From positions 1 through 53,820 of the forward strand of contig JAHYJK010000007.1 of NCBI GenBank assembly GCA_019429225.1: a stretch of 53,820 nt of DNA. The letters are read 5' to 3'. Below the pieces are notes generated by a model that saw only the letters and a program-made list of their open reading frames with translations, ran no database searches and was not told the origin of the DNA. The stretch is from Anaerolineaceae bacterium (GTDB taxonomy: Bacteria > Chloroflexota > Anaerolineae > Anaerolineales > Anaerolineaceae). Positions 1 through 53,820 of this stretch are shown in pieces (the stretch's first letter is position 1; each line of letters opens with the position of its first letter). The position numbers and the translations under genes were made by a program.

Positions 1-1140
1 TGGAAGAATAGATTCCTTGATTTGTGCTTCCGATAATCGATAGAGCACCTGATAGAAACTCACCACCTGTGCCTGCAAGTCGATTTCGGCTGCGCGTTCT
101 GGCTGCAGGATGGTAGCCAGCCACTGTTGGCCCAGGATCCAGCGTGGATCAATCAAATCCCAGCTGGCAAAATCTGCCGGGAAACCATATACCTGCTCGT
201 TTTCCACTGCCTGTAAACCTGCCCAAGTCGGGCTTTGTAATAATTGTTGCGCTGTTTCTACAGAATCCCCGGAATAGTTCACGACAAAAATTACTTCCGG
301 GTTCCAGACAGCTATCTGCTCCAAACCCACTTGAATCCAACCATCAGACCCACCATCCACATCTAACCAGATAGGATTACCACCAGCATTCTGTACCATC
401 GTGGTTTGTAGATAGCTGGCAGGCGGCACTTTGAAGGAGATTTCTCCTCCGTCTTCACTGTATTGCAACACCACCACAGAGGGTCGCTCTGAATCCTGTA
501 ATCCAGTCATCATCTCACTTACCTGAGTTTCTATACCCTGATAAAAGGCGACAATTTCCTCTGCTCGATTTGCATTATCAAATACTTTTCCCAAAGCGCG
601 AATGTCCTCATAGAAATATGCTGGTGTCTCAAGGTTCAACCCCATCACCGGTATGGAAATTTCCTCCAGAGCAGCCCCTAATTGACCCAATGAGATGTTC
701 TTGACGATCACCAGATCCGGTTGATACGGAGCGATTTGTTCAGGTCCGGCATCCCGTTCCAGCATATTCTTAACAGTGACATCAGGGTCAACCAGCCCTA
801 GAAAAGCCTGCGTGTCAAATCCACGCACTTCCAATGCAGCTAATTTTTTGGCGGCATCCGGGAAAAGATAAATCGTATCCAACACATACGGGGTTGCTCT
901 TCCAGCCACCACGATCCGCCCTGGGAGTGCTGGCAAAGAAACCAGTTTTCCAGTAGCATCCACAAATTCCAAACCGGGGTCTACTACTGGTTCAGGCTCC
1001 TGAGGCACCGTATTATTTTGGGATGCTTCAGGCACGGGCGAATTTTCCTCGGTTAAATTGCTTTGTGCTGGAGCACAGGCACTCAACATAATTACAAAGA
1101 TAAAACTGATCAGAAATATTTTGCTTAAAATTGGTTTCAT
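1..1140 (-). CDS. ABC transporter substrate-binding lipoprotein (iron-complex/cobalamin type), 3' end outside window
   Basis: The reading frame is open from ATG at 1140 to the window edge (380 codons, no stop), so the C-terminus is missing. It starts with a lipoprotein signal peptide ending in a lipobox (LSAC at about residues 18-21), then an acidic, proline-rich linker. The folded part has the layout of BtuF/FepB/FhuD-type binding proteins (class III): a first lobe with 'GRIVVAGR', 'QPDLVIVKN', a long helix, then a second lobe with 'WNPEVIFVVNYSG'. Such proteins capture ferric-siderophore, haem or cobalamin outside the membrane for a BtuCD-type importer; the ligand cannot be read from sequence. 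A Shine-Dalgarno GAGGT lies 5 nt before the ATG. Permease and ATPase genes are expected just outside the window. Family call is good, substrate unknown. Confidence 0.85.
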   Translation of the reverse strand, partial: MKPILSKIFLISFIFVIMLSACAPAQSNLTEENSPVPEASQNNTVPQEPEPVVDPGLEFVDATGKLVSLPALPGRIVVAGRATPYVLDTIYLFPDAAKKLAALEVRGFDTQAFLGLVDPDVTVKNMLERDAGPEQIAPYQPDLVIVKNISLGQLGAALEEISIPVMGLNLETPAYFYEDIRALGKVFDNANRAEEIVAFYQGIETQVSEMMTGLQDSERPSVVVLQYSEDGGEISFKVPPASYLQTTMVQNAGGNPIWLDVDGGSDGWIQVGLEQIAVWNPEVIFVVNYSGDSVETAQQLLQSPTWAGLQAVENEQVYGFPADFASWDLIDPRWILGQQWLATILQPERAAEIDLQAQVVSFYQVLYRLSEAQIKESILP

Positions 1141-1152
1141 AGTTACCTCAAA

Positions 1153-1190
1153 ATGATTTATTCAATCATTATATATTCATTTAATGAATA
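1153..1190. promoter_or_regulatory. Two adjacent inverted repeats upstream of the binding-lipoprotein gene
   Basis: ATGATT-N5-AATCAT (1153-1169) is followed by the near-perfect palindrome TATTCATTTAATGAATA (1174-1190), 13-50 bp upstream of the ATG at 1140. They sit where promoter and operator of an iron-uptake gene would be. A metal- or redox-sensing regulator is a plausible binder, but neither repeat is a clear Fur or DtxR consensus. Confidence 0.4.
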
Positions 1191-1335
1191 GTTCAATGTT
1201 GCAAAGATCATATAAAAAGTCAGACACCTGTAAGGTCTTTTTCGAAAAACCTTACAAAATTAATAAGTTTTTTTAATATATCCGACCATGATTATGGAAC
1301 AATTAAAACAAGAAACGAACAGATAGGATTAGAAA

Positions 1336-1608
1336 ATGGGACTTTTTTCCTGGATGGTGATCGGTTTTTGTGTGGGCTGGCTGACAAATTATTTCTTCAA
1401 ACGGCGTTGTAAAATCATTCGTGCAGGTCGTGTATTTGCTGGCGTAAGTGGCGCACTGACAGGCGGATTTTTATCCAATGTTTTATTTTATGGAGGACCC
1501 CTTAATTTTACTTTTGCCTGGCAGAGCTTTATTGTCGCAATATTGAGTTCAATCCTGCTGGTCTTATTCTCCTTTTTTGAGACACGTCAACGAAAATATT
1601 CTTACTGA
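1336..1608 (+). CDS. Small membrane protein, GlsB/YeaQ/YmgE-like
   Basis: This 90-residue protein has three hydrophobic segments (about 4-20, 36-52 and 62-80), separated by a basic stretch (FFKRRCK) and a glycine-rich segment (GVSGALTGGFLSN). Size, glycine-rich second helix and short basic tail fit the GlsB/YeaQ/YmgE transglycosylase-associated family, small inner-membrane proteins often linked to envelope stress whose molecular role is not settled. AGGA lies 9 nt upstream of the ATG. It is transcribed alone and a strong hairpin follows at 1648. Family assignment is moderate. Confidence 0.6.
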   Translation: MGLFSWMVIGFCVGWLTNYFFKRRCKIIRAGRVFAGVSGALTGGFLSNVLFYGGPLNFTFAWQSFIVAILSSILLVLFSFFETRQRKYSY

Positions 1609-1647
1609 CCCTAAGAATCCCCCTCTAAGTCGAATTTCCAGGGAAAG

Positions 1648-1684
1648 TCAAAAGAGTTCATTAAAATCAGGTGAACTCTTTTGA
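1648..1684. terminator. Hairpin terminator between convergent genes
   Basis: A perfect 13-bp stem (TCAAAAGAGTTCA with TGAACTCTTTTGA) and an 11-nt loop lie between the end of the small membrane protein gene and the end of the histidine kinase gene. It can serve both converging transcripts. Confidence 0.75.
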
Positions 1685-1693
1685 TTTCTGTTC

Positions 1694-3103
1694 TCAACTC
1701 AACACTGGTAATGTAAACTTAAAAGTAGTTGATTTTCCCAGTTCGCTCTCTGCCCAGATCTTTCCCCCATGCGCATTGATCAGACTACGGGCAATCGATA
1801 GCCCCAATCCACTGCCACCCTGATCACGATTCCTGGATCTTTCCAGCCGGTAAAAGCGATCAAAAATTCGTTCCAGGTCTTCTTTGGGAATCCAGGTACC
1901 ATAATTTGTAACGGATACGCGAGCAATCTGATTTTCAACTTCAATTTTCGTCGTGATCTCATGATCCGGTAGTGTATGTTGAATGGCATTGGATAATAAA
2001 TTCACCATTACCTGACTTAATCGTTGCGGATCACCCATAACAAAAATTTCATTTTCTGCATAGTACGCTGTCATTATTATTTTCCGCTCCCGGGCAGCGT
2101 TTTGTTGTCTTTCTACCATCTCTCGCACCAGGGAATTCAATTCCACCGGGCTCTTTTCAATTTTCAAATCCCCTGCATCCGCCAATGACAACATGCGTAA
2201 ATCATCCACCAGATTGCTCAGGTAACTGACTTCACTCTGCAATGCGCGCACATTCTCCGGGGATGCTTCCATCAACCCATCTTCCATGCTTTCCAGATCG
2301 ATCCGTAAAACACTCAGCGGTGTACGCAATTCATGGGCTACATCCGCCATCATCTGGCGCCGCAATTCGGATTGTTGTGATAAATCTAACGCCATCTGGT
2401 TAAAAGCATTTGCCATATCACCGAGTTCATCGTTCCTTTGAACCTGTACGCGCTGATTGTAATCCCCTTTGGCGAGCAACCTGGACGCGTCTGCCATCTC
2501 GCGCAACGGCTGAACAATGCTTCTGGATTGCCATAAGGCTACCAATAACACCAATAGAATCGCAATGGCTCCCACCCAGATCAGCGTACGATTTACTCTG
2601 GCTAAATAAATATTTTGACTTTCATTTAAAATTCCCATCATCGAAGCCACCAGAAAGGTACCTACTTGTTCCCCATTCACAACCACAGGTGTGCCGAATT
2701 TCGCTAAGTTTTCAGGGTTATTGATGACAATACCATCGGGATTTGTGTCAAAGATGATTTCATCGCCATCAATTAATAAAAAGCGCTCATCCTGGGCAGT
2801 AATCATCAATCCAGGCGCCATCATATTGCCATTATCCTGACGGAACCTTCCAAATCCACCTTCACGATTGCCGGTTGAATCGAAAACTAGATTCTCTACC
2901 CCATCCCAGGAACCATTCGCCTGATAATATTGTTCAAGGATTGGAACAACCCTGCGGGAGAAATTCGTTCCAGACTTTTCCACCAGGTCGGCAAAGCGGT
3001 TATAAACAACCCGATTCGTGACCACAATAAATAATACCAGGGTCAAAATAATGATTGTTATAAAACTCAGGACTAACCTGGTGGTAATGGATAATCGATT
3101 CAT
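1694..3103 (-). CDS. Sensor histidine kinase with HAMP domain (BaeS/PhoR type)
   Basis: 469 residues. Transmembrane helices at about 8-30 and 173-192 enclose a sensor domain of roughly 140 residues outside the membrane. Then come a HAMP linker (about 193-245), HisKA with the phospho-accepting His257 in DVAHELRTPLS, and HATPase_c with the N box (NLLSNAIQHT) and G box (GGSGLGLSIA). It should autophosphorylate and pass phosphate to the response regulator encoded just upstream, whose stop overlaps this start by 4 bp. Being last in an operon with MacB-type efflux and exported proteins, it probably senses envelope or drug stress; the ligand is unknown. Confidence 0.92.
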   Translation of the reverse strand: MNRLSITTRLVLSFITIIILTLVLFIVVTNRVVYNRFADLVEKSGTNFSRRVVPILEQYYQANGSWDGVENLVFDSTGNREGGFGRFRQDNGNMMAPGLMITAQDERFLLIDGDEIIFDTNPDGIVINNPENLAKFGTPVVVNGEQVGTFLVASMMGILNESQNIYLARVNRTLIWVGAIAILLVLLVALWQSRSIVQPLREMADASRLLAKGDYNQRVQVQRNDELGDMANAFNQMALDLSQQSELRRQMMADVAHELRTPLSVLRIDLESMEDGLMEASPENVRALQSEVSYLSNLVDDLRMLSLADAGDLKIEKSPVELNSLVREMVERQQNAARERKIIMTAYYAENEIFVMGDPQRLSQVMVNLLSNAIQHTLPDHEITTKIEVENQIARVSVTNYGTWIPKEDLERIFDRFYRLERSRNRDQGGSGLGLSIARSLINAHGGKIWAESELGKSTTFKFTLPVLS

Positions 3104-3795
3104 CCCGAATTTCCAGAAGGAATTACAAATCGGTATCCCACACCAAACACGGTGATAATAAATTGGGGATTGGTAGGATCTTGCTCAATTTTCTTGCGCA
3201 GGTTATGGATATGCACATCCACGGTGCGTTCCACCCCTTCATACACGCCCAGGTCAGTCGCTTCCAGTAACTTTGACCGTGAGAAAACCTGATTAGGATG
3301 CCGCACCAGATAAACCAGAAAGTCATATTCTGTGGGCGTCAAGGAAACAATCTCACCATCCACCTTGCATTCGCGCGCATTCGTGTCTAATAATACATTT
3401 CCAAATTGATAGATGCTACGGGATTGCACCGGTTCCATTTGTGAGCGACGTAATACAGCACGAGCTCGGGCAACCAGTTCACGAGGGCTGAACGGCTTGG
3501 TCATGTAATCATCAGCACCCAATTCCAGGCCAATTAGCTTATCACTCTCTTCCACACGGGCAGTGAGCATAATGATCGGCACATCCGATTCGCGGCGGAT
3601 CTCACGGCAGACATCAATCCCGCTCATACCCGGCAGCATCCAATCTAAAACGATTAGATCCGGAGAATCATTTAATGCAATTTTCAATGCGCTGGGGCCA
3701 TCGTAAGCAGCCTGTACATCGAAACCAGCTTGCTCGAAATATTTGCGGACCCCATCCGAAATTCGTTTTTCATCATCAACAATTAATACTTTCAT
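3100..3795 (-). CDS. OmpR/PhoB-family response regulator
   Basis: 231 residues: an N-terminal receiver domain with the acidic pocket at residues 7-8 and phospho-acceptor Asp51 in LIVLDWMLPG, a Lys in MTKPFSPREL, and a C-terminal winged-helix domain (about 130-228) with the typical 'LTPTEYDFLVYLVRHPNQVFSR' region (quoted in part: LTPTEYDFLVYL). It is the cognate regulator of the kinase at 1694-3103 (4-bp overlap). It is the best candidate to bind the repeated 17-base box found at 4759-4775 and 9012-9028, whose two half-sites are about 11 bp apart as expected for this family. That pairing is inference. Confidence 0.94.
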   Translation of the reverse strand: MKVLIVDDEKRISDGVRKYFEQAGFDVQAAYDGPSALKIALNDSPDLIVLDWMLPGMSGIDVCREIRRESDVPIIMLTARVEESDKLIGLELGADDYMTKPFSPRELVARARAVLRRSQMEPVQSRSIYQFGNVLLDTNARECKVDGEIVSLTPTEYDFLVYLVRHPNQVFSRSKLLEATDLGVYEGVERTVDVHIHNLRKKIEQDPTNPQFIITVFGVGYRFVIPSGNSG

Positions 3796-3842
3796 AATCT
3801 ATAGTATAGCCCAATCTCTATCAAATTTTTTGCTTTAATCAT

Positions 3843-3867
3843 CACTCGCCCAGTAACAGGGCGAGTG
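3843..3867 (-). terminator. Strong hairpin between exported-protein gene and response regulator gene
   Basis: CACTCGCCC and GGGCGAGTG form a 9-bp GC-rich stem (10 with the next T-A pair) with a 7-nt loop. It lacks a good T run on either strand, so it may be a weak terminator, an mRNA-stability element or a processing site that lowers expression of the two-component genes relative to the upstream genes. Confidence 0.5.
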
Positions 3868-3915
3868 AATGTGATTAATTTGTTCAATAATTGTCAGTCC
3901 GCTATGGATGGAGAG

Positions 3916-4710
3916 TTACCAGTTTCCACCCTGGTTGCCGCGTGATTGACCCATGCCACCGGGTCGTCCGCCAAACTGAGAGCGGTCAAAGGATCTATCC
4001 ATACGATCGCGCATTCTCTCAAACATATTCCAAGGAATCGGGTTCTCCAACTGATCGTTGAGTCTTTCACGAATTCTATCAGCCTGTGCTTCTGTAATCT
4101 TGCCATCTGCTAATGCTTGCTCAACGTTTTCGAGTTGTTTCTGAATAAATTCTTCATGCATAGCATCCAGATCGATCCCAGCTTCTTCAGCTATTTCTTC
4201 CAGTGTCTCACCACCAGTAATTCTTGCTTTGAGATCATCAAATGTAATTTCTAACTTCTCTAAGATTTGACCAATCAGCCCATGTCCGCCTTCCCATACT
4301 TTCTCCATTCGGAAGTTCATATAGGATCGCATGGAATCTGCAAAGCCCTGGTTCTGATAGAAGAACAAACCATCTTCAACCCGATCTTCCAGGCGTTCCT
4401 GCAATAATTTAGTCTGATCTTCTGTCAATTTGCCTTCAGCCACTGCTTCTTCCAGGCAGGTTTCGTGATCAGCCAACCATTGTTCAAGATAAGTTTCATA
4501 ATCCAGACCTTTTTCAGTGAAAATTTCCTCCATGGTTTTACCTGATCTGATCTCATCACGCACCTCAGCGGCAGTCATTCCCAGTACATCCTGTGGAATG
4601 GGTTCCGTTGGGCAAATCGGTGGGTTTTGACCATAGGCAGAAACTGCTGTAACACCGCCACCAACCAGCAAACCTGCGATTAATAATCCGAAAAATACTT
4701 TTTTGAACAT
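3916..4710 (-). CDS. Exported protein with two EQ-rich helical repeats and Gly-rich tail
   Basis: I choose ATG 4710 (264 aa): GGAGGT precedes it by 5 nt and a start further upstream would lie before the likely transcription start. An N-terminal signal peptide (MFKKVFFGLLIAGLLVGG...) is followed by repeated helical units: 'GKLTEDQTKLLQERLEDRVED' (quoted in part: LTEDQTKLLQERLED) near 130 and 'KITEAQADRIRERLNDQLEN' (ITEAQADRIRERLND) near 210, each preceded by a 'T.EEI...GLD/GID' helix. The tail is rich in Gly, Arg and Gln. The repeats resemble DUF2680/YckD-type secreted proteins. Function unknown; it has its own promoter carrying the shared box, so it is probably a main target of the two-component system. 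Confidence 0.75.
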   Translation of the reverse strand: MFKKVFFGLLIAGLLVGGGVTAVSAYGQNPPICPTEPIPQDVLGMTAAEVRDEIRSGKTMEEIFTEKGLDYETYLEQWLADHETCLEEAVAEGKLTEDQTKLLQERLEDRVEDGLFFYQNQGFADSMRSYMNFRMEKVWEGGHGLIGQILEKLEITFDDLKARITGGETLEEIAEEAGIDLDAMHEEFIQKQLENVEQALADGKITEAQADRIRERLNDQLENPIPWNMFERMRDRMDRSFDRSQFGGRPGGMGQSRGNQGGNW

Positions 4711-4741
4711 TGTTACCTCCAGTAGTCTAATACTTATGCTT

Positions 4742-4775
4742 ATAATAACCAAAACTTATTTAGAAATTATTAAGA
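4742..4775 (-). promoter_or_regulatory. Response-regulator-type promoter: 17-base box + 11 bp + TATTAT
   Basis: Read on the minus strand, TCTTAATAATTTCTAAA (4775-4759) is followed by 11 nt and then TATTAT (4747-4742). The transcript would start near 4735, about 25 nt before the ATG at 4710. An identical box with identical spacing precedes the first gene of the unit (8995-9028). There is no consensus -35; the box takes its place, as in activator-dependent promoters. Confidence 0.7.
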
Positions 4776-4842
4776 TCTGTTTTAGATTTTGTGTGAAATC
4801 ACAAATCTATCAAAATATTCACAGGTCAGAAGCTTCTTTGTC

Positions 4843-5580
4843 TTATGGATTTGCGATTAATTCCAACTCTGCAACCAGCGCATCAATCAGGAATGTATTT
4901 AACTGACCAGCGCTACCACCGGTTCCTTCACCTGCGGACGCTCCTGCCCCACCTCCAGGAATACCACCACCCATACCACCACCCATGCCACGACCTCCGC
5001 CACCGCTCTGAAGTTCTGGCGGAACAGTTCCTCCATTGGCCGCGATAGCAGTCGCGCGTCGTTCTTCCCGTTCTTCTTCCGTCATCAAAGAGCCTGCGTT
5101 CTGAAATTCTTCTGGCACATATTTTGTCAGAATTTCCTGATAGGCTTCCGGGCTCAGGTTGTAGTTATTGATCCACTCCAATTGTTCTGGCGTAAAGACT
5201 GTCTGAATTTGATTGAGAAGGGCTTCAATTTCTTCTCCAGCAGCCGTATCACTGGATAACAGGGTCTTCATTACCTTCCAGAGCGGAATCAAAGCAGTTG
5301 CCTGTTCTTGAGTCAATTTCAGATCACTTTCAGCGAGTGCCATACTGCCCAAAATCAAACGAACCTGGGTACTGAGTTGCACCATCTCCTGTGTTTGTTC
5401 CTGAGATTGAACCTGGTCAGGGTCAGCAGGATTGTCAGCGCCAGCAGTATCAGCGCCTTCCTTCTGCACTTCATTCATGGCTGCCTCCTGGTTCTGAACA
5501 GGAGCAACTGATTCACCACCGCTGCATGCGGTTAACAACATAATTGTTACCAATACAATCAAAATCATTTTTTTGTTCAT
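4843..5580 (-). CDS. Lipoprotein of unknown function with Gly-rich tail
   Basis: 245 residues with a lipoprotein signal peptide ending in LLTAC (Cys at about 19) and a low-complexity Gln/Glu linker. The helical core contains 'LKLTQEQATALIPLWKVM' and 'VFTPEQLEWINNY', and a glycine-rich stretch (about 195-225) precedes a short hydrophobic end. The core resembles small periplasmic helical proteins of the Spy/CpxP kind in its 'L..eQ...l.p' repeats, but I cannot assign it to a family. GAGGT lies 5 nt upstream of the ATG. It follows the MacB permease gene by 15 bp, so it is probably cotranscribed and may act with the pump or as an accessory sensor protein. Confidence 0.75.
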   Translation of the reverse strand: MNKKMILIVLVTIMLLTACSGGESVAPVQNQEAAMNEVQKEGADTAGADNPADPDQVQSQEQTQEMVQLSTQVRLILGSMALAESDLKLTQEQATALIPLWKVMKTLLSSDTAAGEEIEALLNQIQTVFTPEQLEWINNYNLSPEAYQEILTKYVPEEFQNAGSLMTEEEREERRATAIAANGGTVPPELQSGGGGRGMGGGMGGGIPGGGAGASAGEGTGGSAGQLNTFLIDALVAELELIANP

Positions 5581-5595
5581 GTTTACCTCACAAAA

Positions 5596-6831
5596 TTACT
5601 CATGTCTTAATGCGACAATTGGATCCAATTTCGCTGCCTTATTGGCAGGTAAGTAACCAAACAGGATACCAACAGCAGCAGCCGAACCAAAAGCTAATAC
5701 AATCGAAAATGGGTCAACAACCGTGGGCATATCTCCAAATTTGGAGAATACCCACGAACCAGTAATGCCAAAAATAACACCAATTAATCCACCAACCAGG
5801 GAAAGGATCAGCGCTTCTGTCAAGAATTGACTTTGAATGTCCTGTGGTGTTGCACCCACTGCCTGACGAATGCCAATCTCCCGTGTTCGTTCGGTTACAC
5901 TTACCAACATAATATTCATAATCCCGATACCACCTACTATCAAGGAGACACCAGCTACCCAGGCCAATAAAATTCGGAAAGATTCAGTTGTTGCCGATTG
6001 AGTCTGGATAATATCCTGCTGGGTACTGATCTGGAAATCCGGTGATTCCAATGGCACATCATGCAATTTGGATAACAATAAATTGATCTGCAGGATGACC
6101 GCATCAATATTTTCCTTGTCGTCCACCGTCACATAAATCATCCGCACCCGATCACCTGCAATCCGGGAAAATTGAGAGTTCATTAACTTATCGAAAACCA
6201 GCGTGATGGGAACGTAAACTCTGGCATCATAATCTACCCCGGAAACCAGGCCTTTTTCTTCAAAGACACCTACCACTGTTAATTTGAGTGTTCCAACACT
6301 GATTTTCTGACCTATGGGATATGTGTCGCCAAATAATTCTTTAGCGATAGTTGCTCCTAAAATGGCCGTTCTGGTACTGCGTTCTAACTCCTGATCATTT
6401 AAAAAACGACCTTCTTTTAATTCAATTTCACGTACTTTTGTAAAGTCTGGTGTGGTTCCTAAAATGGATACATCTTCAAGGACAATATTCCCATATTTGA
6501 TGGTTTGCGTGGTATTTTGTTCCACGGCCACCCCGGCGACATGCGGCACACTGTTCGCAATGGCATCCGCATCGGAGTACACCAGGCCCCCTGTAGAAGC
6601 CCCCATTCCTCCCCCTGCGCCACCCTGACTGAAGCTGCTCATCACAAACACCAGGTTGGCTCCCAGACTATTGATCTGGTCAGCGATAGCCGTTTCTGTT
6701 CCAGAACTGACGGCAATCATAATAATCACTGCTGCCACACCAATGATGATCCCTAACATTGTCAGCATGGAACGCAGCTTATTCGAAGTAAGAGATTTCG
6801 AAGCTACCTTAATGACATCTATGATCTTCAT
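5596..6831 (-). CDS. macB: MacB/FtsX-type ABC transporter permease
   Basis: 411 residues: N-terminal transmembrane helix (LTMLGIIIGVAAVIIMIAV, about 22-40), a periplasmic MacB_PCD domain (about 45-280), and a C-terminal FtsX domain with three helices (about 290-405) including the conserved 'GIMNIMLVSVTERTREIGIR' region (IMNIMLVSVTERTREIG). This is the membrane part of a mechanotransmission-type exporter, with the ATPase and membrane-fusion protein encoded just upstream (6 bp and 4-bp overlap). Substrates in the family include macrolides, peptides and lipoproteins; none can be assigned here. The symbol refers to the permease half only. Confidence 0.92.
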   Translation of the reverse strand: MKIIDVIKVASKSLTSNKLRSMLTMLGIIIGVAAVIIMIAVSSGTETAIADQINSLGANLVFVMSSFSQGGAGGGMGASTGGLVYSDADAIANSVPHVAGVAVEQNTTQTIKYGNIVLEDVSILGTTPDFTKVREIELKEGRFLNDQELERSTRTAILGATIAKELFGDTYPIGQKISVGTLKLTVVGVFEEKGLVSGVDYDARVYVPITLVFDKLMNSQFSRIAGDRVRMIYVTVDDKENIDAVILQINLLLSKLHDVPLESPDFQISTQQDIIQTQSATTESFRILLAWVAGVSLIVGGIGIMNIMLVSVTERTREIGIRQAVGATPQDIQSQFLTEALILSLVGGLIGVIFGITGSWVFSKFGDMPTVVDPFSIVLAFGSAAAVGILFGYLPANKAAKLDPIVALRHE

Positions 6832-6837
6832 TTTCTC

Positions 6838-7545
6838 TCACTCTCTCCCATTTTCATGATCCAGTTCAACCAGACCATCTCGTACTGCAATGATCCGTTG
6901 GGTTTGTTCAGCGATATCTGGTTCATGGGTTACCATTACAATTGTTCTTCCTGATTGATGTAAATTGTGCAAAATTTCCATAATTTCATTAGCAGATTTC
7001 GTATCAAGATTTCCTGTTGGTTCATCCGCCAGAACCAGTACCGGATCGTTAATGAGTGCACGGGCAATCGCCACGCGCTGTTGCTGTCCACCCGAAAGCT
7101 CTTTAGGCTGATGATGCATTCGGTCACCCAGGCCTACAATGCCCAACAATTCTTCTGCCTTTTTTGTCATTTCTACCTGATTTCCGGCAGCCGCTTTGTT
7201 GTACATCATTGGTAAAGTCACATTTTCCACTGCACTCATTCTGGGCAATAAATTGTAAGATTGAAAGATAAATCCCAGTTTTTCATTGCGAATATGGGCT
7301 AATTGTGCCCGATTCAACTTACTGACGTCCTGGTCATCGAGGTAGTATTGGCCATCGGTTGGCGAGTCTAAGCATCCCAGGATATTCATCAAGGTACTCT
7401 TACCGGAACCGGAAGGACCCATGATCGCTACAAACTCACCTTCCTGGATGGTAATGGAAACACCATTCAAAGCCGGGACTTCGATCTCACCCATTTGGTA
7501 AATCTTTTTCAGTTGATCTGTCCTGATAATCACAGAATCTGTCAT
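6838..7545 (-). CDS. MacB/LolD-type ABC transporter ATPase
   Basis: 235 residues with Walker [10 protein letters not shown] (43-51), Q-loop, signature [15 protein letters not shown], Walker [14 protein letters not shown] and H-loop VTHEP. The short length and 'DEPTGNLD' are typical of the LolD/MacB/FtsE group. It energises the permease at 5596-6831. Its start overlaps the stop of the membrane-fusion gene by 4 bp (translational coupling). Confidence 0.95.
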
Positions 7546-8960
7546 TGAACAGTCTCCACAATGCCTGTGGTTACTTCCTCACCAACCTTCAGACCTGATA
7601 GGATTTCAGCTGAGGTGAAATCAGTCAAACCAACCTCCACCATGCGTAATGTAGGTGTACCATTCTCCAATACAAATACAGCATATGTGCCATCACCCAA
7701 AGGTCGTAAAGCTTCAATCGGAACAAGCAGCGTATTTTCTGACCTGCCACCAATGACATCGACAGAAGCATTCAACCCCAGTGGCAAATTGAAGGGTTTA
7801 CCAAATGAGCTGGGATCTAATTCAACCAATCCATGAGCATAAACAACATTCCCGTTTTTTACCAACTCTGGGGTAACTGAAATCACTTTTCCCGTAAAGA
7901 TGCTGGTATCAAAGGCATCAAAAATAACCTCAGTCTCATAACCCACCACCAGTTGATCCAGATCTGTTTCATCCAGGTAAACCTCAAGAATGGGTCTGGA
8001 TAAATCAGCAACCCGAATGATATTGGTATTATTTCCAATTGTCTGGCCAGGCACGGCACTGATATCCATGATGGTACCTGTGATCGGGGCTATCAGGGTT
8101 AACCCGTTGATATTATCTTCAGCAATTTTCAATTTTGCTTCGGCCTGGGCAACTTTTGCCTGATTCAACTCAATATCCTGTGGATCTACCCCGACCTGCA
8201 AAGTATCCACCTCTTCTTTCCAGCGAATCACTTCGTTTTCCTTAATTTTTATTTTGGCATCCATTAACGCGATTTCTTCCTGACTGGGATAGGTTAAGCA
8301 ATATTGCCAGCTGGCGTAAGCGGTATTCACCCTGGATTGTGCGCTGGCAATATCTGCTTCTGCCTGAAGTCTCTCAGGATCACTCAGATCTCTGGTTGCA
8401 TATAAAAGATTATATTTGTCCTGTAAACGTTCTACTATTTCCAGTGCCGTGTTGTAATCAGCCTCATATTGAAGAACATACTCATCACCACAGCGTCTGT
8501 AATTTAAGCTGGCGCGATCTGTTAATAAATCTTCAAGATCTGATTGTGCCTGCAGATAATTAACAGAAGCACTGGCAAGATCAGAATCCAGATTATTCAA
8601 TAGATTCTGATAACTTTCCTGTTCATTAATCAAATTGATTTGTTGGGTAAACAGATCCAGTGTGAGTTGCGGGTCTTCTTCTAATTTTGCTAACATATCC
8701 CCTTTTTGGACCACATCCCCTTGCTTAACGTAAATCTCTTCGATCACACCAGCTGTTGTGAATCCAATCTGGATATCTGCTTGCGTGACGACAGCTCCCA
8801 CACCTGACGCGGTGATAATGATATCCCCACGACGCACCTTACTGGTCTTCAAGCTTTCTTTAACTGGCTCTTCTGCAATTTGCGCCTGTCCTTGATAATA
8901 AAAAAAGGCTGCAGCACCAAGAATTAAAATAATTCCAATCACCCAAAAGTACCGTTTCAT
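7542..8960 (-). CDS. Membrane-fusion (periplasmic adaptor) protein of MacA/HlyD type
   Basis: I choose ATG 8960 (472 aa), 8 nt after GGAG, over the GTG 12 bases upstream, which overlaps that GGAG. An N-terminal membrane anchor (about 4-22) is followed by a barrel-sandwich half ('ITASGVGAVVTQADIQIGF'), a long alpha-hairpin (about 90-245), the second lipoyl half ('LTLIAPITGTIMDISAVPG', motif APITGTI) and beta-barrel/proximal domains. It links the MacB-type permease to outer layers or delivers substrate. First gene of the leftward efflux unit, preceded by the shared regulatory box. The hairpin contains a Cys pair (RRCGDEYVL, WQYCLTYPS) that could form a disulfide; this is unusual and unexplained. 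Confidence 0.9.
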   Translation of the reverse strand: MKRYFWVIGIILILGAAAFFYYQGQAQIAEEPVKESLKTSKVRRGDIIITASGVGAVVTQADIQIGFTTAGVIEEIYVKQGDVVQKGDMLAKLEEDPQLTLDLFTQQINLINEQESYQNLLNNLDSDLASASVNYLQAQSDLEDLLTDRASLNYRRCGDEYVLQYEADYNTALEIVERLQDKYNLLYATRDLSDPERLQAEADIASAQSRVNTAYASWQYCLTYPSQEEIALMDAKIKIKENEVIRWKEEVDTLQVGVDPQDIELNQAKVAQAEAKLKIAEDNINGLTLIAPITGTIMDISAVPGQTIGNNTNIIRVADLSRPILEVYLDETDLDQLVVGYETEVIFDAFDTSIFTGKVISVTPELVKNGNVVYAHGLVELDPSSFGKPFNLPLGLNASVDVIGGRSENTLLVPIEALRPLGDGTYAVFVLENGTPTLRMVEVGLTDFTSAEILSGLKVGEEVTTGIVETVQ

Positions 8961-8994
8961 AGCAAACTCCACAATCCTAGATTTTAGTTTCTTG

Positions 8995-9028
8995 ATTGTA
9001 GCGGGAAGATGTTTAGAAATTATTAAGA
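8995..9028 (-). promoter_or_regulatory. Response-regulator-type promoter of the efflux unit: same 17-base box + 11 bp + TACAAT
   Basis: Minus strand: TCTTAATAATTTCTAAA (9028-9012), 11 nt, TACAAT (9000-8995); start expected near 8988, about 28 nt before ATG 8960. The box contains two similar half-sites, TTCTTAA and TTTCTAA (the first counts one base upstream here), starting 10-11 bp apart, the usual direct-repeat period for OmpR/PhoB regulators. Confidence 0.7.
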
Positions 9029-9065
9029 AGTTGTGAAGTTCTTATGCGGATATCTGAATGACATG

Positions 9066-9105
9066 ATTAAAAGAACAAACCTTTTCTTCAAACAGAAGAA
9101 AAGGT
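9066..9105 (-). terminator. Rho-independent terminator after the RHH-like gene
   Basis: An 11-bp stem ACCTTTTCTTC/GAAGAAAAGGT (9079-9105) with a 5-nt loop, followed on the minus strand by a T-rich tail (TTTGTTCTTTT). Confidence 0.85.
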
Positions 9106-9136
9106 CTTCCAATCAATTGTTAATTATTCTGAATAA

Positions 9137-9535
9137 TTATTCAGGTTTTTGGGTTTTAACTGTTTCTCGTAATTTCTCACGAAGGGCACTGATTTGCTGT
9201 GTTACTTCGCCAATTTTGTGAAACAAGTCCTGGTTGGCACCTACCCCCTCGTTAATCAACCAGGCAGCTGCTTCAGAACGACTCTTGACAACGTCTGCTT
9301 CCACCAACATATCCAGATAACTCAGTGCTTCATCATTGATGCGTACCATCACCACATTTCCCCGTCCCTGTAATGCATCACCAAGTGCTTGACCGATATT
9401 TTCTACCTGTTTCCAGGCATTTTTGATACCGGGCTCATGTGCTTTGGAGCTGCCTGATCGGGTTGTTTGTCCACTCTGACCGGTTTGCCCGGTTGATTCT
9501 GTGGTATTTTGTTGTTCGTTATTATCTTCCATCAT
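9137..9535 (-). CDS. Ribbon-helix-helix-like protein with disordered N-terminus
   Basis: 132 residues. Residues 1-35 are low-complexity (Gln, Thr, Ser, Gly), surely disordered. Residues 58-100 carry 'VVMVRINDEALSYLDMLVE' and 'KSRSEAAAWLINEGV', a strand-helix-helix pattern like ribbon-helix-helix DNA-binding proteins, and the last 30 residues form a coiled-coil-like helix. Two consecutive ATGs (9535, 9532) follow GAGGT; the second has the better spacing. Single-gene unit with its own terminator. Palindromes at 9556-9575 lie just upstream and could be its own operator. Similar proteins occur in other Chloroflexota as far as I recall, without known function. Confidence 0.7.
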   Translation of the reverse strand: MMEDNNEQQNTTESTGQTGQSGQTTRSGSSKAHEPGIKNAWKQVENIGQALGDALQGRGNVVMVRINDEALSYLDMLVEADVVKSRSEAAAWLINEGVGANQDLFHKIGEVTQQISALREKLRETVKTQKPE

Positions 9536-9555
9536 TACCTCTTTTTTTGTTATAC

Positions 9556-9575
9556 GTAATTCAATTACATGTAAT
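9556..9575. promoter_or_regulatory. Overlapping palindromes upstream of the RHH-like gene
   Basis: GTAATT-C-AATTAC (9556-9568) overlaps the perfect 12-bp palindrome ATTACATGTAAT (9564-9575), about 20-40 bp before the start codon at 9535. The arrangement gives three alternating half-sites (GTAAT), of the kind bound cooperatively by RHH repressors. Confidence 0.5.
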
Positions 9576-9732
9576 AATATATCAATTAATTGTGTTCGTC
9601 AAATACAAAATTACCATCGAATAATTCTTGGAAAATCATCGTATGGTGACATTTTATTCGATTATCCCTTACGATATTTACCATGGGATTACCCTGGATT
9701 TTGTTATACTTGAAACAATCAAGGGACTAGTA

Positions 9733-10422
9733 ATGGATATCCAAAACCTGGCTAAACGATTACAACGCATTGAGCATTTCAATAATCTTTCTCTGGAAGA
9801 AGTAGAGAGAATCATATTGGGCGGGACAATTAAACCTTTTGCGAAAGATCAGGTGATTTTTACCGAAGAGGAACCCAGTTCAGGGATGTATGTTCTATTG
9901 AACGGACAGGTACGGCTTTGCAAAATTAGTCTTCAAGGGCAAATCTCCATTCTTTCCGTGATCAATCCAGTCATTATGTTCAATGAAGTCTCAGCATTGG
10001 ATAACGGACCTAACCCCATCACAGCCGTTTCCAACCAGGACAGTCTCATCTGGCAAATAACCTCCGAAAAACTCCAGGAGCTCATCATGCAATATCCACG
10101 GATTGGTTTGGGTTTATTGCGGGTGCTCGCCAATAGAAATCGAAAACTAATCTCACTCTTCCAGGATTTGTCTTTTCGTCCATTGCTCTCCCGAACAGCC
10201 AAATTGCTGCTGGAGATCAGCGAGCAGGGAGCCCAGAAAATCAATCGCAAGGAAAATCCCAATTACCATCTGGCATCCAGACTATCGACTGTTCCGGAAG
10301 CTTTTAGCCGTTGTCTGAAAACCTTCCGTCATCAAAATATGATTGTGTGTGACACGCATAAAATCGAAATTCTGGATCCTCTCGGGCTGAAGCGAATCGC
10401 CATGATGGATCTGGATAATTAA
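9733..10422 (+). CDS. Crp/Fnr-family transcriptional regulator
   Basis: I choose ATG 9733 (229 aa), which follows AAGGGA by 7 nt. Residues 1-120 form a cyclic-nucleotide-binding-like beta roll ('FAKDQVIFTEEEPSSGMYVLLNGQVRL', key part GMYVLLNGQVRL), followed by the long dimer helix and a C-terminal Crp winged helix with 'HLASRLSTVPEAFSRCLKTF'. The usual cAMP-contacting Arg-Ser pair is not present and there is no N-terminal Fnr cysteine set, so the effector is unknown. Monocistronic. A Crp/Fnr-type binding motif lies upstream of the hydrogenase operon at 22130-22147, but a link to this regulator is only a possibility. Confidence 0.9.
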   Translation: MDIQNLAKRLQRIEHFNNLSLEEVERIILGGTIKPFAKDQVIFTEEEPSSGMYVLLNGQVRLCKISLQGQISILSVINPVIMFNEVSALDNGPNPITAVSNQDSLIWQITSEKLQELIMQYPRIGLGLLRVLANRNRKLISLFQDLSFRPLLSRTAKLLLEISEQGAQKINRKENPNYHLASRLSTVPEAFSRCLKTFRHQNMIVCDTHKIEILDPLGLKRIAMMDLDN

Positions 10423-10437
10423 CGAGAGTCTTCGATC

Positions 10438-12972
10438 TCAGCGCTGGTAAATCACAAAATCACCGTACTCAAACACCCGCTGCAAGTGCTGATCAAATTT
10501 AGATTGCTGCACACCCCCATACCATTCACGTTCCAATGGGCTGAAAACGACATAAGTTATGTTGTACTGATCGAGTAATTGTTCTGTGATGGCCCAATCC
10601 CGTTCCGTATATATCAGGCGAATATCATTTTCACGCGTCGCTACGGAAACAAAATCATTTCCGCGCCACTGCGCTTCATGATTGACCCAACCCATCACAG
10701 TTGGAAGGCCAGTCATCATTGAAACTCTCGAGGATCGTCCCTCTACCCAATATGCACCCTTTGTTCCTTCCAACACCACCGCTGATTTCTCGACATTTGT
10801 TTTGAACCATTGAATCAACGCCCAATCATCCGGATGATACAATGAATAGAAAGCCAGCCCATCCAGCGTTGGCTGCCGCATTCCGCCGGTTTCGACAGAA
10901 TTGCGTATGCCAGCTGTCGTGGATTGGATCGTCCCGATGGTGTAAACGATCCCGGTCAAAAACCCTACTACCATAAACACCAAGGCAATCACTCTTCCCC
11001 ATCCCTGCACCCGTTTCAGTAAATACCAGAATCCAAAACTGGCACTGATCGCCCATAAAATCCAGATCTGGAAATAAAACTTGAACAGCGTATTCATGCG
11101 CCAACCAAAATTATCACGCAGGTAGACAAACTCCGGTCCCAATAACAGCAAAGTGCCGGTGATAACCAATGCAAAAACAAACAGAGTGCTTTCCGATCCT
11201 TGTTTTCGCAGTCCCCACAAAATGGCAATGCTTCCAGCCATCAGCAATAAACCCAGCAGGAGTGTGCCACCTTCCACCACCCGCCTGATCAACAACCAAC
11301 CTAACGCTTCATTGATCGTAAATGGAGAAATAGCGCTATTCACAAGATTAGCGGTTTCAGGATTGGACAACATCAAAATGACCAGCAAAGTAGTAACGAG
11401 AATCATCATTACCAGAAATCCGCCAGTGATTTTCCAGCCTGTTTTGAAATCCACTTCTTTCTTAAATCTTCGGACGACAACCAGCATCAGGCAAACCACA
11501 CCGATCAACAGTGGTCCAAACATGACAAACAATTGGCGAAATTTGGTTGGGTAAATAACATTGGGAATGATGCCACCCGCCTGGGTTTGAAGTGTTAGCA
11601 GGAAAGGCAAATACAACAACACACTGATCAGCACAACCCAGCCCATTGGACGCAGGAACATGATCAGGCTTTTCCAATCCCAGCCTTCTTCGCGCTGGTA
11701 GAAATAAGCCAGACTTCCACTCAACAGGAACAGAAATACATAAAAGGGGAAATCCCAGGTATTCAAGAAGATCAAACTTCCCAGAATGATGGCTGAAATA
11801 CCAATTCGCTGCCAGGTAATCGAAACAGTAAAATCCTCCTCTTTTCTGAATCGCAAGTCCAGTAACCACTCAAAACTCATCAGGATCACCAGCAACACAA
11901 AGGGCAATCCCAGAACATGTGGATGTAAATCTGCCAGTAAAAACGAAAATGCAGGAAACTCATCGATCGCCTCGGGATCATAACCCATCAGATTACGGTC
12001 ATGGATGGTGCGTGATGCAAAAAACCAGTTTCCCTGTTGAATGCCTTGAAAGGACACATCCCGTGCTGGAATAGGACCTAATTGTTTCAGATCCATCCAT
12101 TCCCAAAAGTTGATTCTTCCGGAAACAACCTGCGGCGCGATCTCTGTCTGGGTCTCAGAATTGATGCTACCCGTCTGAAACCAGATCGCTGGCACCTTTG
12201 CTTCCGCAAATACATGGTGCATATGTAAAACATCCAGAATGCCGTAAAAATTCCCCACCACCAGAAGTACTATCGGGGCAATTAAGGAAACAGGCACCCA
12301 ACGCAGCATGTCTGATTTCCCTTCCGCTTTGGGGCCACCCATTCTGGCAATCAGGTTCAACAAAACACCGAATGCAGCTGTGAAGGTTAAGGCAAATATC
12401 AAGGCAATTGCCAGATTGAAGGCAACACCGGCAGGCGTAGATGTGAGCATGCTGATGAATGCCACCATCACATAACCAAAATAATAATAACTGATACTGT
12501 AGCCTGCCAACCAGGCATCCTGTGGTGGAAATGTAGGGCTTCGTAAAATAGAATTGATAAACATCAACTCCATGGGTTTTTCGGTGCCAAAAATGTCCGG
12601 GTTATAAGAGCGCAACCAAGCCATCCCCATGAATGCCAGTAGAAACACAACCTCAACAACCAGAACCAACCCTAGATTCTGCGTGATCCATTTCCATATA
12701 CTGGTAAAGCCATGTTGATGGATCGACCACAAACCAAATACAGCCAGAATTAAAATGGCTGCCCAGATACCACCCGAAGTGTTTTGAGACATGCCCAAAC
12801 TGTTCAAAAACCAGTGGATGAAACCAGCCAGCAATAATCCCATAATTTTGGACACCGTTAATCCCCGATCGGGGATTCGACGGAAAAAATTAAATGTCAG
12901 TGGAAAAACAAGCCATCCAATTAAGACAATAAAAAAATACCAGGAGAGAAAATATGTCAGGTCAGATTTCAT
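10438..12972 (-). CDS. YYY-motif multispanning membrane protein (DUF2298, Chlor_Arch_YYY)
   Basis: 844 residues from ATG 12972, with about 15 or more transmembrane helices and the hallmark triple tyrosine in 'YSISYYYFGYVMVAFISML' (about 160-180). This domain is known mainly from Chloroflexota and archaea. The fold is glycosyltransferase-C-like, with many helices and a soluble C-terminal end (about 720-844, 'LIQWFKTNVEKSAVVLEGTKG' and 'YTERDWAITEQLLDQYNITY', quoted in part: AITEQLLDQYNITYVVF), similar to the terminal domain of such transferases. A role in transferring sugars from lipid carriers is inference. A GTG 33 bases upstream is possible, but TATAAT sits exactly 6 nt before ATG 12972, suggesting a leaderless message. 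Confidence 0.88.
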   Translation of the reverse strand: MKSDLTYFLSWYFFIVLIGWLVFPLTFNFFRRIPDRGLTVSKIMGLLLAGFIHWFLNSLGMSQNTSGGIWAAILILAVFGLWSIHQHGFTSIWKWITQNLGLVLVVEVVFLLAFMGMAWLRSYNPDIFGTEKPMELMFINSILRSPTFPPQDAWLAGYSISYYYFGYVMVAFISMLTSTPAGVAFNLAIALIFALTFTAAFGVLLNLIARMGGPKAEGKSDMLRWVPVSLIAPIVLLVVGNFYGILDVLHMHHVFAEAKVPAIWFQTGSINSETQTEIAPQVVSGRINFWEWMDLKQLGPIPARDVSFQGIQQGNWFFASRTIHDRNLMGYDPEAIDEFPAFSFLLADLHPHVLGLPFVLLVILMSFEWLLDLRFRKEEDFTVSITWQRIGISAIILGSLIFLNTWDFPFYVFLFLLSGSLAYFYQREEGWDWKSLIMFLRPMGWVVLISVLLYLPFLLTLQTQAGGIIPNVIYPTKFRQLFVMFGPLLIGVVCLMLVVVRRFKKEVDFKTGWKITGGFLVMMILVTTLLVILMLSNPETANLVNSAISPFTINEALGWLLIRRVVEGGTLLLGLLLMAGSIAILWGLRKQGSESTLFVFALVITGTLLLLGPEFVYLRDNFGWRMNTLFKFYFQIWILWAISASFGFWYLLKRVQGWGRVIALVFMVVGFLTGIVYTIGTIQSTTAGIRNSVETGGMRQPTLDGLAFYSLYHPDDWALIQWFKTNVEKSAVVLEGTKGAYWVEGRSSRVSMMTGLPTVMGWVNHEAQWRGNDFVSVATRENDIRLIYTERDWAITEQLLDQYNITYVVFSPLEREWYGGVQQSKFDQHLQRVFEYGDFVIYQR

Positions 12973-12978
12973 AGTGGT

Positions 12979-12984
12979 ATTATA
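12979..12984 (-). promoter_or_regulatory. -10 element 6 nt from ATG (leaderless promoter candidate)
   Basis: Minus strand TATAAT-ACCACT-ATG. Transcription would begin at or next to the A of ATG 12972. No Shine-Dalgarno sequence is present. The -35 region is weak. Confidence 0.6.
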
Positions 12985-13166
12985 GTGAAAATTTCTAAAA
13001 TTCACAGGCTTTACAGCGTGCTTTACTTATAATGTTAATCTATAATAAACAAAATAATTTATTAATTTGCATTTTCTATTATCATTTTTATCATTCGGAC
13101 ATCACAGCGCGATACCACACATCAATAAAACCATCCAAATTTTAGTAGCAATTTTTGAGGTTTATT

Positions 13167-13997
13167 ATGAACGAGCATAGGTTAAAGAATTTATTAAGAT
13201 CGATCGTAGATAATGATTTTGAACCACTGGAAAGCCCTAATCCCAGGGAATTTGCCCTTCATTTTTATAAATTTCTTGGTTCAACCGATGCTGAATTAAG
13301 AGATGAATTAATCTTTGCTGTGATGGCAAATTGGATATACAGAGGTGTGTATACCCAGGAAGATATTTACAAAATCGCTGAAACTTTGGTCCAGGACGAA
13401 TTTATCATAAATGGGATTGGTCGAGAAAACGATGATTCTGTGTTTGTTCGTTCAGCCACAGCCCTGCAATTATGGGCTATTGTTGTCACCCAAAAGAAAA
13501 AGAATTTTATTCCTTTTAATGTCATTGGTACTATTTTTGAAAAAACCATTCGCCTCTTACAGGAAGAAGTAGATTATCGCACCTTTGTTCCCGAAAAAGG
13601 CTGGGCCAATTCCATTTCTCACACTGCCAATATCCTCCTGGAGTTGGTGCAGCTTCCAGAGATGAAGAAACCCTGGATTTTAATGATCCTGAACTGTATT
13701 TGCGACAAAGTTCTGCAACCAGATTTTAGATTCCCGGGGGATGAAATCGACCATCTGGCTGAACCGGTAGCTGAGATTCTTCTTCGAGAGATTTTACTGG
13801 AAGAGGAAATCTTACAAGCTTTTGAAAAATTGAAAATTCAACCCCATTTTCACGGTCAGGAGCCAGAAAACTTCTATCGGCTCATTAATGTTCGCAATTT
13901 CCTGCGCGCCATTTATTTCTATTTATTGGATGTACCGGATAAACGCCGGCAACGTGATCTTGTGCTTCTGGCACTCCAGGAACTTAATCCCCAATAA
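13167..13997 (+). CDS. DUF2785 family protein
   Basis: 276 residues from ATG 13167, which has TGAGG 7 nt upstream. All-helical, without signal peptide or membrane helices. It shows the DUF2785 hallmarks: 'DAELRDELIFAVMANWIYRG' near 40, 'FVRSATALQLWAIV' near 100, and 'EKGWANSISHTANILLELV' near 150. DUF2785 proteins are cytoplasmic HEAT-like repeat proteins of unknown function found in firmicutes and others. Single gene with no informative neighbours. Confidence 0.8.
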   Translation: MNEHRLKNLLRSIVDNDFEPLESPNPREFALHFYKFLGSTDAELRDELIFAVMANWIYRGVYTQEDIYKIAETLVQDEFIINGIGRENDDSVFVRSATALQLWAIVVTQKKKNFIPFNVIGTIFEKTIRLLQEEVDYRTFVPEKGWANSISHTANILLELVQLPEMKKPWILMILNCICDKVLQPDFRFPGDEIDHLAEPVAEILLREILLEEEILQAFEKLKIQPHFHGQEPENFYRLINVRNFLRAIYFYLLDVPDKRRQRDLVLLALQELNPQ

Positions 13998-14166
13998 ATT
14001 CTCACACCCCTGGCTATTTTTCAATCTAGCGTTTTACAGTCAAGGAATTTCGCTGTCTGGACCCTGGAAAAAATCCGAGGTCCCCTTTTTAATTCAGTTC
14101 GTTTATCAATTTTCATTGTCATTTGATATAATCCACCTTCATACTTGCTTTTCAAGCTCTAGAGAA

Positions 14167-14217
14167 ATGAGCCATATGAATGCAGGACTAGTCTTTCTTT
14201 GGAAAAATAGACAGTGA
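14167..14217 (+). CDS. Possible 16-residue leader peptide coupled to azlC
   Basis: ATG 14167 opens a 16-codon frame (MSHMNAGLVFLWKNRQ) whose TGA overlaps the GTG start of azlC (GTGA). azlC itself has only a weak ribosome site, so ribosomes ending here could restart on azlC. The peptide holds only three branched-chain residues (L, V, L), too few for classical attenuation. Could be chance. Confidence 0.3.
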   Translation: MSHMNAGLVFLWKNRQ

Positions 14218-14936
14218 ACAACGTTAAACAAAATTTTGCTTCAATCGTTTACAACATCAACTGGGGTAAAACCCTTTCTGCTGCCATGCCGGTTGTGCTT
14301 GGATATTTACCAATTGGTTTTGCCTATGGTGTTCTGGCGATCAATGCCGGTCTTTCGATTTTTCATACAGTCCTAATGTCCATCATTGTCTTTGCTGGAT
14401 CTGCTCAATTGATCGCGATAAGTTTGTTTGCCCAGGCCATCCATCCTTTATCAATCATCGCGACCACATTTATTGTAAATTTACGTCATATGTTAATGTC
14501 TGCAGCGCTGGCACCTCATATGCGCAATTGGAAATCATATCAGGTAAGTTTATTCAGTTTTGAATTGACGGATGAAAGTTTTGGCGTCCATAGTCTGCGT
14601 TTTGATCGTGGGGAGAACCAACCAAAATCCACCATTTTGATCAATCTCATTTGTCAAACCGCCTGGGTGTTGGGCAGTTTATTGGGAGCTGTTGCAGGCA
14701 ATCTAATCCAGGATGTACGTCCATTCGCATTGGATTACGCCCTACCTGCCATGTTTATTGCTTTATTAATTTTACAAATCAAAAAACGGAAACATCTCAT
14801 CATTGCATTGATCAGTGCAGGCTTGTCCCTGATCCTTTGGCAGCTCGGAGCTACCCAATGGCACGTCATCATTGCGACCATAATCGCCGCGACGCTCGGC
14901 GCAGGAGTTGAAACATGGCAGAAACAACCATCCTGA
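14214..14936 (+). CDS. azlC: AzlC family branched-chain amino acid exporter, large subunit
   Basis: 240 residues with about 6-7 transmembrane helices. The conserved AzlC core is visible: 'MPVVLGYLPIGFAYGVLA' near 25, 'FAGSAQLIAISLFA' near 65 and 'NLRHMLMSAALAPHM' near 90. With the small AzlD partner encoded immediately downstream (22-bp overlap) it forms an exporter of branched-chain or related amino acids (AzlCD, BrnFE). GTG is the start; the ribosome site is weak (GGA 11 nt upstream) and a short upstream frame ends on it. A TATAAT at 14127-14132 is a fair promoter candidate. Confidence 0.9.
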   Translation: MNNVKQNFASIVYNINWGKTLSAAMPVVLGYLPIGFAYGVLAINAGLSIFHTVLMSIIVFAGSAQLIAISLFAQAIHPLSIIATTFIVNLRHMLMSAALAPHMRNWKSYQVSLFSFELTDESFGVHSLRFDRGENQPKSTILINLICQTAWVLGSLLGAVAGNLIQDVRPFALDYALPAMFIALLILQIKKRKHLIIALISAGLSLILWQLGATQWHVIIATIIAATLGAGVETWQKQPS

Positions 14937-15241
14937 TCACGCTGGCCGGTATGGCATTGGTTACGTACCTGCCCCGCCTGATTCCTGCCTGGGTACTGCG
15001 TGATAAACAGCTGCCTGCCTTTGTTGTAGCCTGGCTTCGCTATGTACCGGTGTCTGTTTTGGCAGCCTTATTGTTACCTTCCCTTTTAATAGAAGCAGAT
15101 CACATTAATTTCTCAGTCAACAATCTTTATCTTTGGGCTGCTATCCCGGCAGGTCTGGTAGCCTGGAAGAGAAAGAGCCTCTTTGGCACGGTAGTGATAG
15201 GAATGTTAGTCGTCGCCATCGTGCGCTGGATCATGCACTAA
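14915..15241 (+). CDS. azlD: AzlD family branched-chain amino acid exporter, small subunit
   Basis: 108 residues, four hydrophobic segments, with the AzlD signature 'ALVTYLPRLIPAWVL' near 14 and 'WLRYVPVSVLAALLLPSLL' near 40. It overlaps azlC by 22 bp and should assemble with it. Its stop lies only 2 bp from the stop of the convergent gene at 15244, so the two transcripts must overlap. Confidence 0.9.
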   Translation: MAETTILITLAGMALVTYLPRLIPAWVLRDKQLPAFVVAWLRYVPVSVLAALLLPSLLIEADHINFSVNNLYLWAAIPAGLVAWKRKSLFGTVVIGMLVVAIVRWIMH

Positions 15242-15243
15242 TT

Positions 15244-16119
15244 TCAGGTTCTATAAGGTTTCCTCTGATTACGCCACCATGGCCAAAGATGGATTCCAAG
15301 ACCCACTGCGAACATCGTCAGGCCAATGACCCCCAGAATGGGTAAGGCAGCGTAAAATCCTCCTGCAAATCCAAACACAGTAAAAAAGGCATGAAACGTC
15401 AACGGAACTGACAGAATAACTTTATCAACATAAGCATCTTTTTTCAATCCAGGTTTGACTACATAGATGATGACGCCACCAGCCAATATGATCAATAACA
15501 TACTCATCGCGCTGACCAATTCAGTTTCAGCGAACACATTAGCAAAGACATAATTGGTTATTGCCAGAATAACAACAGCGCATAAAAATGCAAATAACGG
15601 ATACGTATTACGAAACCAGGCAGAACCTCGTTGTTTGTATATATTCCGGAACCAATAAATGAATCCGCTGTAGGATACAACCACGATATACCACGCCCAG
15701 AAATTCCCCCAGGGCACCCCAAACCACTGCCAATCTAAAGGAATAACCCAATTCCAGAATCCCAGGCGGATGGCAATTACATCCATTGCCAGATCGAGGT
15801 TGAGTGCCAGCATACCGACCAGAAATGGACGGGCATAATCAGGTATTTCGAGGTGTTTAACAAACTCCATGCCGCTGTAAATGATCACAGCCCACCCCAA
15901 TCCAATGCAGATCGGTGCGCCGTCCAGCATCAGAATAAATTCTCCATAATGATAGGCTTCCAATTGCTGGATGGTCATCCATTCCAGAAATACACCAAAT
16001 ATAAAAGCAAATATCAGTTCCAGTGTCTTTCCGTTTTTTTGTCTGACAGCATGCCAGAAACAGGCAACGAATAACAGTATGGTTAGTAATTCAAAGGTAA
16101 TAAATGCAGCTTTTTCCAT
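15244..16119 (-). CDS. Carotenoid-biosynthesis-like membrane protein (DUF422/CruF-like)
   Basis: 291 residues from ATG 16119 (GAGA 6 nt upstream; longer starts up to 16185 are possible). Nine or so transmembrane helices. The segment 'NLDLAMDVIAIRLGFWNW' followed by 'WFGVPWGNFWAWYIVV' matches the core of the DUF422 carotenoid biosynthesis family (CruF hydratase relatives). No phytoene genes are nearby, so a carotenoid role is uncertain; the residues shown are family structural motifs rather than a proven active site. Monocistronic and convergent with azlD. Confidence 0.65.
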   Translation of the reverse strand: MEKAAFITFELLTILLFVACFWHAVRQKNGKTLELIFAFIFGVFLEWMTIQQLEAYHYGEFILMLDGAPICIGLGWAVIIYSGMEFVKHLEIPDYARPFLVGMLALNLDLAMDVIAIRLGFWNWVIPLDWQWFGVPWGNFWAWYIVVVSYSGFIYWFRNIYKQRGSAWFRNTYPLFAFLCAVVILAITNYVFANVFAETELVSAMSMLLIILAGGVIIYVVKPGLKKDAYVDKVILSVPLTFHAFFTVFGFAGGFYAALPILGVIGLTMFAVGLGIHLWPWWRNQRKPYRT

Positions 16120-16334
16120 GCGGATCTCTTCTTGATTGTATCCCTTTTTTAGAAATTCTTTTACTTCCACTTCAATTACAGTCACATTGGAGGTGAAACC
16201 AGGCTGGCACTTAATGTATTTTTAGATTTCATTTTTTTGTCGTTTTCAAAATTGCAAGGTCTACTTGAATTAAAAAATGCCTGATTATAATGGAAACGAT
16301 TTTAACAGTGACTTTTATTAATAAGGATGTGCGT

Positions 16335-16967
16335 ATGACAATTGAACTCAGTGGACTATATGTTCCCAATCGTATCGCTCGATATATGATTACGACACTG
16401 CAGGATTTAATGGGTGAAAATGGTTTGAATGCAGTATTGAAACAAAGTGGTTTGCCCACATATCGGGAAATTTGCCCGCCTGATAACATGGAAAATGCAT
16501 TTGATTTTTCGATCTATTCAGCCATCTGTTCAGCCGTCGCCAATACATACGGCCCGCGTGGCGCCAGGGTATTTCTGATTCGTGCAGGTAAAGCTGGCTT
16601 TCGAAATGGCATCCAAAGCTTTATCGATCATTATGGCGCGGGCTTGGAACGGACCGGAAAATTGGTGCCGCTTTCCATTAAATTGCCTTTATTTCTTAAA
16701 TGGATCGCCAAAAACTACACCGAAACCAGTGATCGCATCGTAGAAGTGAAAGATAATGGGGATCATTATCTCTATATTAACAAACGTTGTCCGGTATGCT
16801 GGGGACGTCATGTCACCTCGCCCGATTGCCATATCACCCTTGGCTTTTTACAGGAAGCTACCAGTTTTATTTCCAATGGCGCTCAATTCCAGATCCGCCA
16901 GATCACATCCATTGGTGCCGGAGACGCAAGTTGCGATTTTATTGTCCCCAAACGCCCTGTTGAATGA
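16335..16967 (+). CDS. V4R (4-vinyl reductase) domain protein
   Basis: 210 residues from ATG 16335, preceded by AAGGA (7 nt) and by TATAAT at 16286-16291; a start at 16290 would overlap that -10. The C-terminal half (about 110-205) is V4R-like, with 'RIVEVKDNGDHYLYINKRCPVCWGR' (key: RCPVCWGR), 'CHITLGFLQEA' and a late Cys in 'GDASCDF'. V4R domains bind small hydrophobic or metal-linked ligands; the family is named for a chlorophyll vinyl reductase, but most members are sensors or accessory proteins. The Cys cluster could hold a metal. Orphan gene, function unknown. Confidence 0.7.
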   Translation: MTIELSGLYVPNRIARYMITTLQDLMGENGLNAVLKQSGLPTYREICPPDNMENAFDFSIYSAICSAVANTYGPRGARVFLIRAGKAGFRNGIQSFIDHYGAGLERTGKLVPLSIKLPLFLKWIAKNYTETSDRIVEVKDNGDHYLYINKRCPVCWGRHVTSPDCHITLGFLQEATSFISNGAQFQIRQITSIGAGDASCDFIVPKRPVE

Positions 16968-17129
16968 GTCAGATTGACAAGAAAACGACTGTTTAATACC
17001 GCCAGGCTCTGTTGATTGGATCGATAATCTTCGTTTTTCACACCTTTATCTTTTTGGGGATTGTTTAAAATGTTATTGTTATTCTCATCTAGCCTTGTTT
17101 TGTAAATATAAAATCCAATTGTCGATAAA

Positions 17130-17158
17130 TTGGCATAATATTTTTTAATGGGTATAAT
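17130..17158 (+). promoter_or_regulatory. Sigma-70-type promoter for the methyltransferase/GH3/HD-GYP genes
   Basis: TTGGCA (17130-17135), a 17-bp spacer, and TATAAT (17153-17158), 36 nt before the ATG at 17195. Confidence 0.8.
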
Positions 17159-17194
17159 AATTAAATTCAAAAATCTACACAAGGCACATCCAGC

Positions 17195-17908
17195 ATGGAA
17201 GAAAAAGAAGTTGTCGTTGAAGCTTTCACCGAGCTTGCCCCACGCTACGAAAGTGTAGTCAATAACGAATTAAATAAATTCTGGGGGTGGAGTTACCAGG
17301 GCTTTATTAATTTTCTCATTGAGAATACACCTATTAACGATGGTGAATTGTTGTTAGATATTGCAACAGGAACAGGTGTGATTCCGCGAGCCGTATTGCA
17401 AGCCAATGCCCATTCAAAAATCGTTGGGATCGATATCACGCCTGCAATGTTAAGACATGGCAAACAAAAGCTGGGAGAGGATATCTTCGGTAAAAAGGTC
17501 TTTCTGACAACTGGTGATGCCATGTGGATGCCTTTTGCGCCAGCTTCATTTAATCTCATAATGTGCGGCTTAGCGACTCATCACATGCAGGTAGATCAAT
17601 TAACTGCAGAAATTTTCCGGATTCTTAAAGACAATGGGCGTTTTTCATTGGCTGATGTCGGGGGATCGAAACTATGGAAAAACCCGTTGATCAATTTCTT
17701 TATAAAAATCTTGGCGTATTTTTATTTTTTGATTACTGAAAATAAAGATAGAGCCTGGGCAGAAGCTTCTGCTGTCTCAAGCGTCTACACAGTCGAGGAT
17801 TGGCATCAAATTTTATCCAATGCTGGTTTTAATGAGATAAAAATAACCTTAATCAAATCAAGGAAATTTTGGGTCCCAGACCCGTTGTTAATTCAGGCAT
17901 GTAAATAA
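17195..17908 (+). CDS. SAM-dependent methyltransferase (UbiE/COQ5-like)
   Basis: 237 residues with the class I methyltransferase core: motif I 'LLDIATGTGVIPRAV' (about 52-66), an acidic residue ending strand 2 in 'VGIDITPAML', motif II 'FNLIMCGLATHHM' and motif III 'LKDNGRFSLADVG'. A UbiE-like layout, with a hydrophobic helix near 165-180 that may touch the membrane. The substrate is unknown. It precedes a GH3-family gene by 22 bp and is probably cotranscribed, suggesting a small-molecule modification pathway. Confidence 0.85.
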   Translation: MEEKEVVVEAFTELAPRYESVVNNELNKFWGWSYQGFINFLIENTPINDGELLLDIATGTGVIPRAVLQANAHSKIVGIDITPAMLRHGKQKLGEDIFGKKVFLTTGDAMWMPFAPASFNLIMCGLATHHMQVDQLTAEIFRILKDNGRFSLADVGGSKLWKNPLINFFIKILAYFYFLITENKDRAWAEASAVSSVYTVEDWHQILSNAGFNEIKITLIKSRKFWVPDPLLIQACK

Positions 17909-17930
17909 CATAGATACGCAAGGAGAAAAG

Positions 17931-19520
17931 ATGACGACCGTTAAAGAGCTCATGAAGCAAGGCAAAAAAGCAGAAATATGGACCAAACTCTGTGGACATC
18001 TGGATTTAAACATGGATGAATACATGGAAATACAGGAGCGATTGTTGTTTGAGCAAATTGAATACCTCAAACACAGTGAAATTGGAAAAGCATTATTGGG
18101 GGAAAAAATTCCAACCACCATTGAAGAATTCTGCAACCTGGTGCCGCTCACCACATATAAGGATTATGATCCATTCCTAAAAGATCAAAAATCAGATGTT
18201 TTACCGTTTGAACCTTTCGGTTGGGTACGTACATCTGGTCGTTCAGGTGAATACCCCTGGAAATGGGCTCCTTACACAAAGCAAATGTATGATCAATTGG
18301 GAAATGGTTCATTAAGTGCCATTCTGATGTCATCTGCCACGCGCAAAGGAGAGGTTAATATTGATCCTCACAATGTTTTATTGCTCGGTACCGCACCCCG
18401 CCCTTATGTGTCCGGTTATTTGAGTCTTTCTGTAGAAGAACAATCCGGTTTCCGTTTTGTTCCCCCACTTGCTGAAGGTGAAACCATGGATTTTGGAGAA
18501 AGAATAAGTGCTGGGTTTAAACAGGGAATGATCACTGGATTGGATTACTTCTATGGTCTCGCCAGTATTTTGGCTAAAATTGGTGAAAGGTTTGAGTCTG
18601 GTGGTGGGACTGGAAAACTTTCCGCGGCGATGCTAAAACCGAGTGTCTTAATCCGTTTGGTCAAAGGCTATCTAAATGCCAAGTTAGGGAAACGCAACTT
18701 ATTACCCAAAGATATCTGGAATATGAAAGGCGTACTTACGGGAGGAACAGACACCGAAATATTTCGCAAGAAAATTGAATATTATTGGGGAAAACAACCA
18801 TTAGAAGGATATGCCTGTACGGAAGGTGGTATTTTTGGCTTCCAGTCCTGGAGTTATAAAGGCATGACGCTGGTCCCGGATAGTAATTTCTATGAATTCA
18901 TTCCGTATGATGAACACATCAACAGCAGAATTGCTAAAAATTACACGCCAAAGACTTTGCTTTTCCGTGACCTGGAACCTGGTATTTATGAAATGGTCTT
19001 CACCAATCTTCTCGGTGGAGTTTTTACCCGCTATCGTATCGGTGATTTGATTGAAGTAATCTCATTGCGAGATGATGAAGTGGGTGTCAACCTTCCACAA
19101 ATTCGGTTTTATTCTCGTTCTGACGATATCATCGATTTGGGTGGAATGGTCAGATTAACGGAGAAATCCATCTGGTTTGTAATTGAAGCTGCGAAGTTCA
19201 GGTATGTAGATTGGATCGCCAGAAAGGAAGAAAAAGAAGGGAAACCGATCCTGCATCTCTATCTTGAATTGGCAGATGGCGAAATGACCCCATTGGATAA
19301 AATTGAAGAAGCTTTGCGGGTTAATTTTAGAGCGATGAACAATGAATTCGGCGATTTCGAAAAAATGCTCGGAAAGGAAAATTTTGTTGTTACCCGCCTT
19401 AATAATGGTTCTTTCGCTAAGTATATGGAGGAACAAAGAGCCGCTGGAGCAGATCTTGCACACTTAAAACCAACGCATATGCAGGCACCAGAGAAAGTAA
19501 TCAAGCGCTTATTATCTTAG
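17931..19520 (+). CDS. GH3-family acyl-adenylate/amide-forming enzyme
   Basis: 529 residues, matching the GH3 (auxin-responsive) family in length and order: nucleotide-binding 'VRTSGRSGEYPWKWAPYT' (about 97-115), 'LLLGTAPRPYVSGY', 'YACTEGGIFGFQ' (about 300) for the adenylate, and a C-terminal domain with 'FTRYRIGDLIEVI' and 'QIRFYSRSDDIIDLGG'. GH3 enzymes activate a carboxylate with ATP and join it to an amino acid or other nucleophile. Bacterial members are mostly uncharacterised. AGGAGA lies 6 nt upstream. Cotranscribed with the methyltransferase and perhaps the HD-GYP gene 19 bp downstream. Confidence 0.85.
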   Translation: MTTVKELMKQGKKAEIWTKLCGHLDLNMDEYMEIQERLLFEQIEYLKHSEIGKALLGEKIPTTIEEFCNLVPLTTYKDYDPFLKDQKSDVLPFEPFGWVRTSGRSGEYPWKWAPYTKQMYDQLGNGSLSAILMSSATRKGEVNIDPHNVLLLGTAPRPYVSGYLSLSVEEQSGFRFVPPLAEGETMDFGERISAGFKQGMITGLDYFYGLASILAKIGERFESGGGTGKLSAAMLKPSVLIRLVKGYLNAKLGKRNLLPKDIWNMKGVLTGGTDTEIFRKKIEYYWGKQPLEGYACTEGGIFGFQSWSYKGMTLVPDSNFYEFIPYDEHINSRIAKNYTPKTLLFRDLEPGIYEMVFTNLLGGVFTRYRIGDLIEVISLRDDEVGVNLPQIRFYSRSDDIIDLGGMVRLTEKSIWFVIEAAKFRYVDWIARKEEKEGKPILHLYLELADGEMTPLDKIEEALRVNFRAMNNEFGDFEKMLGKENFVVTRLNNGSFAKYMEEQRAAGADLAHLKPTHMQAPEKVIKRLLS

Positions 19521-19539
19521 GGGAAGTGGTTATGAAACA

Positions 19540-22005
19540 ATGAATTTTAATTTCAGCTCACTGATTCCATTGATAGCCCTCTTTTTGTATGGAGTGCTTT
19601 ATCTGGCTACAACATTTTCCAAAGCATCGACACAGATCCATGAACGGAACGCATTCAAAGGCTATCTGACCATGATGATGTTATGGTCATTGTCTGCCTT
19701 TTTATTATTGGCTGCTATTGATAATCACCCTACATTCTGGTTTCGGTTAATGGCTTTTGGCGCAGTGGGATCAGCGGTAACATTGGTTCGTTTCGTCCGC
19801 ACGGTTACGGCTAAGCACTGGGCATTGATTAATTGGGTCTACATTTATGGGGTTGTCAGTTTCATTTTGATGATGTTCACCCCTTTGGCTGTGGAATTTG
19901 CTGTCATGGATAACATGGAAGTCCTTTATGAGTTTGGATCTCTCATATTTGTGATTGCTGCTCCAGGATATTTCTTAAATCTATTCAGTCTCTTTGTGCT
20001 GATCAGACGGTTTCAAGAAACCGATGATGTAATCATTCGTAACCGCTTAAGATATTTAATATTGGGATTTGCAGTGATATTATTAATTTCACTGGTGAAC
20101 TTCACCCCCTTGGGAAAATATCCCATTGATATTGCTGGAAATTCCATCACGGCTATTTTAATTTCCTATGCCATCCTACGACATCAATTGCTAGACATTA
20201 AGGTGATTGTTCGAAAAAGTGTATTGTATTCAGTGCCAACCATCATCATAGGTACTATATACTTTTTAATCCTATCTCTGGCTTTCAATCTGATCTCCAC
20301 TTATTCAGAAATTGAGATTTTTGGGCTGTCGCTTTTTGTGGCAATCCTGACTGCCCTGGTGGCACAACCATTTCGGGATAAAGCCCAATCGATCATTGAT
20401 CGACTTTTCTTCCGGGAAAAGTATGATTCAAGTTTAATGCTGCAACGTCTCAGTAGTCGAACGGCGCTGGTTCTCGATCTTGAACAGGTCACCAATATGA
20501 TCCTGAAGGATCTTACTGAAACCCTGCATATTAAAAACGCAGCTTTCTTCCTTAAAAGAGGAAAAGGGGCTGGATATTATCTTTCTGCCCAAATTGGGCT
20601 TGAACCTTTTATCAAAATCCGTATGAGTGATAATCATCCAATTGTTTTATGGTTATCCAGCCATAAGGATGTATTGCGGAAAAATGAATTGGATTTGCAA
20701 CCTTATTTCAAATCCCTCTGGCGCAAAGAGCGCGATGATCTTGAAAAACTCAACGGTGAGCTCTTTATCCCCTTATTGGTCAAAACGGAACTGGTAGGTA
20801 TTTTTGTGATCGGTCCAAAAAGATCTGAGCAAGGTTATTCCGAGGATGATCAGCTTACCTTAACCACCCTCGCCAACCAGACGGCTGTTGCTATTGAAAA
20901 TGCGCGTTTATATAAAATTGAGCAGGATCGCCGGGCAGAATTAACGATGTTATTTAACATGTCCCGACAATTAGTTGCAACGGATGATGTGGATAAAGTC
21001 CTGAATACCATCACACAATACGCTACCATCAGCACCAATGTCACCTATACAAGAATTCTAATCCCTGATTCTTCAGAATCCTTTATATGTCGGGCAGCAC
21101 ATTCAGTTCGAGATATTGATGCCAGCCTGGGAATTGGTAAAGTTGAGCCCGAGATTGTACTTGATATTTACAGAGATGTTCAATTATCTGGGAAATTTAG
21201 AATCCTGGAAAAAAATGATTCTCCTTCATCAGAAGAATTGAATCAGGCTTTATTCCTGAGTCTGGCTACCAGTGTCTGTATCTACCCATTAAAAGTAGTC
21301 GATGAATTTATGGGATTGTTAATCTTCGGGGAGGAACGTCGTACTCAACGCGAACCTTTTGATGCTAACAAAATGCAATTAATTAGTTTGATTGCTGATC
21401 AGGCAGGAAGTGCTTTGCGTCGATCTAATTTACATGAACAGTTGGAAGAAAGTCTCTTCGAAACTGTTATTGCCCTCGCAAATGCAGTTGAAGCACGTGA
21501 TACTTACACGGAGGATCATAGTGCACGCATGGAGGTATTGGTAGTAGAAGTCTGCAAACAATTAGATTTCCCGGAAGAAGAAATACAGAACATGCGGCTG
21601 GCAGCTCGCATGCATGATATTGGTAAAATCGGTGTACCTGATCATATTCTTCGTAAACCCAGTAGCCTTACAGAAGAAGAATGGGTAGAAATGAGAAAAC
21701 ACCCAGAAATCGGGGCAAAAATTCTCGCACCCATTACAAAAATGGCTCCAGTCAGCCCAATCATTCGCGCACATCATGAAAAATTCAACGGTACGGGTTA
21801 CCCGAATGGTTTGGAGAAAGGTCAGATTCCTTTAGGAGCACGAATTCTCGCGGTTGTAGATGCATATGTGGCTATGACTGATGACAGACTTTACCGTAAA
21901 AGCCTGGGACACGTAAAAGCCCTGGAAGAATTAATCAAAAATAAAGGCAGCCAATTCGATCCGGAAATCGTAGATATCTTCCTTAAGGTGATTGATAAAA
22001 ATTAA
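19540..22005 (+). CDS. Membrane 7TM-GAF-HD-GYP protein (cyclic-di-GMP phosphodiesterase type)
   Basis: 821 residues. About seven N-terminal helices (1-260) like the histidine-kinase 7TM sensor, then two GAF-type domains (about 300-450 and 470-620), then an HD-GYP domain (about 630-820) with the HD pair in 'AARMHDIGKIGVPDHIL' and the GYP motif in 'HHEKFNGTGYPNGL'. It should hydrolyse cyclic-di-GMP in response to membrane and cytoplasmic signals. The gene start is odd: a tiny frame (ATG 19532, M-K-Q-stop) carries the best-placed ribosome site (AGGGGAAGTGG), and its TGA overlaps this ATG (ATGA), so coupling is possible. Confidence 0.92.
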   Translation: MNFNFSSLIPLIALFLYGVLYLATTFSKASTQIHERNAFKGYLTMMMLWSLSAFLLLAAIDNHPTFWFRLMAFGAVGSAVTLVRFVRTVTAKHWALINWVYIYGVVSFILMMFTPLAVEFAVMDNMEVLYEFGSLIFVIAAPGYFLNLFSLFVLIRRFQETDDVIIRNRLRYLILGFAVILLISLVNFTPLGKYPIDIAGNSITAILISYAILRHQLLDIKVIVRKSVLYSVPTIIIGTIYFLILSLAFNLISTYSEIEIFGLSLFVAILTALVAQPFRDKAQSIIDRLFFREKYDSSLMLQRLSSRTALVLDLEQVTNMILKDLTETLHIKNAAFFLKRGKGAGYYLSAQIGLEPFIKIRMSDNHPIVLWLSSHKDVLRKNELDLQPYFKSLWRKERDDLEKLNGELFIPLLVKTELVGIFVIGPKRSEQGYSEDDQLTLTTLANQTAVAIENARLYKIEQDRRAELTMLFNMSRQLVATDDVDKVLNTITQYATISTNVTYTRILIPDSSESFICRAAHSVRDIDASLGIGKVEPEIVLDIYRDVQLSGKFRILEKNDSPSSEELNQALFLSLATSVCIYPLKVVDEFMGLLIFGEERRTQREPFDANKMQLISLIADQAGSALRRSNLHEQLEESLFETVIALANAVEARDTYTEDHSARMEVLVVEVCKQLDFPEEEIQNMRLAARMHDIGKIGVPDHILRKPSSLTEEEWVEMRKHPEIGAKILAPITKMAPVSPIIRAHHEKFNGTGYPNGLEKGQIPLGARILAVVDAYVAMTDDRLYRKSLGHVKALEELIKNKGSQFDPEIVDIFLKVIDKN

Positions 22006-22122
22006 TCCAAAAAATATTGGGGATTATTCGATAAATTTAAACATTTCTCCATCTCTTTGTTTATCCTTCAGAAAAAAATAAAAAAAAGAAGCGGTTTTTT
22101 TAAAAATTTATGTTTCTTTTTT

Positions 22123-22147
22123 CACAATATTGTGCAATATATCACAA
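22123..22147. promoter_or_regulatory. Rex/CRP-like palindromes upstream of hydrogenase promoter
   Basis: TTGTGCAATATATCACAA (22130-22147) is an 18-bp inverted repeat, differing at two positions from the Rex operator form TTGTGAAATATTTCACAA and at one core position from the CRP form TGTGA-N6-TCACA. It overlaps a second perfect palindrome, CACAATATTGTG (22123-22134), giving three alternating half-sites. Centre about 78 bp upstream of the predicted transcription start. The rest of the 22006-22122 spacer is A/T-rich with nothing I recognise. Confidence 0.65.
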
Positions 22148-22168
22148 ATTAGGTAAATTCGGTATTAA

Positions 22169-22188
22169 TTGTCAAAATTTATTGACAA
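22169..22188. promoter_or_regulatory. Inverted repeat overlapping the -35 of the hydrogenase promoter
   Basis: TTGTCAA-N6-TTGACAA, perfect 7-bp arms; the right arm contains the whole -35 hexamer. A protein bound here would block RNA polymerase. Confidence 0.5.
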
Positions 22189-22210
22189 GAAATTTTTTTT
22201 TTGATATTAT
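22182..22210 (+). promoter_or_regulatory. Consensus sigma-70 promoter of the hydrogenase operon
   Basis: TTGACA (22182-22187), 17-bp spacer, TATTAT (22205-22210). Predicted start near 22217 gives a leader of about 130 nt before ATG 22347; a small repeat AGTAT-N4-ATACT (22220-22233) lies just after the start. Confidence 0.85.
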
Positions 22211-22346
22211 CATACACATAGTATATCCATACTGTTTTGTTCCCAAATTTTAATATTTCCCCATTAAAGTCTCATCGCTGTAAAAATCCTTTTGATTAGC
22301 AAAAGTATATTTGCATTTAATTTCACCCAAAAAGAGAGGATCAATT

Positions 22347-23489
22347 ATGCTGCGTTTAGGAGAGAGTGTTCAGGAATTTTTAGCAAGGGAAGGAATGTCC
22401 CGGCGTGATTTCTTGAAGTTTTGCAGTGTGATGGCAGGTGCCCTGGCGCTGCCCCACAAGGAAGCTTTTGCAATTGCAAAAGCATTGGAATCACCAAAAC
22501 GTCTTCCCGTCGTATGGCTTGAGCTGCAGGATTGTGCAGGTTGTAGCGAAGCCTTCTTACGGTCATCCAGCCCGACTGCCGCTGAGTTGGTATTGGATGT
22601 CCTGTCCGTGGATTACCATGAAACCATCATGGCTCCTTCAGGCTTTCAGGCAGAGAAATCAAAAGAGGACGCCATCGCTGCCGGAGGTTATGTGTTGGTG
22701 GTAGAAGGCTCTATTTCAACAGCAGGAGTCGGTGAATACTGTTGTGTTGCCGGCAAATCGTCCCGTTACATTCTGGAAGAAGCAGCCAAAAACGCGGTTG
22801 CCGTGATTGCCGTCGGGAATTGTGCTACCTTCGGCGGCGTACCGGCTGCCAATCCCAATCCAACAGGCGCTGTAGGTGTCTGGAATATCATCAAAGATAA
22901 GCCAGTGGTCAATATCCCGGGTTGTCCTATGAATCCTGCAAACCTGACCGCCACAGTCGTCCACTTCCTCACCTATGGAAGCTTACCCGCTATGGATCAA
23001 CTTAATCGCCCATTATTTGCCTTTGGTCGCAGAATTCATGATAATTGCGAACGACGTGGCCACTTTGATGCTGGCGAATTCGTGATGGAATGGGGCGATG
23101 ATGGCCATCGCGCTGGTTGGTGTCTGTATAAAATGGGATGTAAAGGACCTACCTCATATCATAACTGCCCAACCATCCGATTTAATGATGGGGTCAACTG
23201 GCCTATTGGTGCAGGCCATCCATGCATTGGCTGTTCTGAACCAGGTTTCTGGGACTGGGAAGTATACAAACCAGTTACCCTCAATGCGATCACACCTCCT
23301 ACCACTTATCCATCTGTGGAAAAACCTGTCCGGGAAATATCCCCTGCCAGTATTGCTATAAGCGGTACGGCTGTTGGTGCCATCGCTGGTGCTGCCGGCG
23401 CTTTTGCTTATTCATCCCTCACCCAACGTTCAAAACATACAAAACCCGTTGTTGAGGAAATTGAATCAGAAGAATCCGCAGAGCATTAA
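22347..23489 (+). CDS. hybO: [NiFe] hydrogenase small subunit, Tat-exported
   Basis: 380 residues from ATG 22347 (AGAGGA 6 nt upstream). Tat signal with twin arginine in SRRDFLKF (about 18-25). The small-subunit core begins with 'VWLELQDCAGCSEAFLRS' (proximal cluster CxxC), continues with 'GNCATFGG' and 'NIPGCPMNP', and the C-terminal cluster cysteines lie in 'HDNCERRGHF', 'WCLYKMGCKGPTSYHNCP' and 'HPCIGCSEPGFWD'. A C-terminal transmembrane helix (about 335-360) anchors it to the membrane. It passes electrons from the nickel site to the HybA/HybB modules encoded next. Order small-HybA-HybB-large-protease matches E. coli hybOABCD, so the symbol is by analogy. Confidence 0.93.
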   Translation: MLRLGESVQEFLAREGMSRRDFLKFCSVMAGALALPHKEAFAIAKALESPKRLPVVWLELQDCAGCSEAFLRSSSPTAAELVLDVLSVDYHETIMAPSGFQAEKSKEDAIAAGGYVLVVEGSISTAGVGEYCCVAGKSSRYILEEAAKNAVAVIAVGNCATFGGVPAANPNPTGAVGVWNIIKDKPVVNIPGCPMNPANLTATVVHFLTYGSLPAMDQLNRPLFAFGRRIHDNCERRGHFDAGEFVMEWGDDGHRAGWCLYKMGCKGPTSYHNCPTIRFNDGVNWPIGAGHPCIGCSEPGFWDWEVYKPVTLNAITPPTTYPSVEKPVREISPASIAISGTAVGAIAGAAGAFAYSSLTQRSKHTKPVVEEIESEESAEH

Positions 23490-23503
23490 AGGGAGAGTCA
23501 CTT

Positions 23504-24364
23504 ATGGAAGTAAATCGAAGAGATTTTCTTAAAATCGCAGGTGCAGGGATTGGTACCCTCGTTCTCCCCTCGCTTGATGTAAAAGCAGCAGCCATACCGG
23601 GCAATCTTGAGAATGCACACGCAATGTTATATGATGCGACTCTGTGCGTTGGCTGCCGTGCCTGTCAGGTTGCTTGTAAGAAACGAGCTGGACTACCTTA
23701 TGTCATGGATGAAAATCAGATGTACGAAATGCCCACTGATTTGAATGGTGACACCTGGACTTTAATTAAACTTTACCAGGATACCGAAACATATTCCTAT
23801 GTGAAGAAACAATGCATGCATTGTGTTGAGCCAGCCTGTGCATCCGTATGCCCGGTGGCAGCGCTGGAAAAAACATCGGAAGGCCCGGTTGTATATCACA
23901 GCTATAAATGTATTGGATGCCGCTATTGCATGACAGCCTGCCCGTTTGATGTACCGAAATATGAATGGGATGAAGTAAATCCAATCATTCAAAAATGTGA
24001 TTTCTGTGCCGATCTACAGGCTGCTGGACAACAACCAGCCTGTAGTGCTGCCTGCCCCACCGGTGCATTAATCTCTGGTACGCGTGCTGAAATGCTCGCA
24101 ATTGCGCATCAACGTCTGGCTGATCATCCCGAACAATACTATAACCATGTTTATGGGGAGCACGAAGTCGGTGGTACTTCCATGTTGTATATTGCCGGTG
24201 TTTCATATGAAAAACTCGGTTATCCAACCTTGAAAGATCAACCCATCCCTGATATTACCTGGCCGTACATGAAAGCAGTCCCATTTGTCTTTTTTGGTAT
24301 GGCTGGGGCAATGTCCGCTATTTACTATTGGACTCACCGTAACAAAGAAGAAGAGGAGGGGTAA
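23504..24364 (+). CDS. hybA: HybA-like 4x[4Fe-4S] ferredoxin subunit
   Basis: 286 residues. Tat signal NRRDFLKIAG at the N-terminus. Four cysteine groups typical of DmsB/HybA electron-transfer subunits: 'CVGCRACQVACKK' (about 47-59), 'CMHCVEPACASVCP', 'CIGCRYCMTACPF' and 'CDFCADLQAAGQQPACSAACP'. A C-terminal transmembrane helix (about 258-276) as in HybA. It carries electrons from the small subunit to the NrfD-like quinone-reactive subunit. It starts 14 bp after the small-subunit gene, and the next gene starts 1 bp after its stop. Confidence 0.93.
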   Translation: MEVNRRDFLKIAGAGIGTLVLPSLDVKAAAIPGNLENAHAMLYDATLCVGCRACQVACKKRAGLPYVMDENQMYEMPTDLNGDTWTLIKLYQDTETYSYVKKQCMHCVEPACASVCPVAALEKTSEGPVVYHSYKCIGCRYCMTACPFDVPKYEWDEVNPIIQKCDFCADLQAAGQQPACSAACPTGALISGTRAEMLAIAHQRLADHPEQYYNHVYGEHEVGGTSMLYIAGVSYEKLGYPTLKDQPIPDITWPYMKAVPFVFFGMAGAMSAIYYWTHRNKEEEEG

Positions 24365-24365
24365 T

Positions 24366-25526
24366 ATGGCTACCGGGGTTAATAATATTCGCTTGAGAAA
24401 ATATCCTGTTGGCGCAGGAATGATCATCGTCTGGATCGCAGGTGCCATCGGATTAAGCGTGGCAGTCTATCGCTGGATCGTTGGGTTGAGAATCACCAAC
24501 ATGAGTGATAATCGGCCCTGGGGTATCTGGATCAGTTTTGATATGATGAGTGGGATTGGCCTGGCAGCTGGGGCATTCAGCATAGCTGCTATTGTTTATA
24601 TCTTCAACATAAAAAAACTATATCCGATCGTGCGTCCAACCATACTGACTGGCTTTATCAGTTATATTCTGGCTGCCCTCACTTTGCTGGCCGACCTGGG
24701 TTTACCACAAAACATCTGGCATTTGATTATCTATTGGAACATACACTCCCCTCTCTTTGAAATCGGTTGGTGTGTGATGGCATATACCACAGTATTATTG
24801 CTGGAATTCAGCCCGGTTGTTTTGGAAGCATTGGGATGGAAAGCGCCGCTCAAACTAATTCGCAGCATCACCATACCCCTGGTCATTTTGGGTATTTCAC
24901 TTTCCACGATGCACCAATCCACGTTGGGCACCATGTTGTTAGCCATGCCCTACCGGATTCATCCATTCTGGTATTCTCCATTGATGCCAGTATATTTTTT
25001 CATGACTGCTATCGCTGCAGGCATGGCAATGACCGTTTTTGAAAGTTACCATTCTGCCCGAACATATCAGCAGAAATTCAAGATTGGAATTGCATCCAGA
25101 ATCACCAGTTGGATCCCATACGTTTTGGGTCTTTACCTGGTCATCAAAGTAGTGGATGTCATTGTCTCTGGCACATATATCTACCTTATCCAAGATCCCT
25201 GGCCAACCTTCATGTTCCTGATCGAGATTATGGGAGGTGCATTAATTCCGGCCTTGATGTTTGCTGATAAACGGGTTCGGAGTAATCTTAGTGGTCTGGT
25301 TTGGGCTTCATTCCTCGTCATGGGTGGTCTGATCCTGAACCGCTTTAACTCCACTCTGGTTTTTATGAATGGAGATTTCTATTTTCCCAGTGCCGCTGAG
25401 ATCGCGGTCTCTATCGGCCTGACCTGTCTGGGTATCATCTTGTTTGATGCAGCTATCCGCTTCTTACCGATGTACCCAAACCCACGTGAAAAACAAGCAA
25501 TTAAATCTTTAGAGAACGCCGTATAA
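24366..25526 (+). CDS. hybB: HybB/NrfD-like integral membrane subunit
   Basis: 386 residues from ATG 24366 (GGAGGGG 5 nt upstream, inside the end of hybA). About ten transmembrane helices with the NrfD/PsrC layout, including 'RPWGIWISFDMMSGIGLAAG' near 47 and 'STMHQSTLGTMLLA' near 180. This subunit exchanges electrons with menaquinone and, in Hyd-2-type enzymes, couples this to proton movement. It is the membrane partner of HybA. Confidence 0.93.
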   Translation: MATGVNNIRLRKYPVGAGMIIVWIAGAIGLSVAVYRWIVGLRITNMSDNRPWGIWISFDMMSGIGLAAGAFSIAAIVYIFNIKKLYPIVRPTILTGFISYILAALTLLADLGLPQNIWHLIIYWNIHSPLFEIGWCVMAYTTVLLLEFSPVVLEALGWKAPLKLIRSITIPLVILGISLSTMHQSTLGTMLLAMPYRIHPFWYSPLMPVYFFMTAIAAGMAMTVFESYHSARTYQQKFKIGIASRITSWIPYVLGLYLVIKVVDVIVSGTYIYLIQDPWPTFMFLIEIMGGALIPALMFADKRVRSNLSGLVWASFLVMGGLILNRFNSTLVFMNGDFYFPSAAEIAVSIGLTCLGIILFDAAIRFLPMYPNPREKQAIKSLENAV

Positions 25527-25539
25527 AAAAGGAGTCTAA

Positions 25540-27261
25540 ATGATGGCAAAAGTCGTAATTGATCCAATCACTCGAATCGAAGGACATTTAAGAATTGAAG
25601 TTGAAGTAAAAGATGGTGTGGTGACAAATGCCTGGAGCAGCAGTACCATGTTCCGTGGCATTGAGACAATTTTAAAAGGACGTGATCCACGGGGTGCCTG
25701 GACGATAACCCAACGTATCTGCGGTGTTTGAACGACTGTACACGCAGTCAGCTCCGTGCGAGCTGTAGAAGATGCTTTGAAAATCAAAGTCCCCACCAAT
25801 GCCCGACTGATTCGAAATATTATTCAAGCCATTCAATTTGTACAGGATCATGTGATTCATTTCTATCACTTACATGCCCTCGATTGGGTGGATATTGTCA
25901 ATGCCCTCAGCGCTGATCCAAAAGCGACCTCCGAACTGGCAGAATCGATCTCCACCTGGCCTAATTCCAGTGAAAATTATTTCCGTGGTGTTCAGGAACG
26001 GGTGAAAAAATTTGTTGATTCCGGTCAACTGGGTATTTTTGCCAATGCTTATTGGGGACACCCGGCGTACAGTTTACCGCCTGAAGCCAATTTGATGGCA
26101 GTCGCTCACTATCTGGAAGCCCTGGATTGGCAGCGAGAAGTCATCAAAGCCCATGCCATTCTAGGCGCTAAGAATCCCCATCTGCAGACCTATCTTGTTG
26201 GCGGTATGTCAACTCCTGTTGATCCCAACAGCGAAGTTGCCATTAATGCGGATAAAATCGCGCAGTTACTGGGATTATTCGCCAAAGCCAAAGATTTTGT
26301 GGACAGGGTCTATCTGCCGGATGTGCTGGCAATCGCTCCCTTCTATCTGGATTGGGCTGGATTGGGCGAAGGTCTGGGTAATTTCATGTCCTATGGTGAC
26401 ATTCCCTTGATCGATGACTTCGACCCCAATAATCCGGAACATCTCTTTTTCCCACGCGGTGTCATTCTCAATCGCGATCTCAGCAAAGTGCACCCACTCG
26501 ATCCTGAAAAGATTCATGAATATGTCACTCACTCCTGGTATTCCTATGAGGACGAGAGCAAGGGCATGCATCCTTCTGTTGGTGAAACCAATCCCAATTA
26601 CACCGGTCCTAATCCTCCCTATGAATATCTGGATACGGACAAAAAGTATACCTGGTTGAAGGCACCCCGCTATGATGACAATTCCATGGAAGTGGGTCCC
26701 TTAGCGCGTATGTTAATTGGATATGCCTCAGGACATAAACGCACCGTTGAGTTGGTGAACGCAGTGCTCGAAAAACTCAATGCGCCTGCAAGTGTTTTAT
26801 TCTCCACTTTAGGCCGTGTAGCCGCCCGCTGTGTGGAAACGGTCCTGTTGGCAGAACAGCTAGAACCCTGGACCATGGAACTGGCTCAAAACATCGGCAA
26901 AGGCGACTTACGCATTCATGAACAGGATCACTGGGAACCTTCCACCTGGCCAGCTGAATCCATGGGTTGGGGTTGGACGGAAGCTCCCCGAGGCGCTCTG
27001 GGTCACTGGATACACATCAAGGACGGCAGAATTGCCAATTATCAGGCCATCGTACCCTCCACCTGGAATGGCTCACCGCGTGACGCTAAAGGACTGATGG
27101 GTGCGTATGAAGCGGCATTGATCGGTACACCGGTAGCAGATCCCAGCAAACCGGTGGAGATTTTGCGAACCGTCCACTCCTTTGACCCCTGCATGGCGTG
27201 CGCGGTGCATGTCCTGGATGCGGAAGGGAATGAAATAACCAAAGTGATTGTGATGGATTAG
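25540..27261 (+). CDS. hybC: [NiFe(Se)] hydrogenase large subunit with in-frame TGA (putative Sec64)
   Basis: Read through TGA at 25729-25731, the frame is continuous for 573 residues, normal for the family. The N-terminal nickel motif reads R59-I-C-G-V-[TGA64]-T-T-V-H68, so TGA stands where the second Cys of RxCGxCxxxH is always found. The C-terminal motif is ordinary: DPC551-M-A-C554-A-V-H557, followed by a 16-residue tail removed by the protease encoded next. No other frame damage is visible, and every neighbour is intact. A SECIS-like hairpin follows the TGA (separate entry). In classical [NiFeSe] enzymes Sec replaces the first Cys of the C-terminal motif, not this bridging position. Alternatives: nonsense mutation or sequencing error. 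Automated gene callers would split this gene, starting the rest at 25756. AAAGGAG precedes the start. Confidence 0.88.
25732..25765 (+). promoter_or_regulatory. SECIS-like stem-loops directly after the TGA
   Basis: A perfect 6-bp stem CAGCTC/GAGCTG (25749-25754 with 25760-25765) closes a 5-nt loop CGTGC whose second base is G, with 23 nt from TGA to the loop. As I recall the bacterial SECIS consensus, an apical-loop G in the first two positions and roughly 16-37 nt from UGA are required, and both hold. A second 5-bp stem GACTG/CAGTC (25734-25749) lies between TGA and this hairpin, sharing one base with it. Confidence 0.55.
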
Positions 27262-27264
27262 CCA

Positions 27265-27735
27265 TTGAAAAAAACACTCATTCTGGGCGTTGGTAATTAC
27301 ATACTCTCTGATGACGGACTCTCTGTCCATGTTCTGGAGCGCTTGCAGGCAGATAACCTCATTCCAGACGAAATTCAAATGATTGATGGCGGCACATGCG
27401 GCCTTGACCTCCTCCAATATCTGGAGGGGGTCTCTAATCTGATCATTATTGACGCCATCAAAACCAGAGATGGCATTCCCGGTTCGATCGTTCGTCTGGA
27501 TAGGGATCAGATTCCTGCTTATCTATCGTTAAAAATATCACCCCATGATATTGGTCTGCCTGATCTTTTAGCCACTGCCAAACTTCGTGATCTCTATCCG
27601 GAGAAAATAGTGATCTTTGGTATTCAGCCAGCTTCCCTTGAATTAGGCGTTGAACTTTCCCCGGAAGTCGCTTCGAAGGTGGATGCATTAATTGAATTAA
27701 TCCAAAAAGAGGTCAATGAATTGATCCTGATTTAA
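27265..27735 (+). CDS. hybD: Hydrogenase maturation protease (HybD/HyaD family)
   Basis: 156 residues, starting with TTG 27265, 3 nt after the large-subunit stop, so probably translationally coupled. It opens with the family fold 'LILGVGNYILSDDGLSVHVL'; the usual nickel-sensing Glu is Asp here (SDDG), as in part of the family, with a second Asp in 'IIDAIKTRDG' and a His in 'SPHDIGLPDLL'. It should clip the 16-residue tail after His557 of the large subunit once nickel is inserted. HypABCDEF are not in the window. Confidence 0.92.
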   Translation: MKKTLILGVGNYILSDDGLSVHVLERLQADNLIPDEIQMIDGGTCGLDLLQYLEGVSNLIIIDAIKTRDGIPGSIVRLDRDQIPAYLSLKISPHDIGLPDLLATAKLRDLYPEKIVIFGIQPASLELGVELSPEVASKVDALIELIQKEVNELILI

Positions 27736-27753
27736 ATCGCTCCTATTCTGGAG

Positions 27754-27786
27754 AACCTGCATCCACCGTGATGCAGGTTTTTTTTT
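27754..27786 (+). terminator. Rho-independent terminator of the hydrogenase operon
   Basis: A 10-bp stem AACCTGCATC/GATGCAGGTT with a 6-nt loop, followed by seven further T residues. Confidence 0.95.
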
Positions 27787-27828
27787 GCCCAAACCTAAAG
27801 AAATTTCAATTTTATTTTCATTCTCCTT

Positions 27829-27834
27829 TATAAT
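27829..27834 (+). promoter_or_regulatory. -10 element 6 nt from ATG (leaderless promoter candidate) for the MFS gene
   Basis: TATAAT-GGATGG-ATG: the predicted start coincides with the ATG at 27841. It sits just after the hydrogenase terminator. The -35 region is weak (TTCAAT at 18 bp). Confidence 0.6.
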
Positions 27835-27840
27835 GGATGG

Positions 27841-29052
27841 ATGTCAACATCTGAGCAAACATCGCCCCTGACAAAACCCAAACATTACAACTTAGAAATA
27901 CTGCTATTTTCCTCCATCCGCATCCTCGTTCATGCCATGATGCGCATGGTGTATCCTTTTCTGGCTGTGTTTGGTCGCGGTCTGGGGGTTGACCTCACCA
28001 CCATTTCATTAGCTGTTACCATTCGCAATTTCGCAGCCATCCTGGTGCCTTTTATCACCTCAATCTTTGATAAACGCAGTCGTCGCAGCGGCATGTTAAC
28101 CGGTATGGGGCTCTTCATTCTTGGATGCGCTGTTGTCACTTTTTTCCCAACGTTCATCGTTTTTATCCTGGCACTGAGTTTGACTTTCATCGGTATGCAT
28201 GTTTTTGTTGCCTCCATGCAGGCATACCAGAGTGACACCATCCCCCTGTCCATCAGAGGACAGGCAATTGTTATCACCAGCACAGGCTGGGCGTTAAGCT
28301 TTGTGGTGGCAGTACCCCTGATAGGATTTCTGATTGGTCGTTTTGGCTGGCTATCTCCTTTCCCGGTGATGGGTGTTTTAGGGGTGATTTCGATATTTTT
28401 CCTTTTATGGCTGGTTCCTCCTGGGAAAAAAGCCATCACCGACCAGGCTGAAAAAGTTCAACATGGTATTTTGCAGGTTTTTACATCCAAAACCGCTATT
28501 GCTGGCGTGCTGATGATTTTATTCTTTTGTGCTGCCCATGAAATCGTCAATCTTGTTTTTGGTGTCTGGATGGAGGATAAATATGGACTCTCAATCAATG
28601 CCCTGGGTGTGGCATCCACCGTCATTGGTTTGGCGGAATTGTTGTCGGTGGCAGCCGTCAGCTGGTTATTGGCTCGCTTAGGGGCAAAGCGTGCAGTGGC
28701 GATTGGGCTGGTATTCAGCTCACTCACAGCCATTGCCATTCCATGGCTGGGCAGTTTTGGCTTATGGGGTGCTGAATTAGGTCTCTTTCTGTTCAACCTG
28801 GCTTTTCAAATACCCTTTATAGCCTATGCTCCCCTCCTCACAGAGGTACTTCCATTTGCACGGGCATCCTTATTAGGTGCCACTCTTGCCTCGGTAGGCG
28901 TTGGGCGTATGCTGGGTGCTCTGGCAGCACCTTATTTATTTGTATGGGGATTTCAATTCAATGCCTTAGCAGCCATGATCTTGTTTTTGATTTCTCTGTT
29001 TACCCTCAGCAAAGTCAAAACCCACCAGGAACAGGTTGTATTAATCACCTAA
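27841..29052 (+). CDS. MFS transporter
   Basis: 403 residues, twelve transmembrane helices in two sets of six with a cytoplasmic loop near 195-210 ('PPGKKAITDQAEKVQ'). The short basic loop between helices 2 and 3 ('SIFDKRSRRSGMLTG') is the MFS signature region. Substrate not assignable. It has its own promoter and follows the hydrogenase terminator, so it is not part of that operon. Probably translated from a leaderless message. Confidence 0.88.
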   Translation: MSTSEQTSPLTKPKHYNLEILLFSSIRILVHAMMRMVYPFLAVFGRGLGVDLTTISLAVTIRNFAAILVPFITSIFDKRSRRSGMLTGMGLFILGCAVVTFFPTFIVFILALSLTFIGMHVFVASMQAYQSDTIPLSIRGQAIVITSTGWALSFVVAVPLIGFLIGRFGWLSPFPVMGVLGVISIFFLLWLVPPGKKAITDQAEKVQHGILQVFTSKTAIAGVLMILFFCAAHEIVNLVFGVWMEDKYGLSINALGVASTVIGLAELLSVAAVSWLLARLGAKRAVAIGLVFSSLTAIAIPWLGSFGLWGAELGLFLFNLAFQIPFIAYAPLLTEVLPFARASLLGATLASVGVGRMLGALAAPYLFVWGFQFNALAAMILFLISLFTLSKVKTHQEQVVLIT

Positions 29053-29089
29053 TTTGAATACTAGGAAAAAATCAGCCTGGATTCACTTA

Positions 29090-29450
29090 TTAATTATCCT
29101 TATTCAACAGAATAATAACGGATTTTTGTTTCTTTATCACTCGTAAAGTCTTGGTTTCAAACCAATTCAATTTACCTTCTAAAAGTGGACCTTCCGTTCC
29201 ACTTACGAAAATTTTTAGACCATTTCAAGCTACCAGCTGGAATCTGTTATTAAGATTAGTCAGAGAACTAGTAGCCATATATTGTCAAGTTGGTGACCCA
29301 CTTTCAGCATCCTAATCTCGTCCAAAGGTTCAGGAAAAGCTCACCCACTATTCGTACATCGACTTCCCAGTGTTCTCTGAATATTATTGCTATTTCTTGG
29401 GCAATTTTGCCTGTAATACCAAAAACAAATATTATCAATGTATCTTTCAC
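29090..29450 (-). pseudogene. Decayed flavodoxin gene
   Basis: Reading leftward from a GTG at 29448-29450 gives 'VKDTLIIFVFGITGKIAQEI' and then 'WEVDVRIVGELF', clearly matching 'KDTLIIYDSVFGNTGKIAQ' and 'QEVDLRLVGEVF' of the intact flavodoxin at 35304-35789. The copy lost part of the FMN loop (YDS), meets a stop at 29304-29306, then shows only scattered pieces: 'QIPAGSLKW' (intact: QIPAGTLEG) and 'FVSGTEGPLLEGKLNWFET' (intact: YVSGIEGPLMDHELERAET), ending at TAA 29090-29092. The 5' leaders also match. It is a dead paralogue with several internal deletions. The remaining 29451-29632 is AT-rich spacer with no gene I can support. Confidence 0.85.
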
Positions 29451-29632
29451 AAGCGTCCTGAATTAAAACTCATCTTTTACTCTAAATAGAAACTAATATT
29501 CTCATACCCACTATCCAGCCAATATTAATAACCTTAATAAACAAGTTTAGTCCTGAATTATCGAACTTGTTATCATTTTTCAATACTCTCCCCGATTTTA
29601 ATTTTGTTATTAACCACTTCGCTGGGTATTGA

Positions 29633-29661
29633 TTGTAAAACCTTTCGTATTTTGCTATAAT
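29633..29661 (+). promoter_or_regulatory. Sigma-70-type promoter for the giant secreted protein
   Basis: TTGTAA (29633-29638), 17-bp spacer, TATAAT (29656-29661); start expected near 29668, giving a leader of about 110 nt. Confidence 0.75.
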
Positions 29662-29676
29662 ATAAAAGTCATCGAA

Positions 29677-29752
29677 GCCCCAACATTTATTAGGGGGCAC
29701 CTCTAAATCACACAGTCCTTCCACCTCTAGGTGTCCACCTAGTGGTTTTTTT
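29677..29752 (+). promoter_or_regulatory. Leader with hairpin and terminator-like element before the giant gene
   Basis: A GCCCC/GGGGC hairpin (29677-29698) is followed by a second stem, CTAGGT/ACCTAG with flanking CCA/TGG pairs (29721-29745), and a run of seven T (29746-29752), all inside the leader and 27 nt before the ATG. The second element looks like an intrinsic terminator, so expression may be attenuated. I do not recognise a known riboswitch class. Confidence 0.55.
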
Positions 29753-29779
29753 CTTTACTAGATTGATTGGAGGGACATT

Positions 29780-32700
29780 ATGAGCTCGTTAATCCCACGA
29801 CTGCGACAATTGCCACGGTTTTATGGGCTTCTTCCCCTGTTATTGGTTCTGGCGGTAATCTTATTACTGCAGGGATATTCTGTATTTTCTCAACCCATAA
29901 ACAACCTGATTCCTTTGAACCATAATCTCAGCCCTTTTCCTCCATCTGAGGTTTTCTTTCCCAAATCCGATTATCCTGCGTTTTCAATCGGTAATACCAA
30001 TGGTTCCGATCTCGTACCTGCAATTGATTTTAGCGGAGCTAATTATCTGGTGGTTTGGGATTATCAACTCTCTGGAACCACAACCCAATATGGCATACTT
30101 GGCCGAATGATCAATCCAGGCGGTTCGCCATCTTCTGATTTGTTTGGGATCAGTCTGGCGACAGATTTCGCACGTCTGTCGCCGGATGTGTCATACAACC
30201 CTGCTGGCTTAGCAGAATATCTGGTGGTCTGGCAACAACTATCGGGTTCTGAATCGAATATCCGTGCCCGACGTGTGCGTCAGGATGCAGTTCTTAGTGG
30301 ACCTGAAATTGCGGTTGCTGTCAGTGGCCAATTCGAAAGTAATCCTTCAGTAGCCAGTAACCCCAACACAGCCCAATGGTTAGTAGTTTATGAATATGAC
30401 AACGGTGCTAATAAGGATATTCGAGCACAGCGTATTGGAACAGAGGGTGAATTGCTAGACGAGGCGTTGACAATCGCCAGTGGAACATCTGATCAGACAC
30501 ATCCAGATGTAGCTTTCATGCCAGAAGTTGGGCAGTTCCTCATTGTTTGGGAGGAACATCCAGATCGCAGCCACTATTACGTGTATGGGCAGCGACTTTC
30601 ACAGTATGGGGAATTTCAAGGTGGCCCGTTTGTGATTGCTGGTAATGAATACCCTAACCGCTACCCAAGCCTTGCAGTCAACACCCAATCCAATGAATAT
30701 TTGATCGCCTGGTCTTTCCGTACATCACCAGTCGACTCTTATGATGAAATTCTCGTTCAGCGTGTCAATACCTCTGGCACATTGATAGCCAGCCCACAAT
30801 CTATCTCTGCTGGCCGGCAGGTGGTTCACCTGAATCCAGCAATCAGCTACAACTCCTATGTAAATGAGTATATGGTTGTCTGGCAGGAGCAGTATTCTAC
30901 CAGTGATCACGATCTGTACCGCCGGCGTGTGAAGGCTGATCTCAGTCTGCCCGAGCTGCCCCAAATAATCAGCAATTCAGGCTTTTGGGAAGGCGCACCT
31001 GCCCTGGCAACTGACCGTGATCTAAATTATTTTGTTGTCTGGCAAGATGAGCGAGATTTCACCACCCAGGCTGAGAACATCTACGGGCGTCTAATAACCC
31101 TGGACCAACTAAGCGGTCAGGTTTTTCATGGAGAGATTGGAAACACTTCTACCCCGCTTACAGGCGTAACCCTGCGGTTGTACGCATCCAACAACGCCTT
31201 GGATATAGGGACTGTAGTGGGGGCATCCACCAGTGATGTTTCTGGATGGTATAGCTTAATTGCTCCATCAGGATGGGAATATTACACCATTCTGGAAAAC
31301 GATCCTCCTGGCTACCAGTCCAGTGGGGCAACCAGCATAGGCGGGATCGTTGTCAATTTTAACCAAATCCAGTACAGCTATCCACTGGGGGGCAAGGTGC
31401 AACATGCTAACAATTTTTTTGATATTCCCCTTACGGCTTTATCCTCAACCCCAACTCAAACTTCTACCATTACTTCTACCCAGACCCAGACCCACACCAC
31501 CACAGTCACACAAACCTCAACCAAATCACCGACACCCACCACCACTCAAACTCCTTCCCGCACGCCAACAGTCACACGAACCAGGACGCCAACACCTACA
31601 ACACATCCCATCACCTGGATAAAATTTGACAACTTGGCCAGCAGTACGTATGTTGAGGAGCAGTTTGTCAGCCAGGGTGTGCATTTTATCAGTGACTACC
31701 TGCCAGGGTACAATTTTGTTGCAGGACCGATTATTACCACCCACCCAAATGCCAAATCTTCACCCCATGTATTGTTGAACGATTTTTCAGGTGGTGAATT
31801 TTTCAATAGTGCCAATAAACCGCTGGTGTTCTGGTTTACAGAACCGGTTTCTGGAGTAGGCATGCAACTCCTGACCAAGAGCCATAATGGTGAAACCTGC
31901 AATGGTACTTATACCGCGACTGTTAAAGTGTTTGACTGTAATGGCAATCTGATCGAAACCCGCACGGTAGCGGTCAATCGTTTCACCCCGACACCATTAG
32001 AGATTGATGATCCCCAGGGGAATATCAAAAGGGTGTGGATCGACTACGGTTCAACCCCCTGTCCGGAAGTCATCGATGATCTGGCTTTTATGAAAGGAAG
32101 CAACTACTGTGTACATTATTTTTACCCGAAAGTTACCATTGAATATCCTCCCAGCGGGAGTATCCTTACCACTCCTCAAATAATGGTAAATGGAACGATA
32201 GAAGACAGGAGTGTGTTGCATTCCTATAAGATTAATGGTGTGAAATTACCAATCTATATGAGCGATCCAATTGGAATTTACAAGTTTTCTGTCCCGGTTA
32301 CCTTAAAACCAGGTGCTAATGTTTTCTCTGTCCAGATTTACAACGGATCTTTGTGGGAATCACAAACAATCACCTACCAGTTAGGCGCACCCAGTTTAGC
32401 CAACCTGGCAGAGTTCCACCTCACCCAACGTGGCGTGATCAAAAGCAGTAGTTGTGATATCGACACACCTTTGATCGCCAGGAAATCAGGACTGGTGAGC
32501 ATCAAGCTTAATGTGACCACTGCCAGTGGTGCGCCTGCTATCATCAATTCGATAGACATGAAGATATACAAGACATCAATAACAGGTGATGTTTTGATCA
32601 ACACCATAGCAGGAGACTCTTACCCAACCAGTATGGGAAGTTTTATGTCCGCTGATCAGATGGAGGAGATCCTCTTCTGGTTTTCAGCAGAGGATGTCAG

Positions 32701-35119
32701 CGAAGCAGGCCTATACAGATTTGCTTTCCAGCCATATGTTGGAGCGTTTCCATTTGGTCCTGAACTGGAAATAAGCTGTGGTGACGGTCAATACCATTTC
32801 TTCTCGTTAACCCAACCCCTCAATTTGTTGCTTCTTCCAGTAGAAGCAGGAATGTACTCATCTGTCCTGGCAAATACCACACATACCCAGGACCTGATGT
32901 TACAGATCTTGACTGCCGTGCGTACCTTGCCAGTCTCTGATAACATTTACCCAAATTTTGGTATCAAATTTAAGGAAATTAGCCCCTTTAAGATGTGTGA
33001 TGGCAATTCTGCCAGTAATATTTTGTATCCCAATATCTGTTTGGGGACTGGCTGGGAGTGGGATCTGATTGATAAACACCCTTCTGGACTACTGTTGCGT
33101 GCAGATGCCGATTATGTGTTTGATTATTCCCGCACCTTTTGTGAGAATAAAGATGAACCTGATAAAAAAGATTATATCGTTGGTGGCGTAATAAACAGTT
33201 CCTCCATGATTCCTTACAACTTTAACCCAGACTTGGGCATATTTCGACCAGGTGCACACCCAGGCTGGGCACATATCGGTGGCCAACCCGATAAGCATTC
33301 CTGGCCAATTGATGAGAATCACAACTACATTTTGGATGATTATGAGCTGAGACTTTATATCAAATCTTTTTATGACACAGACCAGAAAAAATGGCTGGAA
33401 TTTCCCAATGACGAATATGACATGGGCGAGACCATCCGCTTCTTCTTTGACACCAACGATAATGACTGTAACAACACCAAGGAAGATACACAGGCACCTA
33501 TTGTGCATAAGTTTGGTCGATTTGATTTTATGAAACCACCGGAAGAAGCTTTTTTCCAACAAAACGCTGCCATTTTTGGTACGGCAAACGATTTTACGAA
33601 TGCAATCCTGGTGTTTCCTGATTCTTTCATCGCCAGCGATTACAGGTATGGCGACATTGATGGAGGACAAGGCCAGAATAATGGCAATTTAGTTTGGATG
33701 CGCGTTAATCCTGATTCAGTTCTCAGTCACGAGCTGGGTCATAATATTGCAGGCCTGGCAGACCAATATTTTGACGACATTAAAGATGATTTATTTACCA
33801 AGGAAAATGCGTTAGCTGTATTTATCAACCGGGAAAAGATACCACCTGATCAAGTGTATATCTCCATGGGTTTTGTACATGCTTACAATCGAGTTGTCCA
33901 TTACTTGCCGGAATACAAGAAATTGTATGACAAGCTAAAAATAGCAGGATATTCTCAGTCTACATTGACTAAAGAGCAAGATGCTCCAGTCTTCCTAATT
34001 AGCGGGTTGGTACAGGCTGATGGTAGCATTTCTAATCTAAACTACCAGCAGGTAATAGGCCTGGAGACCTCCCCGACAGACTCTCAAAGTGACTATGTAC
34101 TGCGCTTTGGGAGCGGGACTATAACTCTGCTGGATTATCCATTCCCGGTTGGAGAGACTGCTCCTCCCCCCGAAGGTTACAACAGCTGGCCTCTTCAGGC
34201 ACAACCTTTTTCGGTCGTTGCACCCTACCCAAATGGGACAGACTGGGTAGAGCTCCACCACGATGGTCAGACGCTGGTTCACTTACAGCCCTCCGCACAT
34301 GCCCCCCTGGTCCAGGTGCAGTCGCCCAACGGGGGAGAGATTTTTGATAATGATGGCGAAGTGCTCATCCAGTGGACTTCTTTTGATACGGATGACGACC
34401 CCTTGCTGCATAATATTTATTTTTCACCAAATGGGGGTGAGACATGGAACATTGTGGCAGCCAATATCGGCAGCCATTATTTCCCCTGGTCACTGGCCAA
34501 TGTGCCCGGTACCGATCAGGGTTTGATCCGGGTCGATGCTATGGATGGCTTTAACAGCACATCCGATACCAGTGCCACACCTTTCACCGTCAAGGATAAA
34601 CCACCTAGGGCTGTAATTTTGGCACCTAAAATTGGTCAGGAAATCCTACAATGCGGACTCATCCACCTCAGTGGGGTAGTTTACGATCCTGAAGGATCAG
34701 CGGTTAATGTCACCTGGAAAATCGATAACGAAGCTGTCGGCGATTCTCTGGAAATGAACGTGTCCCCGTTGCGGCCAGGTATGCACCGAATAACTCTGAC
34801 TGCTGAGGATGAAAGCGGGCAGTTTGTGGTTGTTGAGCACGAATTCAGCATTCTGGCTGACATTGATTGCGACAGAATGGAAGACGGATGGGAGCTGGCT
34901 AATCGTCTTAATCCGGCAACCCCATTAGACGCATCCGAAGACAGCGACCAGGATGGGGTGTCTAACCGCGATGAATACTGGTGGGGTCTTGACCCATGGA
35001 ATCCGGATACCGACGGTGACGGGATTCCGGATGGGACCGAGATTGTACAGGGTACCAACCCTCTGGATCCGAATGATCCGATGATTCAAAGAATATACCT
35101 TCCATTGATCAATCGTTGA
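29780..35119 (+). CDS. Giant secreted multidomain protein with zincin-type HExxH motif
   Basis: 1779 residues. N-terminal signal/membrane segment (about 15-38). Residues 55-450 hold six or more repeats of about 60 residues with 'YLVVWQ'-type strands, likely a beta-propeller. Then an SdrD/CarboxypepD-like beta domain, a Thr/Pro-rich linker (about 555-612) and beta-sandwich modules. The central segment has 'SHELGHNIAGLADQY' with H1317, E1318, H1321 and Asp at 1327, fitting the HExxHxxGxxD zinc site of metzincin/M64-like peptidases. Further Ig-like domains follow, then calcium-binding thrombospondin type-3-like repeats ('DSDQDGVSNRDE', 'DTDGDGIPDGTE') near 1710-1760 and the last residues IYLPLINR, a tail often seen on exported Chloroflexota proteins. 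Probably a secreted or surface protease or adhesin. Good ribosome site GGAGGG. Confidence 0.88.
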   Translation: MSSLIPRLRQLPRFYGLLPLLLVLAVILLLQGYSVFSQPINNLIPLNHNLSPFPPSEVFFPKSDYPAFSIGNTNGSDLVPAIDFSGANYLVVWDYQLSGTTTQYGILGRMINPGGSPSSDLFGISLATDFARLSPDVSYNPAGLAEYLVVWQQLSGSESNIRARRVRQDAVLSGPEIAVAVSGQFESNPSVASNPNTAQWLVVYEYDNGANKDIRAQRIGTEGELLDEALTIASGTSDQTHPDVAFMPEVGQFLIVWEEHPDRSHYYVYGQRLSQYGEFQGGPFVIAGNEYPNRYPSLAVNTQSNEYLIAWSFRTSPVDSYDEILVQRVNTSGTLIASPQSISAGRQVVHLNPAISYNSYVNEYMVVWQEQYSTSDHDLYRRRVKADLSLPELPQIISNSGFWEGAPALATDRDLNYFVVWQDERDFTTQAENIYGRLITLDQLSGQVFHGEIGNTSTPLTGVTLRLYASNNALDIGTVVGASTSDVSGWYSLIAPSGWEYYTILENDPPGYQSSGATSIGGIVVNFNQIQYSYPLGGKVQHANNFFDIPLTALSSTPTQTSTITSTQTQTHTTTVTQTSTKSPTPTTTQTPSRTPTVTRTRTPTPTTHPITWIKFDNLASSTYVEEQFVSQGVHFISDYLPGYNFVAGPIITTHPNAKSSPHVLLNDFSGGEFFNSANKPLVFWFTEPVSGVGMQLLTKSHNGETCNGTYTATVKVFDCNGNLIETRTVAVNRFTPTPLEIDDPQGNIKRVWIDYGSTPCPEVIDDLAFMKGSNYCVHYFYPKVTIEYPPSGSILTTPQIMVNGTIEDRSVLHSYKINGVKLPIYMSDPIGIYKFSVPVTLKPGANVFSVQIYNGSLWESQTITYQLGAPSLANLAEFHLTQRGVIKSSSCDIDTPLIARKSGLVSIKLNVTTASGAPAIINSIDMKIYKTSITGDVLINTIAGDSYPTSMGSFMSADQMEEILFWFSAEDVSEAGLYRFAFQPYVGAFPFGPELEISCGDGQYHFFSLTQPLNLLLLPVEAGMYSSVLANTTHTQDLMLQILTAVRTLPVSDNIYPNFGIKFKEISPFKMCDGNSASNILYPNICLGTGWEWDLIDKHPSGLLLRADADYVFDYSRTFCENKDEPDKKDYIVGGVINSSSMIPYNFNPDLGIFRPGAHPGWAHIGGQPDKHSWPIDENHNYILDDYELRLYIKSFYDTDQKKWLEFPNDEYDMGETIRFFFDTNDNDCNNTKEDTQAPIVHKFGRFDFMKPPEEAFFQQNAAIFGTANDFTNAILVFPDSFIASDYRYGDIDGGQGQNNGNLVWMRVNPDSVLSHELGHNIAGLADQYFDDIKDDLFTKENALAVFINREKIPPDQVYISMGFVHAYNRVVHYLPEYKKLYDKLKIAGYSQSTLTKEQDAPVFLISGLVQADGSISNLNYQQVIGLETSPTDSQSDYVLRFGSGTITLLDYPFPVGETAPPPEGYNSWPLQAQPFSVVAPYPNGTDWVELHHDGQTLVHLQPSAHAPLVQVQSPNGGEIFDNDGEVLIQWTSFDTDDDPLLHNIYFSPNGGETWNIVAANIGSHYFPWSLANVPGTDQGLIRVDAMDGFNSTSDTSATPFTVKDKPPRAVILAPKIGQEILQCGLIHLSGVVYDPEGSAVNVTWKIDNEAVGDSLEMNVSPLRPGMHRITLTAEDESGQFVVVEHEFSILADIDCDRMEDGWELANRLNPATPLDASEDSDQDGVSNRDEYWWGLDPWNPDTDGDGIPDGTEIVQGTNPLDPNDPMIQRIYLPLINR

Positions 35120-35303
35120 TTCACTGATTCCTGTCTGAAATTTTCACCATCTTGGGGAGAACTTTACTTTTTTACCCTGATAAAAATTGCCTAAATAAAA
35201 AAATAACCAAACCTTTTAAACCGACTTTACAGAAACATGTTATAAGTCCTGTCTGATCAATGATCAACATGAGGAATGAATTTAATTGTGGATGATGGGG
35301 TAA

Positions 35304-35789
35304 TTAATTTTTCTTAGTCATCTGAAAAGCCCAGGTTTCAGCCCGTTCCAATTCATGATCCATCAGAGGACCCTCAATTCCACTGACATAAAACCCTTGT
35401 GGTGAAACGACTTCTTTTCCCCCCAACAGGATTAATTGTTTGGCTATTTTCTCGGCAGCATAACCAAAAAACTTCACCATGATTGCCAGAAACTTGTTCT
35501 TTGCCACATCTTCCGGGGTCATCCTCGTATCAAAGGCTGCTACCCACACGCCTTCCAAAGTGCCAGCAGGAATTTGTTTCAAAAATTGATCCAGTACGCC
35601 CGTTGCTTTAAATTGGCGCGTAGGAGAACCGACAATCAGGGTCTTAACACCATCCAGGTGTTCTGGAAAAACCTCTCCAACCAGACGAAGATCTACCTCC
35701 TGCTGTTCTTCCAATGCATTCGCCATGGCTTGAGCAATTTTGCCAGTATTTCCAAAAACCGAATCATAAATAATTAATGTATCTTTCAT
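35304..35789 (-). CDS. Flavodoxin-family protein
   Basis: 161 residues. The FMN phosphate loop is visible in 'IIYDSVFGNTGKIAQAMA' (about 6-23), followed by the alternating alpha/beta pattern with 'TLIVGSPTRQF' (about 50-60) and 'VWVAAFDTRM'. A one-electron carrier or quinone-handling flavoprotein; the partner is unknown. AGGTGA precedes the ATG and TATAAT lies about 27 bp upstream on the minus strand. A decayed copy in the same orientation lies at 29090-29450, on the other side of the giant gene. Confidence 0.88.
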   Translation of the reverse strand: MKDTLIIYDSVFGNTGKIAQAMANALEEQQEVDLRLVGEVFPEHLDGVKTLIVGSPTRQFKATGVLDQFLKQIPAGTLEGVWVAAFDTRMTPEDVAKNKFLAIMVKFFGYAAEKIAKQLILLGGKEVVSPQGFYVSGIEGPLMDHELERAETWAFQMTKKN

Positions 35790-35957
35790 GCATCACCTGA
35801 ATCGAATTAAGTCTATTATATGTTCATTAATCAATATATACATCCCCCTCTCGAACAGTCTTCCGTGATTCTTACAAGATTGCAAAGTGAAACTTAACAT
35901 GAAATTCTACTATGATAATCAGACAAAATACATAACATTCTTCAGAAAGATGTAATC

Positions 35958-38429
35958 CTAATGATAATCTCCTGTATCGATTAAATCATCCGTTTCCATT
36001 AAATTGAGAAACACACTGACAATCTGGGGATCGAGATGTTTTCCGGAAATATCCTGGATATACTTCATAATATCTTCTTTTTTCCAGGCTGGGCGGTATG
36101 GTCGATCAGATCCCAAAGCATCCCAGATATCCACAATTGCAAAAATTCTGGCAGCCAATGGAATATTCTCGCCTGCCAATCCCTGAGGATATCCCGATCC
36201 ATCCCAATGTTCATGATGACTATAGGGAATGTCAATTGCCTGTTCGAGAAAATCGATTTTTGACAGCAGGTTATATGCATAAATGGGGTGCTTTTTCATG
36301 ATCACCCATTCATCCTCCGTAAGGGGTCCAGGCTTGAGGAGGATATTGTCCGGAATACCCATTTTCCCGATGTCATGTAGTAAAGCTCCACGCTCAATAT
36401 GTGCCAGGTTTTCTCCCTCAATTCCTAAAGCTCTGGCTATTTTCAACGTTAATTCTACTACCCTGCGGCTATGTCCGGCTGTTTCCTGTTCTCGTAATTC
36501 CAAAGCATTCGACCAACCTTGCAGGGTGGAATCATAAGCAACCAACAGATCATTGGTTAATCGTTTGAGTTCTTCTTCTGTAATTTTTTGATCTTCAATG
36601 ACACTTAACATCGCCTTTCGGGATTGATCGGCATTATCCAACAATCTTTTTAATTCCAATTGAACTAATTTTTCTTTTTCTTCTGCCAGTTTTCGATCCG
36701 TAATATCTTCCAGCATGCCAATCGTGTACAGGGGGTTACCACTCTCATCTCTCACCAGGGTTGAGATTAGTTTTCCCCACACAATGCTGCCGTCTTTTCG
36801 GAAAACCCGCTTTTCAATGGTGAAAGAATCCCTGGTTCCGGATTTATACTCCTCCAACATTTGCATATTTTCCTGGACATCCTCGGGATGAGTAATATCA
36901 GTGATGGATAATTGGGTGTATTCATTAATTTCATACCCCAGTGTTTTCAAAACAGCCGGGTTGCCAGCGGTAAAATTACCGGATAAATCTGTTATAGAGA
37001 TACCAATTCCAGAAGTCTCAAATATACGACGGAATTTTTCTTCACTTTTCTTCAATGCTGATTCAGTTTCAATAATGGTGCTGATATCTCTTGCTATGCC
37101 CAATGCCCACTCCACCTGACCATCTGAATTGAAAACCGGAGACAACCGCCAATCAAAAACGATCTTATGATTATTCGCATTGTTTACATTTTGTGGCCAG
37201 ATGGCAATCCGTTGCACCAGACTTTCCGTTTGAAATGCCTTGTAGACATCCATTTCCAAATTTCTGACCAACCTGTTATCTGAAAAAATTTCACCCGGTG
37301 ATTTTCCATTCACCTCTGGTTCTTCAAAACCCAGGATCTCTAACCCTGCTTGATTAATGTAGACAATTTTATATTCACGATCAAAAAGTGTGATGACATC
37401 CTGGCTGCTCTCTGCCAGACTTCTGAATCTTCTTTCATTCATCATCAATCCCAGTTCATATTCTTTTTGTTCGGTAATATCCACATGACAGCCGATTACC
37501 TGTAACGCTTTTCCACTTTCATCACGGCGGATCGAACTACGGGATAGGATCCAGCGATAGGTACCATTTTTGTGTTTTAATCGAAAAGTGGTTTCATAGA
37601 AATTCTCAGTACTTTCAAAAACAGCATTGATCTGATTAACTGTCATTTCTTTATCTTCCGGATGTAACCTGATTTCCCATTCAAAATCATCATGCCTGAT
37701 TTCATCTTCATCAAAGCCTAATTGTCTTTTCCACTCCGGTGATAAATGTGTTTCTCCCGTAACCAGATTCCGGTCAAAAAAACCAATATTCGCTGCCTGC
37801 ACCGCAAGGCTGAGCTGCTCTTCCCGTTCCTGTAAATCGTTGTAAATCTTTTCTCGTTGTGCCCGATTTACCAATAAAAACCCCAATAACATGGTTGCCA
37901 AAGGATAAATCAATAATACCGGAAAACTGATTTCAGCCAGGACACGCAGCGCAGTCTCCAGAGGTAAGGTTAACATCAACAACAACATAACCACATGATT
38001 GAGAATACCGAAGAGATAAAGCTCAATAAGAGAAATTTGATCGATCTGTTTATTGCGTATATATCGCCACAAAATACCGATCGAGCCGGTGGCAAAAATA
38101 ACACTGACACCCGTCCAGGCTGCTGCACCACCCTGATAGATCCGGAAAACAGAAGTGCTGATCATAGCAATGATCGTAGGTACCAGGCCAAAGAACAAAC
38201 CAGAAATACTGAGCAGAATCGAACGGGTATCAAATATGATGCCTGGAGAAAATGTCCAGGGATTATTCATGAGCATGATGCCAATAAAACTCAAAATTGC
38301 GCCAATCAGAATTTTCTGAATACCCAGTAAATTCCCACGCCAGCGGAATTTTGTGATATCGAAAATCAGCGCAGTTATAAGTAACAGCGCAGCATTACCG
38401 ATCAATTGTTGAAAACTGGATTCCAGCAT
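35958..38429 (-). CDS. 5TM-PAS-PAS-PAS-HD-GYP protein (cyclic-di-GMP phosphodiesterase type)
   Basis: 823 residues. N-terminal 5TM sensor of the LytS type (about 1-190, 'GIIFDTRSILLSISGLFFG'), then three PAS domains (about 205-325, 335-460, 465-590; the PAC ends 'GCHVDITEQKEYE' and 'GMLEDITDRKLAE' are clear), a short coiled coil, and an HD-GYP domain (about 635-810) with 'GALLHDIGKMGIPDNIL' and 'HHEHWDGSGYPQGL'. Predicted to break down cyclic-di-GMP in response to membrane and redox or ligand signals. AAAGG precedes the ATG. Monocistronic. Confidence 0.92.
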   Translation of the reverse strand: MLESSFQQLIGNAALLLITALIFDITKFRWRGNLLGIQKILIGAILSFIGIMLMNNPWTFSPGIIFDTRSILLSISGLFFGLVPTIIAMISTSVFRIYQGGAAAWTGVSVIFATGSIGILWRYIRNKQIDQISLIELYLFGILNHVVMLLLMLTLPLETALRVLAEISFPVLLIYPLATMLLGFLLVNRAQREKIYNDLQEREEQLSLAVQAANIGFFDRNLVTGETHLSPEWKRQLGFDEDEIRHDDFEWEIRLHPEDKEMTVNQINAVFESTENFYETTFRLKHKNGTYRWILSRSSIRRDESGKALQVIGCHVDITEQKEYELGLMMNERRFRSLAESSQDVITLFDREYKIVYINQAGLEILGFEEPEVNGKSPGEIFSDNRLVRNLEMDVYKAFQTESLVQRIAIWPQNVNNANNHKIVFDWRLSPVFNSDGQVEWALGIARDISTIIETESALKKSEEKFRRIFETSGIGISITDLSGNFTAGNPAVLKTLGYEINEYTQLSITDITHPEDVQENMQMLEEYKSGTRDSFTIEKRVFRKDGSIVWGKLISTLVRDESGNPLYTIGMLEDITDRKLAEEKEKLVQLELKRLLDNADQSRKAMLSVIEDQKITEEELKRLTNDLLVAYDSTLQGWSNALELREQETAGHSRRVVELTLKIARALGIEGENLAHIERGALLHDIGKMGIPDNILLKPGPLTEDEWVIMKKHPIYAYNLLSKIDFLEQAIDIPYSHHEHWDGSGYPQGLAGENIPLAARIFAIVDIWDALGSDRPYRPAWKKEDIMKYIQDISGKHLDPQIVSVFLNLMETDDLIDTGDYH

Positions 38430-38837
38430 AATTACCTTTGTTTACTTTTTTATTGGATCAAAGCTTTATCAAATCAGGCAAAGAACTAGTTTTTATTTTA
38501 TAGCAATAATGATAGGCAACTTTAATTTCTATCAATAATGTAATTAATAAATCCATCATCTTTCGAATTTGAAATATGGTAGAAACGGAGAGGAATGGCT
38601 CTTTTATTTCAGTCATCTCCATGATGAATTTTAGTATAATGAGTATATCCAATTAATCCAGTTGTAGATCAATCTTTTTAGGTAATTTTTTCAAATAAGT
38701 TCACAACACACTTAATTTGAAACAAGACTTAAAGCAAAATTGAACGGAGATCCGCCTGTAAAGCAGACTTTTTTGACTGAGCGGTATGATTGCTTATTGA
38801 TTTCACAGTACTGATCTGTCCTGCAAGGCAAATATAC
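38430..38837. other. Intergenic region between divergent genes, no gene seen
   Basis: About 400 AT-rich bases upstream of both the HD-GYP gene (leftward) and the URO-D-like gene (rightward). A TTGACT at 38773-38778 could be a -35 for the latter, but I see no convincing -10. Short open frames here look random. No RNA gene recognised. Confidence 0.6.
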
Positions 38838-39905
38838 ATGACACTAACTGAAATGAGCTCGCGTGAACGCGTGCTCACAACTGCCAGACGCAAGACCCCG
38901 GATCGTGTTCCCCGTGATATTCCCCTCGAAAAATTTATGCTCAATCGCATGGTGGCGCATTATGGCACACAGGATTTGTTAACGGCCATGCGCTCTGATA
39001 TTGCGATTGTTGACCTTAATTCTTCCCGGCTCAAACAGGATTATTCCGCTTATTTTTCCCGACCAGGTGTAACCTGGGATGAATGGGGGCGTGGTCGCAT
39101 CTGGGATCAAAATGACCAGTATGCCGAGTATCTCTTTCCGCTCGAACATGCTGAGAGCATGGATGAATTCGTCAATTATCCCTGGCCAGATCTGGATGCT
39201 GACTACCGCTATGCAGGCATAGCAGAACGGATCGCTATCCGACACCAACAGGGCTATGCGGTTTCCTGTATCCTGACCGAAACCATTTTCGAAACTGCCT
39301 GGCAGTTACGTGGGATGACCCAACTGTTTGAAGATATTCATCAAAACGATGAAAAAGCCGAATATCTGCTTAATCGCATCACCACTTATCGAGAAACCGC
39401 TGCACGAGCTTTTGCCCTGGCAGGTGCTGACATTATCTTTCTGGGAGATGATGTTGCTATGCAAACCGGTTCGATGATCAGCCCACGCATGTATCGTCAA
39501 TGGTTCAAACCCTACCTGACCCGTGTGATTCAGGCAGCCAAACAGGCGAACCCGAATGTGTTGATCCAGTACCATTCGGATGGCATGATCAACAAGCTGG
39601 TGCCTGATCTACTGGAAGCCGGAATCGATATCCTTAATCCGGTACAACCTGAGTGCGTGGATCATGTCTGGATCAAAGAAACGTATGGCCACCAGCTAGC
39701 CTTCTGCGGTGGGATTGGTGTACAATCCGTGCTGCCCTTTGGATCCCCACAGGAAGTTCGCGAGCATGTACGAGAAGTGCTCCAGACTTTGGGGTCAAAT
39801 GGTGGCTTGATCATCGCGCCTTCCCACGTCATCGAACGTGATGTCAGCCTGGAGAATATTGAAGCGATGCTCATTGCAATTGAAGCGTTTGGGCGTTATG
39901 ATTGA
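38838..39905 (+). CDS. Uroporphyrinogen decarboxylase (URO-D) family protein
   Basis: 355 residues from ATG 38838 (AAGG upstream). URO-D barrel: 'SSRERVLTTARRKTPDRVPRD' at the start (quoted in part: RERVLTTARRKTPDRVP), 'GADIIFLGDDVAMQTG' in the middle, 'IQYHSDGMINKLVPDLLEAG' and 'DILNPVQPE', then 'LAFCGGIGVQSVLPFG'. In anaerobes this group is mostly not haem biosynthesis but methyltransferase-like (MtaA, demethylase partners) or unknown; the N-terminus lacks the typical HemE start. No corrinoid protein is adjacent, so the role is open. Confidence 0.8.
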   Translation: MTLTEMSSRERVLTTARRKTPDRVPRDIPLEKFMLNRMVAHYGTQDLLTAMRSDIAIVDLNSSRLKQDYSAYFSRPGVTWDEWGRGRIWDQNDQYAEYLFPLEHAESMDEFVNYPWPDLDADYRYAGIAERIAIRHQQGYAVSCILTETIFETAWQLRGMTQLFEDIHQNDEKAEYLLNRITTYRETAARAFALAGADIIFLGDDVAMQTGSMISPRMYRQWFKPYLTRVIQAAKQANPNVLIQYHSDGMINKLVPDLLEAGIDILNPVQPECVDHVWIKETYGHQLAFCGGIGVQSVLPFGSPQEVREHVREVLQTLGSNGGLIIAPSHVIERDVSLENIEAMLIAIEAFGRYD

Positions 39906-39945
39906 TGGATAGATTCTTGCCTTATGCTTTGTTATCTGGATTTTA

Positions 39946-40740
39946 TTAGATCAGCCCTTTGCTCAGAATCTCGAAAGCAATGCCGCCAATCAATTCCATG
40001 GAGATTTCCTTGGAAAAGTTGGCGATTACCGGCCAATACTTTTTCTTAAATTTTGGCATAAACCCGATAACCGGCTCCAGATTTTCCTTCCCCCCGGATT
40101 TCAGCCACTCGTTTACTGTGGCCTGGGATTCCTCCTCACCGGGAGCAACCAGGATTTCCTGCGCGATCCAGCGCTCCAGACTGGGAGAGAGAATATTGTA
40201 CGTGCCGGACTGCCTATTTTCAATCAACAAACCGTGTTTGACCAGCTCCGGGACATCCAGATGGGCACGTGAATAATGGACTGCGATGTTCTCGAGGATA
40301 GGTTGCATTTTTGAAGAAGGTTTCTGCCGATTAAGTGCCATGACGGTTAACAGGGTGATTTTTTGACTCTCGCTGGTGTGCGTCCACATATACTGGTAAT
40401 GCGGATCGGATTGAGCATCAAAATTCCGGATTACCACCTGCAGAAGAGGTTTACCCTCTAATCCTGCGGTTTTGCCTTCAAACATATAATTGGCTGCCAT
40501 CTGGGTGAAGAAGGGATAACCCCTACCCAGCTTCCAGATTATTTCATTTTCCTGCTCGTTGAATGTAATGCCAGTATCGCTGAGATAACCCCCCAAAAGT
40601 TGGTCAACATCGGTGCGTGGAAAAGGACGCAGCACGATATTGGCAAAGATATTAAAAAATGGCAAACCTTTCAACTCATCTGAGTGACACAGGTCCACCA
40701 ATTTGTTTGGCTTACCTGGCTTTCTTTATCTTCTTGATCA
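39946..40740 (-). pseudogene. C-terminal fragment of a STAND-like ATPase
   Basis: The frame runs from just after a TAA near 40740 to 39946 and begins in mid-domain: 'LVDLCHSDELKGLPFFNIFA' and 'IVLRPFPRTDVDQLL', then 'GRGYPFFTQMAANYMFEG', a segment equivalent to 'TSGHPYFTQLMCHELFSR' of the neighbouring ATPase fragment. There is no P-loop, so the N-terminal ATPase half is missing. The C-terminal part has winged-helix-like features ('LDVPELVKHGLLIE'). A GTG at 40701 could start a 251-residue product, but an active protein is unlikely. Overlaps the end of the beta-helix segment (stop 40671) in another frame: a recombination junction. Confidence 0.7.
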
Positions 40741-41665
40741 AACTCAAGTCCCTCCAGATTCCAGATCTTGTAGTTATCAAACTCACAGGTAACACCTCCT
40801 TCTGCAGAAACGGATTGTTGGGTGTAAACTACACTTCCTAGTGGGTTAAAAAAACTATTAATCAATTGGTCATTGACAAAGACGCTGATTTGATCTTCCA
40901 CGACAATGATTACCCCTTCGTTTGGTTGGTCATCATAATAATCATAAGTAGCCTCAGCAATAACCTGATATTGATCTGGATGAATATATTGTTCGGTATG
41001 AGAAATTTCATTTTTTCTATAGCCAACTCCGAAAGATCTATTTGCTTCCTCATTACTGAATCCAAAGGAACAAACACCATCGTTAATGGTTTCCGATATT
41101 TGGAACTCAAATTGAACCGCGAATTTGTTTGATTCTTGTTGAGACAAAACCTGTCCAATATTTACTTTTTCAGTTGGTAATATCATTTTTCCATTTTGGA
41201 TGGTAACATTCTCGCCTGGACCACCAAATTCCCAAACATCAAAACTCGTCTGATAGGTGGGTTCACCTTCCAACATCGCAAGAGCTGCCCGCATGGCTGA
41301 ATTGGAGGATGGAGGATTAGAAAATTCACTGGTTCTATTTTTATTGTAAATTGCAATCGCTGTCAGGTTAGGGCCAGAGAAAACCTTGCCTTTTTTAAAA
41401 ACGAAATTTCCAAAATCATCCGCCCTGACAGATCCTTCAAATTTATCTCCTTCATTCTGAACGGTACTCAAAATTTCAATCTCACATCCCGCACACGTCT
41501 GGCCTGATACTACCCCTTCTTCTAGGTCATGATAAATAATGGCTGGCGGTTCGACCTCAGCATCATTTTCAAGATAATTAATTCCCTTTCCACCATTTCC
41601 AAAAATCGAATTTTCCGTAATCACCAAGCCAAGCATTCCTGAATTAAGCTCAATCCCCGGTCCAT
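40671..41665 (-). pseudogene. Broken gene, segment 3: end of beta-helix and LamG-like C-terminal domain
   Basis: Continuation of the beta-helix protein after a frame change at the C6 tract 41666-41671. In this frame the sequence reads 'GPGIELNSGMLGLVITENSI', which carries on the repeated beta-helix pattern, then an Ig-like segment ('IAIYNKNRTSEFS') and a concanavalin-like domain ending in 'CEFDNYKIWNLEG'. Stop at 40671. The first ATG in frame is at 41636, with no ribosome site. Confidence 0.7.
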
Positions 41666-43198
41666 CCCCCCAGTGCCATTATTAGCAATGATATTATCAG
41701 GTCCAATAGTATTTGGGATTGGAGATATGGTTTCGTTTTCTTCTATCACGATACCAATTGCTGCATTGCCCATTGGCGTAAATCCATCCAATTCAGTTCC
41801 AATCAAATTCCCGGTGATAACATTTCCACCACCAATAGATAATAGTTGAATCCCAACCCCATTATTGCTGATCAGATTGCCCTGACCAACCGGCCCTAAC
41901 CCCTGGTTTCGATCTCCACCAATCTGGTTGTGCGCTCCCCCTTCTACATACACTGCTTGAATATTGCGAAAGTTGACAATTTGTAACCCCATCACCTTGT
42001 TATAGTCCGAACTAATGATCAACCCAAAAATTTTATCATCCTCAATATTACTTCCATCCAGTATCACACCAGCATTACTGGCATCCAGGGTAATATGACC
42101 TTTGGTAATCCTGGGTAATTCAGAATTAATAAATATACGCATTGGATTATCTGGAGGAAAAATATTTGGGTTGAAAATAATCGTATCGTATTCCTGGGCA
42201 ACCGTTAAAGCATACCGAAATGATGCCAATCCTGAATCATTTGCATTGGATACGTATATGGTCTTACCTCGTGGTGTAAGTGACGCTGAAGTAGTTGGGG
42301 TGGAAATTACTTCACCAATTCCTACTGGTTCTTGCGATGGTTTGATCCAAATTTTAATCTGCGGCAGCATGATGATCACCACCACAGCCATGATCAAAAC
42401 ACTCGCACCGGCATACACCCAGGGCGTTTTCCAGATCGGTTTTTTCTGTTTGTTGGCTTCCACTGCTTCCACCAGCAAACGCGAGCTGGCTTTGTAAGTC
42501 GGATCTTTGGCGATGATTCCCTGTAACAGATGAATGGCCCGGTTGTATTGGCGTTTCTTGAGGTATGCCTGGGCAGTTTCATAATCTCTTAACAAGGCAG
42601 CCTTTTGCTTTGCCTGTTCCATCAGCCTTTCCACCTTTGCACGATCCTCCGGCTTTTCTACCAGATACGCCTGCCAGCGCTGGATAGCGTCCTCCCACTT
42701 TTCTGCTTTGCTGGCTGCTTCTGCCTGCGACTTCAAGGTTTTAACTTTTGATGTTTGCTGTTCAACCTTTAATAACGCCAGTTCCTTTTTTACTTCCTGG
42801 TCATCCGGTGATAGAAGCAGGTATTCCTGTGTTGCAAGAATGGCCGTATCCCAGTTCCTTTCCTGTTTTGCCTGCTCAATTTTGGATCTTAATTCTTTGA
42901 TTTGCGCCTGCTGTTTGGCCACTTGGGTTTTTTGTAATTGTTCGATTAATCTCTGATCATCTGGGTGTAGTTTCAGGGCTGCTTCTCTGGCAGTGATGGC
43001 AGCCTCCCAGTTACCCGCAGCTTCCGCCTGGTCTGCCAGGGATTGGTGTAATCTCAATTGGGCATTGGCCTGATCGCCCTGAATGGAAGCTAACCATTCC
43101 TTTGATGAGCGATCCTCTGGCGCAAGCTGGATAGCAGTCTGGATGGCACTGATTGCCTTGGGATAATTCCCCTTTGCAATCGACTGTCCCGCGTTCAA
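41621..43198 (-). pseudogene. Broken gene, segment 2: TPR-like repeats, membrane helix, beta-helix start
   Basis: 525 codons open. About eight TPR-like repeats with alternating 'A..W..AI...'-type helices (e.g. 'AAGNWEAAITAREAALKLHP'), a transmembrane helix near 262-282 ('VYAGASVLIMAVVVIIMLP'), then a right-handed beta-helix ('GKTIYVSNANDSGLASFRYA', 'GQGNLISNNGVGIQLL'). The only starts are TTG/ATT-like at 43198, without ribosome site, so it is not an independent gene: it is the middle of an ATPase-TPR-beta-helix protein. It runs out of frame at the C6 tract 41666-41671. Confidence 0.7.
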
Positions 43199-44031
43199 TC
43201 ACATCCTCAAGAATCGAATTCACATCCCCGGCTGTGATCGTACGGCTACCGGTTTTCTATCAGCGGGAGAACAGTTCATGGCACATCAGCTGGGTGAAAT
43301 AGGGATGACCGGAGGTGTAGTGCGAGATTTTCTCCACAGCAGTTGGTTCATAGGTGATGGTGCCTTCGACAGGTTTGGTGATCAGGCTTACACAATCATC
43401 TTTGGTCAGGAAACTGACCTTGCGATACAGCGCTGACTTGAAAAAGTCGGTGTAGGATGCCTGCATATTTTCCAGCTTGTTGCCGGAAGAGCCAATCGAG
43501 AAGATGAAATTCAACCCATCGATTTCCATCAAGCGCCGTAAATAGGAGATTAAAGATCGCGCCAGACTGTCCTGTATATCCGCACGGTCGAGGGTATCGA
43601 ATTCATCAAAGGTGAGTAAGAGGACTTTATTTCCGATTAAAGCACGTAATGAGGGCAGGAAATCATTGATGAATGCTTCGGGATCAGCAAAAACGCTACG
43701 ATCAATTTTGGGCAGATCCAGATTGCATTCTTTTTTGAGGGTACGACTAATTTCGCTCGCCATCCACCACAAGAAGCGATCCAGGGTGGTATTGGTGCGT
43801 CCCTGCAGGTCAAAGAACACCTGGACATAATTCTGGGGAAGGTGCCGTGGAATTTGCTTAAGCACCGAGGTCTTGCCCACCCGGCGCTGCCCGTGTAACA
43901 CCAGAATATGATTGACAAATTTCCCCGTCAGGCTGCGCTCTGTCCAGCTAAAAATATCCTCGCGACCAAAAAAACATACTGGTCTCGACCACCGGTGCTC
44001 CAGCGATATAAGGATTGAGGATATTGGTCAT
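43190..44031 (-). pseudogene. Broken gene, segment 1: STAND-like ATPase domain with frameshift and stops
   Basis: ATG 44031 starts 'MTNILNPYIAGAPVVETSMF'; a 7-A tract (43968-43974, T7 in the gene) then throws it out of frame. Removing one base gives 'FFGREDIFSWTERSL' and 'VLHGQRRVGKTSVLKQIP', the P-loop of the domain, then 'LLLTFDEFDTLD' (Walker B-like), 'FIFSIGSSGNKLENMQ' and 'SGHPYFTQLMCHELFSR'. TGA TAG follow directly (about 43257-43262), after which the same frame continues 'KTGSRTITAGDVNSILEDVI' to the junction with the TPR part, where sequence seems deleted. Several independent lesions argue for a dead gene. Confidence 0.75.
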
Positions 44032-44186
44032 GGAAGGAGGCCTTTAAGGATATTACAATGACCTTTGATTATTAAATTATTGTAGCATGTGAAAATTCTA
44101 CAAACAATTATTTAGATCACTTGTTTGAACAACCAGAAATTATTACTTTACTTATCAATATTTTTAATGGGAAGCTAAGATTTTTT

Positions 44187-44861
44187 TTAGATCTCTTCTA
44201 CATCAATCAATTTACTGATTTCACTACCAAGACCAAATGAATTTTTTCCATCACCAACTTTAATTTGTACCGTTTCATCAAATGGATTGCGACTCTGAAT
44301 CCTGATTTTGGCACCAATTATTATGCCTTGTTCACTCAAATAGCGTAATAAGTCTGATTGATTAATTTTAACCCTTCTTACAATTGCCGCCTGACCCACC
44401 GTCAAATTGGTGAGGCTCATCGTATCTGAATCCGGGAAGTTGAGGTCGCGATCTGGAATCGGGTCGCCATGCGGATCAAATTGCGGATCGCCCAGAAATA
44501 CCGACAAATGCTCTTCAAACTTATCTGAAATGACATGCTCCAGTTCTTCCGCTTCCTCATGCACCTCTTCCCAGGTGTAGTTTAAGGTCTCCACCAGAAA
44601 TTGTTCAATCAGGCGGTGACGACGTAATAATTGCAGTGCCAGGCGCTTCCCGGACTCGGTCAATTTTACCCCGCGCCATTTTTGGTATTCCACCAATGCA
44701 GGTTCCTGATTGAGCAGTTTATTCAACATGCTGGTTACGGAGGGAGGTTTTACGTTTAATGTTTCGGAAAGGACGACCGTGTTGGTTGTTTCTTCCTGTT
44801 GAGTCAGATGATAGATTGCTTTCAGGTAATCACCTTCTGATTTTGATATTTTTATGTTCAT
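44187..44861 (-). CDS. DtxR/MntR-family metalloregulator with C-terminal FeoA/SH3-like domain
   Basis: 224 residues: winged helix (about 1-65, 'SEGDYLKAIYHLTQQEETTN', 'LNVKPPSVTSMLNKL'), dimerisation and metal-binding helices (about 66-140, 'HRLIEQFLVETLNYTWEEVH', 'LEHVISDKFEEHL', 'DPHGDPIP') and a FeoA-like SH3 domain (about 150-222). Such regulators sense Fe2+ or Mn2+ and repress uptake genes. It is the last gene of the ferrous-iron unit (52 bp after the permease, own ribosome site AAGGAGAAGGA). It probably regulates the unit through the palindromes at 48225-48259. Confidence 0.92.
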   Translation of the reverse strand: MNIKISKSEGDYLKAIYHLTQQEETTNTVVLSETLNVKPPSVTSMLNKLLNQEPALVEYQKWRGVKLTESGKRLALQLLRRHRLIEQFLVETLNYTWEEVHEEAEELEHVISDKFEEHLSVFLGDPQFDPHGDPIPDRDLNFPDSDTMSLTNLTVGQAAIVRRVKINQSDLLRYLSEQGIIIGAKIRIQSRNPFDETVQIKVGDGKNSFGLGSEISKLIDVEEI

Positions 44862-44912
44862 TCCTTCTCCTTATAAAATTCAATCAAGAATCTGGTTAGT
44901 AGTTTGGGTTGC

Positions 44913-46316
44913 TTATACCCAACCAGCTAAACGTACCAAAGAAGCCACCAGGAAGGTGACAAGAAAAGCTGTTCCAAGGGTAATTACCACGCTTAATACT
45001 GCCCAACGCATACTTTTCGTTTCTTTGTAAATGGTTAAAATGGTTGTGGCACATGGGTTGTGCAGTAGCGAAAACAGCATCAGATTGACCGCGGTTAACA
45101 TCGTCCACCCATATCCATCTACCAGTAATGTGTATAGCTGGTTATAGCTGGGTGGATCGGTCATCATCCCAACCCCCATATAAACCATCATCATCGTTGG
45201 AACGACGATCTCATTGGCGGGAATGGCGATGATATAAGCCAGCAAGATCACCCCATCCAACCCCAGTAACAAACCGAATGGATTCAGAAAACTGGCGATG
45301 TGATTCGCCAGGCTAACATCCTGCACGAGAATATTGCCCAAAATCCAGATCAGTGCCCCCGCCGGCGCGGCTGTCAGAATAGCCCGCCAGAGCACAAAGA
45401 TGGTGCGATCAATCAGCGACGTATAAAGTATGCGTCCAATACTGGGTCTGCGATAGGGGGGTAATTCCAAGGTGAAGGCCGAAGCTTCGCCTTTTAGCAC
45501 AGTTCTCGAAAGAATCCACGACATCAACATGGTGAAAAAGACGCCAATCAACACCACCACCAGAACCGAACCAGCAGCGACAAACGAAGCAAAAGCTGGT
45601 GGAAAGGAAGCAGCTACGAACACGGTTGCCAGCATAATCAGGGTGGGGAAACGCCCGTTACAGGGCACAAAGTTATTGGTCAAAATAGCGATCAATCGTT
45701 CACGCGGCGAGTCAATCACCCGCGTTGAGATCACACCAGCTGCATTACAGCCAAAACCCATCGCCATCGAGAGTGCCTGTTTGCCATGCGCGCCAGCTTT
45801 TTTGAACAACCAGTCCAGATTGAACGCCACCCTGGGTAAATATCCCAGATCCTCCAGAATCGTAAAGATCGGAAAAAAGATCGCCATCGGTGGCAACATG
45901 ACACTGATGACCCAGGCCAATCCGCGATAGACACCATGCCAGAGAAAGCCGGTAATCCACCAGGGAATGCCTATTGAGGTAAATAAGTTGGCAGCCTGTT
46001 CTTCAATCCAGAACAATCCGGTTGCTAAAAGTTGCGAGGGAACATTTGCCCCTACGATGGTAAGCCAAAAAATGGCCGCCAGAATGAATAACATGATCGG
46101 TAAACCAAAAATAGGAGAGGTTACCAGGCGATCAATACGTTGGTCCAGATCCCATTTTTGTTTTTTGTCCTGCTGCACCGCACGATCCGTAATGCGTTGT
46201 GCTTCAGCATACATGGATTGCACAATTTCATCACGAAAACCACTACCTAATTGGGGGCGCAAGGCATCCGCTTTGAGAAGAATATCCTGTGGGGTTATTT
46301 CTTTGTTGGTTGTCAT
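44913..46316 (-). CDS. feoB: Ferrous iron transport protein B, membrane permease part (split FeoB)
   Basis: 467 residues, about ten transmembrane helices. Two Gate-type segments are evident: 'MGFGCNAAGVISTRVI' with 'NNFVPCNGRFPTLIML', and 'AIPANEIVVPTMMMVYMG', the core of FeoB's channel region. There is no G domain; that is encoded by the separate gene 12 bp upstream. The first 70 residues (about 1-55) are a soluble helical region ('TTNKEITPQDILLKADALRP') that replaces the usual link to the G domain. Together the two genes replace a single FeoB. Confidence 0.92.
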   Translation of the reverse strand: MTTNKEITPQDILLKADALRPQLGSGFRDEIVQSMYAEAQRITDRAVQQDKKQKWDLDQRIDRLVTSPIFGLPIMLFILAAIFWLTIVGANVPSQLLATGLFWIEEQAANLFTSIGIPWWITGFLWHGVYRGLAWVISVMLPPMAIFFPIFTILEDLGYLPRVAFNLDWLFKKAGAHGKQALSMAMGFGCNAAGVISTRVIDSPRERLIAILTNNFVPCNGRFPTLIMLATVFVAASFPPAFASFVAAGSVLVVVLIGVFFTMLMSWILSRTVLKGEASAFTLELPPYRRPSIGRILYTSLIDRTIFVLWRAILTAAPAGALIWILGNILVQDVSLANHIASFLNPFGLLLGLDGVILLAYIIAIPANEIVVPTMMMVYMGVGMMTDPPSYNQLYTLLVDGYGWTMLTAVNLMLFSLLHNPCATTILTIYKETKSMRWAVLSVVITLGTAFLVTFLVASLVRLAGWV

Positions 46317-46328
46317 GGTTGTTCTCCT

Positions 46329-47156
46329 CTACTGACGGCCTTCTACCGCCATCCTGCTGCTGAATTGCACATCACTGCGGCGCTGGCTGTTGACCAGATC
46401 ATTGATTTCTCCGCTTTGGATGGCTTCCTTCACCCGTACATCTCCATCCAACAATCGAATCGCCAACCAGCGCGCGTTTGGTACGCCTGGGAACAATTTT
46501 TTAATTTCCTCAGATAGACTATTCACCGCTGATTGGAACTGCGCACTCCCTTTGACGCGCAAAGGTTTGGTGGCAATCTCGCCACTAATCACACTGGCAA
46601 TGGTGCTTAATAAGGTTTGCACCCCTTCTCCATTGCGGGCAATGATCGGAATAGCCGGCACACCCAGATCACGTGCCAGAGAACGCGTGTCGACTTGGAT
46701 CCCTTTGCGTTTGGCTTCATCCATCAAATTTACGGCGACCACCACTTTCTCGGTGATTTCCAGCACCTGCAGCACCAGATTGAGGTTGCGTTCCAGGGCA
46801 GTGGCATCGGTGACAACCACGGTGCAATCGGGTTGCCCAAACAGAATGAAATTACGGGCTACTTCTTCGTCCTGCGAGGCAGAAAGAAGCGAATACGTAC
46901 CTGGTAGATCGATCAGTTTATAGCGCACATTCTGAAACACATAACCGCCTTCCGCACGGGTGACCGTTTTTCCCGGCCAGTTACCGGTATGTTGATTTAA
47001 GCCCGTTAATGTATTGAATAAGGTAGATTTTCCTGTATTCGGGTTACCGGCTAAGGCAACAATCCGGTCAAATTTATCCAGTTTCAAACCCATTTGCTCC
47101 AGCTGTGCCGTCATCGGACAGCCTTCGCATCCACTGGTGTTATGAATTGTCATCAT
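46329..47156 (-). CDS. feoB: Ferrous iron transport protein B, GTPase part (split FeoB)
   Basis: 275 residues. N-terminal Cys motif GCEGCP, then the G domain: P-loop GNPNTGKST (about 38-46), switch I 'NWPGKTVTRAEGG', G3 'IDLPGTYSLLSAS', G4 'NLMDEAKRKG', then a helical GDI-like region to about 265. ATG codons at 47156 and 47153 follow AGGAGGT; 47153 has the better spacing. GTP binding here drives or gates the permease encoded 12 bp downstream. A separate GTPase subunit is uncommon; FeoB is normally one chain. Confidence 0.93.
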   Translation of the reverse strand: MMTIHNTSGCEGCPMTAQLEQMGLKLDKFDRIVALAGNPNTGKSTLFNTLTGLNQHTGNWPGKTVTRAEGGYVFQNVRYKLIDLPGTYSLLSASQDEEVARNFILFGQPDCTVVVTDATALERNLNLVLQVLEITEKVVVAVNLMDEAKRKGIQVDTRSLARDLGVPAIPIIARNGEGVQTLLSTIASVISGEIATKPLRVKGSAQFQSAVNSLSEEIKKLFPGVPNARWLAIRLLDGDVRVKEAIQSGEINDLVNSQRRSDVQFSSRMAVEGRQ

Positions 47157-47165
47157 TTACCTCCT

Positions 47166-48197
47166 CTACGATGTTACCTGCATGGGTGTAACCCATATGT
47201 CCTCTGCCTGATCACTGCGCAGGGCGATTAAAGTTCCGCGCACCCGATAGGCTCGTGGATCTCCAAATGAATTATCCAATTCCGGATAGATTTTTGTACC
47301 GGGCGTTAATCCCAAATCCAGGAAACGCCGGCGCGTAAACCCCTGACAACTTTCATCCAAGCGTACAATTTCAGCTTCCATTTCGGTGGGAAGTTGACTT
47401 AAAGGAATTGCATCTCTTTGCACCATTTCTTCTTTGGATAGTGGCAGCACATACACGTTGGCTGCTACGGCGGGCGCCAGGTTAAATTCCTGCTCCCCAT
47501 CTGTCAGGATCACCCGCTTCTGGTTTTTTTCTAAAATACGTACCAGCTGACCAGGTTTCAACCCGGCAGCCATAATCTGTGCGAAGGCTATTGCTGGCTC
47601 ATCCTCCAGGTGGACAATTTTTCCCAACACCCCTTCTTCCCACTCATTCACCTGAATGCCCTTTTCATGTGGGTAAAAAGTGCCTGCAGCTGTAGGAATC
47701 GGGTCTCCATGTGGATCGGAGAGCGGATAACCTAAGGAGGCATCCAGCTCATCAATTTCCTTTTGGGTCATGCCATGCTGGCGGCGTTTTGCCTGATCGT
47801 GAACCTGATCCAGCGGCATACGCGCTTCGTCCAGCAAATAGCGTTCCCATAAACGATGGGCACGGATGATTTGTAAAGCCAACCGCTCACCATCGTCACT
47901 GAGGTGCACATGATTCTTTTGGGTGGTGATCAAGCCCTGTTCGGTCATTTGCTCGATCAGCTCAAAAGCACTTTTCGAACTGATTTTCAGCTTGCCTGAT
48001 AGCGCATCCACACCAACTGTGTGACCCTGCTGCTCCTGATCAAAAATGTACTTCAGCGCATCTTCTAAGAGTACACGTTTGTTGGCGATTTTATAGCGCT
48101 GCCAGCGATCTTTCAATCCATATTGCGGGAAAAATACCAGCACCAATAACAGAAGAAAAATCAGAAAAAACAAAATCCATGAAAAATTCTCAAACAT
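47166..48197 (-). CDS. Membrane-anchored DtxR-like protein with two FeoA/SH3-like domains
   Basis: 343 residues. An N-terminal transmembrane helix (about 6-25) is followed by a DtxR-like winged helix (about 40-105, 'SGKLKISSKSAFELIEQM'), dimerisation helices with 'RAHRLWERYLLDEARMPLDQVH' (quoted in part: HRLWERYLLDEARMPLDQV) and 'SDPHGDPIP', and then two FeoA-like segments: 'GLKPGQLVRILEKNQKRV' (about 215-270) and 'DLGLTPGTKIYPELDNSFG' (about 290-340). It leads the ferrous-iron unit, 9 bp before the FeoB GTPase gene. The FeoA part may serve FeoB, as no separate feoA exists; a DNA-binding role at the membrane is possible. No clear ribosome site. Confidence 0.85.
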   Translation of the reverse strand: MFENFSWILFFLIFLLLLVLVFFPQYGLKDRWQRYKIANKRVLLEDALKYIFDQEQQGHTVGVDALSGKLKISSKSAFELIEQMTEQGLITTQKNHVHLSDDGERLALQIIRAHRLWERYLLDEARMPLDQVHDQAKRRQHGMTQKEIDELDASLGYPLSDPHGDPIPTAAGTFYPHEKGIQVNEWEEGVLGKIVHLEDEPAIAFAQIMAAGLKPGQLVRILEKNQKRVILTDGEQEFNLAPAVAANVYVLPLSKEEMVQRDAIPLSQLPTEMEAEIVRLDESCQGFTRRRFLDLGLTPGTKIYPELDNSFGDPRAYRVRGTLIALRSDQAEDIWVTPMQVTS

Positions 48198-48224
48198 AGT
48201 ATATTTAACCTTGTATAAATTATT

Positions 48225-48259
48225 ATTTAGACTTATCTAAATTATAATCAAGATTATAA
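48225..48259. promoter_or_regulatory. Two tandem palindromes in the promoter of the ferrous-iron unit
   Basis: ATTTAGA-CTTA-TCTAAAT (48225-48242) and TTATAATC-AA-GATTATAA (48242-48259) are two perfect 18-bp inverted repeats end to end, 28-62 bp upstream of the first gene. On the minus strand a TATAAT lies inside them, with TTGCAA (48263-48268) 16 bp before it. Fits operators for a DtxR-family repressor. Confidence 0.65.
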
Positions 48260-48320
48260 GTTTTGCAAGGGTTAATTGAAATCAGTTACACAGATTTCTA
48301 AAGTGTTTTTTGAATTAAGA

Positions 48321-49124
48321 TTAATGAAGTACATTGAGAAAATTTTCTTTGGTTAATATTGCTAAGTTAAAGGAAGATTCAACGAATGGTTTAATATCAT
48401 CCAAAACCACTGACCAATTCATTTGATGGATACGATCCTTAACCAATTGACACCAATTTTCTTCCTCTACAACTCCCCCTGTCCAATTTGTTTGCAATAA
48501 TGCATTGTTAAGCAATTCCAAATTTGGTTCTGGCCAATTTGGGTCACTTAGATACCAAAATAAATCATAAATATCCCGGCCTTTTAAGTATGGTCTCTGC
48601 AAAATTGCGTGAATTTTTCGAGATAATAAAGAGGATTTGTCGTGGTGATGAAGTAGAAGAAGAACAAATTTACGAATAACGCTTGTTTCCAGCACAGCCC
48701 CAGCTGGTGGATTTGTATCGACTTCTAACTTAATTGCGATTACTTCGTTAGGTTGCGAAGATAAACCCAACTCGTACAATAAACCTGGAAACCGAATGAA
48801 GGCGCTGTTTACAATTTTTGAATCCTGAACGCGAATAGTGATTTGGTAATTTTCTTTCGTTAATATCGATTGAATGGAGCGTAAATATTCACGGAAGTGA
48901 TAATTTGCTTTATCGCCTTCCAGGGTAAAATCCAAATCCTCTGAAAATCGTCCATGCGAAAAGAGAAACCGCAAGGCTGTTCCCTCATGAAAAGCGAGTG
49001 GAATCATTGCCCCAGATTGTTGTAAATCAGAGAGAATTCTTGCCTGAAGATACTCTCGTATTAGATTTCGTGCTTCTAATGGAGTGTTTGCTTTTTGTAC
49101 TTGTTCACGTAAGAAATCTTTCAT
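48321..49124 (-). CDS. abiEii: AbiEii-family nucleotidyltransferase toxin
   Basis: 267 residues. The nucleotidyltransferase motif is visible in 'EGTALRFLFSHGRFSEDLDF' (about 48-67), with the second acidic strand in 'VIAIKLEVDTNPP' and the conserved 'SRKIHAILQRPYLKGRDIYDL' (quoted in part: ILQRPYLKGRDIYDLFW). AbiEii toxins transfer nucleotides to cellular RNA and stop growth, e.g. during phage infection. The start overlaps the antitoxin stop by 4 bp, the usual AbiE layout. Confidence 0.88.
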   Translation of the reverse strand: MKDFLREQVQKANTPLEARNLIREYLQARILSDLQQSGAMIPLAFHEGTALRFLFSHGRFSEDLDFTLEGDKANYHFREYLRSIQSILTKENYQITIRVQDSKIVNSAFIRFPGLLYELGLSSQPNEVIAIKLEVDTNPPAGAVLETSVIRKFVLLLLHHHDKSSLLSRKIHAILQRPYLKGRDIYDLFWYLSDPNWPEPNLELLNNALLQTNWTGGVVEEENWCQLVKDRIHQMNWSVVLDDIKPFVESSFNLAILTKENFLNVLH

Positions 49125-49759
49125 AATTCCTCATATTGCTGATATTCTTGTTTTACAAACATTTCAATAACCTTGACAGCCTTTTCCATTTTAGGTTTGT
49201 TGAAAAATGATGATTGCTTCCATAATTCCTGTATATCAAGTTGCTCAAGATTCTGTAAGCGCAATTCCGCAATATATTCCGGTTTTTCTCCACCAGGTTG
49301 CAGATAAATTAAATCCAAAATCGCTTTTTCCGGAATCGCCACAAATGCCTGTTGCCCCCCTACATCTACCCATCGATATCCTCGAAAATATTCTTTGAGG
49401 ATATGTCTGAATTCAAAATTGCCTAGGGGAGTTTGAAACCTATCTGTTCGTCCAGTGGTAACACTGATGGTCGATTGGACAATATCCGGGATCATGCCAT
49501 AAAAAGACAATGCAGATTGCAGACTGACATAGGAAGCAGTTTGTAAACGATTAGCAACCAGAAACGGGTGGGGGTTCTGCTTTTGATGCGGGGCAGCCAG
49601 CGTGTAAACGCCACGCCTTAGCTGATGAATTTTCCCAGCCTTAACCCAGCGACTGAGTTGCATGCGCAGATACTCTGGTTTGACATCACCGGCTAAGAGC
49701 AAAGAACTCTCGAAAATAGGCTCATTACCGACAAGTTTTAATAACTGATCAAATTTCAT
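49121..49759 (-). CDS. abiEi: AbiEi-family antitoxin/transcriptional repressor
   Basis: 212 residues: an N-terminal winged helix (about 1-60, 'YLRMQLSRWVKAGKIHQLRRGVYTL', key RRGVYTL) and the AbiEi C-terminal domain with 'NRLQTASYVSLQSALSFYGMIP' (quoted in part: ASYVSLQSALSFYG) and 'AIPEKAILDLIYL'. AbiEi represses its own operon by binding inverted repeats and neutralises the toxin without direct contact (type IV). A matching palindrome lies in the promoter (49769-49784). Confidence 0.88.
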   Translation of the reverse strand: MKFDQLLKLVGNEPIFESSLLLAGDVKPEYLRMQLSRWVKAGKIHQLRRGVYTLAAPHQKQNPHPFLVANRLQTASYVSLQSALSFYGMIPDIVQSTISVTTGRTDRFQTPLGNFEFRHILKEYFRGYRWVDVGGQQAFVAIPEKAILDLIYLQPGGEKPEYIAELRLQNLEQLDIQELWKQSSFFNKPKMEKAVKVIEMFVKQEYQQYEEL

Positions 49760-49762
49760 ATC

Positions 49763-49784
49763 ATTATATTATCAAAAATGATAA
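49763..49784 (-). promoter_or_regulatory. Promoter and operator of the AbiE pair
   Basis: TTATCA-AAAA-TGATAA (49769-49784) is a perfect 6-bp inverted repeat; on the minus strand it runs into GATAAT and TATAAT (49763-49768), only 3-8 nt before ATG 49759. The short distance suggests a leaderless or near-leaderless message repressed by AbiEi. Confidence 0.6.
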
Positions 49785-49827
49785 CTTATTGCAATAGAAA
49801 TTAAATCTTTAGATTAACATCCAGGTT

Positions 49828-50157
49828 CTATTCTAAAATCCTCTCAATTTTTTTCTTTAGATCCGGGATATCAACTTGAATAGTTTGCCAAACCAATTCA
49901 ATATCGATTTCGTTGTAATCATGGATTAAACGATTCCTCATTCCTCTCATTCGATGCCATGCAATTTCTTGGTGAGCTTCTTGAAATGATGGGTCTATTT
50001 TGGCCGAAGCTTCTCCGATAATTTCGATTCTTCGGATAACTGCATCTTGACACATGAAATCTGTAGTGAATTTGGTTAAATCCATTCCTTCTATAAATAG
50101 TTGGATCCTGTCACAGGCGATTTTTATGTCAAAAAGGTAGCTATTTGTTTTATCCAT
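49828..50157 (-). CDS. hepT: HepT-like HEPN ribonuclease toxin
   Basis: 109 residues from ATG 50157, which lies inside the end of the antitoxin gene (8-bp overlap). All-helical HEPN domain; the active-site motif RX4HXY is present as RNRLIHDY (about 77-84), preceded by 'RIEIIGEASAKI'. The HepT/MntA family forms a type VII toxin-antitoxin pair in which the antitoxin AMPylates the toxin at this motif's tyrosine. Confidence 0.9.
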   Translation of the reverse strand: MDKTNSYLFDIKIACDRIQLFIEGMDLTKFTTDFMCQDAVIRRIEIIGEASAKIDPSFQEAHQEIAWHRMRGMRNRLIHDYNEIDIELVWQTIQVDIPDLKKKIERILE

Positions 50158-50461
50158 ATAAAATAACCGCACTATCAAGAATATTTTGTCGTTTATAAGG
50201 ATTCTGGCTACTTTCAATTGTTTTTCTCGTGATTAAATCAACAGGTCTTTGAAAAATTTCCTCAATCTCTTTTTGCATTTCTTCCATATCGACCAATGTG
50301 CGATGAAAGTCAGGATGATATTCCACCAAAAGGTCAATATCACTTTCTTCATTAAAATCATCCCGGATGGCTGAGCCAAATATTTCCAGCCGGGTAATTC
50401 TCCAGCGTTGGCAAAATTCCTGCAATTCTTTTTGTGAATAATCTATATTCCGTAATACCAT
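50150..50461 (-). CDS. mntA: MntA-like nucleotidyltransferase antitoxin
   Basis: 103 residues with the minimal nucleotidyltransferase signature GSAIRDDFNEESDIDLLV (GSx10DxD, about 29-46) and a third acidic strand 'RPVDLITRK'. It should AMPylate and silence the HepT toxin whose gene overlaps its 3' end. There is no Shine-Dalgarno; TATAAT lies exactly 6 nt before the ATG. Confidence 0.9.
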   Translation of the reverse strand: MVLRNIDYSQKELQEFCQRWRITRLEIFGSAIRDDFNEESDIDLLVEYHPDFHRTLVDMEEMQKEIEEIFQRPVDLITRKTIESSQNPYKRQNILDSAVILYG

Positions 50462-50467
50462 ATCAAT

Positions 50468-50473
50468 ATTATA
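50468..50473 (-). promoter_or_regulatory. -10 element 6 nt from ATG (leaderless promoter candidate) for mntA-hepT
   Basis: Minus strand TATAAT-ATTGAT-ATG, the same spacing as at 12979 and 27829. The -35 region is weak. Confidence 0.6.
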
Positions 50474-50519
50474 ACGATTTTTTTCGTCATAACATTCGAA
50501 ATTTCAAACATAATCCCAT

Positions 50520-50548
50520 TTGACTCTCACCACCAATTTCTGTATACT
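50520..50548 (+). promoter_or_regulatory. Sigma-70-type promoter for the GntR regulator
   Basis: TTGACT (50520-50525), 17-bp spacer, TATACT (50543-50548); start expected near 50555. Confidence 0.85.
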
Positions 50549-50563
50549 CTTTTTAATGGCTGG

Positions 50564-50574
50564 TGGTTTTACCA
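50564..50574. promoter_or_regulatory. GntR/FadR-type operator just after the transcription start
   Basis: TGGT-TTT-ACCA is an exact palindrome fitting the FadR-subfamily pattern TNGT-N3-ACNA. It lies about 10-20 nt after the predicted start and 7 nt before the ribosome site of the regulator gene, ideal for autorepression. Confidence 0.7.
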
Positions 50575-50592
50575 GTTTAAAAGGAGTATCTC

Positions 50593-51324
50593 ATTAAGAC
50601 CATTGATCCCATTCAATCCATCAGCCTTAAAGATGCCTGCATCCGCAAAATCGAAGGGCTGATCCTCTCTGGCGACCTGGCTCCCGGGGAACGTCTACCC
50701 TCCGAGCGTGATCTGGCGTTGTCATTAGGGGTGAGCCGGCCCGTTCTGCATCAGGCGGTTGTCGCCCTGGATGCCAAAGGGCTTGTTCGGATCGAACCCC
50801 GGCATGGTGTCTTCGTTTGTGATTTCAAACGTGATGGCTCGATGGCCTTACTGATGACACTTATGCAGCATGAAGATGGTGTGTACCAGCCGCAGCTGCT
50901 TACCAGTCTGATCCAGGCACGCTTACACATCGAGACGGAAACCGCCCGTCTGGCAGCCCTCAACCGCACGGAAGCAGACCTGATTGAGTTTCAGTCCCTG
51001 CTGAAAGAGCGCCAGAACCTTTTTCCCAGCAATATCCCGGCGCTGGTGGAGTATGATTTCAATATTCACCAACTGATAGCCGCTTCCTCCGGTAACCTGA
51101 TGTATGCTTTGATCCTCAACTCACTCAAGCAGGTTCATAGCAATCTTGCCGGTGCATTTTATCGTGCCTTTGCCGATGGAGAAGTAGCACAAGAACTGAT
51201 TGTATTCCATCAAACTCTTTACCAGGCAATTGCCCAGCAAAACCCGGAACAGGCATCCCACATCATGGCAACCATGCTCAAACATGGTGAAACACATTTA
51301 CTTGAGATATTACCTCTTTCCTGA
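50593..51324 (+). CDS. GntR-family regulator, FadR subfamily (probable ATT start)
   Basis: 243 residues if translation starts at ATT 50593. The frame has a TAA at 50578-50580, and between it and the helix-turn-helix no ATG, GTG or TTG exists; ATT lies 6 nt after AAGGAG. The next usual start (TTG 50719) would delete most of the winged helix ('GLILSGDLAPGERLPSERDL', about 23-42), so ATT is favoured. The domain continues 'SLGVSRPVLHQAVVALDAKG', then an FCD-type ligand domain (about 85-235, 'LLTSLIQARLHIETETARLA', 'YDFNIHQLIAASSGN'). It probably controls the glycyl-radical enzyme gene 49 bp downstream, and itself through the operator at 50564. The ligand is unknown. Confidence 0.88.
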   Translation: MKTIDPIQSISLKDACIRKIEGLILSGDLAPGERLPSERDLALSLGVSRPVLHQAVVALDAKGLVRIEPRHGVFVCDFKRDGSMALLMTLMQHEDGVYQPQLLTSLIQARLHIETETARLAALNRTEADLIEFQSLLKERQNLFPSNIPALVEYDFNIHQLIAASSGNLMYALILNSLKQVHSNLAGAFYRAFADGEVAQELIVFHQTLYQAIAQQNPEQASHIMATMLKHGETHLLEILPLS

Positions 51325-51373
51325 TCATTACCCTATCCTTTAAATTTTGACAGTTAAATAATTGGAGGTTCCT

Positions 51374-53820
51374 ATGGAGACTACCACAACTGCTTATCAG
51401 ATTAAGCAAACCAAAAATTTATCACCCCGCATCCAATGGCTGCGTGATTATTATTTTCAGGGAGTCAACCGCCGCTGGAATAACGAGTACACCTCCTGGA
51501 CGACTGACACCGATTGGGATTTCCAATACGAGGAGATCAGTTTCCACATCGTCCCGGAAACGTATAGCTTCCTGAAAACTTTCCGCAGCGCTTTCAAGCA
51601 AACTGCCAGCCCGGTACAGCTGGACAAAGACTTCTGGTCGTGGTCACTGCCCGAACGACGCGCCTGGTTTGTGAAGGAAGTGATGGTCAATTACCTGCCA
51701 CAGGAGATCCTGCCCGGTGACCTGATCGCGGGGGGACGCTTCAACATCATGACCTCCGCCTGCCTGGATGAAAAGCAGACCAAAGAGTATCTACAATTGA
51801 TCGAAGGCAAAGATGGCTTGCGCCAGGCGTTGTTATGGTTCCACAATCATGGTTACGGCAATGTTGGCCCCACCAGCGGACATCTGATCCCGGGATATGC
51901 CCGTGTGCTGGAAATTGGTTGGTCTGGCATTCATGCTGACCTGACCGATAAATATAACACCCTCAGTCAGACAGATCAAAAGGGACCGAAAGGTGCCCAA
52001 TTGCGTGCCATGATCACCGCCTCGCAGATGCCACGCGACCTGGCAGAAAAATATCGCCTGCTGTGCCTGGAGCTGGCTCAATCCGAACAAGAGCCTCTGC
52101 GTAAAGCGGAACTCCTGCAAATGGCGGAAAACCTGGCCATCGTGCCCTGGAATCCCCCGCAGACGTTCTGGCAGGCTGTTCAATCCCTGTGGCTGACGCA
52201 TATGCTGGTCATGTCGGATGAGAATTATCCCGGACCCGGTGTTTCCTTTGGACGCATCGACCAGTTCCTGTACCCCTTCTGGAAAAAATCGGTTCAGGAA
52301 GGCATGGATCCTGAGTTCGGAAAAGATATCCTCAAATGCTTCTGGGTGCACGCCAACACCGCCTACGATGGCATGATCCGCACCGGGGGCAATCAGGGCA
52401 TCACCGCCGGTTATGGGCAGCTGCTGACCCTCTCTGGTATGGGGCCCAACGGTCTGGACATGACCAACGAGTTAACCCATATCATCCTGGATGTGATCGA
52501 TGAGATGAGTCCGATCCTGGAGCCGAAACCGAATGTGCGCCTGCATCGCGGATCACCGGATGACCTGCTGGATAAAGTTGTCGAGATGGTCGCCGATAGC
52601 CAGGGGGCACCTTTCCTCTTGAATTTTGATGAGCGCTCCATGGCAGGTATGCTTTTGCAAGCCAAGAAAGCCGGGGTCGAACACCTGATCAACAAGGACA
52701 ACGTACACGAGTATGCCCCGGTCGGCTGCCTGGAGAACACCATGGTCGGCAACGACCGCTCCGGAACCGTGGATGCCAATCTAAATCTACTCAAAGCCGT
52801 CGAGCTGACACTCACCGGTGGCTATGATCTGCTGCCCTTCACCGATCCGATGAGTGGAAAAACCGAAAAATCGCAACGCTGGGGGGCAGACACCGGCGAC
52901 CCAACCACCTTCACCACCTGGGAGCAATTCTGGGATGCGTACGTCACCCAGACCCAACACATCATCCAGCGTATTGTCGATCAATACGAACAGGGAGAAG
53001 CCTTTCGAGCTAAATTCTCTCCCACCCCGTATCTCTCCTGCCTCGTGAAAGGCTGTGCTGAGAAAGGCCTGGATGTTACCCAGGGTGGCGCGGAGTTAGG
53101 CTTCGTAACCATCGAAGCTGTCACCTATGCCACCACGGTCGACTCGCTGCTGGCGGCCAAGTATCTGGTGTTTGACGAGAAAATCTGCAGCATGGCAGAG
53201 CTGGTGCAGGCATTGCGTGATAACTGGGTTGGGCATGAAGTGCTGCAGGCGCGCGCCAAGCACAAAGCCCCCAAATACGGCCGAGATGACGAACAGGCCG
53301 ATGCCCTGGCATATCATGTCATGCAGGTTTGGAGCGAAGAAGCCTGGAAACACAAAACCCGCAGCACCCAGCGTCAATTCCGCCCGGGCATGCTCAGCTG
53401 GAACTACTGGGTAGCTGATAGCTTTGTGTTACCCGCCAGCCCAGATGGCAGACCACGCGGACAGTTCCTCAGCAACGCCCTGTGCCCCTCGAATGGTGCC
53501 GATATCTACGGACCCACTGCCAATGTCAACTCGGTCGGCAAGGTGCTGGGTGGCAAAGCCCCTGATGGCATCGGCGATTGGGAAGATTACATCAACCTGC
53601 TGCCCAACGGCGGTAGCCACACCATGTCCTTCAGTCCATCCCTGGTGCGCGATCCAGAACACAAGCAGAAATTCAAAGGTTTCCTGCGTGGTTATATCGA
53701 AAACGGCGGTACTGCATTGCAGATCAACATGATCAATGCCGATATACTGCGCGAAGCCCAGAAAAACCCTGAGAATTACCGCCACTTGCTGGTGCGTGTG
53801 ACCGGCTACAACGCCTACTT
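51374..53820 (+). CDS. Glycyl-radical enzyme (PFL/dehydratase-like), cut at window end
   Basis: 815 codons to the window edge; only the last few residues are missing, since the glycyl-radical loop is reached: 'LLVRVTGYNAYF' with Gly811 (53804-53806). The catalytic thiyl residue is Cys452 in 'YAPVGCLENTMVG', with Glu454 two residues on, the GC[VL]E pattern of diol dehydratases, C-N or C-S lyases and their relatives, not the Cys-Cys of pyruvate formate-lyase. Substrate not predictable. It needs a radical-SAM activase, not in the window and probably just downstream. GGAGGT precedes the ATG. With the upstream GntR regulator it looks like an inducible anaerobic catabolic module. Confidence 0.92.
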   Translation, partial: METTTTAYQIKQTKNLSPRIQWLRDYYFQGVNRRWNNEYTSWTTDTDWDFQYEEISFHIVPETYSFLKTFRSAFKQTASPVQLDKDFWSWSLPERRAWFVKEVMVNYLPQEILPGDLIAGGRFNIMTSACLDEKQTKEYLQLIEGKDGLRQALLWFHNHGYGNVGPTSGHLIPGYARVLEIGWSGIHADLTDKYNTLSQTDQKGPKGAQLRAMITASQMPRDLAEKYRLLCLELAQSEQEPLRKAELLQMAENLAIVPWNPPQTFWQAVQSLWLTHMLVMSDENYPGPGVSFGRIDQFLYPFWKKSVQEGMDPEFGKDILKCFWVHANTAYDGMIRTGGNQGITAGYGQLLTLSGMGPNGLDMTNELTHIILDVIDEMSPILEPKPNVRLHRGSPDDLLDKVVEMVADSQGAPFLLNFDERSMAGMLLQAKKAGVEHLINKDNVHEYAPVGCLENTMVGNDRSGTVDANLNLLKAVELTLTGGYDLLPFTDPMSGKTEKSQRWGADTGDPTTFTTWEQFWDAYVTQTQHIIQRIVDQYEQGEAFRAKFSPTPYLSCLVKGCAEKGLDVTQGGAELGFVTIEAVTYATTVDSLLAAKYLVFDEKICSMAELVQALRDNWVGHEVLQARAKHKAPKYGRDDEQADALAYHVMQVWSEEAWKHKTRSTQRQFRPGMLSWNYWVADSFVLPASPDGRPRGQFLSNALCPSNGADIYGPTANVNSVGKVLGGKAPDGIGDWEDYINLLPNGGSHTMSFSPSLVRDPEHKQKFKGFLRGYIENGGTALQINMINADILREAQKNPENYRHLLVRVTGYNAY

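Follow-up and report, generated by a model that had tools for sequence, protein, structure and literature searches.

A [NiFe] hydrogenase with predicted selenocysteine at the nickel-iron bridging ligand in an Anaerolineaceae bacterium and its relatives in several phyla

Introduction

What does it mean when the gene of a hydrogenase carries a stop codon exactly where a nickel-binding cysteine should be encoded? The gene in question lies in the window, by which we mean the whole 53,820-nucleotide stretch of contig JAHYJK010000007.1 (Anaerolineaceae bacterium, assembly GCA_019429225.1) that was analyzed. A nickel-ligand cysteine is likewise replaced by genetically encoded selenocysteine (Sec) in the classical [NiFeSe] hydrogenases, such as HysAB of Desulfovibrio and Desulfomicrobium and FrhA and MvhA/VhuU of methanogens, however, there Sec stands for the first cysteine of the C-terminal motif, a terminal nickel ligand at the position of Cys546 in Escherichia coli hydrogenase-2 (Hyd-2). 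In the class described here, Sec is predicted at the second N-terminal cysteine, which is bridging, and often at the first as well, whereas the classical C-terminal site is Cys. Interest in [NiFeSe] hydrogenases comes from their H2 production and their recovery from oxygen, and engineered Sec variants are being used to probe the role of each nickel ligand.

The Gene and Its Operon

The large-subunit gene sits in an intact operon with the following features.

22311 to 23489 (+): hydrogenase small subunit, HybO/HydA type with a TAT signal (TIGR00391, 447 bits); likely ATG start at 22347
23504 to 24364 (+): HybA-type iron-sulfur subunit (PRK10882, 273 bits, exceeding the cut-off of 263)
24285 to 25526 (+): HybB/NrfD-type membrane subunit (NF008133, 262 bits, under the cut-off of 450); likely ATG start at 24366
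25540 to 27261 (+): [NiFe] hydrogenase large subunit, HybC/HupL type, 573 residues with TGA read as Sec
25720 to 25722 (+): codon of Cys61, the first N-terminal ligand; TGA in relatives with a UxxU motif
25729 to 25731 (+): in-frame TGA, read as Sec64, in the column of the Ni-Fe bridging cysteine (Cys64 of Hyd-2, Cys79 of Hyd-1) and kept in relatives
27184 to 27210 (+): C-terminal motif DPCMACAVH, residues 549 to 557, with the ligands Cys551 and Cys554 both present
27265 to 27735 (+): HybD-type maturation endopeptidase (TIGR00072, 147.5 bits, exceeding the cut-off)

The 573-codon frame runs from the ATG at 25540 to a TAG at 27259 to 27261, and the TGA, which the first-pass annotation had placed at the second cysteine of RxCGxCxxxH, is indeed its sole internal stop. 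Read through, the protein has RICGV(U)TTVH as its N-terminal nickel motif and, as had been claimed, keeps both cysteines of the C-terminal one, fitting the ligand motifs RxCGxCxxxH and DPCxxCxxH with Sec replacing the second N-terminal Cys. NCBIfam large-subunit models are matched over its length, the homology is full length, and the small subunit and protease genes adjoin. Among solved structures, 3MYR of Allochromatium vinosum ranks first of 51 distinct sequences that match at E 1e-60 or better, followed by Hyd-1 of Salmonella and E. coli. An AlphaFold model (12 sequences, Cys replacing Sec), which was used for fold assignment alone, has a moderate mean pLDDT of 72.1, and its fold match to 3MYR is at 58% identity over the model.

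The gene order small subunit, HybA, HybB, large subunit, protease is that of E. coli hybOABCD, and we take the enzyme to be a group 1 type [NiFe] hydrogenase. Hyb enzymes oxidize H2 outside the membrane and reduce quinone; by analogy, the window enzyme would likely oxidize H2 on that side and pass the electrons to the quinone pool. The small subunit has the standard proximal-cluster motif DCAGC with Gly, as in HybO, in the column of Hyd-1 Cys19 (third place of ECTCC), and is not of the O2-tolerant type with a six-cysteine proximal cluster. The first-pass annotation had described a sound operon with good promoter, protease, and terminator. The intact gene set and the protease stand, but the claims of a promoter and a terminator are weak: the sigma-70-like site at 22182 to 22210 matches 11 of 12 positions, in a region where 11 sites of this kind occur and 10.9 are expected, and the scan, which ended at 27900, listed no terminator-like site beyond the end of the protease gene (27735). 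An Rfam scan of the window gave nothing at gathering scores. Elsewhere, the window holds a 1779-residue open reading frame at 29780 to 35119 (+), in which Pfam finds only a bacterial TSP3 repeat near the end, and an 855-residue DUF2298 membrane protein at 10438 to 13005 (-).

The stop could also separate two cistrons, a 63-residue peptide and a protein restarted past the TGA, and an open reading frame of 501 codons does begin at the first listed start, GTG 25756. This arrangement is very improbable, given that there is no Shine-Dalgarno-like sequence upstream of that GTG and that the restarted product would lack the two N-terminal ligands, whose codons remain in frame in relatives.

The Ligand That Is Replaced

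Pairwise alignment places Sec64, with no gap, on Cys64 of HybC, and the Sec64 column, counted on the alignment to solved structures, is that of Cys79 in Hyd-1. The Cys64 column is that of the N-terminal cysteine bridging Ni and Fe, and the earlier proposal of a bridging Sec is thus supported by both alignments. The nickel ligands of HybC are given as Cys61, Cys64, Cys546, and Cys549 in the accessible part of a study of Hyd-2 (PMC11212049). Outside the ligand columns, no residue difference between Sec and Cys enzymes stood out clearly enough for interpretation.

Conservation of the TGA

In a search of 61 genomes, 51 had some match to the large subunit. The TGA is present at the bridging codon in six species of one genus (the window genome, G000, with G001, G002, G005, G006, and G007), the five congeners keeping it at 86–98% identity. 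G052, a member of the same order at 71% identity, has TGA at both N-terminal Cys ligands (RI-U-GV-U). Seven full-length homologues at 58–59% identity (G003, G020, G024, G029, G033, G042, and G043) have Cys at the bridging column; G003, of the same genus, has only this Cys homologue, and the best match of G004 is distant (E 3.4e-18). Closer pairs also exist, in which a Cys relative and a Sec enzyme share 83 or 86% identity. Past the TGA, dN/dS between the window gene and its congeners was 0.016, 0.030, 0.034, and 0.033 in four of five comparisons, with dS above 2.6 and near saturation in the last two, and in the comparison with L019 dS was saturated. The gene is under strong purifying selection beyond the TGA.

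Named genomes were then scanned with the pattern GRDP...[QE]R.[CU]G.U...H, which fixes nothing downstream of the His codon. At least 118 stretches matched, and every one of the 118 listed is a [NiFe] large subunit with TGA at the bridging column, 66 of them CxxU and 52 UxxU. Four of these loci (L113, L126, L128, and L149) are the same genes as those of the genus members G001, G002, G005, and G006. The C-terminal ligands are Cys in all 95 of the listed loci that reach that motif; the remaining loci were mostly ended by the boundary of the stretch. Among the matches listed, the taxa are Chloroflexota (Anaerolineae), Nitrospirota, Desulfobacterales, other Deltaproteobacteria, one Rokuibacteriota, and five Bacillota (L076, L077, L117, L131, and L148). 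Viral contigs gave no match to the pattern. The window gene is therefore not the single odd gene that it was first read as, it is a member of a widespread class that often has predicted Sec at both N-terminal ligands, and the TGA at the bridging column is kept in four hydrogenase lineages.

These results bear on the alternative that the TGA is a nonsense mutation, or a product of misassembly, in a gene that is decaying or misread. The draft assembly comprises 368 contigs, of which the window is one, and two of the 118 listed genes are interrupted further on (L059, with the C-terminal motif in another frame, and L137, with a stop 220 codons on). Nevertheless, the probability of this explanation is negligible: the same TGA in five congeners, together with the two in G052, is not a matter of chance or assembly error, many other assemblies share it, the frame has no other stop, and the selection past the TGA bears out the first-pass view that the gene is not decaying.

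A Hairpin Downstream of the TGA

Sec insertion in bacteria is directed by a SECIS hairpin directly 3′ of the UGA, and a candidate for such an element is found at that place in the window gene.

25749 to 25765 (+): SECIS-like hairpin CAGCTC-CGTGC-GAGCTG, starting 17 nt past the TGA, examined by synonymous shuffling and covariation

In relatives the stem occurs in four versions (CAGCTC/GAGCTG, CTGCTC/GAGCAG, CGCTTC/GAAGCG, and CGCCTC/GAGGCG), which differ on either side of the loop even at codons where the encoded amino acid is altered. Folding energy barely separates Sec from Cys genes (42 nt past the TGA against synonymous shuffles, median z -1.01 for CxU, -0.36 for UxU, and -0.11 for Cys), so pairs were counted in fixed registers instead. 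The pairing is in excess of that in synonymous shuffles of each gene: stem A is fully paired in 29/42 family A genes and 8/11 genes classed as “other,” the 8-bp B stem in 22/23, and the C stem in 7/9 TGA genes; across 37 Cys homologues the A, B, and C stems are full in 0, 0, and 1, all of these counts including near-copies. Without near-copies, family A has the plain stem in 27/40 and a bulged variant in 9, and the bulged stem is full in 7/10 Nitrospirota loci, although L230 among the ten is the gene of L119. Hairpin families were sorted by motif, with L062, L073, L109, L111, and L123 counted as A or “other”; L062, L073, and L123 nevertheless sit in clade C of the tree described below.

The registers were picked after viewing the folds of the same set and later applied to other loci. 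A full version of one of four stems occurs in 30 of 38 further TGA loci (A 7, bulged 8, B 9, and C 6), and among loci not used in stem definition a full stem occurs in 28/36 with TGA (leaving aside L128 and L149) vs. 1/60 with Cys. The B stem is present in all five TGA genes that similarity searching turned up and in 0/23 Cys relatives. Two Cys relatives, L208 (7 of 8 B pairs) and L198 (6 of 8), resemble decayed hairpins and suggest a reversal from Sec to Cys. The five Bacillota loci and some others do not fully fit these stems.

Covariation was scored on 40 aligned family A sequences, 32 of them distinct, and gave 0.245 vs. 0.123 for shuffled alignments (0/500 shuffles as high), with structures slid along the alignment at 0.007–0.085. 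Both partners vary in four of the six stem pairs, yet the number of additional pair types is lower than in shuffles (6 vs. 7.9). RNAalifold predicted five of the same six pairs at a small energy of -1.31 kcal/mol.

Selenocysteine Machinery and the Proposed Mechanism

The first-pass annotation would have fallen with the absence of Sec genes from the genome, and all four are present. The tRNA-Sec gene selC scores 69.9 bits (ARAGORN anticodon tca) and SelB 342.5 bits, and SelA is split into two contig-end pieces covering model positions 1–266 and 263–454, the second alone being under the cut-off. SelD scores 352.3 bits, and its gene (L227, C208:2809–3744 of G000) is itself a selenoprotein gene with an in-frame TGA of its own at AG-U-ASK. 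The large-subunit gene shows three marks of a bacterial selenoprotein: an in-frame UGA where homologues carry Cys, a SECIS-like hairpin directly 3′ of it, and selA, selB, selC, and selD in the same genome.

Across 36 genomes from among those of 80 of the listed loci, a tRNA-Sec scored above the Rfam cut-off in 32 and at 60 bits or more in 28; we set the 60-bit line because the Rfam cut-off was also passed by 5/14 controls. SelB exceeded its cut-off in six of the eight genomes below 60 bits. G461 shows sub-threshold matches for both, the tRNA at 47.3 bits and a SelB-like protein at 145.5 bits, the genome search of G484 found neither a strong tRNA-Sec nor selB, and in the TGA-bearing congener G006 no strong tRNA-Sec was found while SelB is present. 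In 49 Chloroflexota genomes, a tRNA-Sec at E 1e-10 or better occurred in 9/10 with a TGA hydrogenase, G006 being the exception, and in 30/39 without; tRNA-Sec is thus common in Cys-only genomes and its co-occurrence with the TGA hydrogenase does not discriminate. A second selB (269–281 bits) was observed in G454 (C174:6392–7625) and G479 (C100:12719–14739), where it adjoins a second, weaker tRNA-Sec-like gene of about 55.5 bits, perhaps forming a second Sec-decoding system.

The amino acid at the UGA cannot be read from sequence, and suppressor-like tRNA-Cys molecules are known, so an opal suppressor tRNA that reads UGA as cysteine or another amino acid has to be considered. We find this very unlikely. 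The hairpin past the UGA, missing in the Cys genes, is a hallmark of SelB-directed Sec insertion, the selD of the same genome has its TGA at the usual Sec place (UxxK), and TGA ends 12 of the 30 window open reading frames counted, a set chosen by size and uncurated.

We therefore favor Sec, and put at about 93% the probability that the gene encodes the large subunit of a membrane-bound, H2-oxidizing, quinone-reducing HybOABC-type hydrogenase in which UGA64 is decoded as Sec, by way of the hairpin and SelA, SelB, SelC, and SelD, to give a bridging selenium. Directly readable from the sequence are the TGA and its conservation, the hairpin, the genes of the Sec machinery and, by homology, the ligand column; on these grounds the prediction holds that selenium is encoded at the Ni-Fe bridging cysteine of a hydrogenase in the window bacterium and in many relatives of several phyla. 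From these we infer that Sec is actually inserted and the active site assembled with a bridging selenolate. SelB would deliver Sec at UGA64, directed by the hairpin just 3′ of it, the NiFe(CN)2CO center would be inserted and the protease would cleave, after which Sec64 would bridge Ni and Fe. In UxxU enzymes, Sec61 would be a further terminal ligand, leaving nickel with two Se and two S. A bridging Sec may change redox and oxygen behavior, and the benefit would most likely be an active site that is easier to recover from oxidation, with altered hydride and proton chemistry.

Comparison With Known Hydrogenases

A close known counterpart is E. coli Hyd-2 (HybOABC), which has the same operon order, subunits, fold, and ligand columns, with 282/567 residues identical between the window protein and HybC. 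HybC has Cys at all four ligands, unlike the window protein, and A. vinosum 3MYR, of the same fold and ligand columns, likewise has Cys where the window class has Sec. The window protein is not a HysA: its DPCMACAVH is without Sec at the first C-terminal Cys, and it scores 411.8 bits against the HysA model NF045518 (cut-off 780), the best of five relatives scanned reaching 607.9 (L076). The Bacillota members are HysA-like in sequence (709.6 bits to NF033181 for L076, the only one of L076, L077, L117, and L148 scanned against NCBIfam), yet have Sec at the N-terminal place. All four of these loci combine an N-terminal bridging Sec with Cys at the classical C-terminal Sec place.

Sec was reportedly put at each of the four cysteines of E. 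coli Hyd-1 by Evans in 2021. The accessible part of a review describes reduced activity of Hyd-1 for every placement of Sec, and greater O2 tolerance when Sec occupied the classical site (PMC9961374). The accessible part of the Hyd-2 study describes engineered Sec at each of the four Cys, Cys64 included; all four variants oxidize H2 and are less active in this than the native enzyme, and that part does not mention a natural counterpart at Cys64 (PMC11212049). These Hyd-1 and Hyd-2 variants were made in the laboratory with TAG codons, whereas the window class has a natural TGA. A 2026 inventory of 119 prokaryotic selenoprotein families and subfamilies by Sec position, as far as its text is accessible, gives hydrogenase alpha subunits as UxxC only, FrhA and MvhA/VhuU among them, and describes [NiFeSe] enzymes as confined to sulfate reducers and methanogens (PMC13188914). 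Sec in the N-terminal motif is likewise absent from the accessible parts of ten further articles, which mostly do not state the Sec position (PMC6258894, PMC1914089, PMC1794560, PMC9751293, PMC5736913, PMC8318568, PMC2702500, PMC5109826, PMC4730141, PMC1242214). In the open-access literature, to the extent of the text accessible, no natural hydrogenase is described with Sec in the N-terminal motif, and a description elsewhere is possible. Sec-containing [NiFe] hydrogenases are known as such, and what appears to be new is Sec at this ligand position in natural enzymes.

The class would be nature's own version of the ligand experiment, with Sec placed at the bridging ligand and, in many members, at the two N-terminal ligands together, and the close Sec/Cys pairs (83–86% identity) and a cultured carrier offer tests that are already at hand. 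Pipelines that treat UGA as a stop would annotate these genes as truncated, and H2 uptake in subsurface and sediment bacteria may thus be under-counted.

Distribution and Evolution

Three phyla were searched by similarity in evenly drawn sets of genomes. Chloroflexota had a match at E 1e-120 or better in 45/400 genomes, with TGA in 4/52 matches (at the bridging column in G000 and G247, column unconfirmed in G070 and G440). In the phylum of G457, a Desulfobacteraceae genome, 137/297 genomes had a match; TGA is confirmed at the bridging column in G457, G558, G718, G696, G569, and G621, and among the matches listed also occurs in G708, G579, G608, G756, and G728, column unconfirmed. In the phylum of G484 (Nitrospira-titled), 75/198 genomes had a match; 40/77 matches contain one or two TGA, and the ten loci examined among them are all UxxU with C-terminal Cys. 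On plasmids, 139 records matched, all below 60% identity and with ligand codons unread.

A quick LG+G4 tree was built from 126 sequences (50 CxxC, 42 CxxU, and 34 UxxU), leaving out near-duplicates, rows shorter than 450 residues, L113, L126, L197, and L128–L165; the program warned of long branches (L195, L196, and L223). Sampling was uneven, with Sec rows mostly from the pattern and Cys rows chosen by similarity to P0001 or L056. The TGA genes fall in four groups: A (Chloroflexota/Nitrospirota), B (Desulfobacterales), C (HybC-like, from Desulfobacterota and Nitrospirota), and D (HysA-like, from Bacillota). The bridging state changes at least 13 times, nine of them forced by well-supported branches, compared with a shuffled mean of 39.6. 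Relatives have switched repeatedly between Sec and Cys, and the tree does not give the direction (gain vs. loss).

The cultured carrier is Syntrophomonas zehnderi OL-4 (L131), with a 477-codon gene at 5805 to 7235 (+) that is otherwise open. Its large subunit, of the HysA type, has Sec at the bridging place of the N-terminal motif, and the C-terminal DPCLACAIH keeps Cys; a 7-bp hairpin (GCCAGCG/CGCTGGC) follows the TGA, and the tRNA-Sec of the genome scores 74.4 bits. Judging from the genes, it is very probable that these enzymes are a large, overlooked natural class with selenium as a bridging ligand, 52 of the 118 listed having it at both N-terminal ligands ([NiFeSe2]), which spans four phyla and four lineages, three of these lineages with an identified SECIS stem, switches repeatedly between Sec and Cys, is functional, selected, and distinct from the terminal selenolate type, and is made by S. 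zehnderi.

Finally, G070, G891, and G965 each have TGA and TGA-free large subunits (TGA columns unconfirmed), gene pairs that recall the selenium-dependent and selenium-free pairs of methanogens.
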